From: Desulfurococcus mucosus DSM 2162
GTDB taxonomy: Archaea; Thermoproteota; Thermoprotei_A; Sulfolobales; Desulfurococcaceae
Direction of reading: 5' to 3'
DNA: 64,000 nucleotides
NCBI RefSeq assembly: GCF_000186365.1
Contig: NC_014961.1
Span: 124,001 to 188,000, forward strand
Shown here: in pieces, positions 1-64,000 of the stretch
How positions within the stretch are numbered: position 1 is the stretch's first letter
How the letters are laid out: each line of letters starts with the position of its first letter
Translations under genes and position numbers: made by a program
The notes under the pieces: generated by a model
Seen by the model: the letters and a program-made list of their open reading frames with translations, nothing else
What the model was told of the DNA's origin: nothing
Databases searched by the model: none

Positions 1-135
1 CTCGAGTATTTCGTCAATGCCTGGGTTCGGTACGGCATCGCTTAAACGTATCTTCCTGCCCTCTCTACGGCTCTTCTTGGAATCTATGTATGATGGGTAA
101 ACGACTATCTTCCTGCCCTTGTACTCTCTGCTCAA
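1..135 (-). CDS. srp19: Signal recognition particle subunit SRP19 (5' part of gene; cut by window edge)
   Basis: The first 45 codons of SRP19, the small protein that binds SRP RNA helices and promotes SRP54 binding during co-translational membrane targeting. The translated start (MSREYKGRKIVVYPSYIDS, then KKSRREGRKI and the PNPGIDEI segment) matches the archaeal SRP19 N-terminus: the strand entering the fold, the basic RNA-binding loop and the start of the conserved helix. The start is TTG at 133-135 behind a GGGGAG Shine-Dalgarno site four bases upstream. It lies 32 bp downstream of rps8e on the same strand and is probably co-transcribed with it. The C-terminal part is outside the window. 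Confidence 0.88.
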   Translation of the reverse strand, partial: MSREYKGRKIVVYPSYIDSKKSRREGRKIRLSDAVPNPGIDEILE

Positions 136-167
136 AAAACTCCCCTTTTCAAGGGTTTATCGTGAAC

Positions 168-557
168 CTATTTTTTCTCTACGAGAACCCCGTTTAAGAC
201 ACCGTGTTGCCCAGGCCTCGAGGTAACCTTGACGAGTCCTAGCTCTGTTTTCACAACGGTGCCCTTCGAGATAATCTTGAACCGGGTGTTCTGCGGGTTT
301 GAGGGCGTCTCAACAACGTCCAGTATCTTCACCTTCTTAGCCGTCTTCTCCCCTGGAAGGGCAACATTAATGTAGAGGGCCTTCTTCAGCTTCACCTTCA
401 TGTTTCCCCCCAGTGTTCTCACAAACACCTTCTCCTCACTATTGCTCAGAGTAGTATTGGTTGGAGGTGAGCCTAGCTCGTGCTTTCTCTTACCTCTCTT
501 CTCCCCTTTTAACCCGCCACTCGGCTTCCTTAAGTCATTGCCCTGGTAATACGACAT
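168..557 (-). CDS. rps8e: 30S ribosomal protein S8e
   Basis: Small-subunit ribosomal protein of the archaeal/eukaryotic S8e family, 129 aa. Diagnostic segments are YYQGNDLRKPSGG at the N-terminus, the basic KGEKRGKRKHELG stretch, KVKILDVVETPSNPQNTR in the middle and SRPGQHGVLNGVLV at the C-terminus. I use the ATG at 557, which has an AGGTG ribosome site seven bases upstream; a GTG nine bases earlier would displace that site. Length fits archaeal S8e (about 125-130 aa). A TATA box at 597-604 precedes it, and srp19 follows, giving a two-gene translation/targeting operon. Confidence 0.95.
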   Translation of the reverse strand: MSYYQGNDLRKPSGGLKGEKRGKRKHELGSPPTNTTLSNSEEKVFVRTLGGNMKVKLKKALYINVALPGEKTAKKVKILDVVETPSNPQNTRFKIISKGTVVKTELGLVKVTSRPGQHGVLNGVLVEKK

Positions 558-596
558 CCTAAACACCTGATACCTTTCTAAACAAGTATCTCCTGG

Positions 597-604
597 TTAT
601 AAAT
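597..604 (-). promoter_or_regulatory. TATA box of the rps8e-srp19 operon
   Basis: On the minus strand the sequence reads ATTTATAA, a good crenarchaeal TATA element. Transcription would start about 25 bp downstream near 573, leaving a short leader that still contains the AGGTG site before the ATG at 557. Confidence 0.55.
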
Positions 605-682
605 CTTTGGCGTTCACGAAACCGGGTTCTCATGTGTATTATCGCCCAGTCTCCTCCACGCCTACCACGGGGGTGAATAGCG

Positions 683-1249
683 TCATATTCCAAGCCCGTA
701 CTTCAATAATAGGCTTACAGCAGCGGACACCAGTATCACTACTATTGGGTGCTGGTCACCCACATAGAGGAGTATGAAGGCTGTGACGAATATTGCTACA
801 GCCACCAGGTTCAAGGCTCCCCCAGAGGCTATTAACACGCTCCTAGCCACCTTGATCAATGCGTAGAGTATTAGTGCTACAACAGCAGCGTTAATGCCCC
901 TGAACATTATCTTCACTGCGTCGCTACCCATATATGGTTTAAGCGATGTAACTATGGCCATTATCACTAGGTAGGCGGGCATGACGACGCCTATGGTGGC
1001 GATTATGGAGCCGGGTAATCCTCCAAGGGAGTACCCTATCCATGTAGCTGAGTTTATTGCTATGGGTCCCGGCGTACTCTCAGCGACACCTAGGAGCTCG
1101 AGGAACTCTTCCTCGGAGACCCACTTCTTTATCTCGACGAGCTCCTTGTACATCAACGCTATGCCACCGTAGCCGCCTCCAAACATGAAGAACCCTATCT
1201 TCAGGAACTCGACGAATAACTCTGTTAGTGAAACCCCGCTTGCAGCCAT
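683..1249 (-). CDS. Chromate transporter family protein, single-domain (half) form
   Basis: Membrane protein of the CHR (chromate ion transporter) family, 188 aa. It shows the family hallmark near the N-terminus: FFMFGGGYGGIALM, then WVSEEEFLELLGVAESTPGPIAINSATWIGY, followed by about five hydrophobic segments. ChrA is usually ~400 aa with two homologous halves, or two adjacent half-size genes; this is one half and no partner gene adjoins it. The start is ATG 1249 behind GGAGGCG; longer reading would run into the divergent synthetase gene. Substrate is unproven: chromate and sulfate are known for the family, and other anions are possible. Confidence 0.8.
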   Translation of the reverse strand: MAASGVSLTELFVEFLKIGFFMFGGGYGGIALMYKELVEIKKWVSEEEFLELLGVAESTPGPIAINSATWIGYSLGGLPGSIIATIGVVMPAYLVIMAIVTSLKPYMGSDAVKIMFRGINAAVVALILYALIKVARSVLIASGGALNLVAVAIFVTAFILLYVGDQHPIVVILVSAAVSLLLKYGLGI

Positions 1250-1295
1250 ACTTGGACGCCTCCGCCTCCTGTAATGCTGACGTTTCCTCACGGTT

Positions 1296-1307
1296 TTTAA
1301 TTTATAT
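1296..1307. promoter_or_regulatory. Shared AT-rich divergent promoter (chrA-like / acyl-CoA synthetase alpha)
   Basis: The tract TTTTTAATTTATAT supplies TATA-like boxes on both strands: TTTATAT at 1301-1307 for the rightward synthetase gene (predicted start near 1331) and TATAAATTAA on the minus strand for the leftward transporter (predicted start near 1276). It lies between the two divergent start codons. Confidence 0.5.
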
Positions 1308-1355
1308 CCCAGCACCCTTATCCAAGCATACATGACACGTGATAGGTGGTCATGC

Positions 1356-2756
1356 GTGTCAGCGATCACTAGGTTCTTCAACCCTAGTAGCGTCGCAGTG
1401 ATCGGTGCAACACCTAGGGAAGGGAAGGTGGGCAGGGTCATACTGGAGAACTTTACTAAGAGGTATAGGGGCCGGGTCTACCCGGTTAACCCGGGCTACG
1501 ATGAGATCCTGGGGCTCAAGTGCTACAGGAGTATAAGGGATCTACCTGAGGCACCGGATCTAGCCGTGATAGCCATACCGGCTCCAGGCGTGCCCGAGGT
1601 GCTTAGGGAGCTGGGTGAGAAAGGATGCAAGGCGGCAATAATAATAAGCGGCGGCTTCAGGGAGACTGGAACACCTGAAGGAGAGAGATTGGAGAACGAG
1701 GTCAAGGAGATAGCGTTAAAGTATGGGATAAGGATCATAGGTCCAAACTGCATCGGCATATATGACAGCTGGAGCGGTGTCGATACATTCTTCCTGCCCG
1801 AGGAGAAGATGAAGCGTCCTCCGAAAGGATATGTCGCATTCATCAGTCAGAGCGGTGCATTCGCCTCAGCCCTCATGGACTGGATGGCATACAACAACAT
1901 CGGGGTTTCAAGAGCCGTGAGCTACGGTAACAAGGTTGATGTGGACGATGTCGATATACTGGAGTACCTTGCAAGCGATGAGAAAACCAGGGTCATACTA
2001 ATATACCTAGAGGGCTTGAAGGATGGGAGAGGACGAGCATTCCTCGAGGCCGCGAGAAAAGTGAGCACGGTCAAACCGGTGCTGATATTCAAGGCGGGTA
2101 AAACCGGGCGGGGAAGCCTTGCAGCTGCAAGCCATACAGCCGCACTTGCAGGAGACTACTCGGTTTACAAGTCTGCCTTCAAGCAGGCTGGGATAGTAGA
2201 GGTGGAGAGCTTCGACGAGATGATGGATGCCGTACGTATACTGCTCGATCAACCATTAATGAATGGTAACAGGGTCTACATAATCACTGATGCAGGCGGT
2301 GTCGGCGTGATGTTAACCGATGCCTTAACCTCCCAGGGCTTCGAGCTACCTAGGACGCCACCGGATCTAAGGGAGGAGTTGAGAAGAGTGCTGCCACCAC
2401 ACTGCATCGTAGAGAACCCCATAGACCTCACGGGTGACACCGATGATGAAAGATACATGAAGGTACTTGAGAAAGTGCTTCCACGTGGAGACGTGGATGC
2501 AGTAGTAGTGGTTGCACTACCACAGGTACCAGGTATAAAGGGCTCACTGGTGGAATACCTCATAGAGGCTAAGAAGAAGTATGGGAAGCCAATAATAGCG
2601 GTATCCATAGGCGGGGAGGAAGCGGTCAAAATAGCTAGGAGGCTCCAGGAGAACGGGATCACTGTATTCGAATCCCCTGAGAGGGCTGCAAAGGCGCTTA
2701 AAGTATTATATACCTATAGCAGGATAAAGATGAAGACAACCAGGGATAGAGGTTGA
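1356..2756 (+). CDS. acdA: ADP-forming acyl/acetyl-CoA synthetase, alpha subunit
   Basis: Alpha subunit of the ADP-forming acyl-CoA synthetase that converts acyl-CoA + ADP + Pi to acid + ATP + CoA, the energy-yielding last step of peptide and sugar fermentation in hyperthermophilic archaea. 466 aa: CoA-binding Rossmann domain (FFNPSSVAVIGATPREGKVG near residue 10), succinyl-CoA ligase-like domain with FISQSGAFASALMDW, and the phospho-histidine region AAASHTAALAGDYSVYKSAF around residue 245. I choose GTG 1356 because a GGTGG site lies six bases upstream and the predicted transcription start is near 1331; an ATG at 1332 in the same frame has no room for a leader. The beta subunit overlaps the stop codon. 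Confidence 0.9.
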   Translation: MSAITRFFNPSSVAVIGATPREGKVGRVILENFTKRYRGRVYPVNPGYDEILGLKCYRSIRDLPEAPDLAVIAIPAPGVPEVLRELGEKGCKAAIIISGGFRETGTPEGERLENEVKEIALKYGIRIIGPNCIGIYDSWSGVDTFFLPEEKMKRPPKGYVAFISQSGAFASALMDWMAYNNIGVSRAVSYGNKVDVDDVDILEYLASDEKTRVILIYLEGLKDGRGRAFLEAARKVSTVKPVLIFKAGKTGRGSLAAASHTAALAGDYSVYKSAFKQAGIVEVESFDEMMDAVRILLDQPLMNGNRVYIITDAGGVGVMLTDALTSQGFELPRTPPDLREELRRVLPPHCIVENPIDLTGDTDDERYMKVLEKVLPRGDVDAVVVVALPQVPGIKGSLVEYLIEAKKKYGKPIIAVSIGGEEAVKIARRLQENGITVFESPERAAKALKVLYTYSRIKMKTTRDRG

Positions 2757-3460
2757 TGAACTTGACCCCCCGTGACATAATAATCAATGCGCTCAAGGAG
2801 GGGCGATACAAGCTACTGGAGCACGAGGCCTTCCAGCTCATCAAGCACTACGGGATACCCTCACCAGAGGTAGTAGTGGTTAAGAGCCCGGAGGAAGCAG
2901 TAGCCTTAGCCGACAAAGTCGGATACCCCATCGCATTAAAGATAGTGTCACCCGATATATCGCACAAGAGCGATGTAGGTGGCGTGAAGCTAGGGCTCAG
3001 GAGCAGGGAGGAGGTTGGGAAAGCCGTAAAGGAAATGCTTGAGACAGTGCCACGCAGAGCCCCGAGTGCAAGGATAGTTGGAGTGCTCATGTATAACATG
3101 GCACCCCAGGGCCTCGAAGTAATCATTGGAGGCGTAAGGGACAGCGTGTTCGGGCCAGTGGTCATGTTCGGCCTAGGAGGAATCTTCGTAGAAGTATTGA
3201 AAGACGTATCCTTCAGGGTATCCCCTGTGAGCAAGGAGGATGCACTCACAATGCTTAAGGAGATAAAGTCAGCAAGCATACTTGAAGGCTATCGTGGCCA
3301 ACCTCCAGTAGACAAGGATGCGATCGCCGAGATGATCGTGAAGACTGCGAGACTAATGGAGGATAACCCTGAGATAGAGTCCATAGATCTAAACCCCGTC
3401 ATGGCGTACAGTAAGGGAGCTATAGCTGTTGACGCCAGGATCATACTTAAACATAGCTAG
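2756..3460 (+). CDS. acdB: ADP-forming acyl/acetyl-CoA synthetase, beta subunit (ATP-grasp)
   Basis: ATP-grasp subunit partnering the gene upstream; it receives phosphate from the alpha-subunit histidine and makes ATP. 234 aa, normal for the separate archaeal beta chain. Motifs seen: LIKHYGIPSPE, GYPIALKIVSPDISHKSDVGGV (nucleotide-binding strand), MAPQGLEVIIGGVRDSVFGPVVMFGLGGIFVEVLKD, and SIDLNPVMAYSKGAIAVDARI at the C-terminus (metal-binding Asn/Asp region). Its ATG shares one base with the alpha-subunit TGA, with GAGGT just upstream, so translation is probably coupled and gives equimolar subunits. Confidence 0.9.
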   Translation: MNLTPRDIIINALKEGRYKLLEHEAFQLIKHYGIPSPEVVVVKSPEEAVALADKVGYPIALKIVSPDISHKSDVGGVKLGLRSREEVGKAVKEMLETVPRRAPSARIVGVLMYNMAPQGLEVIIGGVRDSVFGPVVMFGLGGIFVEVLKDVSFRVSPVSKEDALTMLKEIKSASILEGYRGQPPVDKDAIAEMIVKTARLMEDNPEIESIDLNPVMAYSKGAIAVDARIILKHS

Positions 3461-3471
3461 CGGGATAGCCG

Positions 3472-4377
3472 ATGTCATCCACACCTATAGAGGAACTACA
3501 ACGGGAAATAGAGAACGCCACCACGCAGATAGGTGAGATAAGGGAGAAAATAAGGCTCCTCAAGGATCAAAGGTTTAAACTCATAGGCGAGCTGAAGACT
3601 GAGAGAGGCGAGAAGCAGAAGTACCTAAACGATATAAGGGTTCTCAAGGAGAGACTAAGGAAGATAAAGGAGGAGAGGAGGCAGCTCATCGAAGAGTACA
3701 GGAGGCTTGCCGAAGAACGGAGAAGCAAGATCGAGGAATTAAAGGCTCTAAGAGAGGTTCTCGCCGAGAAAAAGAACACCATACAGAGCATGTCGAAAGA
3801 GGCTAGAACACCCTCCAACATCCTGAGGGGTGAAATAGAGAGGCTAGAATGGATCCTCCAGACAAGAGTACTGTCAATAGAGGAGGAGAACAGGATTATT
3901 CAGAAGATAAAGAGGCTCACAGCTCTACTCGAGAAAGCCGAGAAGCTGAGGAAGGAGAGGAACGAGGTGCTCGAGATCAGGGCATTCTACTCAAGCCTGA
4001 AGATACAGGTAAGGGATCTCTCAGGCAAGCTCCAGTCTCTAAGAGAGAAAATAGGTAAGCTGACGGATGAAAGGGATAGGTTGAAGCAGCAGCTGGAGGA
4101 GGTCGTGAAGAAATACCAGGGATTAAAGAACTCCATAGAGGCCAAGCAGAACACAGTTAACGAGGTTTCAAAGGAAATAGAGGAGCTCAGCGCAAGGCTC
4201 GAAGAATTGAGGGAAAAAGTAAACAATCTCAACAGGGAGCTCGAGAAAGCCAAGCTGGGAATGATGCTGAATGCCAAGAAGCAGGAGATCCTTGAGAAGA
4301 AGCAGGATAAGAAGCGCTTAACCATCGACGAGCTCAAGATAATCTACGGGGAACCCGAGGACTTCCTAGAGGAGTAG
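3472..4377 (+). CDS. Archaeal coiled-coil protein of unknown function (COG1340-like)
   Basis: 301 aa, almost entirely charged heptad coiled coil (repeats of E, K, R and L with IEELR, KLREKI and LEELREKVNNLNRELEKAK). There is a short break near residues 105-120 (TPSNILRGEIERLEW, QTRVLSIEEENRIIQKI), a segment characteristic of the uncharacterised archaeal family COG1340, and a globular tail with TIDELKIIYGEPEDFLEE. No membrane segment or enzymatic motif is visible. It starts 11 bp after acdB and may share its transcript, although no functional link to the synthetase is evident. A structural or scaffold role is inference only. Confidence 0.75.
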   Translation: MSSTPIEELQREIENATTQIGEIREKIRLLKDQRFKLIGELKTERGEKQKYLNDIRVLKERLRKIKEERRQLIEEYRRLAEERRSKIEELKALREVLAEKKNTIQSMSKEARTPSNILRGEIERLEWILQTRVLSIEEENRIIQKIKRLTALLEKAEKLRKERNEVLEIRAFYSSLKIQVRDLSGKLQSLREKIGKLTDERDRLKQQLEEVVKKYQGLKNSIEAKQNTVNEVSKEIEELSARLEELREKVNNLNRELEKAKLGMMLNAKKQEILEKKQDKKRLTIDELKIIYGEPEDFLEE

Positions 4378-4414
4378 GGAGACCTGCTCTTCACCATGGT
4401 TCAAGTTCGCCCGG

Positions 4415-4470
4415 CTGACCTCCTCCAGCCTAAACTCCAGCCTAAACGGGCGAGGCTTCAGGCTATAAGC
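4415..4470 (+). repeat. Dispersed stem-loop repeat (TnpB-end-like), tandemly broken copy
   Basis: Head CTGACCTCCTCC, then a doubled CAGCCTAAA unit, then GGGCGAGGCTTCAGG and CTATAAGC. It matches the family consensus head (CTGACCTCCTCCCCGCC), TAAA loop and tail (CGAGGCTTTCAGTTGTAA). It fills the space between the convergent coiled-coil and cis-prenyltransferase genes. Confidence 0.7.
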
Positions 4471-4477
4471 AATCCTG

Positions 4478-5302
4478 TCACCTTCCAAACCTTCTTTCAC
4501 GCATCTGGTAGCTGCGTATCGCCCTCCAGAAGTCTATTTTACGGAACTCGGGCCAGTAGACATCGCAGAAATACAGTTCGCTGTAAGCCGACTGCCACAG
4601 TAGGAAGTTGCTTATTCTCTCCTCGCCGCTGGTTCTTATTATGAGGTCCGGGTCAGGTGCCTCGCTGGTGTAAAGGTACTTACTGAAGGCTTCCTCGCTT
4701 ATATCGTCAACGGTTATCTTGCCGTCGATGACGTCCCGCACGACAGCCTTCACGGCGTCAAGTATCTCCTGTCTGCCCCCGTAGCAGAGCGCTATGTTCA
4801 ACTGGTATGAGTCATATTTCTCTGTCTCCTTCTCGAGCTCCTTTGCTAGTTCAACTATGTCGCTTGGAACCAGGTCGAGTGTGCCGAAAACTTTCACCCT
4901 CACCTTTCTCTCATGGATATCCCTGAGCTCCCTGAGCTCTCTGAGCCCCTTTCTCGCCAGGTTAAACAAGTGTTCTCGCTCACCGTTACTTCTATACTTG
5001 CAGTTCTCGGTGCTCATAGCGTATATGGTGACATACCTTATCCCAAGATCCCATATCCATTTAAGCACCTCTTTCATTCTCTCGTACCCATAGATGTGGC
5101 CTAGCGACGGGTCGAAGCCGAGCCTCCTAGCCCACCTCCTGTTGCCGTCTGGTATTATGCCTATGTGTCGCGGGAAAGGCCCCCCGCGTATCTGCATCCA
5201 CAGCCACTTCTCGTACACCTCGTAGAGAGGTTGCAGGGCTTTCATGCCGAGCCTGTAGAAGATGGCTGTGAGCGTTCCCCGTATGCTACCCTCCCTAGGC
5301 AT
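4478..5302 (-). CDS. uppS: Isoprenyl (undecaprenyl/dolichyl-type) diphosphate synthase, cis-prenyltransferase
   Basis: cis-Prenyltransferase that elongates an allylic diphosphate with isopentenyl diphosphate to make the long polyprenyl carrier used in archaeal N-glycosylation. 274 aa. Motifs: HIGIIPDGNRRWARR (catalytic Asp of the PDGNRRWA signature), GYERMKEVLKWIWDLGIRYVTIYAMSTENCKR-like region, LNIALCYGGRQEILDA, and DPDLIIRTSGEERISNFLLWQSAYSELYF with the late RxSGE-SNF-LWQ signature complete. The ATG at 5302 has GAGAGGGG upstream; an in-frame GTG at 5320 has none. The cdvA gene lies about 240 bp upstream on the same strand. Confidence 0.93.
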   Translation of the reverse strand: MPREGSIRGTLTAIFYRLGMKALQPLYEVYEKWLWMQIRGGPFPRHIGIIPDGNRRWARRLGFDPSLGHIYGYERMKEVLKWIWDLGIRYVTIYAMSTENCKYRSNGEREHLFNLARKGLRELRELRDIHERKVRVKVFGTLDLVPSDIVELAKELEKETEKYDSYQLNIALCYGGRQEILDAVKAVVRDVIDGKITVDDISEEAFSKYLYTSEAPDPDLIIRTSGEERISNFLLWQSAYSELYFCDVYWPEFRKIDFWRAIRSYQMRERRFGR

Positions 5303-5381
5303 TAACACGCCCCTCTCCACTCATGGAGATACCGGTTCAAACCCTTAATAATGGCTGGCATATCCTGGCCCAGGAATCAAT

Positions 5382-5397
5382 GCTTTCAGCTATAAGC
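5382..5397 (+). repeat. Dispersed repeat, isolated tail half
   Basis: GCTTTCAGCTATAAGC, the 3' tail of the repeat family without the GC-rich head. ATGCTT and AAGCAT flank it as a perfect 6-bp inverted pair. It faces the inverted copy at 5437-5480. Confidence 0.5.
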
Positions 5398-5436
5398 ATG
5401 GAGGTGTATATGGGTGCTGGTAGTGAGGATCCCTTG

Positions 5437-5480
5437 GTTTACAACTTAGAGCCTCACCTTTAAGGCGGTGGGAGGTCGAG
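5437..5480 (-). repeat. Dispersed stem-loop repeat (TnpB-end-like)
   Basis: Read on the minus strand: CTCGACCTCCCACCGCC, TTAAA, GGTGAGGCTCTAAGTTGTAA, AC. It is a full-length copy with a few substitutions from the consensus, lying in the 240-bp space between cdvA and the cis-prenyltransferase gene and so possibly in their common transcript. Confidence 0.75.
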
Positions 5481-5543
5481 ACTTATTTCATGGCTGGGTT
5501 GAGAAGTCAACCGGGTTAAAGTCTTATGCACTGGAAAAAGTCC

Positions 5544-6236
5544 TCACGATTCAACTACTACTACCTGCATTGGCTGCGAGGACTTTGAAGGAGTTTCTCC
5601 CGCTACGCTTACTTTCACGGCTGCGTCTACTGGAAGGTTCTCCAATGCCTCTATCTTGTCCAAGTGCTTCTTGACGCTGGCTTTCTCAGAGTTCAGTATA
5701 TCCAGGTTCCGCCTCAAGTGATCCATTGAAGCCTTATAGGCTTTCTCAGGTATCTCGCCGCTTATGTAGCTCACCTTTACAGCTGTGATAGCCTTCTCGA
5801 GCTCAACGATCATGTCTTCTATTTCATGGATTCTCTTCCTGAGCTCCTCTTTAACCCCCTTTGCCTCCTCTTTAAGCTTTATAAGTGACTCGTCGAGTTT
5901 CTTCTTGAACTCCTCGTAGGTGTGAACCGGTATCTCCTTCTTACTGTTCAACTCCTCAAGGGCTGCTACACGCTTCTTCACCCTTTCAAGCCTGTTCTCC
6001 AGTAGAATTGCCGTGTACTCCCATTCGGGGAGCAATATTATGCTGCCGTTTTCAAACCTGAACATGTCGACCGTGACCTGTTTGAATCCGAACTCATTGA
6101 AACTTATCTCCAGGGATGTTACGTTTCCATCAGCGTCGCTGTAGAAGCCGATGATGTATCCTACACGCCTCCCGTATGGGTCGTTTACGGGTTTACCCAG
6201 GTATTCATCGATCTTGTCGACTGTAAGGCTGGGCAT
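5544..6236 (-). CDS. cdvA: Cell division protein CdvA
   Basis: Crenarchaeal division protein that assembles on membrane and DNA at mid-cell and recruits ESCRT-III (CdvB). 230 aa in three parts: an N-terminal PRC-barrel-like beta domain (residues 1-75, with YLGKPVNDPYGRRVGYIIGFY and SLEISFNEFGFKQV), a long coiled coil (about 85-195, VKKRVAALEEL through LDILNSEKASVKKHLDKIEAL), and a short flexible tail ending MQVVVVES where the CdvB-binding peptide is expected. ATG 6236 is preceded by GGTGT. In many crenarchaea cdvA, cdvB and cdvC are clustered; here no cdvB or cdvC adjoins. A perfect inverted repeat covers its leader. Confidence 0.85.
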   Translation of the reverse strand: MPSLTVDKIDEYLGKPVNDPYGRRVGYIIGFYSDADGNVTSLEISFNEFGFKQVTVDMFRFENGSIILLPEWEYTAILLENRLERVKKRVAALEELNSKKEIPVHTYEEFKKKLDESLIKLKEEAKGVKEELRKRIHEIEDMIVELEKAITAVKVSYISGEIPEKAYKASMDHLRRNLDILNSEKASVKKHLDKIEALENLPVDAAVKVSVAGETPSKSSQPMQVVVVES

Positions 6237-6240
6237 GCCA

Positions 6241-6279
6241 TTACACCTGGTAAACTATCCAGGTGTAATCATTTAAAAA
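6241..6279 (-). promoter_or_regulatory. cdvA promoter with perfect 10-bp inverted repeat in the leader
   Basis: TTACACCTGG (6241-6250) and CCAGGTGTAA (6259-6268) form a perfect 10-bp inverted repeat with an 8-base spacer, 4 bp before the cdvA ATG. The minus-strand TATA-like box GTTTTTAAAT lies at 6271-6279, so transcription should begin inside the repeat near 6247. One arm also contains the GGTGT ribosome site. It could be a repressor operator or an RNA hairpin masking the ribosome site; the sequence cannot decide. Confidence 0.6.
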
Positions 6280-6300
6280 CCCGGGGTCTAACACGGGTTT
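6277..6300 (-). terminator. Hairpin terminator after the 6307-6753 gene
   Basis: AAACCCG / CGGGTTT, a perfect 7-bp inverted pair around a 10-base loop, followed on the minus strand by a T run (GGGTTTTTAAAT). It overlaps the cdvA TATA box, so termination and cdvA initiation share these bases. Confidence 0.4.
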
Positions 6301-6306
6301 CATCGC

Positions 6307-6753
6307 TTAGACCACGTATATGGTTACCCGTCTCCCGCTTTCCTCAAAGTAAGTGCTTCTCTTGCCCTGTACTACTACGGCAGCCGAGTCATCGGTGATG
6401 ACAACGTAGTCCACTAGGAGGTAACCTGGCGTGATGATCGTGATGTAGGAGCCAGTGAAGAGGTAAGTGCTCTTCACGATGTAGTCTCCGAGATCCACCT
6501 CCTCGATCTTTTCGTTGCAATGGTCCAGTGTCTTGATCCCTTCATACCGGATATAGATTACTTTCCTACGCGAGCCATAGATTCCCTCAATACTGATCCC
6601 TGTGGAACCATCTACACTTATTACTCGTGGACGCAACTCGATAGTGAAATTCCCGCCCCTAACCTCTAGTGAGTCACCCTTCCGTCTTACCTCAAGGCAC
6701 CCCTCCTTAAAGGGTATGCTCCACTTGTCCAAAACCCATACCTCCCTGTACAT
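6307..6753 (-). CDS. Hypothetical beta-rich protein
   Basis: 148 aa with no family that I recognise. The composition suggests alternating beta strands (SLEVRGGNFTIELRPRVISVDG, KVIYIRYEGI, GSYITIITPGYLLVDYVVITDDSAAVVVQG, RRVTIYVV) with no signal peptide, membrane segment or metal motif. The ATG at 6753 (MYREVWVLDKWSI) is chosen because CAGGGAAC lies directly before it and a TATA-like ATATTTATTAA sits about 40 bp upstream; a longer reading frame extends 30 codons further but crosses that promoter. It stands upstream of cdvA on the same strand, separated by a likely terminator. Confidence 0.6.
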   Translation of the reverse strand: MYREVWVLDKWSIPFKEGCLEVRRKGDSLEVRGGNFTIELRPRVISVDGSTGISIEGIYGSRRKVIYIRYEGIKTLDHCNEKIEEVDLGDYIVKSTYLFTGSYITIITPGYLLVDYVVITDDSAAVVVQGKRSTYFEESGRRVTIYVV

Positions 6754-6825
6754 GTTCCCTGGGTGCTGCTTGAGCCGGGCTCCCTGGATTAATAAATATA
6801 ATATGGTTACTACCCTAGTTTTAAT

Positions 6826-6840
6826 TGTTGGCAACCAACA
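6826..6840. promoter_or_regulatory. Short perfect palindrome TGTTGG-CAA-CCAACA between divergent genes
   Basis: Six-base arms around a 3-base centre, about 30 bp beyond the TATA-like tract of the leftward gene at 6753. Symmetry and position suit a dimeric regulator site; function is inference. Confidence 0.35.
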
Positions 6841-6995
6841 CACACAATATACTCTGGGCTACTGGAATGAGTATGGGAGTAGTGTTTATCCTATGGATCC
6901 AGAGGGATAGAGGGTTGGTGAAACACTGTGCACCCGTGTCACATGGCTCTTGATCACGGTGCAGGAAACGCTCCGTATGAAGATGGTGGGGAGTG

Positions 6996-7868
6996 ATGCA
7001 GTTCATCTGTAAGGCCTCATCAGCGTACTGCTACATGGTTGACAGCATGTTGAAAGCCCTAGGCCTCACCCCCTTGAGGACGACTGGAGGCGAGCAACCC
7101 GTAGGCAACATAGTCTTCTACGCTGGCAGGATCGACGGGGAGCTCGAAGGCTTCCTCAACAGTGTGGCAGGACACGGGTTGAGGGTAATTATAGGTGTGG
7201 AGCACGGTGGTGTGGTTGAGAAGAGGGTTTTGAAGAAGATAATCAACATACGTAGAGCAGGCCTCGAGATACTGGTTACGGCTTCAACGATGAAGGATTA
7301 CAGGGTTCTCAGGGAGGAGATGCCTGATGTAAACGTCGTCTACATCCCCCTCCATGCCCCTGGCTCTAGCGTCATGAGGGATCTGCTGCCAAGCGATGGC
7401 GGTATAGCCACGCATAGCGATGAATGCGGGAGGATAGTGGAGGTTGCAGGAGAGCTGGAAGCCGTGGGTTTCAACCCCCTGATAGTGAACTTCTCTGAGA
7501 AGGAGTGCAGTGCATCCTCCCCGTGGGTGATCAATGTTGCAACCGATAGCGTGTTCAACCTATCCTCCCGTATAGTCATAGGTGTAATACTCGACGAGAG
7601 TGCGTCGAGCTACATGGTGTTCGATGCACTATACAGGAACTCCCGCCCGCTCATAGTTTGCAGCGACATGGATATCCCAGTCGACTCCCAGATGGTGATC
7701 AAGACCGGTAGATGCAGCGTCGACGAGCTTGCATCCACCATAATATCGTTGTTCAGTAGGATCGAGTATTACAGGAGGATAGGCTCTGAGCGACCAGCGA
7801 GTACGGTGGCGGGTAGAGGCATGGATGCATTAAAGGAGTTCATTGATGGCATGCGTCGACAGGTGTAG
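6996..7868 (+). CDS. Conserved-looking hypothetical protein, Rossmann-like, possibly glycosyltransferase-B-like fold
   Basis: 290 aa; I do not recognise the family. Alternating hydrophobic strands and helices (NIVFYAGRI, LRVIIGVEHGG, LEILVTASTMKDY, VNVVYIPLHA, FNPLIVNFSEKE, RIVIGVILDES, RPLIVCSDMDIP, VIKTGRCSVDELASTI) give the look of two Rossmann-like lobes; the last part resembles the C-terminal lobe of GT-4-type glycosyltransferases, where a threshold-like segment precedes helices with YYRRIG, but no E-x7-E motif is clear. Start ATG 6996 (GGTGG upstream); a GTG directly precedes it. The gene ends 3 bp before the convergent small gene at 7872. Confidence 0.55.
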   Translation: MQFICKASSAYCYMVDSMLKALGLTPLRTTGGEQPVGNIVFYAGRIDGELEGFLNSVAGHGLRVIIGVEHGGVVEKRVLKKIINIRRAGLEILVTASTMKDYRVLREEMPDVNVVYIPLHAPGSSVMRDLLPSDGGIATHSDECGRIVEVAGELEAVGFNPLIVNFSEKECSASSPWVINVATDSVFNLSSRIVIGVILDESASSYMVFDALYRNSRPLIVCSDMDIPVDSQMVIKTGRCSVDELASTIISLFSRIEYYRRIGSERPASTVAGRGMDALKEFIDGMRRQV

Positions 7869-7871
7869 GCG

Positions 7872-8096
7872 TCAACGGCTCCTCACAGTGGACGCTATTT
7901 CACTCGCGATCCTGGCTAAATCCTCCTGCGAGAGTATCGAAGGTAGACGTGTCTTCAACACGTGTACCATGACCTTCCCAGACACTCTGTCTTTAATCCT
8001 AACCACCTCTCTATCGCTGAACCTATATATATCGAGTAACTCCAGATCCCTCTTAAGTAACTCCCTCCTCAACAGTACACTCACCGTCTTAGGCAT
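7872..8096 (-). CDS. Small hypothetical basic/acidic protein
   Basis: 74 aa (MPKTVSVLLRRELLKRDLEL, then DIYRFSDREVVRIKDRVSG and MVHVLKTRLPSILSQEDLARIASEIASTVRSR). A strand-strand-helix layout with no recognisable catalytic motif. ATG 8096 has GGTGG nine bases upstream and a CTTATAAG TATA box at about 8138-8146, so it has its own promoter and is likely a real gene rather than a chance frame. Confidence 0.6.
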   Translation of the reverse strand: MPKTVSVLLRRELLKRDLELLDIYRFSDREVVRIKDRVSGKVMVHVLKTRLPSILSQEDLARIASEIASTVRSR

Positions 8097-8175
8097 ACAG
8101 CACCACCCGTCTCCAGCCATCTATGAAGATTAGCAAGACTTATAAGCATTAGTAGCCGTCCAGCCTTCACCCATC

Positions 8176-8337
8176 CTTCAGGGCGAGGCTTTCAACTGTA
8201 ACATTGTTTACAACTGAAAGCCCCGTCGCCCGCGGAGGCATCCCGCCCCGTAGATGACGGGTGTAAACCCGAACAAATGCGGGGAACCAGTGAACTCCCT
8301 AAGCAGTGAAACCTTTTTAGGGCGGGGAGGAGGTCAG
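8176..8337. repeat. Composite dispersed repeat: inverted pair of tails plus an expanded 130-bp minus-strand copy
   Basis: A plus-strand tail (CGAGGCTTTCAACTGTAA ending at 8201) faces a minus-strand tail (8207-8224, TTTACAACTGAAAGCC on plus) across five bases. The minus-strand copy runs on to its head at 8312-8337 (CTGACCTCCTCCCCGCC then CTAAAAAGG). Between head and tail it carries about 85 extra bases, including GGTTCCCCGCATTTGTTCGG and GTTTACACCCGTCATCTACG, shared with the element at 19238-19468. It ends about 25 bp before diphthine synthase. Confidence 0.75.
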
Positions 8338-8360
8338 AGGACCGTGGAGAGGTAGATGTC

Positions 8361-9119
8361 TTGCTGGCGTTCATCGGCATAGGGTATTCGCGGAGGCACT
8401 TGACTCAGGAATCCCTGGAGCTCCTGAGGAGCGCTGAGAAAATATACATCGACACATACACCTCCATGTATGAGGATGGGTACGAGTGGATTAGAGACGT
8501 GAACCCGTCAGCAGAGATAATTGTAGCCAGAAGGAGGGATCTCGAGGGCGATGCCATAACTAGGATAGTGGAGGAATCGGTGAGAAAGAATGTAGCTATT
8601 GTCTGCGCCGGGGATCCATTTACAGCAACTACACACGACGCCATCAGGGTTGAAGCATTGAAGCGAGGGGTTGAAGTAAGGGTTGCCACAGGCATATCGA
8701 TAGTGAGCCTAGTTCACAGTAGGATAGGTCTTCAAGCATACAGGTTCGGCAAAATAGTCACATTGGTCTACCCCGATAACTTCAAGCCGTACAGCGTTGT
8801 TGAAACCATATATGACAACCTGAGCAGGAACCTCCACACCCTGATCCTGTTGGATTTGAGGCTCGAGGAGGGTGTCGCCATGACGATTCCAGAGGCAGTT
8901 GAGATACTGGGAGGCCTCGACGACAAGGGATTAATACTTGATCAAGTTGGCGTAGCAGTGGCTAGGCTTGGATGGAGCTCGGAGCTTGTTAAGGCTGGCA
9001 GAGTACGTGAATTAGGGAAGCACAGGTATCCTCCGCCACCACACTCACTGATCATTACAGCCAAGCTCCACCCAGTTGAACTGGAGAGCCTCAGATATAT
9101 TGCAGGGCTACAGCTTTAG
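8361..9119 (+). CDS. dphB: Diphthine synthase
   Basis: SAM-dependent methyltransferase that methylates the modified histidine of elongation factor 2 during diphthamide synthesis. 252 aa, family length. Tetrapyrrole-methylase fold visible: MLAFIGIGYSRRHLTQESLELL (first strand and SAM loop), EKIYIDTYTS, VAIVCAGDPFTATTHDAIRVEA, GVEVRVATGISIVSLVHSRIGLQAYRFGKIVTLV and PPPPHSLIITAKLHPVELESL near the end. The start is TTG 8361 with GAGGT about eight bases upstream. The repeat at 8176-8337 fills the region where its promoter should lie. Confidence 0.93.
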   Translation: MLAFIGIGYSRRHLTQESLELLRSAEKIYIDTYTSMYEDGYEWIRDVNPSAEIIVARRRDLEGDAITRIVEESVRKNVAIVCAGDPFTATTHDAIRVEALKRGVEVRVATGISIVSLVHSRIGLQAYRFGKIVTLVYPDNFKPYSVVETIYDNLSRNLHTLILLDLRLEEGVAMTIPEAVEILGGLDDKGLILDQVGVAVARLGWSSELVKAGRVRELGKHRYPPPPHSLIITAKLHPVELESLRYIAGLQL

Positions 9120-9214
9120 TTTCCCTCCCTGCTCTGAAGAATGGGCTGCTGTAATACTGGTGGAAAGATTTTTAAATGGATACCGAGTAGCTGTGATACT
9201 TGGTGTTGGTCAAA

Positions 9215-10264
9215 ATGTCCAAGCAAATAGCACTCGCGTACATGGCAATAGTGGTCTTAGCGATATCACTAGTCACGCCGGCTTCAGCCGGTGTAACACT
9301 GCAGGATTCCACAGGGAGAACGATCTCGATTACTGAAACACCTAGGAGGATAGTGTCGCTCAGTCCATCCATAACGGAGACGCTGGCATATCTCGGAGGG
9401 CTTGATACAGTTGTAGGGGCAGACTCCCTCTCCCTCAGTGACGAATGGTTCAATATCTCCACGATACTGAGGGCACGCAACGTCACTGATGTAGGCGGAT
9501 ACTGGTGGTCAGCCATCAGGAGTGAGGAGATACTTGCAGCCAGCCCGGATCTAGTGCTAGCTGAGAAGGGTGCTCACATACCATTGCTCGACTTCTTCAA
9601 GAACTACAATGTTACGGTAGTGTATCTTGAGGGCGGGGCCTCTAGGAGTATACAGGACGTGTTAAGCGACATGTACACGGTTGCATTGATCCTGAATAAA
9701 ACCAGCCTTCTCGCCGAGTTCTCTGGAAAGCTGGAAGCCGAGTTCCAGAAGTACAGGGAGCTAGTGGCTGAGAGGTATAAAGGGGTGAGCATACTCTTCG
9801 TAATAGATCTCACGGGAGGCATATGGGTCGCCGGCAAAGGCACATACATAGACGATATAGTTGAGAGGCTTGGACTAGTTAACGCGTGCAGAGACATCTA
9901 TTCATGGACCAGTATAAGTCTAGAGAAAGCCGTAGAGTTGAATCCCGATGTAATAGTGGTTGCATCCATGGGCGGCATCAACATCAGCATTAGACTCCTC
10001 GATGAAAGCGGGTTAACGAGGCTCGGTAAACCCATAGTGGTTCTCAACCAGAGTGAAACCGACATCCTCATGAGGCCCGGTCCCTTACTGCTCTACGCGC
10101 CCCAGGTGGTGTACAATGCATTGTCTCGTGCAAACATCACCGGCGGCGCTGCCGAGTCGGGGTCCCAGGGGATGACACTCAATGGGTTACTGGCGGCAAC
10201 GGTTGTGATTGTGGCAGCAGTCATTGTAGCAGTAGTAGTGCTGGTGGTGTTTAAGAGGAGATGA
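9215..10264 (+). CDS. ABC transporter substrate-binding protein (iron-siderophore/cobalamin class)
   Basis: Extracellular binding protein of the TroA/BtuF-like class, 349 aa. N-terminal signal segment (IALAYMAIVVLAISLVTPASAG), then the typical mature start VTLQDSTGRTISITETPRRIVSLSPSITETLAYLG, WSAIRSEEILAASPDLVLAEKG, LTGGIWVAGKGTYIDDIVERLG, SISLEKAVELNPDVIVVAS. A C-terminal transmembrane anchor (GLLAATVVIVAAVIVAVVVLVVF then KRR) holds it on the outer face of the membrane, usual in archaea. ATG 9215 follows GGTG; an ATTTTTAAAT promoter lies at 9166-9176. First gene of a three-gene importer; the permease overlaps its stop by 4 bp. Confidence 0.88.
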   Translation: MSKQIALAYMAIVVLAISLVTPASAGVTLQDSTGRTISITETPRRIVSLSPSITETLAYLGGLDTVVGADSLSLSDEWFNISTILRARNVTDVGGYWWSAIRSEEILAASPDLVLAEKGAHIPLLDFFKNYNVTVVYLEGGASRSIQDVLSDMYTVALILNKTSLLAEFSGKLEAEFQKYRELVAERYKGVSILFVIDLTGGIWVAGKGTYIDDIVERLGLVNACRDIYSWTSISLEKAVELNPDVIVVASMGGINISIRLLDESGLTRLGKPIVVLNQSETDILMRPGPLLLYAPQVVYNALSRANITGGAAESGSQGMTLNGLLAATVVIVAAVIVAVVVLVVFKRR

Positions 10265-11196
10265 GGAAGGCCGCGTCATCACTATTCATTGTTTTCTCAG
10301 CTTCCACGATACTTCTCCTGGTTTTCATGGATTTCAACGGGATTCAACGTGTCCCAGCACTCCTTGACTACAGGTTTAATAGGGTTCTCTCAGCACTGCT
10401 ATCAGGTGCGATAATAGGTTTAGCTGGTGTGCTCCTGCAGTCGTCCCTGCGTAATCCTCTAGTGGATCACTATGTTATTGGTGTTGGAAGCGGTGCACTA
10501 GTCTTCACATACATATTCATACTGTGGACCGGGGGGTACACCCTTAACGCCTCATTCTTCTCGATGCTTGGAGGGTTCACAGCCATGGTATTAACCATCC
10601 TGCTTGCCGAGAAGCTTTCTGGTTCAGCAACATCCTACATTCTAGCCGGCATAGGCATGAACTCGGTTTTCTCAGGGCTTTCAATACTCCTCTCATATGT
10701 AGCTGTGAGAGAGTATCCTTACGTACATGCACTACTCGTTGGGAGCTTCATAGTTGCTACAGCTGAGAAGACGCAGGTGTTATTAATCGTTCTAGCAGTA
10801 TCCCTTCTCACCGTGTTCCTGATTGCTAAACCCCTTAACACCCTGGAGGTCAGCGATGAGTTCTCAATGGTAGCCGGGTTCAATCCACGTTTAACCCGCC
10901 TAGCCTCCGTTGTGCTTGCAGGTGCATCGACAAGTATTGTTACATCGATGTATGGCTTGATAGGCTTCATTGGATTGGTTACGCCGCATATAGCGAGATA
11001 CGTGTCGGGTACAAGTGATAACAGGGTTGTAGCACCCTTAGCGATGCTTACATCCTCCGCGGTGCTCTACCTCACAGATTTCATTAGTAGAAGGCTTTTC
11101 GCTGTGATGTGGGGCGAGGTGCCAGCCGGGGCTGTGGCATCTTTGATCGGCGCCCCTATCTTTATATATCTACTTGTCTCCAGGCGGGGTGCATGA
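10261..11196 (+). CDS. ABC transporter permease, FecCD/BtuC family
   Basis: Membrane subunit of the importer, 311 aa with about nine to ten hydrophobic helices. Family signatures: RVLSALLSGAIIGLAGVLLQSSLRNPLVDHYVIGVGSGA near the N-terminus (the GxxLQxxxRNPLxxPxxxGxxxG motif, with DHY for the usual proline) and GFIGLVTPHIARYVSGTSDNRVVAPLAM near residue 240, the coupling-helix region contacting the ATPase. It overlaps the binding-protein gene by ATGA. Substrate is probably iron complex, haem or cobalamin; sequence alone does not decide. Confidence 0.88.
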   Translation: MRKAASSLFIVFSASTILLLVFMDFNGIQRVPALLDYRFNRVLSALLSGAIIGLAGVLLQSSLRNPLVDHYVIGVGSGALVFTYIFILWTGGYTLNASFFSMLGGFTAMVLTILLAEKLSGSATSYILAGIGMNSVFSGLSILLSYVAVREYPYVHALLVGSFIVATAEKTQVLLIVLAVSLLTVFLIAKPLNTLEVSDEFSMVAGFNPRLTRLASVVLAGASTSIVTSMYGLIGFIGLVTPHIARYVSGTSDNRVVAPLAMLTSSAVLYLTDFISRRLFAVMWGEVPAGAVASLIGAPIFIYLLVSRRGA

Positions 11197-11197
11197 G

Positions 11198-11947
11198 ATG
11201 TTGAGAGGGAAGGATGTAGTGGTTGAATACAGGGGTGGGCTAAAGGCTTTGTGGAAAGCATCCTTCCAGATACCGGGGAACAAGGTGACATGCCTCATGG
11301 GTCCCAATGCCTCTGGTAAAACAACGCTTCTACGCGCGGTGGCCAGGCTAGTTGAGTACAGGGGCTCAATACTCATAGACGGGCTCGAGGCTTCTAGGAT
11401 GCCGCTGGCCGTCCTCTCGAAAATACTGTCATATGGTTCGCCGACCTCGGTGTCAACTAGTCTTTCACTGAGGGTCAGGGAGATACTTGAGATGGCTCTG
11501 TATCCGTTGAAAAATATTGACGTGGAAAAAGCGGTTGAGGAAGCCTCGATGGAGTTAGATATAACAATGCTCCTCGACAGATACGTGGGTGAGCTCAGCA
11601 GTGGCGAGTTACAGAGGGTGGTAATAGCCTCGGCACTGGTCAAGAATCCCCGGTACCTGCTGCTAGATGAGCCTGACGCGCATGTCGACGTCGGATTCAA
11701 ACCAGTGCTTTCAAGGGTCTTGAGGAGGAGGGCAGCATCTTCCACAATAGTCGTGGCAACCCATGACCCAGTGTTCGCTTCATGCACATGCGACCACGTA
11801 ATAGTGTTGAGGAGTGGCTCCATAGTCTTCGAAGGCGGGTTCGACGAGCTATTGGAGAACCTTGGGGTTCTTGAAGAGACCTATGGAGTCGGCTTCACCG
11901 TTAGTAATGCGCCCAACGGTAGAAGAATCATACTGCCATACTACTAG
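11198..11947 (+). CDS. ABC transporter ATP-binding protein (FepC/BtuD class)
   Basis: ATPase of the same importer, 249 aa. Walker A GPNASGKTT (residue ~35), Q-loop region YGSPTSVSTSLSLRVREIL (serine where Gln is usual), signature ELSSGELQRVVIASAL, Walker B YLLLDEPDAHVDVG, H-loop VVATHDPVF. ATG 11198 is preferred because it follows the permease TGA by one base with GGGGTG upstream; an upstream in-frame start would overlap the permease by 22 bp. The tail VSNAPNGRRIILPYY continues beyond the ATPase core. The Q-loop substitution deserves checking by alignment. Confidence 0.88.
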   Translation: MLRGKDVVVEYRGGLKALWKASFQIPGNKVTCLMGPNASGKTTLLRAVARLVEYRGSILIDGLEASRMPLAVLSKILSYGSPTSVSTSLSLRVREILEMALYPLKNIDVEKAVEEASMELDITMLLDRYVGELSSGELQRVVIASALVKNPRYLLLDEPDAHVDVGFKPVLSRVLRRRAASSTIVVATHDPVFASCTCDHVIVLRSGSIVFEGGFDELLENLGVLEETYGVGFTVSNAPNGRRIILPYY

Positions 11948-11988
11948 AGGCCACTGCCACCTATATCCCGCTCTTCACCAGGCATGAT

Positions 11989-12020
11989 GCTTACAGCTGA
12001 AAGCCCTGCTCCTCCAGGGA
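11989..12020 (-). repeat. Dispersed repeat, truncated (tail with damaged head)
   Basis: On the minus strand TCCCTGGAGGAGCA then GGGCTTTCAGCTGTAAGC. The tail is intact; the head lacks the CTGACCTCCTCC block. It sits between the ABC operon and the guide RNA gene. Confidence 0.55.
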
Positions 12021-12050
12021 ACCGGTGAGGAGTATATATGAGGTGCTTCA

Positions 12051-12107
12051 TCAGCCCTCACACGGCTCTTCATCGCGTGGTGACTCAGAACCGAAGTCGC
12101 TCATCAC
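12051..12107 (-). ncRNA. C/D-box 2'-O-methylation guide sRNA
   Basis: Read on the minus strand: box C GTGATGA (12107-12101), 12-nt guide GCGACTTCGGTT, box D' CTGA (12088-12085), 8-nt spacer, box C' GCGATGA (12076-12070), 15-nt guide AGAGCCGTGTGAGGG, box D CTGA (12054-12051). Order and spacings match archaeal double-guide C/D RNAs (about 55-60 nt) that direct fibrillarin with L7Ae and Nop5. By the N+5 rule the predicted targets contain AACCGAAGUCGC and CCCUCACACGGCUCU. Which rRNA or tRNA site these match was not searched. It occupies the gap before the nicotinamidase-like gene, on the opposite strand. Confidence 0.82.
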
Positions 12108-12155
12108 GATGGTTATTTATCCTGGTCAACCCTAATTAACCAGTGGTGAGAATTG

Positions 12156-12725
12156 TTGCGGCCGGCCCTACTCATAGTAGACATGCTGAAGGAGTTCGTG
12201 CACGGCCGGCTAAAGAGCCCCGAGGCTACACAGATAATTCCCGCTATAAGTAGAATAGCGTCTATTGCACGCAGCAAGGGAATCCCAGTCATATATCTGG
12301 CAGACCACCACTATCCATTCGACCACGAGCTATCCATATGGGGACCCCACGCCATGCAAGGCGACCCCGAGTCAGATATAATTGACGAGTTGAAACCGGG
12401 GCCAGGGGACATAGTCCTGTATAAGAGGTCCTACAGCGGCTTCAGGGAGACTGGATTAGACTACATTCTCAGGGACCTAGGGGTTGACACGGTAATCCTG
12501 ACGGGTATACACACCCATATATGCGTACTGCATACAGCAATAGACGCCTTTTACAACAGGTACAAGATTATAGTGGTAGAGGACGCGGTGAGCGCATTCA
12601 ATAAGGGCGACCATGAATGGGCATTGAACTATATGAGGACAGTGCTGGGCTCGACAATACTGAGCTCCAGGGAGGTAGTATCGCTCCTAGAAGGAGGCGC
12701 TGTGGTAAAGAATGATCGACTGTAG
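12156..12725 (+). CDS. Isochorismatase-family cysteine hydrolase, nicotinamidase-like
   Basis: 189 aa hydrolase of the isochorismatase superfamily; nicotinamidase (nicotinamide to nicotinate, NAD salvage) is the most likely activity. Seen: ALLIVDMLKEFVHG with the catalytic Asp, YLADHHYPFDHEL as candidate metal ligands, a Lys in IVLYKRSYSGF, and the nucleophile Cys in VILTGIHTHICVLHTAIDAF. Two TTG codons (12153, 12156) precede RPALLIV; the second has the better distance to GGTGAG at 12145-12150. The next gene overlaps its end by 14 bp. NadE lies elsewhere in the window, consistent with NAD salvage. Confidence 0.82.
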   Translation: MRPALLIVDMLKEFVHGRLKSPEATQIIPAISRIASIARSKGIPVIYLADHHYPFDHELSIWGPHAMQGDPESDIIDELKPGPGDIVLYKRSYSGFRETGLDYILRDLGVDTVILTGIHTHICVLHTAIDAFYNRYKIIVVEDAVSAFNKGDHEWALNYMRTVLGSTILSSREVVSLLEGGAVVKNDRL

Positions 12726-13299
12726 ACTACTGGGTTCACTCAGGAATCTCTCAGCTGAGTCAGGCTTCACCGGGGTTGAAATAGTTGCCGTTATACTAGG
12801 AGTCTTCAAGGAGGGTTACGGGAGGGTAGCGGTCTCAAGGAAGACGGGTATAGGGGAACGAAGGATTAGAAACGTATACGAGTACCTCAACACTCTGAAA
12901 ACCATTAAGCCCGGAGTCTACGAGGCAGTTGTAGGAGGGCTCGTCAACTCGTTGGTTGAAACAGATACTGCTGGAGAATACCATGCAACCGTGGTCTCAC
13001 CCGTTGACCCGGGCCTCCTCAGGGCCGTTGAATCCAGGGTCGTCGAGCTAAGGGATTGGATAATTGTTGAAACGAGAAGCAGGGACTGCATAGAGGTTAT
13101 CGGAGTCGTAGATAAGGGGGTTTCATTTCCTCGTCTACCCCCTGATTTAGTGGTAAAGTACGCTGGGATCCTGCCGGGGCATGCTAGGGTTAATTACTCG
13201 ATTGTAATCCTGTGGAGGAAGTATATTCCAATACTCTATGAGTCGGCAGTGTTAAGCGCTCTTGCAAACATGTGTGTTAGCGAAGAACCCGCCCTCTAA
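12712..13299 (+). CDS. Hypothetical protein, probable helix-turn-helix (DUF4443-like)
   Basis: 195 aa. The N-terminal 65 residues look like a winged helix: FTGVEIVAVILGVFKEGYGRVAVSRKTGIGERRIRNVYEYLNTLKTIKP, where helix-turn-helix recognition would fall on KTGIGERRIRNVYEYL. The rest is alpha/beta with a possible ligand domain (ATVVSPVDPGLLRAVESRVVELRDWIIVETRSRDCIEVIGVVD). The arrangement recalls archaeal DUF4443 proteins, but I am not sure. It overlaps the hydrolase gene by 14 bp and should be co-translated, which makes a regulator of that enzyme possible. Confidence 0.55.
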   Translation: MIDCRLLGSLRNLSAESGFTGVEIVAVILGVFKEGYGRVAVSRKTGIGERRIRNVYEYLNTLKTIKPGVYEAVVGGLVNSLVETDTAGEYHATVVSPVDPGLLRAVESRVVELRDWIIVETRSRDCIEVIGVVDKGVSFPRLPPDLVVKYAGILPGHARVNYSIVILWRKYIPILYESAVLSALANMCVSEEPAL

Positions 13300-13424
13300 T
13301 CATCCTAGTGGGTTAAACCGTGATCCTGGGATTGAAGACAGCGGCCTGGAAGCGGATTTAAGGAGGAGACGGAATCTCATATGTGAGGCGGTTATAGCCA
13401 CTCATCACAAGGCTAGTGGTTGTA

Positions 13425-13694
13425 ATGGGACGTAGAAGAGGGGAGCTGGAGAACTGGCTCCGGAGGATCGTCTTCGGTGGACGTAGAAGCGACTACACGG
13501 TGTACGTGAGGTTCCGCACGGAGAACGGGGAGGTGTTGAAGCCTATCCCCGGGAGTCTAATAGAGGACTTCAGGGGAGGATACATATACACGCGTGACGA
13601 GGTAATACCACTTCACAGGGTTGAAGAGATCAGGGATTCACATGACACATTGGTTTACAGGAGGAGTGATGCAGGGAAAAAACACAGCCTCTAG
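13425..13694 (+). CDS. UPF0248/DUF504 family protein
   Basis: 89 aa, matching the small archaeal DUF504 (UPF0248) family: GRRRGELENWLRRIVFGG, YTVYVRFRTENGE, EDFRGGYIYTRDEVIPLHRVEEIRD. The family has been linked to RNA repair/ligation contexts by gene neighbourhood, but no activity is established here. ATG 13425 is taken over the upstream GTG (13416) because the family begins near MGRRR. Its stop codon overlaps the convergent glutamate dehydrogenase stop through a shared CTAG. Confidence 0.75.
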   Translation: MGRRRGELENWLRRIVFGGRRSDYTVYVRFRTENGEVLKPIPGSLIEDFRGGYIYTRDEVIPLHRVEEIRDSHDTLVYRRSDAGKKHSL

Positions 13695-14971
13695 ATCCAG
13701 CCCCTTAGCTTCATGGCTTTAACAACGCGGTCTACTGCGATGGCGTAGGCAGCAGTCCTCATCGGGTGGGTGGAGAATCTCTTCCTCCAGTCATTGAAGA
13801 CTCTCTCAAAGTTCACGCTCATCATCTTGTCGAGCCTTGATAACGCCTCCTCGTCTGTGAGCCAGCAGCCCATCCTGTTGTGGCTCCACTCGATCCAGCT
13901 CATTGTTACTCCGCCAGAGTTCGCGAGTATATCGGGGACTATGATTACTCCCTTCTCATGCAGTATCTTCTCGGCTTCAGGGGTGGTTGGACCGTTGGCT
14001 CCCTCCGAGATAACCTTGGCTTTTATCTTGTTCACATTTTCCTTGGTTATGACGTCCTGTGTAGCGGCTGGCACAAGTATGTCCACTGGTAGCTCGAGTA
14101 GCTCCATGTGGTTTGCTGAAACCTTTACATCTCCCTTCTTGTAGTTTGTCACCTTGCCAGTGGTCTCCTTAACCCTGATGGCTTCCTCGACGTCCAGTCC
14201 TTTGGGATCATATATGTATCCGCTGCTATCGCTCACAGCCACAACCCTGGCGCCCCACTCAGCGAGATATTTAGCGGCGTACATGCCAACGTTTCCGAAT
14301 CCATGGACTGCAACCGTCTTACCCTCTAGTCCACCTATCCACTTCTTTGCAGCTTCTCTCGCCGTGAGGGCTACACCATACCCTGTGGAGACGACTCTAG
14401 CGTAGAGACCTCCGAGTTCAACAGGCTTAGCTGTGACAACCCCCCACGCCTGGTATCCAACAATCTTACTGTACTCGTCGAAGTACCAGGCCATGGTCTG
14501 TGGATTGGTGTAGACGTCGGGGGCAGGTATGTCTACGTCTGGGCCCACATCCTTGGCTATGCCGGCGAAGAACTTCCTGCTCAACTCCTCTAGCTCCCTC
14601 TGGCTGAGAGCCTTGGGGTTGACTCTGACTCCTCCCTTACCGCCGCCGTATGGTATCCCGGCCAGCGAGGTCTTCCAGGTCATCCACATGGATAACGCGA
14701 CTACCTCACCGGGTGTTACGTCTTCACCATACCTTACTCCACCCTTGTAGGGTCCTAGTGCACTGTTGTGCTGGCTTCTCCACCCTAGGTAGGTCTCTAG
14801 CTTGCCATTGTCCCTCCTAATGGTTATCTTTACTTGGACAAGCTTCTCTGGGTGCCTGAGCACTTCAACGACTTCGTCGGGGAGTCCCAGGAGTGATGCT
14901 GCCTCACGCAACTGTTTCACAGCCATCTGGTATACGGGGTCGTTCTCGTAGAGTGATGCATATTCATGCAT
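13691..14971 (-). CDS. gdhA: Glutamate dehydrogenase
   Basis: Hexameric NAD(P)-dependent glutamate dehydrogenase, 426 aa: glutamate to 2-oxoglutarate + ammonium, linking amino-acid catabolism and nitrogen assimilation. Seen: GWRSQHNSALGPYKGGVRYG (substrate lysine in PYKGG), SLAGIPYGGGKGGVRVNPK (catalytic Lys region), DIPAPDVYTNPQTMAW, Rossmann GFGNVGMYAAKYLAEWGARVVAVSDSSG, and SEGANGPTTPEAEKILHEKGVIIVPDILANSGG. Asp/Ser after the second strand (VSDSSG) leaves NAD versus NADP open. The TATA box at 14990-14997 is only ~23 bp before the ATG, so the mRNA is probably leaderless. Confidence 0.95.
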   Translation of the reverse strand: MHEYASLYENDPVYQMAVKQLREAASLLGLPDEVVEVLRHPEKLVQVKITIRRDNGKLETYLGWRSQHNSALGPYKGGVRYGEDVTPGEVVALSMWMTWKTSLAGIPYGGGKGGVRVNPKALSQRELEELSRKFFAGIAKDVGPDVDIPAPDVYTNPQTMAWYFDEYSKIVGYQAWGVVTAKPVELGGLYARVVSTGYGVALTAREAAKKWIGGLEGKTVAVHGFGNVGMYAAKYLAEWGARVVAVSDSSGYIYDPKGLDVEEAIRVKETTGKVTNYKKGDVKVSANHMELLELPVDILVPAATQDVITKENVNKIKAKVISEGANGPTTPEAEKILHEKGVIIVPDILANSGGVTMSWIEWSHNRMGCWLTDEEALSRLDKMMSVNFERVFNDWRKRFSTHPMRTAAYAIAVDRVVKAMKLRGWI

Positions 14972-14989
14972 TACGCATCGCCGTTTTCG

Positions 14990-14997
14990 TTATATAT
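14990..14997 (-). promoter_or_regulatory. TATA box of gdhA
   Basis: Minus-strand ATATATAAC about 23 bp before the start codon, with no Shine-Dalgarno site between. This geometry predicts initiation at or next to the A of the ATG, that is, a leaderless transcript. Confidence 0.6.
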
Positions 14998-15052
14998 TTG
15001 GATGCCTTTAAAAAGATTACCTATCAGTATATACGATATATACTTAGCGGTA

Positions 15053-15095
15053 TTACAATCGAAAGCCTCACCTTTTAAGGCGGGGAGGAGGTCAG
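15053..15095 (-). repeat. Dispersed stem-loop repeat (TnpB-end-like), near-consensus copy
   Basis: Minus strand: CTGACCTCCTCCCCGCC, TTAAA, AGGTGAGGCTTTCGATTGTAA. It is the cleanest head in the window, with GCCTTAAAAGGTGAGGC able to fold as a stem. It lies 26 bp before the small membrane protein gene at 15122. Confidence 0.8.
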
Positions 15096-15121
15096 TATGA
15101 TAAAGTGGCAGGGTGGTGGAT

Positions 15122-15358
15122 GTGAGTAGGAAGAGGATCGCTGGAGCACTATTGATATCCGGTACAGTTGTCCTCGCCACATTATACACTTACCTGGTGT
15201 TCTTCACACCCATCAGTATCCAGGCAACCGTGTTGAAGCTCACGGTCTACGTGTTCGTGATGGTGCTTCTTCTATCGCTCTTCATAGTGGGCTACACGCT
15301 GTTTAAAACCAACTTCTTCCCCCCGGAGGAGGTTGAGCGGGAGCTTTCAAAGGAGTGA
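15122..15358 (+). CDS. Small two-helix membrane protein, unknown function
   Basis: 78 aa with two predicted transmembrane helices (IAGALLISGTVVLATLYTYLVFF and TVYVFVMVLLLSLFIVGYTLF) and a charged cytoplasmic-type tail PEEVERELSKE. GTG 15122 follows GGTGGAT with good spacing; earlier in-frame GTG codons (15113, 15116) overlap that site. No family that I recognise. The repeat at 15053-15095 sits where its promoter would be. Confidence 0.6.
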   Translation: MSRKRIAGALLISGTVVLATLYTYLVFFTPISIQATVLKLTVYVFVMVLLLSLFIVGYTLFKTNFFPPEEVERELSKE

Positions 15359-15364
15359 GTCATT

Positions 15365-15378
15365 GGGGCGTTGGCCCC
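15365..15378. terminator. Hairpin between convergent genes
   Basis: GGGGC-GTTG-GCCCC, a perfect 5-bp stem with a 4-base loop in the 36-bp space between the convergent stop codons at 15358 and 15395. It could serve both transcripts. Confidence 0.4.
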
Positions 15379-15394
15379 GGTTATGGATGCTGTC

Positions 15395-16498
15395 CTATTT
15401 CTCCCTGTAGGCTAGTTTCACCAGTAGCCACTTCAAGACATCTGCCGCCTGCTTACTCATCTCCCTGGAGTCCTCTAGGACCTTCGCGGCTTCATCAACA
15501 TACCTCCTTATGAGCATCTCACTATACTCTAGGCTCCCGGTTTCGCGGACGACATCCTGCACGTACTTCACGTGGTCGAGTGTTACATCTGTTCCAGGAG
15601 CATCGTATATTTCACTCAGCCTCCTCTTAACCTCCTCGCTACCCAACTCGTATGCCTTCACCACGAGGAGGGTTTTCTTCCTCTCTTTTACATCGCTACC
15701 AACGGGCTTACCTGTTTGCCTTGGGTCACCGTAGAGGCCTATGATGTCGTCTCTTAACTGGAATGCTATTCCAGCTGGGATCGCGTAGGAGGATAGTTCC
15801 CCGAGTAGCCTCTCATTATACTTGCCTGAGGCTATCGCCCCCATGTGTAGGGGTAGCTCGATGGTGTAGGAAGCGGTCTTGAGCCTGTGTACGAGGAGGA
15901 CGTCTCTCTCTGAGACCTCGTGTAGCGACCTATATGAGAAGAGCACGTCTAGGTACTGTCCATACGCCACCTTCCTCAATCCCGCTGCATAGGTCCCCAG
16001 TAGCTTACTGAGCACTTCCCCGTTAATCCCTGCTCTCGACACGTATTCAACTGCTGTGGCCTCGAGGAAGTCGCCCACGGTTATAGCCTGGGAGTCACCG
16101 TAATGGGTGCAATCACCCGTCTTGAACTCCCTTATACACTTGTCCCTGAACCACGAGTGCACTGTTGGGCCGCCTCGCCGTATCTCATCCCTATCCATTA
16201 CGTCGTCATGTACCAGTAGGTAGCTTTGAAGCAACTCGATACCGGTCATCAGGCTGGTGATTAGCGATGGATCCCCGCTCCCCCACTCCTTACTCCAGTA
16301 GCCTACTAATGTTAGGAATGCTCTCAGCCTCTTCCCGCCTCTCAGGGTATAGTCTGATGCAATCTCAACTGCGTCGAGAGTTAAAGGCGAGATAGATGAA
16401 GCCTCCTCCCTGATCCTGGAGAAAACGGCTCTCAGATTATCCTCAACTATTCTCACAGCGTAGTTGAGTAGCTCACTGTAATCAATTCCTTGACTCAT
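15395..16498 (-). CDS. idsA: Polyprenyl synthetase, geranylgeranyl/farnesyl diphosphate synthase
   Basis: trans-Isoprenyl diphosphate synthase making the C20 (perhaps C15-C25) precursor of archaeal ether lipids, 367 aa. First aspartate-rich motif LVHDDVMDRDEIRRGGPTVH, second FQLRDDIIGLYGDPRQTGKPVGSDVKERKKT, plus LRGGKRLRAFLTLVG for IPP binding. The segment LLQSYLLVHDD just before the first motif sets product length; its bulky residues would limit elongation, but the exact product cannot be fixed here. Start ATG 16498 (MSQGIDYSELL). Divergent from hexulose-phosphate synthase, with strong palindromes between. Confidence 0.9.
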   Translation of the reverse strand: MSQGIDYSELLNYAVRIVEDNLRAVFSRIREEASSISPLTLDAVEIASDYTLRGGKRLRAFLTLVGYWSKEWGSGDPSLITSLMTGIELLQSYLLVHDDVMDRDEIRRGGPTVHSWFRDKCIREFKTGDCTHYGDSQAITVGDFLEATAVEYVSRAGINGEVLSKLLGTYAAGLRKVAYGQYLDVLFSYRSLHEVSERDVLLVHRLKTASYTIELPLHMGAIASGKYNERLLGELSSYAIPAGIAFQLRDDIIGLYGDPRQTGKPVGSDVKERKKTLLVVKAYELGSEEVKRRLSEIYDAPGTDVTLDHVKYVQDVVRETGSLEYSEMLIRRYVDEAAKVLEDSREMSKQAADVLKWLLVKLAYREK

Positions 16499-16525
16499 GG
16501 GTACACCCTGCCTGGCTAGGGAGGC

Positions 16526-16570
16526 GGCGCAGTAATGGTTGCTGCGCCACCGAGCTAACTAGCTCAGTGG
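16526..16570. promoter_or_regulatory. Two adjacent perfect inverted repeats between idsA and hps
   Basis: First: GGCGCAG (16526-16532) and CTGCGCC (16542-16548) with a 9-base loop. Second: arms CCAC-c-GAGCTA (16547-16557) and TAGCTC-a-GTGG (16560-16570) around AC, a nearly complete 24-bp palindrome ending just before the rightward TATA-like CTAATAAATC (16573-16582). The second has operator geometry for hps; the first is near the idsA start and could act as an RNA hairpin. Confidence 0.5.
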
Positions 16571-16657
16571 AAACCTAATAAATCTTTCCGCCGCAACCCG
16601 GTGGTCGAGCTAACCTATTTATCTCCGGATGAGGATATGGGTACAATCGTGGTGGCC

Positions 16658-17311
16658 ATGGATAGGATACTTCAGGTCGCATTAGATCTCACTAAGCTGC
16701 CGGAGGCAGTCGAGATAGCAACGAAGATAGCTTCTCACACGTCATGTAGGAACATATGGCTTGAAGTCGGGACACCCCTGCTGAAAGCGTGGGGTCTCAT
16801 AGCTGTTAAAGCCGTGAAGAATCTGTCAAACTGCTTCGTAGTAGTCGATACAAAGACCATGGATGTACCGGCTATAGAAGGCGGCATGCTCCTCGACGCC
16901 GGTGGCGACGCGTTCACAGTGCTCGGTGTCGCCGACGATGATGTGGTTAAAGAGGCTGTTGAGACTGCTAGAGCACGGGGTAAGCTCGTGGTGGCGGATC
17001 TAATAAGCCACCCCGACCCGCTTAAGAGGGCTGTGGAGCTCGACCGGCTCGGTGTAGACGTCGTCCTCTACCATGTGGGGATAAGTGTTCAGAGATCGAG
17101 AAGGGTGACAGTAGCCCAGTTGCTCAGGGAGATAGAAGGCTTGAGGAGGAATGTATCGGCTAGGATAGCTGTAGCCGGAGGAATAAAGCCCGGCGATGTG
17201 AAAGGATTGATCGCTAGTGGTGCAGACATAGTTGTGGTGGGCGGGGCTATAACGAAGGCCGAGAACCCTGTGCAAGTAGTCGAAAGGATTCTCGAGGAGA
17301 TGAACACGTAG
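16658..17311 (+). CDS. hps: 3-Hexulose-6-phosphate synthase (OMP decarboxylase superfamily)
   Basis: 217 aa. The HPS branch is recognised by MDRILQVALDLTKLPEAVEIA at the start, WLEVGTPLLKAWGL, FVVVDTKTMDVPAIEG (the DxKxxD motif) and RIAVAGGIKPGDVKGLIASGADIVVVGGAI at the C-terminal phosphate site. It condenses formaldehyde with ribulose 5-phosphate; in archaea lacking the oxidative pentose pathway the reverse reaction supplies ribulose 5-phosphate. ATG 16658 has GGTGG upstream and matches the family start; a GTG at 16601 would add 19 unconserved residues. The partner isomerase (PHI) is not in this window. Confidence 0.85.
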   Translation: MDRILQVALDLTKLPEAVEIATKIASHTSCRNIWLEVGTPLLKAWGLIAVKAVKNLSNCFVVVDTKTMDVPAIEGGMLLDAGGDAFTVLGVADDDVVKEAVETARARGKLVVADLISHPDPLKRAVELDRLGVDVVLYHVGISVQRSRRVTVAQLLREIEGLRRNVSARIAVAGGIKPGDVKGLIASGADIVVVGGAITKAENPVQVVERILEEMNT

Positions 17312-17343
17312 CATAGCAATGTGCGCTAGCAGGGTTCCCTAAG

Positions 17344-18111
17344 GTGTCGGCCGGGGACACTATCGAGATAGGTGTAGACGAGGCTGGCAGGGGCCCCTTC
17401 GTAGGGGACATGGTTATAGTTGGAGTAATAGGTCCGAGTAGGGTTTTTGAATCCCTGGTTTCAATAGGCTTAAAGGATAGCAAGGCGCTGGAGCCTGTGG
17501 CTCGGCGAGAGCTATTCTGGGAGATACTCTCAAGCAACGTGGATATAGTGGCATGGCTCGTCAGCCCGTTCACCATAGACAGGGGGAACATGAATGAGCT
17601 CGAGTACATTAGGATATGCAGGATACTCAAACTCCTCTCCTATAGTCGCCTAGCGAGATCGAAGCCGGGTAACTCCTTGAGAATATATGTTGACGAGGTG
17701 AAAGGCTATGGTGAAAGTGTCAGGGAGTGCGCCATGAGGATCTACGGGGAGCACGTGGAGGTAGTCATGGAGCCTGAAGCCGATGCAAGATACCCCGCTG
17801 TTTCAGCTGCCAGTGTGATCGCGAAAGTGATCAGGGATAGAAACATTGATGTCCTCGGGAAGATCACCGGTGGGCTGGGCTCAGGATACCCCAGTGACCC
17901 GGCATCCAGGGCATGGCTTGCAACAATCTATGGGAGGTGGGATAAGCCCCCGGTATTCATTAGGAGGAGCTGGGGCATAGTGAGGGATATTGCACCGGGT
18001 TGGCATATAGTTAAGCATGTGAAGCATGGTAGGAGAAGGAGTAGGTCGCTGCTGGACTTCATGGAGGGGAGCAGGCATGGTGACGAATCTACCGGCAGAG
18101 GCCAAGGCTAA
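17344..18111 (+). CDS. rnhB: Ribonuclease HII
   Basis: Endonuclease that nicks RNA-DNA hybrids and single ribonucleotides in DNA, 255 aa. Catalytic residues visible: IGVDEAGRGPFVG (Asp, Glu and the GRG loop), LKDSKALEPVARREL, IYVDEVKGYGE (Asp), EADARYPAVSAASVIAKVIRDR (Asp), and GLGSGYPSDPASRAWL. Start GTG 17344. The C-terminal end is extended and basic (KHVKHGRRRSRSLLD) and overlaps the downstream GTPase gene by 35 bp. Confidence 0.92.
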   Translation: MSAGDTIEIGVDEAGRGPFVGDMVIVGVIGPSRVFESLVSIGLKDSKALEPVARRELFWEILSSNVDIVAWLVSPFTIDRGNMNELEYIRICRILKLLSYSRLARSKPGNSLRIYVDEVKGYGESVRECAMRIYGEHVEVVMEPEADARYPAVSAASVIAKVIRDRNIDVLGKITGGLGSGYPSDPASRAWLATIYGRWDKPPVFIRRSWGIVRDIAPGWHIVKHVKHGRRRSRSLLDFMEGSRHGDESTGRGQG

Positions 18112-19237
18112 ATGGATTAAAGTCATGGAGGCGAAGACTCCGGAGGAGAAGATAAGGGCTCTCGAAGACTTTCTCTCCAGTGTGCCGAAACATAAGGGTA
18201 CGGAGAAACTGAGGCTCTGGGCTACTAGGAGGCTGGCAGAGCTCAGAGATGAGATCGAGGAGAGGAGGAAGAAGAAGACCGGGCGTGGCGCCGTCTTTTT
18301 CGTTGAGAAAGAGGGGGATGTCCAGGTGGTAGTGCTGGGTCCCCCGAACACGGGTAAAAGCATGCTTGTAAACAAGTTGACCGGTGCTAGAACGGTTATC
18401 GCGGATTACCCGTTCTCCACAACGCAACCCGTTCCAGGGATGCTGAAGTATGAGGACATATATATTCAGCTAATTGATACCCCGCCGTTGAGCAGAGGGA
18501 GTGGTTTAATAAACAAGATCATAGGTCTCGCCAGGAACGCCGATGGTCTCCTCATAGTGCTGGATGCTACGCGCGACATAATAGCGGATTTCGAGGAGTT
18601 GCGCGGCCTCCTCGAGGACTCAGGTGTCGTACTCTCAAAGCCCCTTGGGAGAGTGGTCATCGAGGCATATAGGAGTGGGCGCCAAGGGATACGTTTCACA
18701 CTGATGGGTAAGCTGCTTAACGCGACGCTTGACGATGTACGTAGGTTGCTCGAGGAATATAGGATCCATAATGCCCATGTGAAAATATATGGAGAAGTCA
18801 CATTGGATGATGTAGAGCAGGCTTTATTCGAGAACACGACTTACAAGCCCTCCGTCGTGTTTGTAAATAAGGTTGACCTCGTCAGCGGGGTTGACGAGGT
18901 AGTCAAGGTGCTCGGTGAGAAAAGCGGTCTACCCGTAATAGCTGGATCAGCGTTCACAGGCTTAGGCCTTAACAAGGTGGGTGAAGCTTTGTTCACGCAG
19001 CTTGAGCTGATACGGGTCTACACTAAGTCCCCTAACACGGATCCATCCAGTAAACCCCTCGTACTCAGGAAGGGTGCCACTATAAGGGATGTGGCTGAGA
19101 GTATTCACAGGGACTTCGTTAAGAACTTTGTGTATGCAAAGGTGTGGGGTAAATCTGTCCACTATCCCGGTGAGAGGGTGGGGCTAGAACATGTCGTCGA
19201 GGATGGCGATATAGTTGAGATACATATACGTGGATAA
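18077..19237 (+). CDS. DRG-type GTPase (Obg-HflX superfamily) with TGS domain
   Basis: Translation-associated GTPase of the archaeal/eukaryotic DRG family, 386 aa. N-terminal helical segment (AEAKAKWIKVMEAKTPEEKIRALEDFLSS), then G1 VVVLGPPNTGKSMLVNKLTG, switch I/G2 YPFSTTQPVPGML, G3 QLIDTPPL, G4 VVFVNKVDLV, G5 IAGSAF, and a C-terminal TGS domain (LVLRKGATIRDVAESIHRDFVKNFVYAKVW through EDGDIVEIHI). ATG 18077 follows GGGGAG. It overlaps rnhB, and an expanded repeat begins one base after its stop. Confidence 0.9.
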   Translation: MVTNLPAEAKAKWIKVMEAKTPEEKIRALEDFLSSVPKHKGTEKLRLWATRRLAELRDEIEERRKKKTGRGAVFFVEKEGDVQVVVLGPPNTGKSMLVNKLTGARTVIADYPFSTTQPVPGMLKYEDIYIQLIDTPPLSRGSGLINKIIGLARNADGLLIVLDATRDIIADFEELRGLLEDSGVVLSKPLGRVVIEAYRSGRQGIRFTLMGKLLNATLDDVRRLLEEYRIHNAHVKIYGEVTLDDVEQALFENTTYKPSVVFVNKVDLVSGVDEVVKVLGEKSGLPVIAGSAFTGLGLNKVGEALFTQLELIRVYTKSPNTDPSSKPLVLRKGATIRDVAESIHRDFVKNFVYAKVWGKSVHYPGERVGLEHVVEDGDIVEIHIRG

Positions 19238-19468
19238 ACTTCTTCCAGCCCTAAAGGAAACGCCTTCGAGGGATTCACTGGTTCCCAGCATTTGTTCGGG
19301 TTTACATCTGTCATCTGCGGGGCAGTCGGGGTGGGCCAACCCTGAAGGCAGTCGCCGGGGTTGGGAATCCCCACAGGTCACGGAGGAAACTCTGTCTTCA
19401 CCCCGGTTCCCGCGCACCGTATTTAAGCCCTTCAGCCCCGCCTTGTAAGGCAGGGTTCTCGGTTGTAG
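19238..19468 (+). repeat. Expanded 230-bp copy of the dispersed repeat (MITE-like)
   Basis: Begins with a degenerate head (CTTCTTCCAGCC, CTAAAGG) and ends with a degenerate tail (CCCCGCCTTGTAAGGCAGGG then TTCTCGGTTGTAG). The interior shares TTCACTGGTTCCCAGCATTT-GTTCGGGTTTACAT and GTCATCTGCGGGGC with the minus-strand element at 8240-8310, then adds GTTGGGAATCCCCACAGGTC and more. It has no convincing ORF. It fills the space between the DRG GTPase gene and the convergent gene at 19471. Confidence 0.65.
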
Positions 19469-19470
19469 CT

Positions 19471-19809
19471 CTACATGTCGGAGCCCCGTGGGTGTTCATC
19501 CTCGCATACTTTGACCGGTATACCTAGCTTCCTTAATACTCTTGAAAGAGGATTCAATGAACCTCTTTGATCGCAGATGTATGCTTCTGAAGGCGTGTAG
19601 ACAGCTATTATGCGTAGAGACTCCTCCTCAGGATTCCCCCTGTTAAACACCACTATCTCAAGGTGCCTCATGCTCCCCAGCATGTTTGAGACGCGGAGAA
19701 GCCTAATGGTCTCAGCATCGGTAACTAGGATCCTGCAGCCTTCCACTACGGCCTCTTCTATGAACCTTCCTACGGCTTCATCAAGCTTCCTAAGGGATAA
19801 TACAAGCAT
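19471..19809 (-). CDS. Hypothetical protein, small alpha/beta
   Basis: 112 aa, not recognised. Pattern: helix (LRKLDEAVGRFIEEAVVEG), strand CRILVTDAETIRLLRVS, RHLEIVVFNRGNPEEESLRIIAVYTPSEAYICD, ending with a Cys/His-poor tail VKVCEDEHPRGSDM. A minus-strand TATA element (ATATAAAAA at 19845-19855) lies ~40 bp before ATG 19809, supporting expression. The TATA tract lies in a divergent space shared with the gene at 19867. It looks like a small nucleotide-binding or receiver-like fold, but I cannot name one. Confidence 0.5.
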   Translation of the reverse strand: MLVLSLRKLDEAVGRFIEEAVVEGCRILVTDAETIRLLRVSNMLGSMRHLEIVVFNRGNPEEESLRIIAVYTPSEAYICDQRGSLNPLSRVLRKLGIPVKVCEDEHPRGSDM

Positions 19810-19866
19810 CTCTGTCGTCCCTTAGGGAGTCATAGAGGGCTCAATGTTTTTATATTCAGCAGGTTA

Positions 19867-20274
19867 ATGTATCTACTTAGGGTTCGCTGCGGCATCATCA
19901 GGGTGCATGGAATGATAAGTGATTTAGCCGAGTTTCTCAGGCGACACGGCTTCAAGGTTATCGCATACAGGGATGCTTTAAGGGTTCCCGACGAGGAGTT
20001 ACCCATATATCTCGAGGTAAAGCTCGACGCGGGAAAAATCTATACTGCGATAGGTTTCACCGAAGAGCTTAGGGAAATCCTCGAGGAGAAGGCTTCGGGT
20101 GGTGAGAGTATCGAGGACATAGTGGAGGACGCTTTAAGCCGTTTAAACACATGTGCCCTCCTAGTCAAGAAGTGGGCTGATGAAAGAAGGCTTGTGACGA
20201 TATTCAGGCTTAGAGAGGGGAGCGTTGAGCTCATGGATCTCCTGGAGGAGTTAAGGGAGGAAATGGAGGGGTAA
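19867..20274 (+). CDS. Hypothetical protein upstream of phosphohexomutase
   Basis: 135 aa, not recognised: LAEFLRRHGFKVIAYRDALRVPDEELPIYLEVKLDAGKIYTAIGF, then an acidic helical segment (LREILEEKASGGESIEDIVEDALSRLN) and ELMDLLEELREEMEG. No transmembrane or metal motif. ATG 19867 gives the longest form; an internal ATG at 19912 with GGTG upstream (MISDLAEF) is an alternative because the available TATA tract is very close to 19867. Its TAA shares one base with the next gene's ATG, so both are probably translated together. Confidence 0.55.
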   Translation: MYLLRVRCGIIRVHGMISDLAEFLRRHGFKVIAYRDALRVPDEELPIYLEVKLDAGKIYTAIGFTEELREILEEKASGGESIEDIVEDALSRLNTCALLVKKWADERRLVTIFRLREGSVELMDLLEELREEMEG

Positions 20275-21644
20275 TGGAGTTGGGCAGGCTCTTTGGAACA
20301 GATGGTGTAAGAGGCGTAGTAAACGAGGAACTTAACCCCGAGCTAGTGGTGAGGCTGGGCCTAGCCATAGGCTCCTTCTTCGACAAGGGCTCCAGGATCC
20401 TTGTGGCAATGGATTCCAGGGCGGGCGGCGAGCTCATTAAGAACATTGTGGCAGGAGCATTGATGTCAACAGGCGTCAAGGTGTATGATGCAGGGCTCGC
20501 TCCGACGCCAGCCCTACAGTACGCTGTCAAATCCAACGGCTTCGACGGTGGCGTAATGGTGACGGCAAGCCATAACCCGCCAGAGTACAATGGGATAAAG
20601 GTGATCGGGTCCCACGGGATAGAAGTCGACAGGGATGAGGAGGAAGCCATCGAGGAGTTGTACTGGGAGAACAGGTTCAGGAGGGTTAGCTGGAGGGAGC
20701 TGTCTCACCATGTAGAAAAGTATCCCCTGGTAATCGAAGAATATGTGAAAGCCGTGGTAAGCCATGTTGACAGGGACTTGATCAAGAGCAGGAACTATAG
20801 GTTGCTGGTGGATCCAGCTAACAGCGTGGGCTCGCTGACCACGCCATTGATAGCGAGAGAGCTCGGCGTGAAACCCATTGTCGTTAATGGAACACTGGAT
20901 CCCTTGTTCTCGGGGAGGCTGCCGGAGCCCACCGTGGAGAACCTTGCCGAGACATCTAAGCTTGTAAGGGAGGTAGGCGTTGCATTGGGTGTGGCTCACG
21001 ACGCCGACGCGGATAGAGTCATAATGATCGATGAAAAAGGTGTCGTGCACTGGGGTGATCGCACGGCAGCCCTTCTGGCGAGATACCTTAGGGAGAAAGG
21101 GTTGAAAGGCAGGGTTTACACAGCTGTATCATCCAGTGTAATCGTGGAGGAAGTGCTGAGACCATTGAACATTGATGTGGTCTGGCTCAAGGTCGGCAGT
21201 GTTGACATAGCTCACACTATGAGAAGAAACGGAGACGCCCTATGCGGATTCGAGGAAAACGGCGGCTTCATGTATCCTCCACACCAATATGTTCGCGACG
21301 GTGGGATGACAACTGCGCTCTTCCTGGAAATGCTCGCCACCTACGGTGTACCGGCGTCGCAGTTATTCGAATCATTACCCAAGTATCATACCGTGAAGAA
21401 GAAGTATAAGATGAGCAGGGAGAGCGCTCTCGCAGTCGTCGAGAAGGTAAAGGAGGCATTCAGGAACGAGCGGTTGATAACCATAGACGGCGTTAAAGTG
21501 GTGTCTTCGGACTACTGGCTACTAGTCCGTCCAAGTGGAACCGAGCCGTTGCTTCGCGTAATGATAGAGGCTAAAACAATTGAACGCCTCGACGAGGTGT
21601 CCCAACTAGTGGATTCACTAATCAGTGAGGTGACTGGTAGGTGA
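20274..21644 (+). CDS. glmM: Phosphoglucosamine mutase / phosphohexomutase
   Basis: Alpha-D-phosphohexomutase, 456 aa. Domains and residues: LFGTDGVRGVVNEELNPELV (N-terminal signature), VMVTASHNPPEYNGIKV with the active-site phosphoserine in ASHNP, GVAHDADADRVIMIDEKG (metal-binding DxDxDR), CGFEENGGFMYP (sugar specificity loop) and LLVRPSGTEPLLRVMIEA (phosphate-binding RPSGTEP). GlmM-type fit is suggested by sequence; archaeal enzymes often act on both mannose and glucosamine phosphates. Together with GlmS at 48.3 kb it would feed UDP-GlcNAc synthesis. Its TGA overlaps the Trm112-like ATG. Confidence 0.88.
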   Translation: MELGRLFGTDGVRGVVNEELNPELVVRLGLAIGSFFDKGSRILVAMDSRAGGELIKNIVAGALMSTGVKVYDAGLAPTPALQYAVKSNGFDGGVMVTASHNPPEYNGIKVIGSHGIEVDRDEEEAIEELYWENRFRRVSWRELSHHVEKYPLVIEEYVKAVVSHVDRDLIKSRNYRLLVDPANSVGSLTTPLIARELGVKPIVVNGTLDPLFSGRLPEPTVENLAETSKLVREVGVALGVAHDADADRVIMIDEKGVVHWGDRTAALLARYLREKGLKGRVYTAVSSSVIVEEVLRPLNIDVVWLKVGSVDIAHTMRRNGDALCGFEENGGFMYPPHQYVRDGGMTTALFLEMLATYGVPASQLFESLPKYHTVKKKYKMSRESALAVVEKVKEAFRNERLITIDGVKVVSSDYWLLVRPSGTEPLLRVMIEAKTIERLDEVSQLVDSLISEVTGR

Positions 21645-22072
21645 TGAGGTACTGGGGCCTCGACGTCCTGGTTTGCGTGCACTGTAAACACCACCCGTTA
21701 GAGCTCACGGTCATAGAGTCCGAGGAGCAGAGCATAGACGTCGAGAAGGTTGAGGCCCCTGTGTGTAAGGAATACTGCGGGTACCTAAGGGAGAAGATAG
21801 ACAGGAATAAGGCTTATCCTTGCCGTGAATGCCTCAGGAAAGGCATCAGGACAGGCGTACTATATTGCCCTAACTGTGGGAGATGGTACCCTATAAAGAA
21901 CGGCGTGGTATACATGCTAACTGATAACAGGAGGAACCCTGAAAGAGACAGGGAGTTTCTAAGAATGTTCAAGGATAGAATACCTGGACGCATTCTGGAG
22001 CACGGGAAGCCCGTTAATCTTCATGGAGTTGAGGAAGGAGGGGAAAAACAAGGTTATCTCGGGCATAAATAA
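21644..22072 (+). CDS. Trm112-like zinc-binding protein
   Basis: 142 aa. Cysteines LVCVHCKHHPLELTVIES at the N-terminus, KEYCGYL, YPCRECLRKG and VLYCPNCGRWYPIKNGVVYML form the Trm112/UPF0434 zinc-ribbon pattern. Archaeal Trm112 proteins activate class I methyltransferases for tRNA, rRNA and release factor; the middle insertion with extra cysteines is longer than in minimal Trm112. It begins on the A of the glmM stop (TGATG), and its last 19 bp overlap the convergent amidohydrolase gene. Confidence 0.72.
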   Translation: MRYWGLDVLVCVHCKHHPLELTVIESEEQSIDVEKVEAPVCKEYCGYLREKIDRNKAYPCRECLRKGIRTGVLYCPNCGRWYPIKNGVVYMLTDNRRNPERDREFLRMFKDRIPGRILEHGKPVNLHGVEEGGEKQGYLGHK

Positions 22073-23442
22073 TCCAGCTGGTATCTACCCTTCTCCATGA
22101 GCCTATCCCATAGTCTTTCAACAACCCTATGCACGTACTCTACAGCCTTTTCCTCGTCAACCCTGGTTAGCTTCCTGTTTCTCACAATGATCCTGCCGTC
22201 AACTATGACGGTGTCAACATCCCTGCTACTAAACGAGTTGACTATGTGGCCCATCACGGTCTGCGAGTTGACCGGTGTGGACGGGGCCTCAGGCCTTAAT
22301 ACAACTAGGTCTGCCTTCTTGCCTACCTCAATGCTGCCGAGCTCCCCTTCGACATGGAACATTCTGGCAACATTCACTGTTGACATCTCGAACACCTGTA
22401 GCGGGGTGAGGACCCTTGGATCCCTGTTCCAGAGCTTGTGGATCAAGTATGTTGCCCGCATATTCTCGAACTGGTCGAAGACGTAGCCGTCGTTCCCTAT
22501 CCCCACGTTTACTCCAAGCCTGAGCATTTCTGGTACCCTGGCTACGCCGACGGCGTTCAACATGTTGCTCAACGGGTTATGGGCCACGTGTACCCCGGTC
22601 TCCTTTATTATGTGGAGTTCGTCCTCCGTGATGTTCACGGCATGTACTAGGTGCACGTTGCTCCCTAGGAAACCAAGCTTCTTCATCCTCTCCACGGGCC
22701 TCAATCCGTATCTCTCTATGTTGTGGTAGACGTCGACTAATCCCTCCGCGGTGTGAATGGCTATGAGTGCCCCGTACTTTCCAGCCGTTTCATGAGCGAG
22801 CTTGAAGAGCTCGTCTGTAACAGTGAAGCTTGCGTGGAGGTATATTGCACCCTTAACTAACCTGCCTGGATCCCTGTTGTTCTTCACGATGAACCTCTCA
22901 TTCTCCCTGAGGCCCCTCACACCTTCCTCGAGACTCCTCCTCTGTGTTGCTTCGAAGGACACTATCCCCCTTATCCCCACCTCGTTAACTCCTTTCTCAA
23001 TGTAATCCAGGACCCCGTCTATCGCGTTAGGGCTGCTTATATTGTCGAAGAAGTTGGTTACCCCTGACTTCGCGAACAGGATTGAGCCTATGAGGGCTGA
23101 GGCATATGCATCCTCATAGGTTAACTCTACGTCGAGGGCCCACCATATCCTCTGAAGGTTTTGCTGGAAGTCTGTTGGAGGCTCTATTTTCGAGAACCAG
23201 GGGCTCCCGGTTAGGAGTAGCCCGTAGAAGTGGGTGTGTGCACACATCAGTCCCGGTGTTACGACTCTGCCACGTCCATTAATGGTTTCTTCCCCAGTGT
23301 ACTTACTGGTTCCGTCGCCTACTCCTACATCTATGATGCGTCCATCTCGCACAGCTATGTATCCGTGATCTATGATGCGTCGCTCACTATTCATTGTAAC
23401 GATCAATGCGTCGGATATTAGTATGTCGACTTTCTCCCTCAA
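22054..23442 (-). CDS. Amidohydrolase: SsnA/MTA-SAH deaminase-like metal-dependent hydrolase
   Basis: 462 aa amidohydrolase of the chlorohydrolase/deaminase branch. Seen: DILISDALIVTMNSERRIIDHGYIAVRDGRI (N-terminal beta sandwich), VTPGLMCAHTHFYG (metal HxH), YGALIAIHTAEG (metal His), HLVHAVNITEDEL (His), NVGIGNDGYVFDQFENMR (metal Asp), and GELGSIEVGKKADLVVL. The CAHTHFYG and DG-x-x-x-D context resembles SsnA-type enzymes more than classic MTA deaminase; substrate unknown. TTG 23442 has GGGGGTG upstream and lies after a TATA-like tract; an ATG at 23505 in frame is the alternative. Confidence 0.78.
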   Translation of the reverse strand: MREKVDILISDALIVTMNSERRIIDHGYIAVRDGRIIDVGVGDGTSKYTGEETINGRGRVVTPGLMCAHTHFYGLLLTGSPWFSKIEPPTDFQQNLQRIWWALDVELTYEDAYASALIGSILFAKSGVTNFFDNISSPNAIDGVLDYIEKGVNEVGIRGIVSFEATQRRSLEEGVRGLRENERFIVKNNRDPGRLVKGAIYLHASFTVTDELFKLAHETAGKYGALIAIHTAEGLVDVYHNIERYGLRPVERMKKLGFLGSNVHLVHAVNITEDELHIIKETGVHVAHNPLSNMLNAVGVARVPEMLRLGVNVGIGNDGYVFDQFENMRATYLIHKLWNRDPRVLTPLQVFEMSTVNVARMFHVEGELGSIEVGKKADLVVLRPEAPSTPVNSQTVMGHIVNSFSSRDVDTVIVDGRIIVRNRKLTRVDEEKAVEYVHRVVERLWDRLMEKGRYQLDYLCPR

Positions 23443-23534
23443 GGACACCCCCTTCAAGATCTCTAGGCGGCGTCCAGGATAATAAATGATATGCGCGGGC
23501 TCCAAACCACTCTATTCGTCTATCCCTGGAACAG

Positions 23535-25892
23535 CTAGCTGTACTTAAACAGCTTGAACACCGCGATCTTCACTGCATCCGTTAAAATCAATGTCACGGC
23601 AACCGTGTACACGAATGCAATGAGGATCACTGGTGGTGGAATCGGCTGGATAATCCACCCCTTCCATGCGATAATGGTACCGGCGAGGATGTCAGTGGTT
23701 AAAGCAATAGTCATCACCTTACTCGGTTTACTATGCCAGAACCACCCGGTTTCACGGAAGTTCAAGATGTTGAATAAACCAGATGTCAGTAAGGTGTAGA
23801 ACACAAAGGTTCTCGCCTGTTCTAGCTGCAATGACAGCACGTGTAGCCCTAGGTAGAGAGCCAGGAATAGCTCAGCTATCTTTACAAGTCCAAGTATCAC
23901 TGATACCTTGACCAGTCTCCTTACATTCCATTTCTCCGGTTTACTGCTTGGCCTCAGCCGATCCGTGCTTATGGAGAGGGTTACGAAGTCGTAGAGGAAC
24001 AACATGAGGATCATGTGCGTCGGCGTCAGGATGGGTGCACCTAGGAGAAGCGTGGATGCCGACACGAAGTATACTACTTGGAATGTTTTAACGATCTTGT
24101 TTATAGCCCATACAACGATCCTCCGGTAAACCACTCTCCCCAATCTTATCACGTCAACTATGTTCCCGAGTCCAGGCTTCGTCAACACTACTGATGCAAC
24201 GGATTTAGCGATGTCGGTTGCATTGCTGACTGCTACACCCAGATCCGCCTGTTTCAATGCGGGTGCATCATTGACGCCGTCACCCGTCATTCCCACTACT
24301 TTACCCTTGCTTTGGTAAAGTCGCACGATCTCATATTTGTCCTCTGGGACTACCTCGGCGAAAACGCCCGCCGAGTCCAGGAGGTCTGCGAGCTCCTCTC
24401 GGGGCACGCCTTTCAAAGATACGACTCTACCCTCTATCCCCACTGAGCGTGCTATGCTTTTAGCTACATAGTAGTTGTCGCCTGTCACCATGACTGGTTT
24501 AACACCCATGCTTTTTATCTCTTCAATGAACCTTTGGGAGTCTTCTCTGGGCTTATCGTAGATCCCTATTAAGCCGATGACCCTGAGTGAGCCGTTCTCT
24601 TCAACTCCCACAGCTAGAGGTCTCATACCCCTGTCGCCCAGGGTTCTGACGGCTTCGTTGAACCTCTCGCGATCCAGAGTCGTGTCGACATCCACTAGAA
24701 CCTGTGGTGCACCCTTAACGGCCTTGAGGATCCTGCCACCCATTGACACTAATGCTTCACTCCTCTTGCTCTCCGGGCTGAAGGGCTTGAACTCCATTAC
24801 GCTCACACTGCCAAGATCCACGCCCAGCTCCCCGGCTTTTTCCAGGATGGCCTTGTCTATGGGGTCTCTTCCATCGGGCTCAGATGCCAGTGCAGCGTAA
24901 AGAATCACGTCGTGCTCAGTGAACCCTTCCCTCAGGGGAATAATGTCTTTAACCACCAGTTTGTTCTCGGTTATAGTGCCCGTCTTATCAAGGCATATGA
25001 CCTCCATCATGGATGCGGCTTCAACGGCTTCCAACCTCCTAACTATGACTCCAGCTCTCGCCAACTCAACGCTGCCGAGAGCCAGGGTTATAGTCGTCAT
25101 GGCTGGAAGGGCTATAGGTATGGAGGCTATGAGGAGGGTGAGGGTGAAGGGGAGTGCATCCACAACTGGTGTTTGAGTGATGAGTAGTCTTACTACTACT
25201 AGGACTACGAAGAATACGTCTACAGCTAGGAGCCATCTGGTTATGCTACTGGTTATCTCCTCGATCAGCAGCCTTGGTTTCCCGGCTTCAACGAGCTCCA
25301 CTGTCCTACCATACCTGGTTCTAGGGCCTGTCGCAGTGATTCTTATGATGGCTTCACCACGGGCAACAGCTGTTCCAGCATACACGGGGTCACCGGGGTT
25401 TTTCTCAACCGGCATTGATTCACCGGTTAGGGTTGATTCATCAACTAGTAGGTGGCCCTCGAGGACTACTCCATCAGCAGGAATAATATCTCCGAGTCTA
25501 ACCTTCACTACATCGCCTGGGACTATGTACTCCGAGGGGATGTCACGCCATTCCCCGTCACGCAGGGCCTTCACCACTATTTTAAGCCTGGACTTAAGCA
25601 TTTCGACAGCCTTTCCAGCGCGTTGCTCGTGGAGTACCCCGATGAAAGCGTTGAGGAGCAGTAGGAGTATCATTATTGCTGCATCAATGTATCTTCCAAG
25701 GATAAACGATATCACTGCAGCAGCCTCAATCGTGTATGCTGTCAAGCCCTGAAGCTTCTTCACGAAGATCTTTAGAGTGCTTTCCTTCTTCTCTGGTACA
25801 GTGTTGAACCCATATATTCTCAGCTTTTCCTCGACTTCACTGGAAGAGAGACCTGTGAGTCCCCGCATTTTCAACAGCCTTCGTAATGACAC
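23535..25892 (-). CDS. P-type ATPase, plasma-membrane H+-ATPase (type IIIA) class
   Basis: Cation pump, about 785 aa. N-terminal cation-ATPase domain GLSSSEVEEKLRIYGFNTVPEKK, A-domain VDESTLTGESMPVEK, the membrane Pro motif IASIPIALPAMTTITLALGSVELA, phosphorylation site VICLDKTGTITENKL, nucleotide-domain KGAPQVLVDV, and hinge GMTGDGVNDAPALKQADLGVAVSNATDIAKSVASVVL. IPIALPA and overall length place it with fungal/plant-type proton pumps. The start is uncertain: GTG 25892 (AGGA upstream), ATG 25868 or GTG 25916 are all in frame. The DMT transporter gene lies upstream on the same strand. Confidence 0.88.
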   Translation of the reverse strand: MSLRRLLKMRGLTGLSSSEVEEKLRIYGFNTVPEKKESTLKIFVKKLQGLTAYTIEAAAVISFILGRYIDAAIMILLLLLNAFIGVLHEQRAGKAVEMLKSRLKIVVKALRDGEWRDIPSEYIVPGDVVKVRLGDIIPADGVVLEGHLLVDESTLTGESMPVEKNPGDPVYAGTAVARGEAIIRITATGPRTRYGRTVELVEAGKPRLLIEEITSSITRWLLAVDVFFVVLVVVRLLITQTPVVDALPFTLTLLIASIPIALPAMTTITLALGSVELARAGVIVRRLEAVEAASMMEVICLDKTGTITENKLVVKDIIPLREGFTEHDVILYAALASEPDGRDPIDKAILEKAGELGVDLGSVSVMEFKPFSPESKRSEALVSMGGRILKAVKGAPQVLVDVDTTLDRERFNEAVRTLGDRGMRPLAVGVEENGSLRVIGLIGIYDKPREDSQRFIEEIKSMGVKPVMVTGDNYYVAKSIARSVGIEGRVVSLKGVPREELADLLDSAGVFAEVVPEDKYEIVRLYQSKGKVVGMTGDGVNDAPALKQADLGVAVSNATDIAKSVASVVLTKPGLGNIVDVIRLGRVVYRRIVVWAINKIVKTFQVVYFVSASTLLLGAPILTPTHMILMLFLYDFVTLSISTDRLRPSSKPEKWNVRRLVKVSVILGLVKIAELFLALYLGLHVLSLQLEQARTFVFYTLLTSGLFNILNFRETGWFWHSKPSKVMTIALTTDILAGTIIAWKGWIIQPIPPPVILIAFVYTVAVTLILTDAVKIAVFKLFKYS

Positions 25893-25941
25893 ATGGTTCC
25901 TGGATGCGGGAGCCACCTAATATTGATTCCCTTGGAGAAGG

Positions 25942-26835
25942 CTAACCGGCGTCGGCGAGTCTCTTTTCCTCATGGGAAAGCTCTGTAGCAGAGGCTAGAT
26001 ATGTGGAGGCCACTATTAGACCCCCTCCAACGAGTTTATAGGGTTCCGGTTCTTCAAGCCCCATTATCAACGAGAAGAACAGGGCGAAGACGGGTTCGAG
26101 AAGGAAGATTAATGCCGCTGTCAGAGGCGACACGTATCTCTGCCCCCACACCTGTAGAAAGGTTGCGCCAACAGTGCACGCTGCTGCCAGGTACGCTATG
26201 TAGACAAGCACCCTGAGGCTCACGCCCTCCGTGGAAGCCGATACGAGTGGATACATGAGTGCACCTGGAAGGAACATGCCGTAAAGTAGTTCCATGATGC
26301 TAGACGAATTGAAACGTGATACTAGGAGTATTTGGGCAGCCCACGCTATTGAGCCAAGGAAGACCAGTAGCACGCCTATAGTAAGCCCCCCGCTCGGCGA
26401 GGTAAGCACGTATAAGCCGGATACTGCGAGGAGAAGCGCGACTCCATCCATTACGCTATAGCTTTTCTTCACGAGTGCTATATAGACATGTACATGCACA
26501 GAGTTCAACCCGGTTATAAATGCACTGATGGATGGAGTAGTGTAGACTGTGCCAGCCGCCTGGAGGTATAGTCCAAGGAGATAGGCTACTCCAATGATCA
26601 CACCTCTATACAGGCTCCCGGTGTGGATAACGCCTCTCGTAGCCTTCGCCAACAGTAGAGGTGTCAATAGGAGTATGGCCACGAGTGATCTTGTCGCAGC
26701 ATATGTGAGGGGCTCTATATCCATCACGGATAGCTTGATAAATGGGAATGACGAACCCCAGAGCACCGTGGCTGCCACAAGGGACGCTATGCCCATTGCC
26801 TTTCCTCTGCCTTCTCGCATACTTGAGGCATCCAT
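25942..26835 (-). CDS. DMT superfamily (EamA) transporter
   Basis: 297 aa with about ten transmembrane helices in two EamA halves. First half: ASLVAATVLWGSSFPFIKLSV, PLTYAATRSLVAILLLTPLLL, TTPSISAFITGLNSVHVHVYIAL. Second half: GVLLVFLGSIAWAAQILLVSRF, VGATFLQVWGQRYVSPLTAALIFLLEPVFALFFSL. Export of amino acids or metabolites is typical, but substrate cannot be read. ATG 26835 lies nine bases after GAGAGGAGTG; a GTG 12 bp earlier leaves no space after that site. Confidence 0.85.
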   Translation of the reverse strand: MDASSMREGRGKAMGIASLVAATVLWGSSFPFIKLSVMDIEPLTYAATRSLVAILLLTPLLLAKATRGVIHTGSLYRGVIIGVAYLLGLYLQAAGTVYTTPSISAFITGLNSVHVHVYIALVKKSYSVMDGVALLLAVSGLYVLTSPSGGLTIGVLLVFLGSIAWAAQILLVSRFNSSSIMELLYGMFLPGALMYPLVSASTEGVSLRVLVYIAYLAAACTVGATFLQVWGQRYVSPLTAALIFLLEPVFALFFSLIMGLEEPEPYKLVGGGLIVASTYLASATELSHEEKRLADAG

Positions 26836-26925
26836 GGATTGCTTCACTCCTCTCGTTGCATGAATCGTGATGGAGGTAAGGAGGAAGATGGAGAAAAGAA
26901 GAGATGTCTTTGAAACAATCTATTG

Positions 26926-27903
26926 TTAATCAGGTATTATCCTTGTGCCGGCATTCCCCTTTAACGCATCATAAGCCTGCTTTAGATGGGCTATCACAGC
27001 CATCTTGCCGCCGTTCTGCACGAATCTCACACCTGCAAGTATTTTGGGACCCATGCTTCCAGGCTTGAAGTGGCCTTCCCTATAGTACTTTAATGCTTCG
27101 CTTACACGTAGCACGTCAAGAGGCTTCGCGTTCGGTGTACCGTAGTTGAGGTAGGCTTTCTCTACATCGGTCAATATAAGTAGGACGTCTGCCTCCAGCG
27201 CTGACGCCATTCTTTCAGCACCGAGATCCTTGTCTATCACAGCTTCAACACCGTGGAGTAAGCCGTCGTCCCCCCTGTACACTGGGATTCCTCCACCGCC
27301 GTCGGCTATCACTATGAATCCCTGTTCAACCAGGGTCTTGATAGCGTCTATCTCCACCTGCCCTATTGGATCCGGTGATGCAACCACCCTTCTATATCCT
27401 CCGCGTGGATCAGGCTTGAACACCCATCCAAGCTCCTTTGAGAGCTTTTCAGCCTCATCTTTCTCGTACCATGGTCCTATGTACTTCGTGGGATCCTTGA
27501 AGGCTGGGTCATTCCTGTCGACGAGTGTCTGCGTGATAACGGTGACGACTCCTTTCACCAGTGAGCCGAGTAGTTTCTTCTCGGCGAGCTTATTGTATAA
27601 GGCTTGCTGTAGCATGTAGCCGAGCCAGCCTTGGCTCATGGCGCCTGCCACGTCGAGGGGCATTGGCGGTATGTTCTTGTTCTTTAATCCAAGGCTCATC
27701 CACTCAGCTATTATGCCTACCTGCGGGCCGTTTCCATGCGTCACTACTACTCCATACTTCTCTTCAACCAGCCTAACTATGAGGTCTGCAGCCGTGTACG
27801 CGTTCCTCCAGTATTCCTCTGCTGTCCCTTTATCACCCTTTGTTTGGAATGCATTGCCGCCTAGCGCTATCACGATGGTGTCGGGTCTTGCATCGGTTTT
27901 CAT
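26926..27903 (-). CDS. arcC: Carbamate kinase
   Basis: Amino-acid-kinase family enzyme interconverting carbamoyl phosphate + ADP with carbamate + ATP, 325 aa. Seen: TIVIALGGNAFQTKGDKGT, VVVTHGNGPQVG, PLDVAGAMSQGWLGYMLQQAL, GQVEIDAIKTLVEQGFIVIADGGGGIPV, EAVIDKDLGAERMASALEADVLLILTDVEKAYLNYG, and GSMGPKILAGVRFVQNGGKMAVI. In archaea it can supply carbamoyl phosphate or make ATP from it. ATG 27903 follows GGGTGG; an ATG 27 bp upstream is close to the predicted transcription start. Confidence 0.92.
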   Translation of the reverse strand: MKTDARPDTIVIALGGNAFQTKGDKGTAEEYWRNAYTAADLIVRLVEEKYGVVVTHGNGPQVGIIAEWMSLGLKNKNIPPMPLDVAGAMSQGWLGYMLQQALYNKLAEKKLLGSLVKGVVTVITQTLVDRNDPAFKDPTKYIGPWYEKDEAEKLSKELGWVFKPDPRGGYRRVVASPDPIGQVEIDAIKTLVEQGFIVIADGGGGIPVYRGDDGLLHGVEAVIDKDLGAERMASALEADVLLILTDVEKAYLNYGTPNAKPLDVLRVSEALKYYREGHFKPGSMGPKILAGVRFVQNGGKMAVIAHLKQAYDALKGNAGTRIIPD

Positions 27904-27982
27904 GCTGGCTACCACCCTATGATTGGTCATATCATTATTTTATGGGGCATTTAAATATTGGGCCCCCGTCATCAGTACTCGG

Positions 27983-28043
27983 GTGGGATTATACCTTCAT
28001 AAAAGTTTATTCGTTTAGGCAGGCAATCCCACTAATTTATAAG
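27983..28043 (+). promoter_or_regulatory. sufCBD promoter with upstream inverted repeat
   Basis: A TATA box AATTTATAAGC lies at 28034-28043, giving a start near 28064 and a short leader to the sufC ATG. Directly upstream, GTGGGATT (27983-27990) and AATCCCAC (28025-28032) form a perfect 8-bp inverted pair 34 bases apart, the proximal arm touching the TATA/BRE region. It could be a looped or tandem regulator site for iron-sulfur or oxidative control; this is inference. Confidence 0.5.
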
Positions 28044-28078
28044 CCTTCGAAAACATTTACATAAACCAGGGTTGGGCG

Positions 28079-28813
28079 ATGCTCGAGGCACGTGGCATCG
28101 TGGTGGAGGTTGACGGCAGAAGGGTGGTCAACGGCGTTGACGTGGAAGTCGCCGCTGGTAGGGTTGTTGCTTTAATGGGTCCCAATGGTAGTGGGAAAAC
28201 ATCCCTCGTGTATGCCTTAATGGGGCACCCAGCCTACAGGATCGTGGAAGGAAGTGTAATGATAGATGGAGTAGACTACACTCTGAAACCGGCTCACGAG
28301 CGGGCTCTCGCAGGCGTATTCCTGGTTTTCCAGAACCCTGTCGATCTCCCCGGGGTCACGTTAGAGGCGTTGATAAAGAGCTCCCTGAACAAGAGACTAG
28401 GTAAAGGCGATCTCTCGGGGAACATACCTGGGTTAAGTGAGAGAGTGAGGAGCGAGGCGAAGCTGATAGGTTTAAAGGAAGAGCTTCTCGCCAGGGATCT
28501 AAACGTGGGCTTCAGTGGCGGTGAGAAGAAGAGGAGTGAGATACTCCAGGCCAGAATACTTAGACCCAAGTACCTGATCCTCGATGAACCGGATAGCGGG
28601 CTCGATGTAGACGGCGTCCGAATAGTGGCGGACTATGTGAGGGAGGTAGTTGACTCTGGGGGAGGAGTCCTCCTGATAACACATAATCCAACCCTACTCA
28701 GATACGTGAACCCCGATATCATTCATGTGATGCATGGTGGAAGAATAGTGGTGAGCGGTGGAGTCGAGATCGCTGAGAGAATAGCGAGCGAGGGCTACAA
28801 CTGGCTGAGGTGA
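28079..28813 (+). CDS. sufC: Fe-S cluster assembly ATPase SufC
   Basis: ABC-type ATPase that powers the SufBC(D) scaffold in iron-sulfur cluster assembly, 244 aa, cytosolic. Walker A LMGPNGSGKTSLVYALMG, Q-loop FLVFQNPVDLPGVTLEALI (FQxPxxIPG region), signature VGFSGGEKKRSEILQARIL (the SGGEKKRNE motif of SufC), Walker B YLILDEPDSGLDVDGVRIVADYV, H-loop LLITHNPTLLRYV. First gene of the sufCBD operon; ATG 28079 with GGGTTGGG upstream. Confidence 0.95.
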   Translation: MLEARGIVVEVDGRRVVNGVDVEVAAGRVVALMGPNGSGKTSLVYALMGHPAYRIVEGSVMIDGVDYTLKPAHERALAGVFLVFQNPVDLPGVTLEALIKSSLNKRLGKGDLSGNIPGLSERVRSEAKLIGLKEELLARDLNVGFSGGEKKRSEILQARILRPKYLILDEPDSGLDVDGVRIVADYVREVVDSGGGVLLITHNPTLLRYVNPDIIHVMHGGRIVVSGGVEIAERIASEGYNWLR

Positions 28814-28818
28814 CATCC

Positions 28819-30225
28819 ATGGCCGTTGAGCTCTCAAAGAGTCTGGAGCACGGTGAGATGGAGCCAGCAGAGTACAGGAAGGAGATCGAGTTAAAGGGTA
28901 GGATATCGAGAGACATAGTTGAGGAGATATCCAGGCTGAAGAAGGAGCCCGAGTGGATGAGGCTCCACAGGCTTAGGGCATTGGAGGAGTTCTATAGATT
29001 GCCTTCACCTAACTGGCTTCCATGGATCAGGAGCATAGACCTAGATGAAGTAGCCTCCTACTATGTTAAGCCTGAAACCACGGGGGCCAGCAGCTTCGAG
29101 GAGCTGCCGGATGAGATCAGGAGGATCTATGATGCACTGGGATTGCCTGAGGCGTACGCCAAGTACTTGGCTGGGCTCTCAACGGTTCTAGACAGCGAGA
29201 ACGTCTACACAGTGATGAAGGATCTACTAAAGGAGCTTGGAGTAGTAATGGTGCCGATGGATGAAGCCGTCCAGAAATACCCTGACATGGTTAAGAAGTA
29301 TTTTGGCCGGGTATTCCCCTACACCGACCACAAGTTTGCAGCACTGCATCACGCTTTATGGAGTGGTGGAGTATTCGTATATGTACCCAAGGGGGTTAGA
29401 GTACCCTACCCTGTTGAAGCATTCTTCTTCATAGGAAGCGAGCTTGAAGGACAGTTCGAGCACACGGTTGTCGTGGCTGATGAGGGCAGCGAGATAACAT
29501 TCATAGAGGGGTGTAGTGCCCCGAGACTGAAGAAATTCAGCTTCCACGACGGCATGGTGGAGCTCTATGCTCACAAGGAGGCTAGGGTGAACTTTGTAAC
29601 CGTGCAGAACTGGAGCAGGAACATAGTGAACTTCAATAATAAGAGGGGTATCGCCGAGGAGAATGCTGTGATAGAGTGGATTGAGGGAAGCATCGGTAGC
29701 AAGGTGACGGTTACGTATCCAACAACTATTTTAAAGGGCCGTGGCGCAAGGACTGCAAGCACCGTGATCGGCATCAGCAATGGAGATACAGTGAAGGACA
29801 CTGGTTCAAAGGTTATTCATGCAGCACCATCCACCAGTAGCAGGATAGTCTCGAAGAGCATCAGTGGCAGGGGAGGGGTAAACGTCTACAGGGGGCTGAT
29901 ACAGGTTAACAAGGGCGCAAGTAACTCGAAAAGCTACACGCAGTGCGACAGCCTCATACTAGATGAGAAGAGTTCAAGCAGTACGTACCCGATTATACAT
30001 GTAATGGAGGAGGATGCAGATATAGGGCATGAAGCAACAACTATCAGGGTGACCGATGACCAGCTCTTCTACCTGGCGTCAAGGGGGTTGAGTGAAAAGG
30101 AGGCGCTTTCGCTTATAGTGTTAGGCTTCGTAAAGGACATATTCCCCCGGTTACCCTTTGAGTACGTGGCAATGCTATCTAAGGTGATACAGCTAGAGTT
30201 CAGGGAGCTGGGGGGAGTCGGGTGA
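28819..30225 (+). CDS. sufB: Fe-S cluster assembly scaffold SufB
   Basis: Core scaffold subunit, 468 aa, on which clusters are built. Family features: LDEVASYYVKPE, GLSTVLDSENVYTVMKDLLKELGVV, YFGRVFPYTDHKFAALHHALWSGG, FVYVPKGVRVPYPVEAFFFI, FEHTVVVADEGSEITFIEGCSAP (cysteine in the beta helix core), VTVTYPTTILKGRGARTASTVI, CDSLILDEKSSSSTYPIIHV and the C-terminal EATTIRVTDDQLFYLASRGLSEKEALSLIVLGFV, where bacterial SufB has EATTS and a His. ATG 28819 is 5 bp past sufC with GAGGTGA overlapping the sufC stop. Confidence 0.95.
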   Translation: MAVELSKSLEHGEMEPAEYRKEIELKGRISRDIVEEISRLKKEPEWMRLHRLRALEEFYRLPSPNWLPWIRSIDLDEVASYYVKPETTGASSFEELPDEIRRIYDALGLPEAYAKYLAGLSTVLDSENVYTVMKDLLKELGVVMVPMDEAVQKYPDMVKKYFGRVFPYTDHKFAALHHALWSGGVFVYVPKGVRVPYPVEAFFFIGSELEGQFEHTVVVADEGSEITFIEGCSAPRLKKFSFHDGMVELYAHKEARVNFVTVQNWSRNIVNFNNKRGIAEENAVIEWIEGSIGSKVTVTYPTTILKGRGARTASTVIGISNGDTVKDTGSKVIHAAPSTSSRIVSKSISGRGGVNVYRGLIQVNKGASNSKSYTQCDSLILDEKSSSSTYPIIHVMEEDADIGHEATTIRVTDDQLFYLASRGLSEKEALSLIVLGFVKDIFPRLPFEYVAMLSKVIQLEFRELGGVG

Positions 30226-31232
30226 TGCAGCTGCAGACAGGGGACTCGCCAACCATCAAGAGATACATTGATAAATCCGTCATCGAGGAGCTGGCTAGGA
30301 GGATCCTTGCTCGGGAAGCCTCCCTTAACACTATTTTGACCATAGAGGGCTCCATGTCTGAGACCAAGATATACGACCCTGCTTCGAGTACAGCAGTATT
30401 CGAGTCACTCCCCAGCCCACTGAAACCCCCCGCGGTATACAGGGTTAAATCGTTAGGCGGGGAGTCGGAGATAGCTGTAACCGGGTTCAGAGAGGACTCA
30501 TTGAACATAGGCTACATCGAGTTGATCCTGGATAAGGCCGGCATCACCGTTCTAAGGATTCAGGAGAGCAGGGGATCCAGGTTCACCGGCTTAAGGATCA
30601 TTGTTGCAGACGGCGTCAGCCACGAGGTGGTGATACTCTATGAATCCCTCAGGGATGCCGTCGACCTGAGCGAGATAAAGGTGGAGCAGGGGGATTCAAG
30701 CAGGTTGACGCTTACGGCTTTCTTCAAGCCGGGCTCACTAATGCATGTAGTCGCGGAATCTAGGTCTGGGAAGGGCTCAGCACTGAGTAAGACCATGATC
30801 ATTGATGCTGCATCGGGGTCACGGGTAGAGCTTGAAGACTCATCCAGGATTAACACACCTGGAAGCAGTGTTGAATCATACATTAAGGCGCGTCTCGGAG
30901 GAGGCTCCATTGCAGCACTGCGTGGCAAGGGGGTGGTTGCAAGGGGTGCCGTCGATTCCAAAGTGGTCTACGGTATAGAATCCTTGATCACCGATACTGA
31001 GAGCAAGGTGTACATGCATCCCTTCTTAGAGATAAATACCAATAGGGTTGCTGAGGCCAGGCACTACGCTAGAAACTACATCATAACACTTGACAAGGTA
31101 TTCTACATGGGTACCCGCGGCCTAGACCCTGGAGAAGCCACCATGCTGCTGATACGGGGCTTCATGACCATGGGCCTGAGTGGAAAAGCCAGGGAGATTA
31201 TTGCTGAGAGAATAGCATCTAAGGGTCCATAG
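30225..31232 (+). CDS. sufD: SufD-like Fe-S assembly protein (SufB paralogue)
   Basis: 335 aa, second SufBD-family subunit. The beta-helix segment (EIKVEQGDSSRLTLTAFFKPGSLMHVVAESRSGKGS), the VYGIESLITDTESKVYMHPFLEINTNRVAEARHYARNYI region and the terminal YMGTRGLDPGEATMLLIRGFM match the SufD C-terminal domain, but the N-terminal half is shorter and diverged compared with bacterial SufD. Its ATG begins on the A of the sufB TGA. It probably forms a heterodimer with SufB bound to SufC. Confidence 0.88.
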   Translation: MQLQTGDSPTIKRYIDKSVIEELARRILAREASLNTILTIEGSMSETKIYDPASSTAVFESLPSPLKPPAVYRVKSLGGESEIAVTGFREDSLNIGYIELILDKAGITVLRIQESRGSRFTGLRIIVADGVSHEVVILYESLRDAVDLSEIKVEQGDSSRLTLTAFFKPGSLMHVVAESRSGKGSALSKTMIIDAASGSRVELEDSSRINTPGSSVESYIKARLGGGSIAALRGKGVVARGAVDSKVVYGIESLITDTESKVYMHPFLEINTNRVAEARHYARNYIITLDKVFYMGTRGLDPGEATMLLIRGFMTMGLSGKAREIIAERIASKGP

Positions 31233-31236
31233 GCCA

Positions 31237-31464
31237 TCACTGTTTCCTCTTAAACAAGTATACTACTTCCTCACCGTTGACAACGGATACCTCCACCTTG
31301 TAGCCGTATTTATCCCCCAGCATCTCGGCTAATGCACGTGGTATTATATTAGACCTGGTTTTAACTTCCAGCTCACCGACTCCCTCCTTTAAGACAGCTA
31401 TGAGCCTGGATAAAGGGTTGTCACTACAGCCACCGCCCTCGGATAAGTCCAGGCGTAGGCTCAT
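31237..31464 (-). CDS. Small hypothetical protein convergent to suf operon
   Basis: 75 aa, convergent with sufD across a 4-bp gap. LSEGGGCSDNPLSRLIAVLKEGVGELEVKTRSNIIPRALAEMLGDKYGYKVEVSVVNGEEVVYLFKRK has a beta-alpha-beta-alpha-beta order and a single Cys followed by a Pro near the start, reminiscent of sulfur-carrier TusA/SirA proteins (which have a CPxP motif), although the motif is not exact. A sulfur-transfer role near Suf is only a suggestion. Confidence 0.5.
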   Translation of the reverse strand: MSLRLDLSEGGGCSDNPLSRLIAVLKEGVGELEVKTRSNIIPRALAEMLGDKYGYKVEVSVVNGEEVVYLFKRKQ

Positions 31465-31548
31465 CTATCGTGTCCCCCAGCTCATAATGCATGCAGAATC
31501 CCTCCTTATATATGGGTGCTAGCGAAGCGTTCCCCCTTCACGGTGCAT

Positions 31549-31737
31549 TTAGTTACTTCTAGGTGTTTCTAGTTCTGGTAGAGGGGTTAGCTCTCTATGC
31601 GGGTTCACCAGCTTTGTCCACACTTCATGGAGCCCGGTCGAGCCCAACGCCACGGGGCTTCCGTCTGAGGAGAAGCGCCTTAAACCGATGTTTACAGTCC
31701 CAATAACATCTCTATCCAGGGTTAAACCGTTCTCTAG
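31549..31737 (-). pseudogene. TnpB (IS605/IS1341-type) C-terminal remnant, minus strand
   Basis: Sixty-two codons ending in a stop at 31549. LTLDRDVIGTVNIGLRRF is the RuvC-III region of TnpB (normally CxxC-x-n-DRDxxAAxNI) and the tail SSDGSPVALGSTGLHEVWTK with LVNPHRELTPLPE is of the type seen after the nuclease core in archaeal TnpB. Everything upstream (the RuvC-I/II lobes and zinc ribbon) is missing, so it is a truncated, non-functional copy. It is joined back to back to a second fragment at 31739. Confidence 0.75.
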
Positions 31738-31738
31738 C

Positions 31739-31867
31739 CCAGCTAGCCTTAGACGTATCAGGCTTGTTGAAAACGAGTATAGGAGGTTGAAGTGCACGGG
31801 CTGCGGCTTCGAAGCCGACAGGGACACGGTTGCTGCCCTACAAAGGAGGCTGGGGTTGGTTGAATAG
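31739..31867 (+). pseudogene. TnpB C-terminal remnant, plus strand
   Basis: Forty-two codons ending TAG at 31865-31867. RLVENEYRRLKCTGCGFEAD then RDTVAALQRRLG is the second half of the TnpB zinc ribbon plus the RuvC-III aspartate region; the first CxxC of the ribbon and all earlier domains are gone. Its 5' boundary is one base from the 5' boundary of the opposite fragment, so two truncated copies point away from one another. Confidence 0.75.
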
Positions 31868-31904
31868 ACGGCTAAAATAATGCAAACAAATTACTATTCA
31901 AATG

Positions 31905-31911
31905 TTTATAA
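31905..31911 (+). promoter_or_regulatory. TATA box for the 19-codon gene
   Basis: TTTATAAG, about 50 bp before the ATG at 31959; predicted transcription start near 31930. The leader then carries CCCC-TAAA-GGGG (31939-31950), a small hairpin whose right arm forms part of the ribosome site. Confidence 0.45.
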
Positions 31912-31958
31912 GCACGCCTATTGATACAACTATAACGACCCCTAAAGGGGGGACCTGC

Positions 31959-32018
31959 ATGTCAAAGAAGGGTAAGGCTAAGAAGGAAGAGCAGAAGAAA
32001 GAGGAGCAGAAGAAGTAG
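31959..32018 (+). CDS. Putative 19-aa Lys/Glu-rich microprotein
   Basis: ATG to TAG, 19 codons: MSKKGKAKKEEQKKEEQKK. It has a TATA box, a GGGGGGACC ribosome site seven bases upstream and T-rich sequence after the stop, the full set of expression signals despite its tiny size. The composition (11 Lys, 4 Glu) suits RNA or ribosome association, and the doubled EEQKK unit suggests a short helix. It could alternatively be the decayed start of a longer gene or an attenuator leader, although no gene follows for 270 bp. Function unknown. Confidence 0.45.
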   Translation: MSKKGKAKKEEQKKEEQKK

Positions 32019-32063
32019 TTTATCTCTGCTCTCCAATACCCTGGCTCACACCTTAAGATCACG

Positions 32064-32107
32064 CTTTTTTACCCCTGGTTTTTCACCCCGGGGCACATGC
32101 CCCGTGG
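32064..32107 (+). terminator. T-runs and strong hairpin after the microprotein gene
   Basis: Two T tracts (CTTTTTTACC and GGTTTTTCACC) at 32064-32085 are followed by CCC-c-GGGGCA-CA-TGCCCC-gt-GGG, a perfect 6-bp core stem at 32090-32103. T-rich tracts are the usual archaeal termination signal. The remaining bases to speD hold only its promoter (GATTTATAAATGG at 32241-32250). Confidence 0.4.
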
Positions 32108-32288
32108 GATGTTCCTTCATGATATAGTCGCCGGGGGCTCGTCAATACATCTCTCTATAAGGTTCTCGCTGGGATTGAATTCTCTGTGACTGAGAATACA
32201 TGATAGTGCCATGTGAACGAGGGGTAGGTGGGGGCAAGATTTATAAATGGGGAGTGGGGGGAATTATTATTGAAGGGGAGGGGTTGAG

Positions 32289-32657
32289 ATGGAAGCGCTT
32301 ACCACCAAGAAGGTTATCGGTAAGCATGTTTACGGGGAGCTTTACGAGTGCGATCCAGAGATATTGATGGATATGGAAAAACTCATCAATATAGTTGAGA
32401 AAGCAGCTGAGATCGGCGGGTTCACACTACTGGATGTCAAAGCATGGAAGATCAACCCCGGGGTAAGCGTTGTAGGCATAGTTCTCGAGAGCCATATAAG
32501 TATCCATACGTGGCCCGAGTATTCTTTTGCAACAGTCGATGTTTACACATGTGGCGTGAAAGGGGATCCAGTGAAGGCCTTCAAGTACATAGTGCATGCT
32601 TTGAAAGCCAGGAGGCACACCCTGAAGGTTGCCAGCAGGGATTACGAGGATAACTAA
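32289..32657 (+). CDS. speD: S-adenosylmethionine decarboxylase family proenzyme (SpeD/ArgDC)
   Basis: Pyruvoyl-dependent decarboxylase, 122 aa, polyamine biosynthesis. The autocleavage motif VLESHISIHTWPEYSFATVD is intact (cleavage between Glu and Ser creates the pyruvoyl group), and VDVYTCG carries the conserved catalytic Cys. In crenarchaea two paralogues of this family exist, one AdoMet decarboxylase and one arginine decarboxylase, nearly identical in motif, so the substrate is not certain. ATG 32289 follows GAGGGG. The flavoprotein gene overlaps its stop. Confidence 0.88.
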   Translation: MEALTTKKVIGKHVYGELYECDPEILMDMEKLINIVEKAAEIGGFTLLDVKAWKINPGVSVVGIVLESHISIHTWPEYSFATVDVYTCGVKGDPVKAFKYIVHALKARRHTLKVASRDYEDN

Positions 32658-33832
32658 TGGTTAAAGCAGATGTATGCATAGTGGGGGCTGGACCAGCAGG
32701 GCTCTCCGTTGCAAGCCATCTCAAGCTCAGAGACGCAGTGGTTATCGAGGAGCATGGAAAGCCAGGGATACCGAAGCACTGTAGTGGGCTTGTCGGTGTT
32801 GAGACAGCGCGGCTGATAGAGAAATATGTTGGTAGAGTCGTTGATTCATCATACAACACAGTCTACTTCAACGCGTTCGGCAGGCTCTACAAGGTCTCAT
32901 ATAGGGATGACTTCGTGTTCCATGTTAACAGGCCCCTGCTGGAGGAAAAACTGTCCTCACTCGTCGAGAGGAAGGGACATAGAGTTAGCTATGGTGTTGT
33001 TGCAAGGCCCAGAGGAGTGGACTCTATACTAGCAGGGGGAGTAGAGTTCAAGTGTAATACACTGCTCATCGCTGAGGGTGCAGTGGGAAGATTTAGACGA
33101 TTTTTTGTAAACCCCTATTCTGGGTTTATTATTGGAATCCAGTCCTTGTTTAGAGTTAGAAATATAGAGATGGATTCGATATATATTTACTACTCAGAAT
33201 TCACACCTGGCTTCTTCTCCTGGATTATACCGTTGGACCAGGATACAGCACTCATCGGTGGAGGCTTCACTAGAGTTGACGCAGGCCTCGTGGAGAAAGC
33301 TACTAGGCGAGTGGTTGAGGCTTACGGAGTGAGGCTCGGCGGCGTCGTCGAGAGGTTCGGCGGCATTATACCGATGCAACGCCCTATTCCAGACCCGGTT
33401 ATCGCCGGGAAAGCGGTTTTCCACGGAGACAGCGTGCCATTGATCAAGCCGTACACCGGCGGTGGACTACACTACATCTTCAAGCTCTCAGAGAGGCTTG
33501 CCAGGCACATTGATGAGGGAGACATAGCAGGGTACAGAGGGGTGTACTCCAAGAGTATACGTGGCCTCCTGCTGGAACACCAGGTTGTCAGCATACTCAG
33601 GTCGACCCTGATCGAGCTACCCGTGCCCTTCGTAGCCGGCTTAAACAAGTTGAACCTTTTCAAACCCCCCGACTACGACAAACACCACCTGTTACTAGTG
33701 AAATCCGTGCCCCTCATGCTCACCGGTTTACTCCCGTTCCTAGCCGGGGCCACCCGGCTGGAACAGGGTGCCCAGGAATCAATGGAAGGCCACGTGAAAC
33801 TCCATGTAGAGGAGGTTAGAGAAGCAGGGTGA
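32657..33832 (+). CDS. Geranylgeranyl reductase family FAD protein
   Basis: FAD-dependent reductase of the GGR family, 391 aa, that saturates geranylgeranyl chains of archaeal ether lipids (digeranylgeranylglycerophospholipid reductase type). ADVCIVGAGPAGLSVASHL binds FAD; KPGIPKHCSGLVG carries the PxxKxCSG-like active-site signature; later GGIIPMQRPIPDP and VFHGDSVPLIKPYTGGGLHYIFKLSERLA match the GD...P.tGGGI motif. It starts within the speD TAA, an unusual pairing that gives a polyamine-lipid gene couple; this may be convenience rather than function. Confidence 0.82.
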   Translation: MVKADVCIVGAGPAGLSVASHLKLRDAVVIEEHGKPGIPKHCSGLVGVETARLIEKYVGRVVDSSYNTVYFNAFGRLYKVSYRDDFVFHVNRPLLEEKLSSLVERKGHRVSYGVVARPRGVDSILAGGVEFKCNTLLIAEGAVGRFRRFFVNPYSGFIIGIQSLFRVRNIEMDSIYIYYSEFTPGFFSWIIPLDQDTALIGGGFTRVDAGLVEKATRRVVEAYGVRLGGVVERFGGIIPMQRPIPDPVIAGKAVFHGDSVPLIKPYTGGGLHYIFKLSERLARHIDEGDIAGYRGVYSKSIRGLLLEHQVVSILRSTLIELPVPFVAGLNKLNLFKPPDYDKHHLLLVKSVPLMLTGLLPFLAGATRLEQGAQESMEGHVKLHVEEVREAG

Positions 33833-33836
33833 ACCA

Positions 33837-35126
33837 TTAAACCAAGTGCTCTAAGTCCACGTAGTCTGCCACGCTCGGTATGCTACGGTTCCTCCTGGCC
33901 TCCCTGAGCTTTAGCTCGGCATAGTACTCCAGCATGTCGCGTGGGAATAAGGGCTTCAAGTACTCGTGGTCGCTGAGGAGGCTTTCCACGGCTTCCTCGA
34001 GACTCCTAGGGAGCCTGCTCGAGGTGGATGGCTTATCATACATGTTGTAGTCTACGGGGCTTCCTGGATCAGTCTTTTTCCTCAATCCATCTAGCCCTGC
34101 TAGCAGTATCGCTGAAATCCCCAGGTACGGGTTCATCGAGGCGTCAGGGGTTCTAACCTCTATCCTCCCACCGTTGAGGGGCACTCTTACCATGGTGGAG
34201 CGGTTTCCAATACCCCACGATATGTATACGGGTGCCTCGAAGCCCTCTATGAGCCTCCTGAAGCTGTTAACGGATGGATTCGTGAAAGCCGTCAGGCTCC
34301 TAGCATGGTCTAGTATTCCCCCGATGAAGTATCTCCCGGCATCGGTTAGCTCGCCTCCATCAAAGAAGATGTTTCTATCCCCAATCCACATGCTTACATG
34401 TATGTGGAGCCCACTACCGTAATCGTCTGCGAAGGGTTTAGGCATGAAGACCCCGTTGAAGCCATGAGTGTTCAGCACTCTTTTTACCGAGGCTACCGAC
34501 AACAGTATGCTGTCCCCGAGGCCAAGGGGGTCGCGGTGGCTAAGCGATAACTCGTATTGGTTCAGGAACCCGTTCTCCCTGTGGATCTTCGACACGCTTA
34601 TACCATTGTTACCGAGAACCCTGATGACATCTGATAGAGCCTCCTCAACCTCCAGCGGTATCTCTGAGACATAATGGCTCTTCACAACCTGGCCTGCGAC
34701 ACCCCCCTTTGATGCGCTCACAAGCAAGCCCTGTCTTCTTCTACCAAGGTAGAATCCAACTTTCCCGGTGATATAGAACTCCAGCTCGCATCCCGCCCTG
34801 AAGACATAGCCGTTCTCCCATGCTTTCTCCACTGTTTTACCCGCAATGGAACGGGGATCCCATGGGTGGGGTTCACCAGTGTGGGTCACGATTCTCCCCG
34901 TGGTCATGTAGCCTCCATTGAAGCTCGACAAATCCACTATGGTTGAGGACGCTGGCTCCACGAAGAGGTCGCTTCTCTCTATGCGACCGTATCCAGGTAT
35001 GCTGGAGCCATCGATGCCTGCTCTAATTCCTTCAAGGGTCTCTGGGACCCCGTCAACTGCTATGGAGACCTGTCTATGTACGCCGGCTATATCTGTGAAC
35101 AATATGTGTAACACGTTCCCGGTCAT
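33837..35126 (-). CDS. glnA: Glutamine synthetase (class I family)
   Basis: ATP-dependent ligase forming glutamine from glutamate and ammonium, 429 aa. Visible sites: GCELEFYITG (metal Glu), KIHRENGFLNQYELS (equivalent to the HHEVxxGQxE loop), DYGSGLHIHVSMW (metal/ATP His; the usual DNGSG is DYGSG), FRRLIEGFEAPVYISWGIGNRSTMVRVP, and EVRTPDASMNPYLGISAILLAGLDG. These substitutions show a diverged member, so a gamma-glutamyl-polyamine type activity is also possible. It is transcribed divergently from the Lrp gene with 92 bp between. Confidence 0.85.
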   Translation of the reverse strand: MTGNVLHILFTDIAGVHRQVSIAVDGVPETLEGIRAGIDGSSIPGYGRIERSDLFVEPASSTIVDLSSFNGGYMTTGRIVTHTGEPHPWDPRSIAGKTVEKAWENGYVFRAGCELEFYITGKVGFYLGRRRQGLLVSASKGGVAGQVVKSHYVSEIPLEVEEALSDVIRVLGNNGISVSKIHRENGFLNQYELSLSHRDPLGLGDSILLSVASVKRVLNTHGFNGVFMPKPFADDYGSGLHIHVSMWIGDRNIFFDGGELTDAGRYFIGGILDHARSLTAFTNPSVNSFRRLIEGFEAPVYISWGIGNRSTMVRVPLNGGRIEVRTPDASMNPYLGISAILLAGLDGLRKKTDPGSPVDYNMYDKPSTSSRLPRSLEEAVESLLSDHEYLKPLFPRDMLEYYAELKLREARRNRSIPSVADYVDLEHLV

Positions 35127-35218
35127 GTTCCCACGGGAAGCGTGGATTCTCTGGATACATTTTTAAATTGATTCGAGGATAAATGTAAAACATCCATACC
35201 TGTTGCAGGGGTACATGT

Positions 35219-35677
35219 ATGAGTTACGTGAAGATGGATGAGCTAGACAGAGAGGTATTGAAAGCCTTACAGGAGGATAGCCGGCAATCCCTCAGGTCTA
35301 TTGCCGAGAGGCTCGGTAGGCCTGTTTCAACAGTGCATGAGAGAGTTAGGAGACTCATCGATAAAGGCGTTTTGAAGGGTTTCACAGTGCTCGTGGACTA
35401 CGGGAGGCTCGGCTACACTGTGAAAGCACTTATATTGATGAATGTTGACGGCAAGCATATAATAGATGTCGAGAGACATGTATCCCAGCACCCGAATGTA
35501 TTAGTGGTCTACGACATAACAGGGGAATTCGATGTCGCAGTCATAGCAGTCTTCAAGGAGATACGTGAACTAGACGAGTTCATAAAATGGATACTGCAGA
35601 ACCCATATGTGAAGCAGACACGTACAAGCATAGTCTTCAGGACGATCAAAGAAAGCATTCACCTACCTTTAAAGTAG
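35219..35677 (+). CDS. Lrp/AsnC-family transcriptional regulator
   Basis: 152 aa with an N-terminal helix-turn-helix (LDREVLKALQEDSRQSLRSIAERLGRPVSTVHERVRRLIDKGVLKGFTVLVDY) and a C-terminal RAM ligand/oligomer domain (VKALILMNVDGKHIIDVERHVSQHPNVLVVYDITGEFDVAVIAVFKE). Divergent placement from glutamine synthetase strongly suggests it controls that gene and itself, probably sensing an amino acid such as glutamine; ligand unknown. AT-rich TTTTAAATTGATTCG and GATAAATGTAAAA sequences in the intergenic space could contain its sites. Confidence 0.87.
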   Translation: MSYVKMDELDREVLKALQEDSRQSLRSIAERLGRPVSTVHERVRRLIDKGVLKGFTVLVDYGRLGYTVKALILMNVDGKHIIDVERHVSQHPNVLVVYDITGEFDVAVIAVFKEIRELDEFIKWILQNPYVKQTRTSIVFRTIKESIHLPLK

Positions 35678-35690
35678 CCTTCTAAAAGCC

Positions 35691-37990
<2,300 letters not shown>

Positions 37991-38112
37991 ACCTAACGCC
38001 CACTCTGTATTCACAGGGAGCATGGTTAATAAGCTGTTCACTCTCCATGATGAATGGATCATGGAGCGAAGCATTAATTAGTGTGCAACAGGAATAAAAT
38101 ATTGGTGTCGAA

Positions 38113-39075
38113 ATGCATGTGCCAACACCGCGTAAACCCCGTCCTCACAGACGTGTCGACCCCTACAGGTGGCTCAGGAGCGATGGCACCCCTAATTTCA
38201 GCGACAGGGTCTTCAGGGCTGAGAAAGAACTACACTTAATAGCTAGGAGAAACCCCAGGGTTGTCTACCCGTCGACAACCCTGTTGAAGGCGCTGGAGGA
38301 GATGTCACTGTACGGGAGAAGCCTCATAGTCTCAGACAGCGGTAGGAGGCTGCGCGGCCTGCTCACCCTGGGGGACATCGTCAGCTACCTGGGGGGCGGG
38401 GAATACTATAGGATTGTCGCGGAGAGACACGCCTACAACATTTACTCGGCTCTCGAAAGGGAGACCGTGGATACGATAATGGTGAAGAACCCGATACACC
38501 TCTATGTTGATGACACGCTTACAAGAGTGCTTGAATCAATGATAATCCACGGAATAGGCGTAGTACCAGTTCTCGACAGGGATGGAGCAGTATACGGTAT
38601 CATCACCGAGCATGATTTAGTCAGATACCTCTACGGTATTGCCACCACGGGTTTAAAGGTTGCTGAAGCAATGTCAAGGCCTGTTGTCACAATAGGCATT
38701 GATGCATCGCTGAAGAAAGCATTGGAGAAAATGACAACCTACGGGTTCAGGAGGCTACCGGTGACAAGCGGCGACAACGTTGCCGGCATGCTCACCGCCA
38801 TGGATGTGGTTAAGTATTTCGGGGATCACCGGGCACTTAGAGATGCAGCCAGCGGGGACATAAGGGAGGTGCACTCCAAGCCTGTTGAAGAGTTGATGAG
38901 CAGGGAGCTCGTCACGGTGAAGCCGGGCGACGACCTTGCCACAGCGATACAGGAGATGATGGATAAGGATGTGAGCTCTGTTCTGGTGGTTGATGACGAA
39001 GGCGTACTCCAGGGAATACTCACAGAGAGAGATGTACTCTACGCATTGACGATAGCAGGCTACAGGTCGGTGTGA
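38113..39075 (+). CDS. CBS-domain protein (about four CBS motifs)
   Basis: 320 aa made of tandem CBS domains: RVVYPSTTLLKALEEMSLYGRSLIVSD, VDTIMVKNPIHLYVDDTLTRVLESMIIHGIGVVPVLDRDGAVYGIITEHDLV, VAEAMSRPVVTIGIDASLKKALEKMTTYGFRRLPVTSGDNVAGMLTAMDVV, and VEELMSRELVTVKPGDDLATAIQEMMDKDVSSVLVVDDEGVLQGILTERDVL. Stand-alone CBS tetrads bind adenine nucleotides or SAM and act as sensors. First gene of a five-member run (38113-41092) with overlaps of 0-35 bp; a basic N-terminal 25 residues (RKPRPHRRVDPYRW) precede the first domain. Confidence 0.86.
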   Translation: MHVPTPRKPRPHRRVDPYRWLRSDGTPNFSDRVFRAEKELHLIARRNPRVVYPSTTLLKALEEMSLYGRSLIVSDSGRRLRGLLTLGDIVSYLGGGEYYRIVAERHAYNIYSALERETVDTIMVKNPIHLYVDDTLTRVLESMIIHGIGVVPVLDRDGAVYGIITEHDLVRYLYGIATTGLKVAEAMSRPVVTIGIDASLKKALEKMTTYGFRRLPVTSGDNVAGMLTAMDVVKYFGDHRALRDAASGDIREVHSKPVEELMSRELVTVKPGDDLATAIQEMMDKDVSSVLVVDDEGVLQGILTERDVLYALTIAGYRSV

Positions 39076-39076
39076 G

Positions 39077-39904
39077 ATGAGCCTGGCCGAGTTCATTGAC
39101 CCGGATCCATTGGTGGTCGATAAAAACGACTCTCTCTCAACGTACTTGAGGCTGCTTAGTAAGAGGGAGAATGATAAAGCAGTAGTGATGGAGAACCGGA
39201 GGATCAATGGGAGACAGGTTAAAACAGTAGCCGGGGTTGTCACAGGCCGGGACATACTCGGCAAGATAGTCAGCGAGAGGCTCAGGCTGTCATCACCTGG
39301 GAGGCTCAGGGTATCAGGCTTCATGAGCACCCAGCCCTTCACAATCAAGCCTGACGCCTCCATCAGGGATGCCTTAACGGCAATGGCGTCTAAATCCATA
39401 GGGATACTTCCAGTTGTAGATGGATTCAACTTCAAGGGAGCAGTCTACAGGCGGAGCCTCTTAAAACTCGCCTTCCACATAGGGGATCCAGCCTCAAAGG
39501 CTGCGAGCAGAGTATTCCTGAGGACGCGGCTCGGCGACAGCCTACTCATGCTAAGGCAGAGCATGCTTGAAAGCGGTGAGGGATTTGCAGTGGTCGTCGA
39601 TGATGAGGGGAAGCCATGTGGATATATAACCGTTATGGATCTAGCCTACGCCTTCGCAACATTCCTTGAGAATGTACCGGAGAAGCATAGAAAGGAGAGG
39701 ATAAGTGAACTAGTAGTACGCGACTACTATAGGCGGGATCTACCCGTGGTCAAGGAGGATGCAGAGCTCGGCAGGGTAGCTGAAACGCTGTACGAGAAGA
39801 GGAGTCGCGGCGTGCTTGTAACGGGGGAAAGGGGAGTTGTAGGCGTTGTAAGGGAGCATGATTTAATAAGCTACTTAGCCTTAACGAGTCTGGGTATAGG
39901 GTAA
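39077..39904 (+). CDS. CBS-domain protein, second paralogue
   Basis: 275 aa, again CBS repeats: EFIDPDPLVVDKNDSLSTYLRLLSKRENDKAVVM, SGFMSTQPFTIKPDASIRDALTAMASKSIGILPVVDGFNFKGAVYRRSL, TRLGDSLLMLRQSMLESGEGFAVVVDDEGKPCGYITVMDL, VVKEDAELGRVAETLYEKRSRGVLVTGERGVVGVVREHDLISYL. Starts one base after the previous stop. The two proteins probably form one regulatory complex; what they sense or control is not evident from the sequence. Confidence 0.84.
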   Translation: MSLAEFIDPDPLVVDKNDSLSTYLRLLSKRENDKAVVMENRRINGRQVKTVAGVVTGRDILGKIVSERLRLSSPGRLRVSGFMSTQPFTIKPDASIRDALTAMASKSIGILPVVDGFNFKGAVYRRSLLKLAFHIGDPASKAASRVFLRTRLGDSLLMLRQSMLESGEGFAVVVDDEGKPCGYITVMDLAYAFATFLENVPEKHRKERISELVVRDYYRRDLPVVKEDAELGRVAETLYEKRSRGVLVTGERGVVGVVREHDLISYLALTSLGIG

Positions 39905-40455
39905 TGACAACAGGGGAAGCAAAATTCATTGTTGACGCAATGCTGGGCTCGCTTGCGAGATGGCTCAGGATACTGGGCTACGACACTGTTTACGGTAGTA
40001 GAATGGAGGACTGGTTGATCCTCAGGAGAGCGGAGTTAGAGGGGAGAATCATACTGACCCGTGACAGAGGCCTCCATCACAAGGCTTTAAAGAGGGGGTT
40101 GAAGAGCATCCTGCTCCAGGACGATGACCTGGCATCGATGCTTGCAAAGGTGTCTGGTTTAACAGGTGTAAGACTCTACGTGGACTATGAGAGAACCCGG
40201 TGTCCTGAGGATAACACGCCGCTCAGGAAAGTAGACAAGGAGGAGGTCAAGGACAAGGTTCCTCCAAGAGTATACAGTATGCACGAGGATTTCTGGGTTT
40301 GCCCCCGTTGCGGCAAGGTATATTGGGTTGGAAACCACTGGAAGATGATAGAGTCCATACTAGGGGATGCGAGAGGGAAACTAGGCTTCTTCAAAGGGCA
40401 GTTGAAGAGGGGGATGGTCAATGAACCCGGTGCACCCTTCAGAGCTGACGCTTGA
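39904..40455 (+). CDS. Mut7-C/DUF82 PIN-like RNase with zinc ribbon
   Basis: 183 aa: [24 protein letters not shown] (conserved DxMLGxLARWLRxLGYD signature), [27 protein letters not shown] (second acidic motif), then a C-terminal zinc ribbon formed by [13 protein letters not shown] and [18 protein letters not shown]. The family is a PIN-superfamily ribonuclease related to the C-terminus of metazoan Mut-7. It overlaps the preceding CBS gene by one base (TAATG) and the AMMECR1 gene by 35 bp. Confidence 0.88.
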
Positions 40456-41092
40456 AGAAGGCTCCCTGCTCGTCAAGATAGCGAGGGATGCTATCGAGGC
40501 CTATGTCACGAGAGGGGAGCGTATCGATGTATCTATGTATAGGCTGGGCGAGAAGCTGTTGAGGCCCGGTATGACCTTTACAACGATAGAGAGGCTCGAT
40601 GAATCTGGGAGGCCGCATCTACGTGGATGCATAGGGTTCCTTGCCCCGCTTCAAAGCCTAGTGGAGTCAACGGTGGAGTCAGCTATAGAGGCAGCGGTAA
40701 ACGATCCACGCTTCAACCCGGTTGAGCCATGGGAGCTAGATAAGCTCATAATAGAGGTAACAGTGCTCTCTCAGCCATCAATAGTCGATGTAGGCGATAG
40801 ATGGGTGTTGCCCTCGCTGATAATCATCGGGAGGCACGGCTTGGTTGCTGAGAAAGGATGGTTCAAGGGAACCCTTCTACCCGTAGTGCCCGTGGAGTAC
40901 TGCTGGGATGAGGAGACATTCCTGGCTGAGACATGCGTCAAGGCTGGTCTGAGACCCGATTGCTGGCTAGACAAGTCGACCAAGATACACCTGTATGAGG
41001 GAAGGGTCTTCAGGGAAAGAGAACCCCGTGGCGAAGTATACGAGAGGGATATGAATAAGGAGTACAGGAGCCTTTGCTCGAGGAAAACGTAG
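40421..41092 (+). CDS. AMMECR1-domain protein
   Basis: 223 aa AMMECR1 family member. Signature [32 protein letters not shown] (the RGCIG motif), [69 protein letters not shown]. Biochemical role unknown; it is highly conserved in archaea and eukaryotes, and structural work suggests a nucleic-acid or protein-binding cleft. The in-frame overlap with Mut7-C RNase may reflect a link in RNA metabolism. Confidence 0.9.
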
Positions 41093-41152
41093 CTTCCCGA
41101 TATTCATGGAGCCAGCGTAGCATGTTTTTTATAGATGGCAACATAGTGTATC

Positions 41153-41995
41153 GTGGTGAACGCGTTGAAAAGAATCACCGTCGAGAGCCTACTCTCTATA
41201 CCCCTGGAGGATGCTGCGGAAACCATAGTGGGCTTCCTCAAGAGCTACTTCGCGGGCGCCGGAGCCGAGAAAGCCGTCGTGGGCTTAAGCGGTGGGCTCG
41301 ACTCCTCGGTAACCCTGAGGCTACTCGTGGACGCCCTCGGAGCCAACAAGGTTACAGCCGCCATAATGCCGGATACACGGGTCACACCTCCTGAGGATAC
41401 CCGTGACGCGGCTGAGCTCGCAGGCAGCCTCGGCGTCGAATACTTCATTATACCTATAGACACAGTGGTCGACTCCTACAGCGTGATACCTGGGTTCGAC
41501 GCAGGCAACAGGCTTGCCACGGGGAACCTCAGGGCAAGGATCAGAATGAACATACTGTACTACATTGCAAACAGGTTAAACGGGATTGTTGTCGGGACAG
41601 GGGATAGAAGCGAGTTACTTCTAGGATACTTCACCAAATACGGCGACGGAGGCGTCGACGTGCTGCCTTTGGCATGCCTCTACAAGACCCAGGTGAGGGA
41701 ACTCGGAAGAAGGCTTGGACTCCCTGCAAGGATACTGGGGAAGCCGAGCTCTCCGAGGCTGTGGAAGGGCCACCTCGCCGAGGAAGAGATAGGATTAAGC
41801 TATGAGGCCGTCGACCTAGTGTTCTACTCGCTGATAGACCTAGGGTTGAGCATCAGTGAGGCCGTTGATGCAACCGGGCTACCGGTCGAGGTGTTCGAGA
41901 GAGTTCTATCACTGCATAGGAGGAGCCGGCATAAGAGGCGGCTCCCCCCGTTCCCCAGCCTTCCCTGGCTCCAGGAGCCGGTTAAAGAGATCTAG
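41153..41995 (+). CDS. nadE: NH3-dependent NAD+ synthetase
   Basis: Final step of NAD synthesis from nicotinate adenine dinucleotide, ammonia and ATP; 280 aa with no glutaminase domain. P-loop of the N-type ATP pyrophosphatase VVGLSGGLDSSVTLRLLVDAL, VTAAIMPDTRVTPPEDTRDA, IVVGTGDRSELLLGYFTKYGDGGVDVLPLACLYKTQVRELGRRLGLP, and PSPRLW-like KPSSPRLWKG. The start is GTG 41153 or 41156, close to the predicted transcription start (TTTTTTATAG at 41124-41133); TTG 41165 after GGTGA is a third option. Convergent overlap of 14 bp with the next gene. Confidence 0.92.
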   Translation: MVNALKRITVESLLSIPLEDAAETIVGFLKSYFAGAGAEKAVVGLSGGLDSSVTLRLLVDALGANKVTAAIMPDTRVTPPEDTRDAAELAGSLGVEYFIIPIDTVVDSYSVIPGFDAGNRLATGNLRARIRMNILYYIANRLNGIVVGTGDRSELLLGYFTKYGDGGVDVLPLACLYKTQVRELGRRLGLPARILGKPSSPRLWKGHLAEEEIGLSYEAVDLVFYSLIDLGLSISEAVDATGLPVEVFERVLSLHRRSRHKRRLPPFPSLPWLQEPVKEI

Positions 41996-42410
41996 CTTTC
42001 ACTGCAACGCCGAATAAGCGGTGCTCAACCTCTATATATGGGTTCTCAACCACCACCTTAATGTTCAACGGGTGGAAAACAAGGTTCACCACGGCTCTAG
42101 CCTTCTCAAGTATTAAAGTGGCTTCAGCCCCCTTGTATCTACCGTTATCAATGGATACGAGCACGCCGCGGGATGCTTCACGGATACCTATGGATGTAGT
42201 CGGCCCCTTGAGGTCGACTGCTTGAGTTATGAAGACAGCTTCATCTTCAACCGAGACGTCGACACCGTCCTCCACTGTGAGAGAGCCCTCAACCCGCTCC
42301 CTGGATAAAGCAAGCTCACCCGTGAAGACGCCTCTTAAAACCACTAGTGGGGCTGAGTAAGCCTTTCCGTCAACCTCTACGATACTATTCCTAAATGTAA
42401 TGTAGGCCAC
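41982..42410 (-). CDS. Hypothetical protein, beta-rich
   Basis: 142 aa, unrecognised, mostly strands: YITFRNSIVEVDGKAYSAPLVVLRG, VEGSLTVEDGVDVSVEDEAVFIT, ASRGVLVSIDNGRYKGAEATLILEKARAVVNLVFHPLNIKVVVENPYIEVEH. No signal peptide or catalytic motif. GTG 42410 follows GGTGGATCCAA. The repeating strand pattern suggests a polymeric-beta or sandwich fold. Confidence 0.6.
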   Translation of the reverse strand: MAYITFRNSIVEVDGKAYSAPLVVLRGVFTGELALSRERVEGSLTVEDGVDVSVEDEAVFITQAVDLKGPTTSIGIREASRGVLVSIDNGRYKGAEATLILEKARAVVNLVFHPLNIKVVVENPYIEVEHRLFGVAVKARSL

Positions 42411-42470
42411 TTGGATCCACCAGTGTACCCAGGAGACTACTTATACTGTAGCTGAGTTGAAAAATGTGAG

Positions 42471-42515
42471 CCGGCCTTCCCCTGCTCTAAAAAGACGGAG
42501 CCTTTAATCGTAGCC
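42471..42515 (+). repeat. Degenerate copy of the dispersed stem-loop repeat
   Basis: CCGGCCTTCCCCTGC, TCTAAAAAGA, CGGAGCCTTTAATCGTAGC. It retains the layout head, TAAA loop and tail with several changes. It lies between the divergent-tail region of the beta-rich gene and the YkoE-like gene stop at 42524. Confidence 0.45.
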
Positions 42516-42523
42516 AGGTTCAG

Positions 42524-43051
42524 TTAGCTCCCTCTACCTGAGACAACCCTGGCTACTGAGTGGGCTATTGCACCGTATAGTGCACCACTTACCGCTATAG
42601 CGGATACCACTATTACGGCCTCGTTAACCGGGTATATGTCGCCGAATAGAGCGGCGTCTAATGCGAAGGCGGGTAGAGCCGGTAGTGCACCAGCTAGGAT
42701 CGCCTGGAGTAACCCGTACTTCTTATACAGGAACCCAGCGTAGGATGCCTCGCTGAACACGCCCTGCGCAACTCCATAGATAAGGTTTGTCAAGCCTCCC
42801 GGGGTAGGTATTATTGACTCCAGGAGTGCTGGTAGCACTTCGCCCAGCACTGCACTACCGGGCTTCCGGATTAGTGAGGCAGCCAGTGGAGCCGGCATGA
42901 ACCACAAGCCGTAGGTTACCAGCCTGGCGGCGACCGGCCCTCCAACAGCCTTTACAGCGTAGTAGACATCCCACCATATGTAGAAGAGAACCCCGTATAT
43001 GGCTGCGATGACGCCTAACACCAGTATGTCGACCAACGTATACTTCTCCAT
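42524..43051 (-). CDS. ykoE: ECF transporter S component, YkoE (HMP/thiamine precursor) family
   Basis: Membrane substrate-binding subunit, 175 aa with about five helices. YkoE-like features: LVDILVLGVIAAIYGVLFYIWWDVYY, RLVTYGLWFMPAPLAASLIRKPGSAVLGEVLPALLESII, GGLTNLIYGVAQGVFSEASYAGF. It binds hydroxymethylpyrimidine or a related thiamine precursor in known homologues. No energising ATPases or T component are in the window, so it must use a shared ECF module elsewhere. No thiamine riboswitch is visible upstream. Confidence 0.78.
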   Translation of the reverse strand: MEKYTLVDILVLGVIAAIYGVLFYIWWDVYYAVKAVGGPVAARLVTYGLWFMPAPLAASLIRKPGSAVLGEVLPALLESIIPTPGGLTNLIYGVAQGVFSEASYAGFLYKKYGLLQAILAGALPALPAFALDAALFGDIYPVNEAVIVVSAIAVSGALYGAIAHSVARVVSGRGS

Positions 43052-43205
43052 GTGATCACCCCTGGTTTCGGCTTATATCATCAGGGGATTATTAATCTTT
43101 AAATCACCATGTTATCATAGAGTAGTACACCAAGACACCTATATATGCCGCCATCATCCATACAAGGGAGCTGGTCAACGAGCAGCCTCAACGGGGTTTA
43201 ACACA

Positions 43206-44051
43206 ATGTTGTTCAGTGATGCACACCTACATACAAACCCTGTGAAGGGCATGGGTGCCTCCAGAGTGTCCGAGAGGTTTAAGAGAGAGGGTGGGTGGTT
43301 CATGGCACTTGTCGCACTGCCGCCTTACCACTACGGAATAGAGGAGGTCGGTGTCGACTCGTATAGAAGGGTTCTCGAAATACTGAACAGGGAAGCACAG
43401 GTTGCGAGAAGCCATGGGCTGAGGGTTGCCCGCCTCATGGGTCTACACCCGGCTGAAATAGATGAGTACTATAGGCGTGGCGTGAAGGGGAGGAAGCTCT
43501 ATGAACTAGCCAGCAGCGTCCTGGACTTGATAAGGAGCGCGCTCAAGGCAGGGCTTCTCGACGGCATAGGCGAGGTCGGTAGACAGCACTATGCCACCAG
43601 TGTTGAAAGAATAGTGTTATCCGAGATGGTGATGATGAATGCACTAGAGATCTCCAGGGAGTATGACGTAGTCATCCACCTTCACCTCGAGCAGGGCGGG
43701 TGGGTCACAGCCTTCTCCGTTGAGAGGCTGCGGAGGCTCCTAGTACCCGGCCACGGGAAGATAGTGTTGCATCACTCATCAAGCGAGACAGTGCTGGCAG
43801 CCGAGGAGCTCGGCCTAGCCTACACTATACCTGTTAAAGGCTTTGACGAGAAGCTGGCGTCCCGGAGACCAGTAAACGCGATGGTGGAGTCAGACTTCAT
43901 AGACGACCCGGAGAGACCCGGGGCGGCGGCCTACCCATGGGAGATACCGAGGGTTCTCAAGGGGCAGCTCGAGAGAGGTGTGATCGATGAGGAATACGTT
44001 TACAGGATCATGGTTGAGAACATTACGAGATATTACGGTGTAGCACCATAG
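43206..44051 (+). CDS. TatD-related metal-dependent hydrolase
   Basis: 281 aa PHP/amidohydrolase-like barrel of the archaeal TatD-related group (COG1099-like). Metal ligands: FSDAHLHTNPVKGMG (HxH), GLHPAEID, LLDGIGEVGRQHY (Glu), DVVIHLHLEQGG (His), KIVLHHSSSETV (His), NAMVESDFIDDP (Asp). A nuclease or hydrolase activity fits the family; substrate unknown. TATA CCTATATATG at 43138-43147; ATG 43206. Confidence 0.82.
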   Translation: MLFSDAHLHTNPVKGMGASRVSERFKREGGWFMALVALPPYHYGIEEVGVDSYRRVLEILNREAQVARSHGLRVARLMGLHPAEIDEYYRRGVKGRKLYELASSVLDLIRSALKAGLLDGIGEVGRQHYATSVERIVLSEMVMMNALEISREYDVVIHLHLEQGGWVTAFSVERLRRLLVPGHGKIVLHHSSSETVLAAEELGLAYTIPVKGFDEKLASRRPVNAMVESDFIDDPERPGAAAYPWEIPRVLKGQLERGVIDEEYVYRIMVENITRYYGVAP

Positions 44052-44101
44052 AATACGGTGCAACTAGGCAGCCTTGCCTAAGGGATCCCTGGGCGGTATG
44101 A

Positions 44102-44371
44102 ATGGGTTTGAAGTGCGAGATATGCGGTGAGAGGGAAGCCGTCTACACCTGTAGGCTCTGCGGTAGGAGAGTATGTGGCGACGACTATGACTCAGTGAAG
44201 GGCGTGTGCAAGGTTTGCAGCGAGGCCATGTGCGAGATTTGCGGGAGGCAACTGGCCATAGGTTACTGCAAGTATTGCGGTAGGATAGGGTGTGAAGACT
44301 GCCTAATACAGGTCTCCACAGTTGAATACGTGTGCAAGGACTGTGCTTTCAAATACCGTTTAAAACATTGA
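44102..44371 (+). CDS. Small zinc-finger protein (double treble-clef, B-box/HIT-like)
   Basis: 89 aa with fourteen Cys arranged as tandem CxxC units: LKCEICGEREAVYTCRLCGRRVCGDDY, KGVCKVCSEAMCEICGRQLAIGYCKYCGRIGCEDC, VEYVCKDCAFKY. Spacing suggests three or four zinc sites of B-box or zf-HIT type. Such archaeal proteins are likely protein-interaction modules. It precedes the AIR synthase-like gene by 41 bp. Confidence 0.75.
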   Translation: MGLKCEICGEREAVYTCRLCGRRVCGDDYDSVKGVCKVCSEAMCEICGRQLAIGYCKYCGRIGCEDCLIQVSTVEYVCKDCAFKYRLKH

Positions 44372-44412
44372 TAACCCATGTGTAGGCCGGGAACAAACGG
44401 GGTGCTTGGTGA

Positions 44413-45408
44413 ATGGTCAAACACGGTAAGCCGTCGTGGAACACCATGAGCTTCCTCCTATCACTTCTACCAATTGAGGATCCAGACCTGGTAGTGGGGC
44501 CTCGGCAAGGCGAGGACGCAGCCGTTCTGAGACTCAGGGACGGATTCCTCGTGGCACACGTGGATCCAATAACCACTGGCGTCAGGAAAGCCGGATACCT
44601 GGCTGTGCACGTGGCTGGCAACGATATAGCTGTTAGAGGAGTGGCACCAAGGTGGTTTATGCCGGTTACACTTATACCAGCCCACTACAGTGAGGCCGAT
44701 GTAGAGGAGCTTTTCAGGGATATGGGTGCAGCGCTCAGAGAGATCGGCGGGGTAGCCATAGGGGGGCACACAGAAGTTACGCCGGGGCTCGATAGACCGA
44801 TAATAGCTATGACGGCCATCGGGTACACTAACGGCAGGGTTATCTCAACCAGGGATGCAAGGGAAGGCGACCACGTGGTGATCATAGGTAGAATCGGTGG
44901 TGAAGGCGCAGGCGTCATCGCATGGGACTTCGAAGACCTGCTCCTCGGGAAAGGTGTACCGGAGAACATTATCAAGCGGGCAAAGGGCTTCATATACGAT
45001 GTAAGCATAGTTAAGACAGCTCTAGCTGTGAAGGACTACGTGAACACGATGCATGACGCCACTGAGGGAGGAGTAATCCAAGCATTGAGAGAAGTCGCCT
45101 CCGCGAGCGGGAAGGATATAATCGTGGATGCAGACGCCTTCCAGATAGAGAAGGAGGTCGAAGAGATCTCACAGAGGATCGGCGTCAACCCCCTTAGGCT
45201 TTTAAGCAGCGGGTGTATCGTGGCATCCGTGCCCCCCGGCAACCTAGACGCCTTGCTCAGCAGGCTGAGAGGGCTTGGAGTAGGCTTCAGCGTTGTGGGA
45301 CACGTCGTTAAGGGTGGTGGAAGAGTAATCGTTGAGTCCAAGAGTGGTGGAAGAATAGTTGTAGACACGGATGTTGTTGATGAAATTTATAAGCTGTGGA
45401 ATCAATGA
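44413..45408 (+). CDS. AIR synthase (PurM/HypE-like) family protein
   Basis: 331 aa with the PurM-like ATP-binding fold: GEDAAVLRLRDGFLVAHVDPIT (N-terminal ATP site), HVAGNDIAVRGVAPRWFMPVTLIP, GGVAIGGHTEVTPGLDRPIIAMTAIG, GDHVVIIGRIGGEGAGVIAWDFE, DYVNTMHDATEGGVIQALREVASASG. HypE proteins end in a conserved Cys (PRIC) for carbamoyl transfer; this one ends in KLWNQ and lacks it, so it is not a classical HypE. Substrate unknown. Confidence 0.78.
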   Translation: MVKHGKPSWNTMSFLLSLLPIEDPDLVVGPRQGEDAAVLRLRDGFLVAHVDPITTGVRKAGYLAVHVAGNDIAVRGVAPRWFMPVTLIPAHYSEADVEELFRDMGAALREIGGVAIGGHTEVTPGLDRPIIAMTAIGYTNGRVISTRDAREGDHVVIIGRIGGEGAGVIAWDFEDLLLGKGVPENIIKRAKGFIYDVSIVKTALAVKDYVNTMHDATEGGVIQALREVASASGKDIIVDADAFQIEKEVEEISQRIGVNPLRLLSSGCIVASVPPGNLDALLSRLRGLGVGFSVVGHVVKGGGRVIVESKSGGRIVVDTDVVDEIYKLWNQ

Positions 45409-45428
45409 GAGATGCCTGGTGAACCAGT

Positions 45429-45941
45429 GTGAGCGAGGCGCTTACGGGCATAGATAGAGCGGTGAAATCCCTTAACACGCTCTCCCGTAACATAAGGTCC
45501 AGGGTGCTTGGAAGCCAGGAACTGGACGCTAAAACTGCCAGCACAGCCTCGCATCTAGTAGAGATCATTGAGAGCATAGCGGTGAGCCTGCAGCGATTAG
45601 AGAACAAGTTGAAAACCGGGGAATCCGGGCAAGGAGTTGTCAGGCTGGCCCCCTACACGTATGTTATCACAGGTAGGGGCGGAGTAGTATTGATGAGAAC
45701 CAGGCCTGAATACATTATTCTCTCGGTGGACTCCGAGCACGGCTCTGTCAGCGTTAAAGCCAGGAAAACCCTGTTGACAGCTGAACCAGGGAGGATACTG
45801 ATGAAGACCAGGGGAGTCGGGGTCGAAGTAAACCCGCTCAACATCGATGACTACAAGGCTAAAAGAAACGAGTTGAAGAACGCGTTGAGAAGCCTTGAGA
45901 AAGTGGTTAACTTTAAACTAGCATCACTCCTAGAGCACTAG
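45429..45941 (+). CDS. Hypothetical protein, coiled-coil plus beta domain
   Basis: 170 aa, not recognised. A helical N-terminus (EALTGIDRAVKSLNTLSRNIRS, TASHLVEIIESIAVSLQRLENKLK) is followed by strands VVRLAPYTYVITGRGGVVLMRTRPEYIILSVDSEHGSVSVKARKTLL, then a final helix. GTG 45429 follows GGTGA. It is convergent with the CdvB paralogue at 46721; the helical-pair N-terminus invites testing as a division or membrane-remodelling partner, but there is no direct evidence. Confidence 0.55.
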   Translation: MSEALTGIDRAVKSLNTLSRNIRSRVLGSQELDAKTASTASHLVEIIESIAVSLQRLENKLKTGESGQGVVRLAPYTYVITGRGGVVLMRTRPEYIILSVDSEHGSVSVKARKTLLTAEPGRILMKTRGVGVEVNPLNIDDYKAKRNELKNALRSLEKVVNFKLASLLEH

Positions 45942-46008
45942 CCCTCTCTTATTCTTACTTCTTACCAGGACCCCTGTGCACGAGGAGCTGGTTCTCCGTA
46001 GAAAAAGA

Positions 46009-46026
46009 GCGAGCCTACAACTGTAA
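46009..46026 (+). repeat. Possible degenerate tail of the dispersed repeat
   Basis: GCGAGCCTACAACTGTAA compares with GCGAGGCTTTCAACTGTAA at 8182. No head is seen. It lies in the space between convergent genes; could be chance. Confidence 0.3.
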
Positions 46027-46094
46027 AAACACACTTGGTTTTGAGCCGGGTGTCAAGCAGGGTTTCCAAGGCTGTGAAGCCGTAAAAAGGAGGG

Positions 46095-46721
46095 CTAGGC
46101 GCTCTTTACTCCCTCTCCCTCTGGTACGATGGCCTTCGGCAGCTCCGCGAACTTCTCCTTCATCTTCTGCTCCGCTACGATCCTCGCTTCCTCCAACACC
46201 TTCTTTGCCTCGCTGTCCATGCCTACACCTATGTCTGTTGTCAGATCCACTACTCCAGCGCCCACAGCTGTCTCCAGCTCTCTCACAGCGTACTGTAGGT
46301 CGATCCATATGTCCGGGGCAACGCCCTTCAATATGTTCACGGCTTCCCTCATGACCCCGATGACCGGGGCAACCTCGTTGACTGCTCCACCATATATTAT
46401 GAAGGTCTCCAGCTTCAGTGCAGCGTGCTCCAGAGCGTACTGCACTGTGAGTAGCTGCTTGCTCACCTTCCTTATCTCAGCAACCTCCTTAGCATACATC
46501 TTGGCTCTCAGCTCATCCTTCTTCGTCAGGGATTCAACTATCATCTCGAATAGCTCGCGATCCCTATCCGAGAGCTTCTCGAGGTAGTTGCTTATCCTGC
46601 CTATCGCGGTCTTTATCCTGTACTGGGCGATTATAGCCTTCTTCTCCATTGGATCCTTGTCATTCGTGAATAGCTTCCTCAGCTTCTCCCCAACTGTTTC
46701 CTCCCTCTTATAGTAGCTCAT
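46095..46721 (-). CDS. cdvB2: ESCRT-III-like protein, CdvB paralogue (Snf7 family)
   Basis: 208 aa ESCRT-III core: basic alpha-1/alpha-2 region MEKKAIIAQYRIKTAIGRISNYLEKLSDRDRELFEMIVESLTKKDELRAKMYAKEVAEIRKVSKQLLTVQYALEHAALKLET, then acidic helices LQYAVRELETAVGAG and GVGMDSEAKKVLEEARIVAEQKMKEKF. It has no C-terminal winged helix that would bind CdvA, so it is one of the short paralogues (CdvB1/B2/B3 type) that complete constriction after CdvB is removed. ATG 46721 with GGTGG; TATA GTTTAAAAG at 46757-46765. The CdvA gene is 40 kb away. Confidence 0.87.
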   Translation of the reverse strand: MSYYKREETVGEKLRKLFTNDKDPMEKKAIIAQYRIKTAIGRISNYLEKLSDRDRELFEMIVESLTKKDELRAKMYAKEVAEIRKVSKQLLTVQYALEHAALKLETFIIYGGAVNEVAPVIGVMREAVNILKGVAPDIWIDLQYAVRELETAVGAGVVDLTTDIGVGMDSEAKKVLEEARIVAEQKMKEKFAELPKAIVPEGEGVKSA

Positions 46722-46886
46722 GGCAGTCCACCGCTTGCTTTATGGCTTGACGCTTTACTTTTAAACCCTTGGACTGGATCCGGTGCAAGGGAAACACTTA
46801 TATTATCCCAGCTGGTTAATCTAGGAGTAGTGGGCAACCCTTTCAGGCCCCATTGATCCAGGGGTCGCCCAGGTCTGGTGGTGGCC

Positions 46887-47189
46887 GTGGACAGCGAGTT
46901 GAGGAAGTACATCACATGCTGGAACAACTGTAGCTTGAGGCATATAGAGGCGCTCGCTATGCTGGGACTAGTGGTGAAAGCGGAGGCAGTTGAATGCGGC
47001 GACAGGGGCTTCATGAAGATCAATGCAACCCTCTTCGATGGGGGGCACGTTGACTCAGCATGCTTCCATAGCGAGGAGGTTAAGCAGTCCCTCAGAATAA
47101 TCAATATATACATAGGCTTCGCTAGATCCAAGGGCTCCCTAGGGAAACTCACAGTAGTTGATACTAAAGGCGCCTCACAGGAAGCTTAG
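46887..47189 (+). CDS. Hypothetical cysteine-containing protein
   Basis: 100 aa, not recognised: DSELRKYITCWNNCSLRHIEALAMLGLVVKAEAVECGDRGFMKINATLFDGGHVDSACFHSEEVKQSLRIINIYIGFARSKG. Four Cys spread unevenly (CWNNC pair, then single ones) might bind a metal. GTG 46887 follows GGTGGTGG; earlier in-frame GTG codons lie inside that site. Divergent from the CdvB paralogue across 165 bp. Confidence 0.5.
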   Translation: MDSELRKYITCWNNCSLRHIEALAMLGLVVKAEAVECGDRGFMKINATLFDGGHVDSACFHSEEVKQSLRIINIYIGFARSKGSLGKLTVVDTKGASQEA

Positions 47190-47305
47190 TAGCCTAAAAC
47201 CATGATTAAGCAAGCCTGCTTTCAGCCGAACCACCCTACCTTGGAAAGTAGTGCGAAGGCCTATAAGCTCTTCACGCATGTGCTCAACCGGTTCGAAGAA
47301 CCCAT

Positions 47306-47343
47306 CTGACCTCTTCCCCGCCCTAAAGAGCCGGGGGTTTCCT
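47306..47343 (+). repeat. Dispersed stem-loop repeat, 3'-altered copy
   Basis: CTGACCTCTTCCCCGCC, CTAAAGAGCC, GGGGGTTTCC. The head matches the consensus at 16 of 17 positions; the tail has diverged after GGGG. Confidence 0.6.
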
Positions 47344-47407
47344 CGTTCAGGAGGTTTACGGGATATCCAGGGCTGTGACGGGCCGTATATGTGTCCTTGA
47401 GTATTGG

Positions 47408-47460
47408 TCAGTCATGGGGCCCGCTCATCGCTTGGGCTCGCCGGTAATACCATTCATCAC
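47408..47460 (-). ncRNA. C/D-box guide sRNA (second candidate)
   Basis: Minus strand: box C GTGATGA (47460-47454), 22 nt, box C' GCGATGA (47431-47425), 13-nt guide GCGGGCCCCATGA, box D CTGA (47411-47408). Box C' is identical to that of the 12 kb sRNA. D' is not clear: with the same 8-nt D'-C' spacing it would be CGGC, a poor box. The D guide therefore is the better supported one, predicting a target with UCAUGGGGCCCGC. Confidence 0.6.
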
Positions 47461-47599
47461 TTGAACCAAACTATGTCTACTGCCCTAAAATATTCCATGT
47501 ATATCCACTGTTTGCACGTCTAGATCCACATAGTATTTATCCACCCGTGTTCACGTGTACGGGCCTGTGCAGGATGCTCACTGTTTCCTCGGCTCATTG

Positions 47600-48286
47600 T
47601 TAATCACGGAGAACGCATACTCTCTCCTCGGCTACCCCGTCGAGAAGCCTCTGCAAAGCCTTCACTGCATTCCTGTACGCGTTGAGTCCACGCTGTGAGA
47701 CACCGATGCCGACGGGGCCGATCTCACGTAGCTCCCCTGCAAGGGCTTCAAGCCCCCCGCCCCCTATGATGGTTACTGCTCCACTAGTCTTCTCAACCAC
47801 TAAGCCCCCGTATCTCTCCATAGCCCTGGAAATAGAGTATCCCAGCGTGTTTGCAGCAACATGTGCTTCATATCCTCTCAGCCTGGGTAGTGCTATCATT
47901 GCAACCCAGTATTCTTCTCCAACGCCCCCGTCATCCTCCTCGAATAAGAACCTTTCACCCCTCCTAAAGTACGATGAGGAACTCAGGAGGGCCACAACAG
48001 GGTTCGACGCTTTCAGTGATGCAACTCTTACACCATGAGGGGTTTCCCAGTCTAGCTTGAATAATAAGTCTAGGTGTTGCTCCCTGTCAACGCCGTTCGT
48101 GAGCGCTATGTACTCGCCTTCTACTCCGGTATTGAACGCTATCCCCCCGTAGGGTTCCAGAGTATTGTTCAGGAGCTCTTCAACCCTGGAGAAAAGCTCG
48201 TTGAGGCGTCGCCTCCTAGCCCCGTAGCCCACGCGCATAGCATACCTCTCTACTTCTTCAACCCTCACCACTGTGTAGCGGGGCAT
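47600..48286 (-). CDS. GTP cyclohydrolase III-like protein
   Basis: 228 aa resembling archaeal GTP cyclohydrolase III (ArfA; GTP to formylaminopyrimidine for F420/riboflavin). The match covers TVVRVEEVERYAMRVG, LNELFSRVEELLNNTLEPYGGIAFNTGVEGEYIALTNGVDREQHLDLL (family: GIAFxTxxxxIIAITNGIDxETH) and a final helix AVKALQRLL. The family's GGDN-like metal loop is here VTIIGGGGLEALAG, with no acid, and the protein is ~40 aa short, so activity is doubtful. ATG 48286, GGTGG upstream. Divergent from glmS. Confidence 0.5.
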   Translation of the reverse strand: MPRYTVVRVEEVERYAMRVGYGARRRRLNELFSRVEELLNNTLEPYGGIAFNTGVEGEYIALTNGVDREQHLDLLFKLDWETPHGVRVASLKASNPVVALLSSSSYFRRGERFLFEEDDGGVGEEYWVAMIALPRLRGYEAHVAANTLGYSISRAMERYGGLVVEKTSGAVTIIGGGGLEALAGELREIGPVGIGVSQRGLNAYRNAVKALQRLLDGVAEERVCVLRD

Positions 48287-48346
48287 ACGTGTCCACCGCC
48301 TCTACTTAAATAGTGTCTTCCAGTATTATTTAAGACGGTGCACTAC

Positions 48347-50167
48347 ATGGGCGGCATCTTCGGCGTCGTATGCAGCACCAATGTACCCAGGGGGCTCGTT
48401 GTCACAGTGCTTCGCAGGCTCATATACAGAGGGTATGATGGGGCTGGTGCTGTATTCCCGGTCAACGGGGTTCTCGAGGTGAGGAAGGCGCCGGGACACC
48501 TTGACAGCGTTGTTAAACAAGTGGATCTCGAGGACATTCCATCCAACATGGTTTTAGCGCATACAAGGTACGCTAGCCGTGGATGGCCCGTGTACGAGAA
48601 CACCCACCCGTTGCTTGACTGCACCGGTAGGATAGCTGTTGTAGGGGACGGCATAATAGACAATTACGAGGACTACAGGGCTAGGCTTGAGAAGGAGGGA
48701 CACGTGCTGAGGTCGAGGACCGATACAGAGGTTGCAGCCCACCTCCTTGAGAAATACTACAGGATTGAGGGCGACTGGCTTAAAGCGGTTCTCAGGGTTG
48801 GAGCCGAGTTAAAGGGCCTCTACTCCCTTGCATTCATGGTTCTCGGTGTGGATGGCATACTATTCGTGCAGAACGGTCAACCCCTCGTCATAGGCATGGG
48901 TTCACACTGCGTCTTCCTCTCGAGCGATATCCCATCGCTCTACGGGCTTGCTGACACGGCATACATAGTTGATGACGGGGTCGCCGGGCTCATAGGGCTG
49001 GATAGGCAGGTGCTCTACAGGATTTCAACCGGGGAGCAACTAGGGCTCCAAGCCCTCCAGAGTAAGCGTGTCAAATACGGCGTTGAACACGTGGATAAAG
49101 CCGGGTTCCCGCACTACATGCTGAAGGAGATATATGAGATCCCTGAAGCAGTTTACAGGGTTACACTCTCTATCATGGATAAGTACCTGCGGCTGGCATC
49201 CATGATAATTCATGGTGCAAGAGACATATACATAGTTGCGAATGGTTCAAGCCTGCATGCGGGGATGGTTGCAACATACTACTTCAATGAGCTGGCGGGA
49301 ATATCCGTGACACCCGTCTCAGCCGCTGAGTTCCCCTACTCGGTTCTAGAAACCGTTTCCACGGGCTCGGTGATTATAGCGGTGAGCCAGAGCGGTGAAA
49401 CAAGCGATGTGATAAACAGTGTAAAGCAGGCTAAGCAGAGAGGAGCAGTGATAGTCGGTGTAACCAACAATGTGGGCTCAAGGCTCGCATTAGAGTCAAA
49501 CGTGTATCTCCCCATAGGGGCGGGCCCAGAGATCGCTGTACCAGCAACAAAATCCTTCTCCGCCACAGTAGTCGCGATGCTACTGCTCGCAATGTACAGC
49601 GGGATCTACACGGGGAGGCAGAGCTTCAACGAGTATAACTCACTGGTCGGCGAAGTAAGGGAGTCCAGTAAAGAGTTGAAAACAATACTCACCAGGCTGG
49701 ACACCGAGATAGCAACAATATTGGACTCCATGCCATTATTCAACAACACCTATGTCGCTGGAAGCGGCATCACATACCCGATAGCCCTAGAGGGGGCGTT
49801 GAAGCTGAAGGAAGCAGCATTGATACACGCGGAGGGCATGCAGCTCGGTGAACTCAGACACGGCCCCCTCACACTGGTTGGAAGAGGTTTCCCAGTCATA
49901 TTAATCGAGCCCTTCGAGGATTCAGCTAAATCATTATACCTTAAGGTAGCCAGGGAGATAGCGAACAGGGATGCCGTACTACTCGCGATCTCAACTGAAA
50001 GTGGACCCCGTGAGGGCAGGGGAATATACATAGAGGTGCCGGCTAGGAGACACCTCTACCCAGTCATAGTTGCACTACCCCTCCAGTTGCTCGCATACAG
50101 GATCGGGGTGAGGCTGAATAGACCCATTGACCGCCCACCCGGGCTAGCTAAGGCTATAACAACATAG
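48347..50167 (+). CDS. glmS: Glucosamine-fructose-6-phosphate aminotransferase (GlmS) with altered glutaminase site
   Basis: 606 aa: glutaminase domain (1-240) plus two SIS isomerase domains. Isomerase sites look complete: SQSGETSDVINSVKQAK, AGPEIAVPATKSFSA, EGALKLKEAALIHAEGMQLGELRHGPL, and the terminal RPPGLAKAITT with the sugar-binding Lys. The glutaminase is odd: the essential N-terminal nucleophile is missing (MGGIFGVVC instead of MCGIxG), and the oxyanion-hole HNG loop is GDG (residues 100-102). HTR and TDTE are kept. It may use free ammonia, or Cys9 may act instead. ATG 48347 (GGTG six bases upstream) is the family start; a GTG 9 bp earlier would not restore a Cys. Confidence 0.88.
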   Translation: MGGIFGVVCSTNVPRGLVVTVLRRLIYRGYDGAGAVFPVNGVLEVRKAPGHLDSVVKQVDLEDIPSNMVLAHTRYASRGWPVYENTHPLLDCTGRIAVVGDGIIDNYEDYRARLEKEGHVLRSRTDTEVAAHLLEKYYRIEGDWLKAVLRVGAELKGLYSLAFMVLGVDGILFVQNGQPLVIGMGSHCVFLSSDIPSLYGLADTAYIVDDGVAGLIGLDRQVLYRISTGEQLGLQALQSKRVKYGVEHVDKAGFPHYMLKEIYEIPEAVYRVTLSIMDKYLRLASMIIHGARDIYIVANGSSLHAGMVATYYFNELAGISVTPVSAAEFPYSVLETVSTGSVIIAVSQSGETSDVINSVKQAKQRGAVIVGVTNNVGSRLALESNVYLPIGAGPEIAVPATKSFSATVVAMLLLAMYSGIYTGRQSFNEYNSLVGEVRESSKELKTILTRLDTEIATILDSMPLFNNTYVAGSGITYPIALEGALKLKEAALIHAEGMQLGELRHGPLTLVGRGFPVILIEPFEDSAKSLYLKVAREIANRDAVLLAISTESGPREGRGIYIEVPARRHLYPVIVALPLQLLAYRIGVRLNRPIDRPPGLAKAITT

Positions 50168-50289
50168 CTTTAATACTCCAACCACATGGATACCTTTTAA
50201 GCGATGAAGGCGATGATGTATCCTAGTCCAGGTTGACTAGTGATGAGGAATCTCCGGGACCGAGCCGGAGCACAGCCGAGGTGTATCAC

Positions 50290-51396
50290 ATGGGTGTCAA
50301 ACTCGATCCATGGGGTCACTACGCTATAGAGGACTACGTTAAGCTCCTCGCGGAATTCGGGATCCACCCTATAGACGAGGTGCTGGGATCCCTACCCAGG
50401 AAGCACATGTACTTCGAGAGACGGGTTATCTTCGGGCACCGCGACTTCAACCTATGGCTCGACGCGCTTAAACATGGTGAAAAAGTCGCAGTGCTCACGG
50501 GCTTCATGCCGAGCGGTAGACCGCACCTTGGTACAGCCATGGTGTACGAGGAGCTGAGGTTCCTTCAATCCCTCGGAGCCCATGTGAAGATAGTTATAGC
50601 TGATGCAGAAGCATACATAGTTAGACGTGAGGAGAGAAGCGACGTGGTGAAGAGAGGCGTAGACTTCATTGCACACGCAATAGCATGGGGGATAGACCCC
50701 GAGAAGGCTGAGTTCTACTATCAGACAGCCATGGATAACGAGTACTATAGGCTCATACAAATGTTCTCCCGTAAGATATCTATGGCGGAGATGGAGGCCA
50801 TTTACGGGGAGCTGACCCCAGGCAAGATAGTTGCATCACTAACCCAGGCAGCCGACATACTGCACCTCCAGCTCGACAAGTACGGCGGCTACAGGCATGT
50901 TGTAGTCCCAGTGGGAGCGGACCAAGACCCCCATCTAAGGCTTACCAGGGATCTAGCAGACAGGTTCGAACAGGAGTTGGGGTTGAAGAGGCCGAGTTCC
51001 ATATACCATAAACTCCTGAGAGGGCTCGACGGTAATAAGATGAGTAAGAGCCGCCCCGAGTTCGCAATACACCTCGACGACGACCCGGATCTAGCGGAGA
51101 AAAAACTGTTGAACGCGCTGACCGGTGGGAGGGCCACGGCCGATGAGCAAAGGAGGCTTGGAGGAGAGCCTTGGAAATGCAGCATATACGAGCTCTACGT
51201 GTACCACCTTGTAGGCGACGACAGCGAGCTCCGCGAGGTCTACGATGAGTGTGTAACAGGCAGGGTGCTATGCGGGCAGTGCAAGCGTAGAGCGGTTGAG
51301 AGGCTTAAGAGGAGGCTCATCGAGCACCAGGAGAGATACAGGGAGGTGTTGTCAAGCGGTATAGTGGATAAAGTGTTGAGGAAGCCCTCGTTCTAA
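50290..51396 (+). CDS. trpS: Tryptophanyl-tRNA synthetase
   Basis: Class I aminoacyl-tRNA synthetase, 368 aa. HIGH-equivalent GFMPSGRPHLGTAMVYEELRFLQ, KMSKS loop DGNKMSKSRPEFAIHLDD, ARCH_EUK-type core VVPVGADQDPHLRLTRDLADRF, RKISMAEMEAIYGELTPGKIVASLTQAADILH. ATG 50290 (MGVKLDPWGHYAIEDYV) has GAGGTG at the right spacing; a TTG at 50233 would add 19 charged residues and is an alternative. Ends with a Cys pair RVLCGQCKRRAVERLKRRL. Confidence 0.94.
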   Translation: MGVKLDPWGHYAIEDYVKLLAEFGIHPIDEVLGSLPRKHMYFERRVIFGHRDFNLWLDALKHGEKVAVLTGFMPSGRPHLGTAMVYEELRFLQSLGAHVKIVIADAEAYIVRREERSDVVKRGVDFIAHAIAWGIDPEKAEFYYQTAMDNEYYRLIQMFSRKISMAEMEAIYGELTPGKIVASLTQAADILHLQLDKYGGYRHVVVPVGADQDPHLRLTRDLADRFEQELGLKRPSSIYHKLLRGLDGNKMSKSRPEFAIHLDDDPDLAEKKLLNALTGGRATADEQRRLGGEPWKCSIYELYVYHLVGDDSELREVYDECVTGRVLCGQCKRRAVERLKRRLIEHQERYREVLSSGIVDKVLRKPSF

Positions 51397-51422
51397 ACCA
51401 TCCCATACCAAGCTGGAGTGAA

Positions 51423-51836
51423 TCAGGCGTTGAGGCCTCTGAGAGGCCTCCTAGGTATCCTAACCCTGATCATGGATTTAGCCTCAGACTTCTCGACCAC
51501 TGCTTCCTCAGGTATCACATCGGGGGGTAGACGTAGTTCGAGGCGATACGCCCTATGCTCCACGCTCCTATGCACACTCCATCTTTCAAAACGGATCTTC
51601 TCTCTCAGGGCGCACTCAACGGTGAGTCTTTGATCCCTGATGCTCACGGATAGCACGCTGAGATCGGCTAGAGGCATGTCTATTATCACCTCATATCTGT
51701 CGGGATACTGGTTAACCGTGTAGAGGGGTTCTATGGCCTCAGCCTCCATCGCGAGTTGTCTACGCATAGTGTTCTCGAGATCCCTGACGAGCTCCCTCAT
51801 CTTCTTCACGAACTCGTCAAGCGGGTCGAACCCCAT
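51423..51836 (-). CDS. Hsp20/alpha-crystallin small heat-shock protein
   Basis: 137 aa. The alpha-crystallin domain spans YPDRYEVIIDMPLADLSVLSVSIRDQRLTVECALREK, YRLELRLPPDVIPEEAVVEKSEAKSMIRVRIPRR (the normal GVL motif is SMI), with an N-terminal helix EFVKKMRELVRDLENTMRRQLAM. An ATP-independent chaperone. Convergent with trpS (27-bp gap); 15 bp beyond its start is the stop of the PAC2 gene, suggesting co-transcription with that gene. Confidence 0.82.
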   Translation of the reverse strand: MGFDPLDEFVKKMRELVRDLENTMRRQLAMEAEAIEPLYTVNQYPDRYEVIIDMPLADLSVLSVSIRDQRLTVECALREKIRFERWSVHRSVEHRAYRLELRLPPDVIPEEAVVEKSEAKSMIRVRIPRRPLRGLNA

Positions 51837-51850
51837 GCTTCACCACCGTT

Positions 51851-52633
51851 TTAAGTATACATCAAGGGCATTTTCTTCTCCAGATCCTTCTCTAAGCTAC
51901 TCATAGCCTCCCTCGTCTGCCTCATTAAGTCACGCATCTTCAGCTTCAGAAGCTCTGCCTCACTAATCAACCTGCTCACATCCACCTCGAGGCCTGTGAC
52001 CTTTGAAAGAGCCTGTAAACCTACAGCAGCGGACTCTGGATCCGGGATGTCGTAGAAGGATTCAACGAAGATTACTAAAGCGTTGACCCCCCTCCTCCTA
52101 GCCTCCTTCATGAGTGCAGCATAGGGACCCGTGATGAAGCCCTCCTTCAACTCTTCAAAGCCTAGTTCCTTCAACCCCCTCCACTCCCCTGTCGACAACA
52201 GGAATACATTAGGCTTCTCGAGCTCGAACCTATTTGGCACCGCTAGGCCTGACACGGTCACAACATTCTCCATCCCTAAACCATGGAGGTATGTGAGAAT
52301 GGAGTCGATTAACGGGTGCATTATACCCAAGGGGAGAGGCACTTCCGAAAGCACCATGAGTATCCTGCTTGCCTCAGAATAATATATCTGTATAGGGCTC
52401 ACGGCACGCCCATTATGGACAACGGAGATATGTGAGAGGCTGGGAGCATCTATTTCTCCCACAATACTGAAGCCCTCGCTCACGACGAGGTGGCGTCCGG
52501 CAATCGATGAGACGAGACCTGTGTCAGGGAAGCTCAGTATGAGGAAGCGTGGAGGGCCATCCTGCCTCAAGGCCTCGGAGTACTCGTATATGGATATGGT
52601 GTCGAACCGCAGGGTCCTCACAGGCTTATCCAT
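51851..52633 (-). CDS. PAC2-family protein (proteasome assembly chaperone-like)
   Basis: 260 aa, PAC2/COG2047-like. LRQDGPPRFLILSFPDTGLVSSIAGRHLVVSEGFSIVGEIDAPSLSHISVVHNGRAVSPIQIYYSEASRILMVLSEVPLPLGIMHPLIDSILTYLHGLGMENVVTVSGLAVPNR is typical (GxG at the ATP-grasp-like loop absent but the fold pattern is kept). Homologues assist 20S proteasome assembly or bind similar small partners. ATG 52633 after GAGGTG; GC-rich upstream frame extension is not convincing. Confidence 0.82.
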   Translation of the reverse strand: MDKPVRTLRFDTISIYEYSEALRQDGPPRFLILSFPDTGLVSSIAGRHLVVSEGFSIVGEIDAPSLSHISVVHNGRAVSPIQIYYSEASRILMVLSEVPLPLGIMHPLIDSILTYLHGLGMENVVTVSGLAVPNRFELEKPNVFLLSTGEWRGLKELGFEELKEGFITGPYAALMKEARRRGVNALVIFVESFYDIPDPESAAVGLQALSKVTGLEVDVSRLISEAELLKLKMRDLMRQTREAMSSLEKDLEKKMPLMYT

Positions 52634-52849
52634 GGGGGAACACCTCGCATGCTTCGAGACGGGCGCCCGCCCCGGGTGCAGGAACACGGTGTTCCAGACG
52701 CGTTTCAAGCTCACCGATATTCATGTATTCTACGGAGAGATAAAAGCTTTCCCATGTATCCGGCCTCCAGTAATCCATCCCGAGGCCGGGTGAGATGCCA
52801 ATCCGTAAATATAAGGATGTTATAGCATCAAAGCACATGGGTGGTGTAC

Positions 52850-53248
52850 ATGGATGGATTTTTCGATAATCTGGATTCATGGGTGAAGCGGCAGAATACT
52901 GTGAGAGAGATGTTTAAGAGGGCTGAACAGAACTACGAGGAGCTGGATCGGTTAGCGTTGATAACTCTCTCAAGGCTTGCGTTCCAGCACATGGAGAAAA
53001 CAATCGAGGCATTCGACCAATGGTTGAAGGATCCCATGATAACCAGTCATATGCCCAGGGAAATGCTGGTGGAGTTATGGTCTAGGCTCAGGGTCATCCT
53101 CTACGAGCTGATAGAGCTCGACATAGATCATACAAGTAAGTTCAGTGAGCACTTGAAGAAACTCGCAGCGGAGAACGCGATAAACCCGTTGTTCGCCTTT
53201 GAAAAAGAGGAGAAGGAAGGCAGACGCGGTGTATCGCCAACGATATGA
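52850..53248 (+). CDS. DUF2153 family protein
   Basis: 132 aa crenarchaeal helical protein: DSWVKRQNTVREMFKRAEQNYEELDRLALITLSRLAFQHMEKTIEAFDQWLKDPMITSHMPREMLVELWSRLRVILYELIELDIDHTSKFSEHLKKLA matches the DUF2153 pattern. Function unknown; restricted to crenarchaea. ATG 52850 (GGTGG upstream); GTG codons at 52841/52844 precede. Confidence 0.78.
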   Translation: MDGFFDNLDSWVKRQNTVREMFKRAEQNYEELDRLALITLSRLAFQHMEKTIEAFDQWLKDPMITSHMPREMLVELWSRLRVILYELIELDIDHTSKFSEHLKKLAAENAINPLFAFEKEEKEGRRGVSPTI

Positions 53249-53256
53249 GTATGTGG

Positions 53257-53733
53257 CTATGCTTTTTTCCTAGACTTAACGTCGACTTCAACATCTAGGG
53301 GAGCTATCTTAGGTTTCAAGTCATTGAACAGCTTCCTAATGTTTTCAGCATCGCCACCGATAATACCCATGTGGGAGTCAAGGAACTCCTTCCCGCTCCC
53401 GGTGGCAACCAGCTTCTTATGTGCATTCACCTCCACGAAGCCAAGGTACTTTAGCATCGTGAGCTCGTTGAGCACATCTCTACTGGTTGGGTTCTGCGTG
53501 AGCAGTGTGAACGAGTAGCCTAGGTCGTATCCGCTCTGCTTCATCAGGTAGAGGAGGCTCATCAACGCTTTCTCACTTATCCCGTTGCTAAGGGATATTA
53601 TGTAGAGTAGTTTAATGGCTCTTGGATTCTTCTCGAGGTCGCCTGGAGTGACCACGGGTCTGGTCACAATTCTGATTTCCTTCCCTTTCTCTACACCACC
53701 GGTCTGAGCCTGCTCCTTCTTCTCCTTTGGCAT
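53257..53733 (-). CDS. Conserved archaeal winged-helix-like protein
   Basis: 158 aa with a charged, disordered N-terminus (PKEKKEQAQTGGVEKGKE) then a globular domain GDLEKNPRAIKLLYIISLSNGISEKALMSLLYLMKQSGYDLGYSFTLLTQNPTSRDVLNELTMLKYLGFVEVNAHKKLVATGSGKEFL that reads as a winged helix. Probably a DNA-binding or protein-interaction module; not a named family. TATA TTTTTATATACC at 53784-53795; ATG 53733 after AGGTGATT. Confidence 0.65.
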   Translation of the reverse strand: MPKEKKEQAQTGGVEKGKEIRIVTRPVVTPGDLEKNPRAIKLLYIISLSNGISEKALMSLLYLMKQSGYDLGYSFTLLTQNPTSRDVLNELTMLKYLGFVEVNAHKKLVATGSGKEFLDSHMGIIGGDAENIRKLFNDLKPKIAPLDVEVDVKSRKKA

Positions 53734-53846
53734 TGTAAATCACCTAAAGCAATTACGTTATGTATGGTATAGTATCGCTGTCAAGGTATATAAAAATGGT
53801 TCCCGGTGCCGGCACTGGGAGTTCACTGGGGGATCCAGAGGCTTCC

Positions 53847-54668
53847 TCAACCCTCCAGCAGTCTTTTCTCAACCTCCTCAACACTGTAGCCGTTCATCAG
53901 CATTACGGCTGCCTTGTAGCGGAGTAGCTCGGGTATTCCACCGGTGCGACGGCTTATCACGGTGTTCAATAGGCTTGCCACGCTGCCAGCGTCAGCGGGC
54001 TTAAGGTACGAGGCTACGAGCGAGTCAACTGATTGAAGAGACCTTGTGACGCGGTCGACGTAGCGTGTACTCCTGGACTCCCTGACTATGTATATGTGTA
54101 GCAGGGCTGAGACAGCTATCATGGCCTCCAGCATTAACACATCGATCCTCAGCTCGTTCATCAATGCGGAGAGCAGGGCACTGGAAAATGCAACTGCTAC
54201 CACGCTGAGCAACCCGGCGAAAGTATTAATGTAGAAGAGGAGAACCCCTGCGAGCGAGGCTAGGAGTGATGCAGTGTTCAACGGGGTGGGCTCAGCCATC
54301 GTGAAGAGGGCGTAGGAGGCTAGAGACATTAACACCGGTATAGATAACTGCAGTTTCTCCTTAATGTACGAGCGTCTAGCCGCCTCCCCAAGCCCCATCA
54401 GCTTCTCCTCTATCCTGTCAAGAAGCATGTAGACCTCTAGCTCTCCACTTCCCGCTTGCAACCCTGCTTCAAGCTCCTTGATGAGGGGGACAGTGTACAT
54501 GTAGGCCCTGAATAGCTCGGCTGTAACTACCTGAGGCATCCTCACGGCGTTCAATGCGTTAAGCAGGTTTTCAACCCTCTGTACACGGTGCTCCGGGACC
54601 CCGGTCTCCCTCACCTTCCCTAAGACGGCTCTGAGATCCCTTGAGACAGCCTCTATAACAGGGTTCAA
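53847..54668 (-). CDS. Membrane protein of unknown function
   Basis: 273 aa: helical N-terminal domain (~1-100, AVSRDLRAVLGKVRETGVPEH...), then four hydrophobic segments (SIPVLMSLASYALFTM, TASLLASLAGVLLFYINTFAGLLSVVAVAFSSALLSALM, DVLMLEAMIAVSALLHIYIV), then a cytoplasmic helical domain with TGGIPELLRYKAAVMLMNGYSVEEVEKRLL. The arrangement recalls T2SF-type GspF-like fragments in only a general way; no family is claimed. A perfect inverted repeat lies just upstream of its TATA box. Confidence 0.6.
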   Translation of the reverse strand: MNPVIEAVSRDLRAVLGKVRETGVPEHRVQRVENLLNALNAVRMPQVVTAELFRAYMYTVPLIKELEAGLQAGSGELEVYMLLDRIEEKLMGLGEAARRSYIKEKLQLSIPVLMSLASYALFTMAEPTPLNTASLLASLAGVLLFYINTFAGLLSVVAVAFSSALLSALMNELRIDVLMLEAMIAVSALLHIYIVRESRSTRYVDRVTRSLQSVDSLVASYLKPADAGSVASLLNTVISRRTGGIPELLRYKAAVMLMNGYSVEEVEKRLLEG

Positions 54669-54692
54669 GGCAACTCACTTAGAGTATTTATC

Positions 54693-54721
54693 CCCTTAAA
54701 CCCGTTAAACAGGTTTAAGGG
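54693..54721. promoter_or_regulatory. Perfect 10-bp inverted repeat upstream of the membrane protein gene
   Basis: CCCTTAAACC (54693-54702) and GGTTTAAGGG (54712-54721) with loop CGTTAAACA. The minus-strand TATA-like GGATAAATAC lies at 54683-54692, directly adjoining one arm, so the repeat occupies the BRE/upstream position of the gene at 54668. TTAAACCCGTTAAA also occurs at 63861-63875. Confidence 0.5.
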
Positions 54722-54900
54722 ATTAAATAGCTTGGCGAGCACATGTGCCGCGATGATGACCACGTATAGATGAGGCCTTAGGGGCTGGGGTCTATGAAGA
54801 ATTCAGCGGCGCTGAGCTTACTGGTTAAAAATCCTGCTAACACTATTGTTAAATTCATGATATAATTGACACCGGTGACACAGGGAACCCGGTGTTCAAC

Positions 54901-56253
54901 ATGAGTGAGATACGTGTGGAACCGGTTTCACGTAGAAGGATAAGCGCGCACAGCCACATCATGGGGCTCGGGCTAGATGAGAAAGGCAAGGCTAAAATGG
55001 TTGGAGACGGGCTCGTGGGGCAAACAGAGGCAAGGGAAGCCGCTGGAATAGTCGTCAAGATGATTAGAGAGGGCCGGATAGCTGGAAGAGGCATCCTGCT
55101 CGTCGGGCCCCCGGGCACCGGGAAAACAGCCCTAGCAGTAGCCATAGCCAGGGAGCTCGGCGAGGAGACACCCTTCGTCATAATGAGTGGTAGCGAGGTA
55201 TACAGCACGGAGAAAAAGAAAACCGAGATACTCATGGAGGCCCTGAGAAAAGCCCTTGGCGTGAAGCTCAGGGAGGTTAGAAAGGTCTATGAAGGCGTCG
55301 TCAAAGAAGTGAAGATCCGAAGAGCCAGGCACCCGATGGTTCCCTATTTAACAGTGCCTGTAGAGGCCCGTATAGTTTTGGCGACAAGGGATGAGGAGCT
55401 TGCGTTAACAGTCCCGGAGGAAGTGACACAGCAGATCCTCGAGATAGGTGTGCGTAAAGGCGACGTCATATGGATTGACGCGGAGACAGGTAGGGTTCAC
55501 AGGGTTGGACGCTCAAGGGAAGTAGAGGGTGCTAGAACATATGATGTAGAGACGAAGAGAATAGTTGAAGTACCTAAGGGTCCCGTTAAAAAGGAGAAGG
55601 AGATAGTGAACGTGCTAACCCTCCACGACCTGGATGCAATATACGCTGCTCAGAGAAGCATGATCAGCTTCTTCGGGCTCACCTTTGAAAGAGAAATACC
55701 CTCAGAGGTGAGACGCCAAGTAGACGAGACGGTTAAGAAGTGGATCGATGAGAAGAAAGCCGAGATAATACCCGGCGTACTCTTCATAGATGACGCACAC
55801 ATGCTCGACATAGAGGCCTTCAGCTTCCTTACAAGAGCTATGGAGAGCGAGTTCGCGCCAATACTGATCCTGGCAACTAATAGAGGCATAGCCAGGATAA
55901 GGGGTACAGACATAGAGTCCCCTCACGGTATGCCACTGGACTTGCTCGACAGGCTCCTGATAATACCTACACGCCCCTACACTCCGGAGGAGATAAGGGA
56001 GATAATAAAGATACGTGCCAGTGAAGAAGAGGTAAACATATCTAGCGAGGCCCTTGAGAAACTGGTTGAGATAGGGAGCAAGACAAGCCTACGCTACGCG
56101 GTCCAACTCCTTGAGCCGGCCAGGATAATAGCTGAGGAAAGAGGCTCGGACAGAATAGATGTGGAGGACGTTGAGAAAGCCAGGAAGCTCTTCATAGACG
56201 TGTCAGTGAGCACAGAGTACTTGAAGCAGTATGAGAAGCTCTTCATGAAGTAG
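54901..56253 (+). CDS. TIP49/RuvB-like AAA+ ATPase
   Basis: 450 aa archaeal RuvBL (TIP49/pontin-reptin) homologue. HSHIMGLGLDEKGKAKMVGDGLVGQTEAREAAGIVVKMI, Walker A GPPGTGKTALAVAIARELG (69-), the OB-fold domain II insertion (about 120-230), Walker B VLFIDDAHMLDIEAFSFL near residue 295, sensor ILATNRGIARIRGTDIESPHGMPLDLLDRLLIIPTRPY. Walker B reads FIDD rather than FIDE of eukaryotic Rvb proteins. ATG 54901 after GGTG. Archaeal RuvBL roles remain unclear; chromatin or R2TP-like assembly functions come from eukaryotic relatives. Confidence 0.88.
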   Translation: MSEIRVEPVSRRRISAHSHIMGLGLDEKGKAKMVGDGLVGQTEAREAAGIVVKMIREGRIAGRGILLVGPPGTGKTALAVAIARELGEETPFVIMSGSEVYSTEKKKTEILMEALRKALGVKLREVRKVYEGVVKEVKIRRARHPMVPYLTVPVEARIVLATRDEELALTVPEEVTQQILEIGVRKGDVIWIDAETGRVHRVGRSREVEGARTYDVETKRIVEVPKGPVKKEKEIVNVLTLHDLDAIYAAQRSMISFFGLTFEREIPSEVRRQVDETVKKWIDEKKAEIIPGVLFIDDAHMLDIEAFSFLTRAMESEFAPILILATNRGIARIRGTDIESPHGMPLDLLDRLLIIPTRPYTPEEIREIIKIRASEEEVNISSEALEKLVEIGSKTSLRYAVQLLEPARIIAEERGSDRIDVEDVEKARKLFIDVSVSTEYLKQYEKLFMK

Positions 56254-56278
56254 CATATGCCTGGAAGATGATTAAGCA

Positions 56279-57424
56279 ATGAATACGGCTGGAAACCCTG
56301 AGAAAGCCAGGAGGTGGCTTGAGGAAGCCCGCTCCAGGACACCGCACCACTCCGATGGATCGATACTTGGCTCCATGACCACGGCACCACACCCCATTGG
56401 AGTCGAGGCCTTCAAGGAATTCATACATGTGAACGGCAACGACCCAGTCATATACCCGGTGGTTGAGGAGGCATCGAGGATACTTATAGAGGGAGTAGGG
56501 GCGTTACTCGGCGCTGAACACGGCATCCACACCTCAGGGGGCACCGAGTCAAACATACTGGCCCTCTACATAGGTAGAAGGATCAGTAGGGGCAGAGAGA
56601 ACACCGTGGTAGCCCCTTCATCAGTCCATAGATCAATTGACAAGGCATGTCTTCTCATGGGGTGCCGCCTTGTAAAGATACCTGTAGACCCACTTAAACC
56701 AGTGGATCCAGGGGTGCTCGAGGAATATGTGAGGAAGCATAAGCCCTTCGCGGTAGTAGTAACGGCTGGAACGACTGAGGCAGGGGTAGTCGACCCGGTT
56801 AAAGAGGCTGGTGAGATAGCGGAGGAACACGGGGTCTTCCTCCATGTTGACGCAGCATACGGAGGCCTCCTCATACCGTTCCTACATAGAAGAGGCTACC
56901 TCGCAGAGGATTTGAGAATGTACCCCGGGGTCTCAAGCATCAGTGTCGACATGCATAAGAACGGCTGTGCCCCGATACCTTCAAGCATACTCTTCCTTTC
57001 ACGGAGAGACTACATTGAGGAGGCATGCTTCGAGATGGAGTATATGCCGCGAGGGAGGTCCTGCGGCCTCCTCGGCACCAGGCCCGGGGGAGCGGTGATC
57101 GCGGCTGCAGCAGTCTTCATGACTATTGGTGCTAAGGGATACGAGGAGAACGCTGTGAGGATGATGGAGAATGCACTTTACCTACATGAAAACCTCTCGC
57201 ATCTCCCCATGATTACCTCCTACAAGCCGATTCTACCGCTCAACGTCTTCAAGTCAACGATATACACGTATGAGGAGCTCTTCAAGGCACTGCTTGACAG
57301 GAAGCTATATGTCTACAAGTCGCCGTCGCTGCAGGCATTACGCGTCGTTGTAATGCCCCACGTGGAGAAGGCGCATTTAGATAGGCTTATCAACGCACTT
57401 AAATCAATACACGGGGTGCAATGA
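56279..57424 (+). CDS. mfnA: PLP-dependent L-aspartate/L-tyrosine decarboxylase (MfnA-like)
   Basis: Group II PLP decarboxylase, 381 aa. GSMTTAPHPIGVEAFKEFIHVNGNDPVIYPVVEEASR, GIHTSGGTESNILALYIGRR (PLP phosphate site), VVTAGTTEAGVVDPV, FLHVDAAYGGLLIPF (HVDAAYGG, PLP ring Asp), and SISVDMHKNGCAPIPSSILF with the Schiff-base Lys. In Thermococcus the homologue makes beta-alanine for CoA; in methanogens it makes tyramine for methanofuran. In this organism the former is more likely. ATG 56279 starts 25 bp after the RuvBL stop. Confidence 0.86.
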   Translation: MNTAGNPEKARRWLEEARSRTPHHSDGSILGSMTTAPHPIGVEAFKEFIHVNGNDPVIYPVVEEASRILIEGVGALLGAEHGIHTSGGTESNILALYIGRRISRGRENTVVAPSSVHRSIDKACLLMGCRLVKIPVDPLKPVDPGVLEEYVRKHKPFAVVVTAGTTEAGVVDPVKEAGEIAEEHGVFLHVDAAYGGLLIPFLHRRGYLAEDLRMYPGVSSISVDMHKNGCAPIPSSILFLSRRDYIEEACFEMEYMPRGRSCGLLGTRPGGAVIAAAAVFMTIGAKGYEENAVRMMENALYLHENLSHLPMITSYKPILPLNVFKSTIYTYEELFKALLDRKLYVYKSPSLQALRVVVMPHVEKAHLDRLINALKSIHGVQ

Positions 57425-57427
57425 TTC

Positions 57428-58312
57428 TTGGTGAACCCTGGCGAGATATATAGGTCTCTAACAAGCGACGACTTCAAGGTGCTGGCTGCCGTAGAGAAGG
57501 GTGTTTCAAGAGGAAGAGAATATGTTCCATTAGAGATGCTTGAGAAGATAAGCGGGCTCCACGAGGAGAAACTAGTCCTAATACTTGGTAAGCTCCACGA
57601 GTTGAAGCTCGTGAAGAGGAAGACTATATCCGGCTACAAGGCTTACAGGCTCACATACATGGGTTACGACATGCTTGCATTCAGGGCGTTGGTTGCTGGG
57701 AACATACTCGAGGCGATAGGCGACAGGATAGGCGTCGGTAAGGAGAGCGAGATATACCTGGGGCTTGCACCAGGCGGCTTAAAGGTGGCTGTAAAAGTTC
57801 TCAGGATAGGTAGAACCAGCTTCCGTAGAACCAAGCTCCTTAGGTCCTGGAGTAGTAGGCCGCATATGTCGTGGTATGATGAGTCGAAGCTTGCAGCTGA
57901 AAGAGAGTTCAAGGCCTTGAAAGCTCTTTCATCGGTTAATGCACTTGTACCAGTCCCAATCGGGTACAACAGGCATGTCGTTGTAGTAGAGTACGTGGAG
58001 GGAGTGGAGCTCTACACGCGCCCGGATCTCAGTAGGCCCGGCGAAGTATTAGATCTCATCGTGGAGACCATTGGTAAAGCATACAGGGATGTCGGTATAG
58101 TCCACGGAGACCTAAGCGAATACAACATCATAGTGACGGCTGATGAGAAACCCTACATAATAGATTGGCCGCAATACGTGTACCGCGATGAACCAAACGC
58201 TGTAACCCTGCTGAGAAGGGATCTTTCATATATCGCAAGGTTCTTCAGCAAGGTCTACGGACTACACGTAGATGTAGAGGCACTCTTCAACAGGGTGGTT
58301 AACCCCGGCTGA
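57428..58312 (+). CDS. rio2: RIO2-type serine/threonine protein kinase
   Basis: 294 aa. An N-terminal winged helix (FKVLAAVEKGVSRGREYVPLEMLEKISGLHEEKLVLILGKLHELKLVKRK, residues 15-75) precedes the RIO kinase: IGVGKESEIYLGLAPGGLKVAVKVLRIGRTSFR (flexible P-loop and catalytic Lys), VPVPIGYNRHVVVVEYVEGVEL, VHGDLSEYNIIVTADEKPYIIDWPQYVY (catalytic HGDxxxxN and metal-binding DWP). It acts in 40S/30S-type small ribosomal subunit maturation. TTG 57428 and GTG 57431 are adjacent candidate starts. The stop codon lies inside the dispersed repeat at 58309. Confidence 0.92.
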   Translation: MVNPGEIYRSLTSDDFKVLAAVEKGVSRGREYVPLEMLEKISGLHEEKLVLILGKLHELKLVKRKTISGYKAYRLTYMGYDMLAFRALVAGNILEAIGDRIGVGKESEIYLGLAPGGLKVAVKVLRIGRTSFRRTKLLRSWSSRPHMSWYDESKLAAEREFKALKALSSVNALVPVPIGYNRHVVVVEYVEGVELYTRPDLSRPGEVLDLIVETIGKAYRDVGIVHGDLSEYNIIVTADEKPYIIDWPQYVYRDEPNAVTLLRRDLSYIARFFSKVYGLHVDVEALFNRVVNPG

Positions 58313-58351
58313 CCTCCTCCCGCCCTAAATGGCGAGGCTTTCAGTTGTAAG
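58309..58351 (+). repeat. Dispersed stem-loop repeat (TnpB-end-like), best full copy
   Basis: CTGACCTCCTCCCGCC, CTAAAT, GGCGAGGCTTTCAGTTGTAA, G. The TGA in its head (58310-58312) is the rio2 stop codon. GCCCTAAATGGC can pair as a stem. Confidence 0.8.
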
Positions 58352-58481
58352 AGCGTGAAAGCAGTTGGAAACCTTAAGTGAATGGGTGAAGCAGGTGGGC
58401 CCGTGCCAGGGTCCATCTAATGGTGTTAGGAGGCATCTGAAACCAGCCGGAAGCTCCGTGAAAGAGGGAGCGCTTAAATAA
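58352..58481 (+). other. Possible transposon-derived ORF tail after the repeat
   Basis: One open frame reads KQLETLSEWVKQVGPCQGPS then NGVRRHLKPAGSSVKEGALK and stops at 58479-58481. The LKPAGSS-VKEG tail is like that of some archaeal TnpB proteins; no catalytic motif remains. Its end overlaps a TATA-like GCTTAAATAAGG for the downstream gene. If it is a TnpB relic, this is element plus decayed internal deletion. Confidence 0.35.
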
Positions 58482-58532
58482 GGGTGTTTAATGATATCAG
58501 GTTGATCAGGTGATACCATACTGTCAACGGTA

Positions 58533-60443
58533 ATGGGTGTAGACATACAGCCTGGTTCATCGCCTAACAGTAGGAGGCAGCCGCTCTACTCAGTGGTGAT
58601 ACTCAGGGGAGGAGAGCTTGTAGCATCATTTGAGGACATCGAGTTACACCGGTTACTGAGGCTCGTCCTAGAGTATCATGTAGACACCATAGCGGTTGAC
58701 AACATATATGAGCTAGCCCCATCAGAGAACGCGCTGAGGAAGATACTTGAGTTGCTCCCAAGCGGGGTCAGAGTAGTCCAAACCACAGGGTTACCCGGGG
58801 GCTCCAGGAGCATAGGTGACATCGCGAGAGAGCTCGGGATGGATCCACGTGTTCAGACACCTCTTAAAACCGCCTACATCAATGCCTTGGCCGCCTACAA
58901 GGGCATTGGTCAAGAAGTCAAGGTCTTCGCGGAGAAAACCAGGATAGTTATCACGAAGGGGAGAAGCGTATCACAGGGAGGCATGAGCAGGGATAGGTTC
59001 CTGAGGGGCATCAGGGCTAGCATAGTGCAGGCAACTAAGGAGGTTAAACGCGTCCTGGATGAAAACGGGTTCGACTACGACATGGTGATTAAGAGGAGTA
59101 AAGGCGGCCTCGAGAAAAGCGTCTTCATAGTCTACGCCCCCAGGGACAGTCTACATGGCTTGGTGAAGCAGTTCAGATACAAGAATGTAAGGATCATGAT
59201 CAAGCCTTATAGGAGCAGGAGGCTGCTTGAAGTAGGCGAGGAGAAGACACGGATACCAGTAATAGTTGGCGTGGATCCAGGCATGGGGATAGGTGTAGCC
59301 GTCCTCACATTGGATGGTGTACCCCTGCTCGTTACCAGCATGAAGAGCCCGGACAGGGATGACGTGGTCGCCGCGGTAAGCGAGCTCGGCAGACCCATAA
59401 TAGTGGCCACCGATGTCTCAAGGCCCCCTGAAACAGTCGTAAAGCTTGCAGCAATGCTTAATGCAGTACTCTATGCACCAGACCAGGACATGAGTGTCGA
59501 CGACAAGAATAGGATTGCAAGGGAGTACATGGATAGATACTCGGTCGACATACCTGATGCACATGCCAGGGATGCCCTCGCTGCAGCTGTGAAGGCTTAC
59601 AACAAGTATAGGAACACTATTGAGGAAGCTAAATCCAAGCTCGCCGGGATAAGGGATGTGGATAGATACCAATTGATAGCTGAGGTGCTCAGAGGCCGCC
59701 CGCTTTCAGAGGTGCTCGAAGAATACTTCAAGAGGAATATACCTCGCCGTCAACCAATAGTGGAGGAGAAGCCTACAACTCAGCAGGGATGCGGGAAGCT
59801 ACGTGAGAAAGTAAGTGCACTGGAGGCGCTTGTCAGGAGGCTCATTGAGGATGTTGAGAAGAGGGACTCCTACATACGGGATCTAGAGCTAGAGCTCAGG
59901 TTAATGCGCTCCAGGAAACCAGGTGTAGAAGAATACGAGAGGAAGATAAGCAGCCTCATCGAGGAGATAGAGGCGTTAAGAAGGAGGATCGACGATAAGG
60001 ATGCCGTTATAAGGGAGCTCTACGGGAAGCTGCTCACGCTCGAGGGGAACATTGTCAAGCTTGGACGCGGGGAGCTAATAATGCTACCTAGGGCCGGGAG
60101 TCAAGCAGTGAGGCAGGGGAGTATTAGCAGGGGTGTTTACATGGATAAAGTACTGGAGATACCTGCTGAACTAAGGGAAGCCTTAACCAACGTAAGGGGC
60201 TTCATAGCGTCACCTATAGTAGAGGTGGACCCCCTAAAGGAAAGAATACCGGTTGTGAAGCCTGAAACCGTGGTCGAGATAGGAGACTACGTCCTCGTTG
60301 ATAAAGGGGTTGTGGAGAAGGCTGAGGAGCTCTGGCGTAGAATAAATGAACTAGTGGAGCTCGAGAAGCATGAGAGGATCCTGAGGATGATAGAGGATTA
60401 CCAGAGATCCAGGCTTAAAAAGCAGACGCCTAATACAGGGTAA
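58533..60443 (+). CDS. DUF460 family protein (RNase H-fold nuclease-like, coiled coil)
   Basis: 636 aa COG2433/DUF460. Begins MGVDIQPGSSPNSRRQPLYSVVIL; a second RNase H-like unit VIVGVDPGMGIGVAVLTLDGVPLL, IIVATDVSRPPETVVKLAAMLNA, DAHARDALAAAVKAYNKY (acidic catalytic-type residues), then a coiled coil (about 415-500, KLREKVSALEALVRRLIEDVEKRD...) and a C-terminal domain. A nuclease role is likely from fold; not demonstrated. Start: ATG 58533 is standard, but the AGGTGA site (58508-58513) is 19 bp away and better placed for an in-frame CTG at 58521, giving LSTVMGVDIQPG. Overlaps the AdoMet synthetase gene by 14 bp. Confidence 0.85.
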   Translation: MGVDIQPGSSPNSRRQPLYSVVILRGGELVASFEDIELHRLLRLVLEYHVDTIAVDNIYELAPSENALRKILELLPSGVRVVQTTGLPGGSRSIGDIARELGMDPRVQTPLKTAYINALAAYKGIGQEVKVFAEKTRIVITKGRSVSQGGMSRDRFLRGIRASIVQATKEVKRVLDENGFDYDMVIKRSKGGLEKSVFIVYAPRDSLHGLVKQFRYKNVRIMIKPYRSRRLLEVGEEKTRIPVIVGVDPGMGIGVAVLTLDGVPLLVTSMKSPDRDDVVAAVSELGRPIIVATDVSRPPETVVKLAAMLNAVLYAPDQDMSVDDKNRIAREYMDRYSVDIPDAHARDALAAAVKAYNKYRNTIEEAKSKLAGIRDVDRYQLIAEVLRGRPLSEVLEEYFKRNIPRRQPIVEEKPTTQQGCGKLREKVSALEALVRRLIEDVEKRDSYIRDLELELRLMRSRKPGVEEYERKISSLIEEIEALRRRIDDKDAVIRELYGKLLTLEGNIVKLGRGELIMLPRAGSQAVRQGSISRGVYMDKVLEIPAELREALTNVRGFIASPIVEVDPLKERIPVVKPETVVEIGDYVLVDKGVVEKAEELWRRINELVELEKHERILRMIEDYQRSRLKKQTPNTG

Positions 60444-61674
60444 CCTGGTCGTTCAACACCATCTCAGTGACTCTCTTTATGTTCGCCAACTCTTCATCCG
60501 CTATCCCATTGATCTCGCTCTTAATATGCCCGGGGATCTCGGTCATCGATGAATCACTCGGGATCAGTTTAATGCTTGCTACAAGGGGTTGATCAATCGG
60601 CTTCCCTATCTGGCTCAACAGCTCCACATAGATGTCTGAGAACACGCCATTGTAGATCTCGTATACTCTTTCAGCTATCCTCCTGGCCACCACATTATAT
60701 ATCTTGCCCACGTGGTTCACAGGGTTCTTCCCTGCGGTTGCCTCTAGGCTTATAGGCCTCATGGGCGGGATCAAGCCATTGGCACGGTTACCCCTACCAG
60801 TGGCACCATCGTCGCCGTGCTCAGCGGAGGTGCCTGTAACGGTTAGGTAGAAGCTGTCTCTCTCAGGTATGTCAGCGGTGTTCACATGTATTCTAACATT
60901 GTAGTCGGGCACTATCTTGCTGGATAGATCTGACACCGCCTCCACTATGTCTTCTTTGACCTTGAGGTACTCATATTTGTCTCTAACCTCGCGGTCGATT
61001 ATCGCTGCAGCTATTGTGAGCACTATCTCCTTCCCCCTTCTAAGACCCATGACCTTTACATCCTCGCCTACAGCGGGCACTTTCGACTTGAACTCCGGGC
61101 TGTTGAGAAGCCGCTCGCTTTGAAGCACTAGTTTCTCCAGGCTGGAGAGCGGGGCGTATCCCACGCCTATACTCGTGTCATTCGCCAAGGGCACAGAGGA
61201 TTTCCCTGCCTCGAACACCGTCACCAGGTCTGCACTACCCTTTCTCACCATGTAGTCGACTATTACATGTTTCTCGGGATCAAGGTATCTCATATTCTTC
61301 TTAATCCACTCCTTCACAGCCTCAACTATTATCCTGCCGAAGGGGATCTTCACTAAGCCGTCTTCGGTTCGCACCTCTGTAGTAGCCCTGCCAGCCACCA
61401 CTATGTATATTGGCTCCAGGAGGATGCCGCCGCCGAACCTAGGGTTGGATTGCCCGCCTACCAGCAGGGTTTTATCCAGGTTGTGGTGCAGTATCGTCCC
61501 AAACTCCTTTAAATAGTATTTTGAAAGAGCCCTGGATGCCGCCTCACTGGCTGAGTCAGCTATGTAATCAGGGTGTCCCACCCCTTTTCTCTCAACTAGT
61601 TCAACCTTCATGCTGCTAACACTAGCCATCCTTAGGAGCTCTATTTCAATATTTCTCCGTGCACCCACATTCAT
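60430..61674 (-). CDS. mat: S-adenosylmethionine synthetase, archaeal type
   Basis: Archaeal MAT, 414 aa: methionine + ATP to AdoMet. The sequence is of the divergent archaeal family: [101 protein letters not shown] (HGDDG and GRGNR motifs of archaeal MAT). Supplies AdoMet for DphB, SpeD-like and methylation systems in this region. ATG 61674. Convergent with DUF460. Confidence 0.94.
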
Positions 61675-61762
61675 CCCTCCATTTAACCACTTTTACTAGG
61701 GTATTACTGAGCTTCATCACAGCATTTAAGTTTAACTATTCATCAACTGCAGGGCGGCGAGG

Positions 61763-63760
61763 CTACGTTGATTGACCACTGGCCTCGGAGACGGCTCCCC
61801 TATGGAGCCCAATGATCCTTGAGGGACCCGGGATCCTTGATTCAACCTCAGCCAACCCAATCCTATACCTTGCCCCCTTGTACTCTAACACGGCTTTCTC
61901 GAGGAACTCCCTTATGCTCTCTGAGACATCCCTTACATCCTCGTCTCCAGGGGTCAGCACAGCGTATGCTATGGCCTGCCGGCTTACAAGTTCCTCGGAT
62001 CCCACGATCACCTTGATGTAGTCGCCATATATGTCGTCGCTGAAGAACCTAGCCCCTACGGCGAGTCTCAGAGGGATGGATAGGAAGTTCTTGGAGCCAT
62101 ATATCATGAAGGCTCCCCTGGGCAGGTACTCTCCGGATGGAGGGGTCTTAGAAACCTGGCTCCCCGGGACCCAGAATACCTCTATGAAGCTAAAGCCAGC
62201 TCTCCACGCCCTCGAGTAGCATGCCGCTAGATATGATGCGTCAACCACGTCTTCCACGCTGTGAAGACCCCTACTCTTCAAGACTACTGCGGAGCCGCCA
62301 TGTATATCGGCGTGGATGAATACATCGTTGTCACCAAGGTATTTTCGCACCACCATCTCGTTCTGAGACTGGTCTCTACCCCCTATTGCTAGGAAACCAT
62401 TCCTCGTGAAAAGCCAGTGGAATCTCTCATACCAGAGGGTTGGAGACAGTCTTCTAACGGTTTTATCCTCGATGCTCATGGTGCTTGAAGCCTCGTTCAG
62501 CTGACGGCGCATTTCCTCGAGCACCTTCACAGCTGACTCTATCTTTCCTACCAGCTCTCCCCGCTTCTTCTCGAGTTCCACGACCTGCTTGTCGAGGCCT
62601 TTCCGTATGGAGAGCTCGAGGACCTCCCCGTTGACTCTGAGGACTACTATGCCTTTATCCTTATAGACGCCTACAACACCGGGGCAATCCTTGGCGATGT
62701 GCTCCCAGCCCTTTACAGCCCTCGTTGATCGAGCACACTCCAATGCTTCGTTGACCGAGGCGTAGTTACCGTATATTAGTTGAAGGATCCTCCCTATTTT
62801 TTCAACCTCTTCACGGTAACCCCTTATCACCTCCTCCTGCCTCTTGATCCTTGCCTCAATCTCCTTCACCGCTGCAGCCAGTTCATCAAGTCTCCTCTGC
62901 CGCTCTAGCTCGGCCTCGTACTCCGTGAAGTAGGCATCTATCGCGGTGTTTATGTCCTCTACTTGTTTAACACTATTATTGTATACATCACGGAATAGAA
63001 GCGGGTTGTATGATGTATAGATGTCCAAGGTGTTTTCACCACTATACACCAGGTATCCCATCCCTGTGGACGCCTCTCTAACTATTGAGCCGTACTCCTC
63101 GATGAGCCTCTCAACATCGGGTGAAGGTATTTCTGAAACCCTCTTGTTCTTCGCCTCGAGGAGTCCTGCACGGTAGAGGATCTCCTCGGCTATGTGGCCT
63201 GGGAGACCCCATGCTGTAACCAGTGCCCTGACTAAGTCTCTTCCCTCCTTGAGTCTATCTCTAAGCGTTGCACTATCCCAGGGGTCTGATCCCTTGAACG
63301 GCGGGGGCTTATAGGTCTCCGAGGGCTTTATCACTCGATCCCTGTACTCAGTGAACCGTGTCGAGTAAATTATTCTATCACTAGGGTCTGCGACCACCCA
63401 TTGTCCCCTCGGGACAACCTCTATGTAGTGTCTCAGGGGCTTCTCACGCGCACCTGTTTCGAGTACAACTATGCGCTCCCACCAAGGCTGTCTAACCGAT
63501 AGTATCCTTGAATCCCTGACCCTGCTTCTGAGGAATCTCGTGAAGCCATCTATGTCTTTCTCCTCCGGTATGCTTTGGGATAAATGTATCCTTACAGCTG
63601 GCTCGATCTTCAAATGGGTCACGCCACTAGGGCACCTTAGTTTAAGAATCCAGTATGACTTGCAATGGTATGCGTTGTCAACGAAGCAGCTTGTTAGAGA
63701 TGCACCGTGCCTACCCACCCAGGCATACACGTCTAGTATATCCATGGCCTTCTTCAGCAA
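61763..63760 (-). CDS. NFACT/Rqc2 (NEMF, FbpA-like) family protein
   Basis: 665 aa Rqc2/RqcH family involved in ribosome-associated quality control (recruits tRNA to stalled large subunits). NFACT-N starts KKAMDILDVYAWVGRHGASL, middle coiled coils (LERQRRLDELAAAVKEIEARIKRQEEVIRGYREEVEKIGRIL and LDKQVVELEKKRGELVGKIES), and NFACT-R RNGFLAIGGRDQSQNEMVVRKYLGDNDVFIHADIHGGSAVVL (GRDxxxNE-xxV motif). TTG 63760 after GGTGGTG is favoured as start: a TATA box at 63819-63827 puts the transcription start beyond the ATG at 63805. Shape matches archaeal members that lack a C-terminal NFACT-C. Confidence 0.88.
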   Translation of the reverse strand: MLKKAMDILDVYAWVGRHGASLTSCFVDNAYHCKSYWILKLRCPSGVTHLKIEPAVRIHLSQSIPEEKDIDGFTRFLRSRVRDSRILSVRQPWWERIVVLETGAREKPLRHYIEVVPRGQWVVADPSDRIIYSTRFTEYRDRVIKPSETYKPPPFKGSDPWDSATLRDRLKEGRDLVRALVTAWGLPGHIAEEILYRAGLLEAKNKRVSEIPSPDVERLIEEYGSIVREASTGMGYLVYSGENTLDIYTSYNPLLFRDVYNNSVKQVEDINTAIDAYFTEYEAELERQRRLDELAAAVKEIEARIKRQEEVIRGYREEVEKIGRILQLIYGNYASVNEALECARSTRAVKGWEHIAKDCPGVVGVYKDKGIVVLRVNGEVLELSIRKGLDKQVVELEKKRGELVGKIESAVKVLEEMRRQLNEASSTMSIEDKTVRRLSPTLWYERFHWLFTRNGFLAIGGRDQSQNEMVVRKYLGDNDVFIHADIHGGSAVVLKSRGLHSVEDVVDASYLAACYSRAWRAGFSFIEVFWVPGSQVSKTPPSGEYLPRGAFMIYGSKNFLSIPLRLAVGARFFSDDIYGDYIKVIVGSEELVSRQAIAYAVLTPGDEDVRDVSESIREFLEKAVLEYKGARYRIGLAEVESRIPGPSRIIGLHRGAVSEASGQST

Positions 63761-63931
63761 ATACACCACCGCTTCAAGGCACCATGTTTCAGAGGCGTGC
63801 TCCATGCTGCTTGAAGACTTATAAGTCGCCCGCTTAATCCTAGTATTCTGTACAGTATGTTTTAAACCCGTTAAATCAAGGCACTCTGCGAAACCCTATC
63901 CGACCCCGGTAGCCATGACGCGGTGTGGTTT

Positions 63932-64000
63932 ATGGACATCGAGGATAAGATATGGTTGTCCAGGCTTGTTACAGGGATAGTGTACGGCGTTGTAACATAC
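63932..64000 (+). CDS. Hypothetical membrane protein (5' part; cut by window edge)
   Basis: First 23 codons: MDIEDKIWLSRLVTGIVYGV then VTY, probably the entry to a transmembrane helix. ATG 63932 follows GGTGTGG. Divergent from NFACT with 126 bp between starts. Too short to identify. Confidence 0.5.
   Translation, partial: MDIEDKIWLSRLVTGIVYGVVTY

Follow-up and report, generated by a model that had tools for sequence, protein, structure and literature searches.

Among described enzymes, GlmS/GFAT (TIGR01135, E. coli GlmS; PDB 1jxa, 2j6h, 3ooj) has the two-domain architecture, a glutaminase domain followed by an isomerase domain, that is also found in the archaeal protein discussed here. In GlmS structures Arg73, Gly99 and Asp123 anchor the glutamine backbone, and the GlcN-6-P isomerase reaction is reversible. 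Retention of a dead domain of this kind has a parallel in beta-lactam synthetase, an amidotransferase-family enzyme that lost its Ntn Cys and retained the dead Ntn domain; it belongs, however, to the asparagine-synthetase family and differs in its second domain and in its chemistry. The archaeal GlcN-6-P deaminase GlmD and bacterial NagB-II (NF041128, NF046059) use a GlmS-type SIS isomerase for deamination. AgaS, a GalN-6-P deaminase, is homologous to the C-terminal domain of GlmS and has no glutaminase, and a relationship to that domain is described for the archaeal GlcN-6-P deaminase as well (PMC3668189).

A GlmS paralogue with an altered glutaminase site

The window, by which we mean the whole stretch of 64,000 nucleotides of Desulfurococcus mucosus DNA that was analysed, contains the following features of interest.

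48347..50167, + strand: glmS2, a full-length GlmS-family paralogue of 606 aa plus stop, with a glutaminase domain that appears inactive (TIGR01135, 471.7 bits against a cut-off of 418)
48347..49063, + strand: Ntn-type glutaminase domain, about residues 1-239, dead as judged by sequence and under purifying selection (Pfam GATase_6/GATase_7, residues, dN/dS)
48350..48352, + strand: GGC, Gly at the position of the nucleophilic N-terminal Cys1 (numbered as in mature E. coli GlmS)
48566..48583, + strand: RYASRG where GlmS has RWATHG (Arg73 kept, Trp74 to Tyr, Thr76 to Ser, His77 to Arg)
48644..48652, + strand: GDG where GlmS has HNG (oxyanion-hole Asn98 to Asp, Gly99 kept)
48722..48724, + strand: Asp126 (E. 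coli Asp123, the anchor of the ligand amino group), retained across all homologues read
49094..50164, + strand: isomerase domain of two SIS subdomains with the full GlmS catalytic set (Pfam SIS in two stretches, fold match)

The gene starts with ATG at 48347, and its product aligns with GlmS (TIGR01135) from end to end. At 471.7 bits it exceeds the equivalog cut-off of 418.05 bits, and it does not reach the cut-offs for GlmD/NagB-II (82.9 of 580 bits for NF041128, 129 of 430 bits for NF046059). Its glutaminase domain is full-length, though apparently dead, whereas GlmD and NagB-II are without any.

An earlier note on this DNA had read a Gly at the nucleophile position and an Asp in the oxyanion hole, next to normal-looking isomerase domains, and indeed all three readings hold. 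The Gly codon stands where Cys1 belongs. The Asp codon is GAC (48647-48649); the window protein has V-G100-D101-G102-I against V-H-N-G-I in GlmS, so it is the middle residue (101) of GDG that replaces the Asn, and the His before the Asn is changed too. The changes at residues 74, 76 and 77 come in addition to the two that the note had named. Arg73, Gly99 and Asp123 are retained, and the isomerase catalytic set is complete, with T302 (Ser here)-S303, SQSGET, K403, E481, K485, E488, H504 and K603. The isomerase part also matches the fold of solved GlmS isomerase domains (TM 0.81-0.89), in a structure prediction with mean pLDDT 85 and pTM 0.62 in which the relative placement of the domains is unreliable. 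The best structural match is 3ooj, E. coli GlmS engineered to carry C1A, and the natural protein resembles that mutant. Compared with GlmS/GFAT, then, the window protein lacks Cys1, Asn98 and Trp74, the gate of the ammonia channel, and it has the Arg73/Asp123 anchors and the isomerase residues. Judged by these residues its glutaminase site is dead, and the protein is a GlmS by sequence, yet apparently not a glutamine-dependent one by its defining chemistry.

Simple explanations for the missing Cys were considered and rejected. No alternative start supplies an N-terminal Cys, since the upstream frame reads CLPVLFKTVHY-MGG and its sole start is GTG at 48338 (MHYMGG). A sequencing error or a quirk of the strain does not agree with the presence of Gly in all 70 homologues from the order, which use all four GGN codons for it. 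The earlier note had also suggested that Cys9 was recruited for another role. As a substitute nucleophile Cys9 does not qualify, because it is not conserved among homologues: it is Ser in L028, Tyr in L021, and various residues in clade B.

The Desulfurococcus mucosus genome (1,314,639 bases, one contig) encodes three GATase_6 proteins. One is a canonical GlmS at C1:22289-22948 (-) with VCGIIG, RWATHG and VHNG, and another is a single-domain protein of 269 aa. The window gene is a paralogue of the canonical GlmS, and we name it GlmS2. The canonical copy was absent from the earlier note, whose idea that the window gene is the organism's ammonia-fed route to GlcN-6-P finds no support: with an intact glutaminase encoded elsewhere in the genome, this compound need not come from the window gene.

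One may still argue that GlmS2 is an ammonia-dependent GlcN-6-P synthase, which with ample ammonium would give a second route besides the glutamine-dependent GlmS. The isomerase is intact, the protein scores as GlmS, the reaction can run either way, and GlmS2 is retained in 23 genomes that have no NagA, the window's among them. Moreover, in G052 and G080 (estimated 97-99% complete) a clade-B GlmS2 is found and a clear canonical GlmS is missing, as would be expected if GlmS2 were synthetic or if the assemblies had gaps. However, canonical GlmS is found in nearly all genomes having GlmS2, and the linkage to and co-occurrence with NagA, as well as the PTS genes of family f35 (both described below), point in the opposite direction. 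In our opinion such a synthase is rather unlikely.

The earlier note had pointed to a GDH/GS region as a neighbour of the gene. By eye, the window does contain a glutamate-dehydrogenase-like ORF (13691-14971, -) and a glutamine-synthetase-like ORF (33837-35126, -), but they lie 13-34 kb away from glmS2. A GlmM-like phosphoglucosamine mutase ORF is also seen by eye at 20274-21644 (+).

Fixation of the altered site and selection on the domain

GlmS2 was searched for in 197 genomes of the order; 77 have it and 120 do not, and 70 homologues were read. The earlier note had proposed an alignment of relatives beforehand, and the result agrees with its reading, as Gly is fixed in 70/70 homologues of the order and residue 98 is acidic in all of them. 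With 18 additional homologues, drawn mostly from other families in the phylum, the total from Thermoproteota comes to 88. All 88 share Gly1, Arg73, Gly99, Asp123 and an isomerase active site that is complete, and at position 98 the residue is always acidic (Asp; Glu in one). In the 70 from the order, position 74 holds Tyr or Phe, and Arg77 is found in clade A, the window gene's own clade. What precedes Gly1 in these 70 is always the start codon (37 ATG, 22 TTG, 11 GTG). For comparison we used 92 Cys-type GlmS, namely that of E. coli, 21 from the order and 70 further ones from bacteria and archaea; Cys1, Trp74 and Asn98 are canonical in every one, including 70/70 of the further set, which was mostly recovered via isomerase-domain motifs (named-organism scan) and hence not chosen for Cys.

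In a 70-row tree a single branch with support 100/100 divides dead from live proteins, and GlmS2 proteins all stand apart from every sampled Cys-bearing GlmS. The split fits a single loss of glutaminase activity, the tree being unrooted and its polarity taken from the bacteria on the live side.

A more distant GlmS2 group, family f31 (L239-L243, L250), has Ser74, and NagA is not nearby; in L250 genes for HPr and enzyme I lie close to GlmS2. This group may have a different role.

GlmS2 is not a decaying pseudogene. The reading frames are intact, and dN/dS of the glutaminase half is 0.06-0.18 between close relatives where synonymous sites are unsaturated, similar to the 0.08-0.18 of the live paralogue; comparisons inside the window's genus come close to synonymous saturation and give weak ratios. 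In four genome pairs the conservation of GlmS2 was equal to or higher than that of GlmS1 in most comparisons. The dead domain evolves under purifying selection.

Given that Arg73, Gly99 and Asp123 are kept and the nucleophile is removed, the dead domain might serve as a glutamine/glutamate sensor that binds without cleaving and gates a reversible deaminase/synthase by nitrogen status. We offer this tentatively, as something possible rather than probable. The same retained anchors and purifying selection, together with the co-presence of GlmS1, could be taken to mean that GlmS2 regulates GlmS1 or supports it structurally as part of a hetero-oligomer, in which the dead domain would act as the sensor and catalysis by GlmS2 itself would be secondary. 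This seems to us very improbable. If its part were purely regulatory, GlmS2 would have no need of the isomerase catalytic set that all homologues read keep, and the gene to which GlmS2 is linked is NagA; linkage to GlmS1 was not seen in the compared coordinates.

Gene neighbourhoods and the direction of the reaction

NagA is the most widely shared linked gene around GlmS2 (21 loci), in 8 genomes of several families, and the adjacent deacetylase is a NagA by TIGR00221, above the cut-off. NagA occurs in 54 of the 77 genomes with GlmS2 and in 12 of the 120 without it (odds ratio 21; Fisher p 1.5e-18, which is overstated, the genomes being related and phylogeny uncorrected); it is absent from 23 of the 77. 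The two genes lie less than 400 bp apart in 21 genomes: head-to-head in 11, tail-to-tail in 5, and on the same strand with NagA downstream in 3 and upstream in 2. These four varied arrangements argue for a repeated or maintained functional linkage and not for one frozen block. The association is seen in relatives of both GlmS2 clades. As a control, the listed coordinates of canonical GlmS and NagA were compared, and none of the canonical GlmS genes has a NagA within 2 kb.

The Thermofilum-like family f35 has nagA and glmS2 0-10 bp apart in 6/6 genomes, with PTS enzyme I nearby and, in several, also HPr and a mannose/sorbose-type IIB. The PTS is generally considered rare in archaea. Among Thermoproteota, L231-L236, L249, L250 and L127 carry PTS genes (enzyme I, HPr, IIA/IIB/IIC) adjoining nagA and glmS2 or a SIS gene. 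In family f22 a BadF/NagK-like kinase gene adjoins GlmS2. Canonical NagB was found in 0 of the 197 order genomes, by a search that was positive in 7 of 14 control genomes. G050, which is without GlmS2, has NagA directly beside a stand-alone GlmS-type isomerase of 324 aa in an ABC-transporter cluster (L124:8660-10722); this isomerase is of the general kind of GlmD/NagB-II and looks like a replacement for GlmS2.

The NagA and PTS neighbours in relatives point to amino-sugar catabolism, the reverse of synthesis. The absence of NagB, the stand-alone isomerase beside NagA in G050 and the known GlmS-derived deaminases make deamination the best reading for the family. Hence, in our opinion, GlmS2 is probably a catabolic amino-sugar-6-phosphate deaminase derived from GlmS, with GlcN-6-P as its probable substrate. 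Counting against such a deaminase, GlmS2 scores above the synthase cut-off and far below those of GlmD and NagB-II. By these cut-offs it stands outside GlmD/NagB-II, though its mode of action is probably theirs. The glutaminase domain that those enzymes lost has been kept in the GlmS2 clade, apparently killed, and preserved.

The events may have been as follows. The glutaminase would have been inactivated once in an ancient GlmS paralogue, with the isomerase kept. NagA would convert GlcNAc-6-P to GlcN-6-P, and GlmS2 would then convert GlcN-6-P to fructose-6-P and ammonia, in place of NagB, which these archaea lack. Loss of the glutaminase would prevent glutamine-driven resynthesis from opposing the breakdown, and the dead domain would stay folded, with the residues that hold an amino-acid ligand, possibly for regulation or assembly. 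We infer in this way the direction of the reaction, GlcN-6-P (not GalN-6-P) as substrate, and the role of the dead domain.

Other arrangements of these genes were also seen. A SIS_2 protein with a length of about 245 aa adjoins NagA in several genomes (L117:9766-10518, L126:8149-8892, L127:10167-10901, L131:10540-11280); it is possibly related to MurQ/NagS-like SIS proteins, and it could share or hold the deaminase role. At L244:285-7769 (G498) GlmS2 is split over two ORFs next to one intact and one broken NagA, with a stand-alone GlmD-type isomerase beside it, which is either decay after replacement or the result of assembly errors. At L136:5916-10209 (G010, an archaeon) GlmS2 and NagA are separated by genes for an anhydro-N-acetylmuramic acid kinase (AnmK), a beta-lactamase-like protein and a SIS protein.

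It can be asked whether GlmS2 acts on another sugar phosphate, either as an AgaS-like GalN-6-P deaminase/isomerase or as a plain sugar-phosphate isomerase. The IIB of the f35 clusters is of mannose/sorbose/GalNAc type, and near-active-site residues are unlike those of GlmS1 in all homologues (A400P; loop 498-503). AgaS, too, is related to the GlmS isomerase domain (PMC3668189). In the aga cluster of E. coli this GlmS-derived SIS protein acts after a NagA-like deacetylase, as we propose for GlmS2; unlike GlmS2, AgaS has no glutaminase domain, and its sugar is GalN-6-P, that of GlmS2 being putative only. However, the deacetylase adjacent to GlmS2 scores as NagA, the kinase beside it in f22 is most like NagK, and N-acetylhexosaminidase-type genes are found near NagA in relatives where GlmS2 is unlinked (a GH84 N-acetylglucosaminidase in L119, a GH20 protein in L134). 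These three observations together do not fix the sugar, and we regard a substrate of another kind as decidedly unlikely. Identity of GlmS2 with ST2245, the GlcN-6-P 4-epimerase of Sulfolobus tokodaii, was considered as well and rejected. If G078 is S. tokodaii, its GlmS1 is found near 2.19 Mb, the place at which we would expect ST2186, and its GlmS2, near 2.55 Mb, is too far off for ST2245.

The window's own copy lacks the partners seen in relatives. An archaeal NagA query gave no match in its genome, matches to the family were sub-threshold (E about 1e-4), and HPr, a BadF-type kinase and a PIG-L deacetylase were not detected there. The genes adjoining glmS2 in the window are not amino-sugar genes. 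A congener, G009, has NagA and PTS genes. Retention of glmS2 without NagA implies either that GlcN-6-P comes from elsewhere or that the enzyme works towards synthesis. We infer that the window's GlmS2 is a deaminase as proposed for the family despite the lack of a detectable NagA, and this is less certain than for the family.

Significance for archaeal amino-sugar metabolism

As far as sequences can tell, many heat-loving archaea carry a second GlmS copy with its glutaminase switched off yet preserved. No description of the GlmS2 family was found in the literature searched, a body of work mostly outside subscription papers.

If GlmS2 is indeed a deaminase, a clade of archaeal proteins now labelled as glutamine-dependent GlcN-6-P synthases would be misannotated in both mechanism and direction (the score by the equivalog model being that of the window gene), and metabolic models of Sulfolobus- and Desulfurococcus-type archaea would be affected. 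The missing deaminase step would be supplied for NagA-bearing Thermoproteota that have no NagB. GlmS2 would further be a natural and ancient counterpart of the C1A mutant with which GlmS has been studied, its dead domain kept by selection. If the domain is a sensor, one half of an enzyme would have become a receptor, and this change would be fixed in a large part of an archaeal phylum. The family is open to direct test in genetically tractable Sulfolobales.
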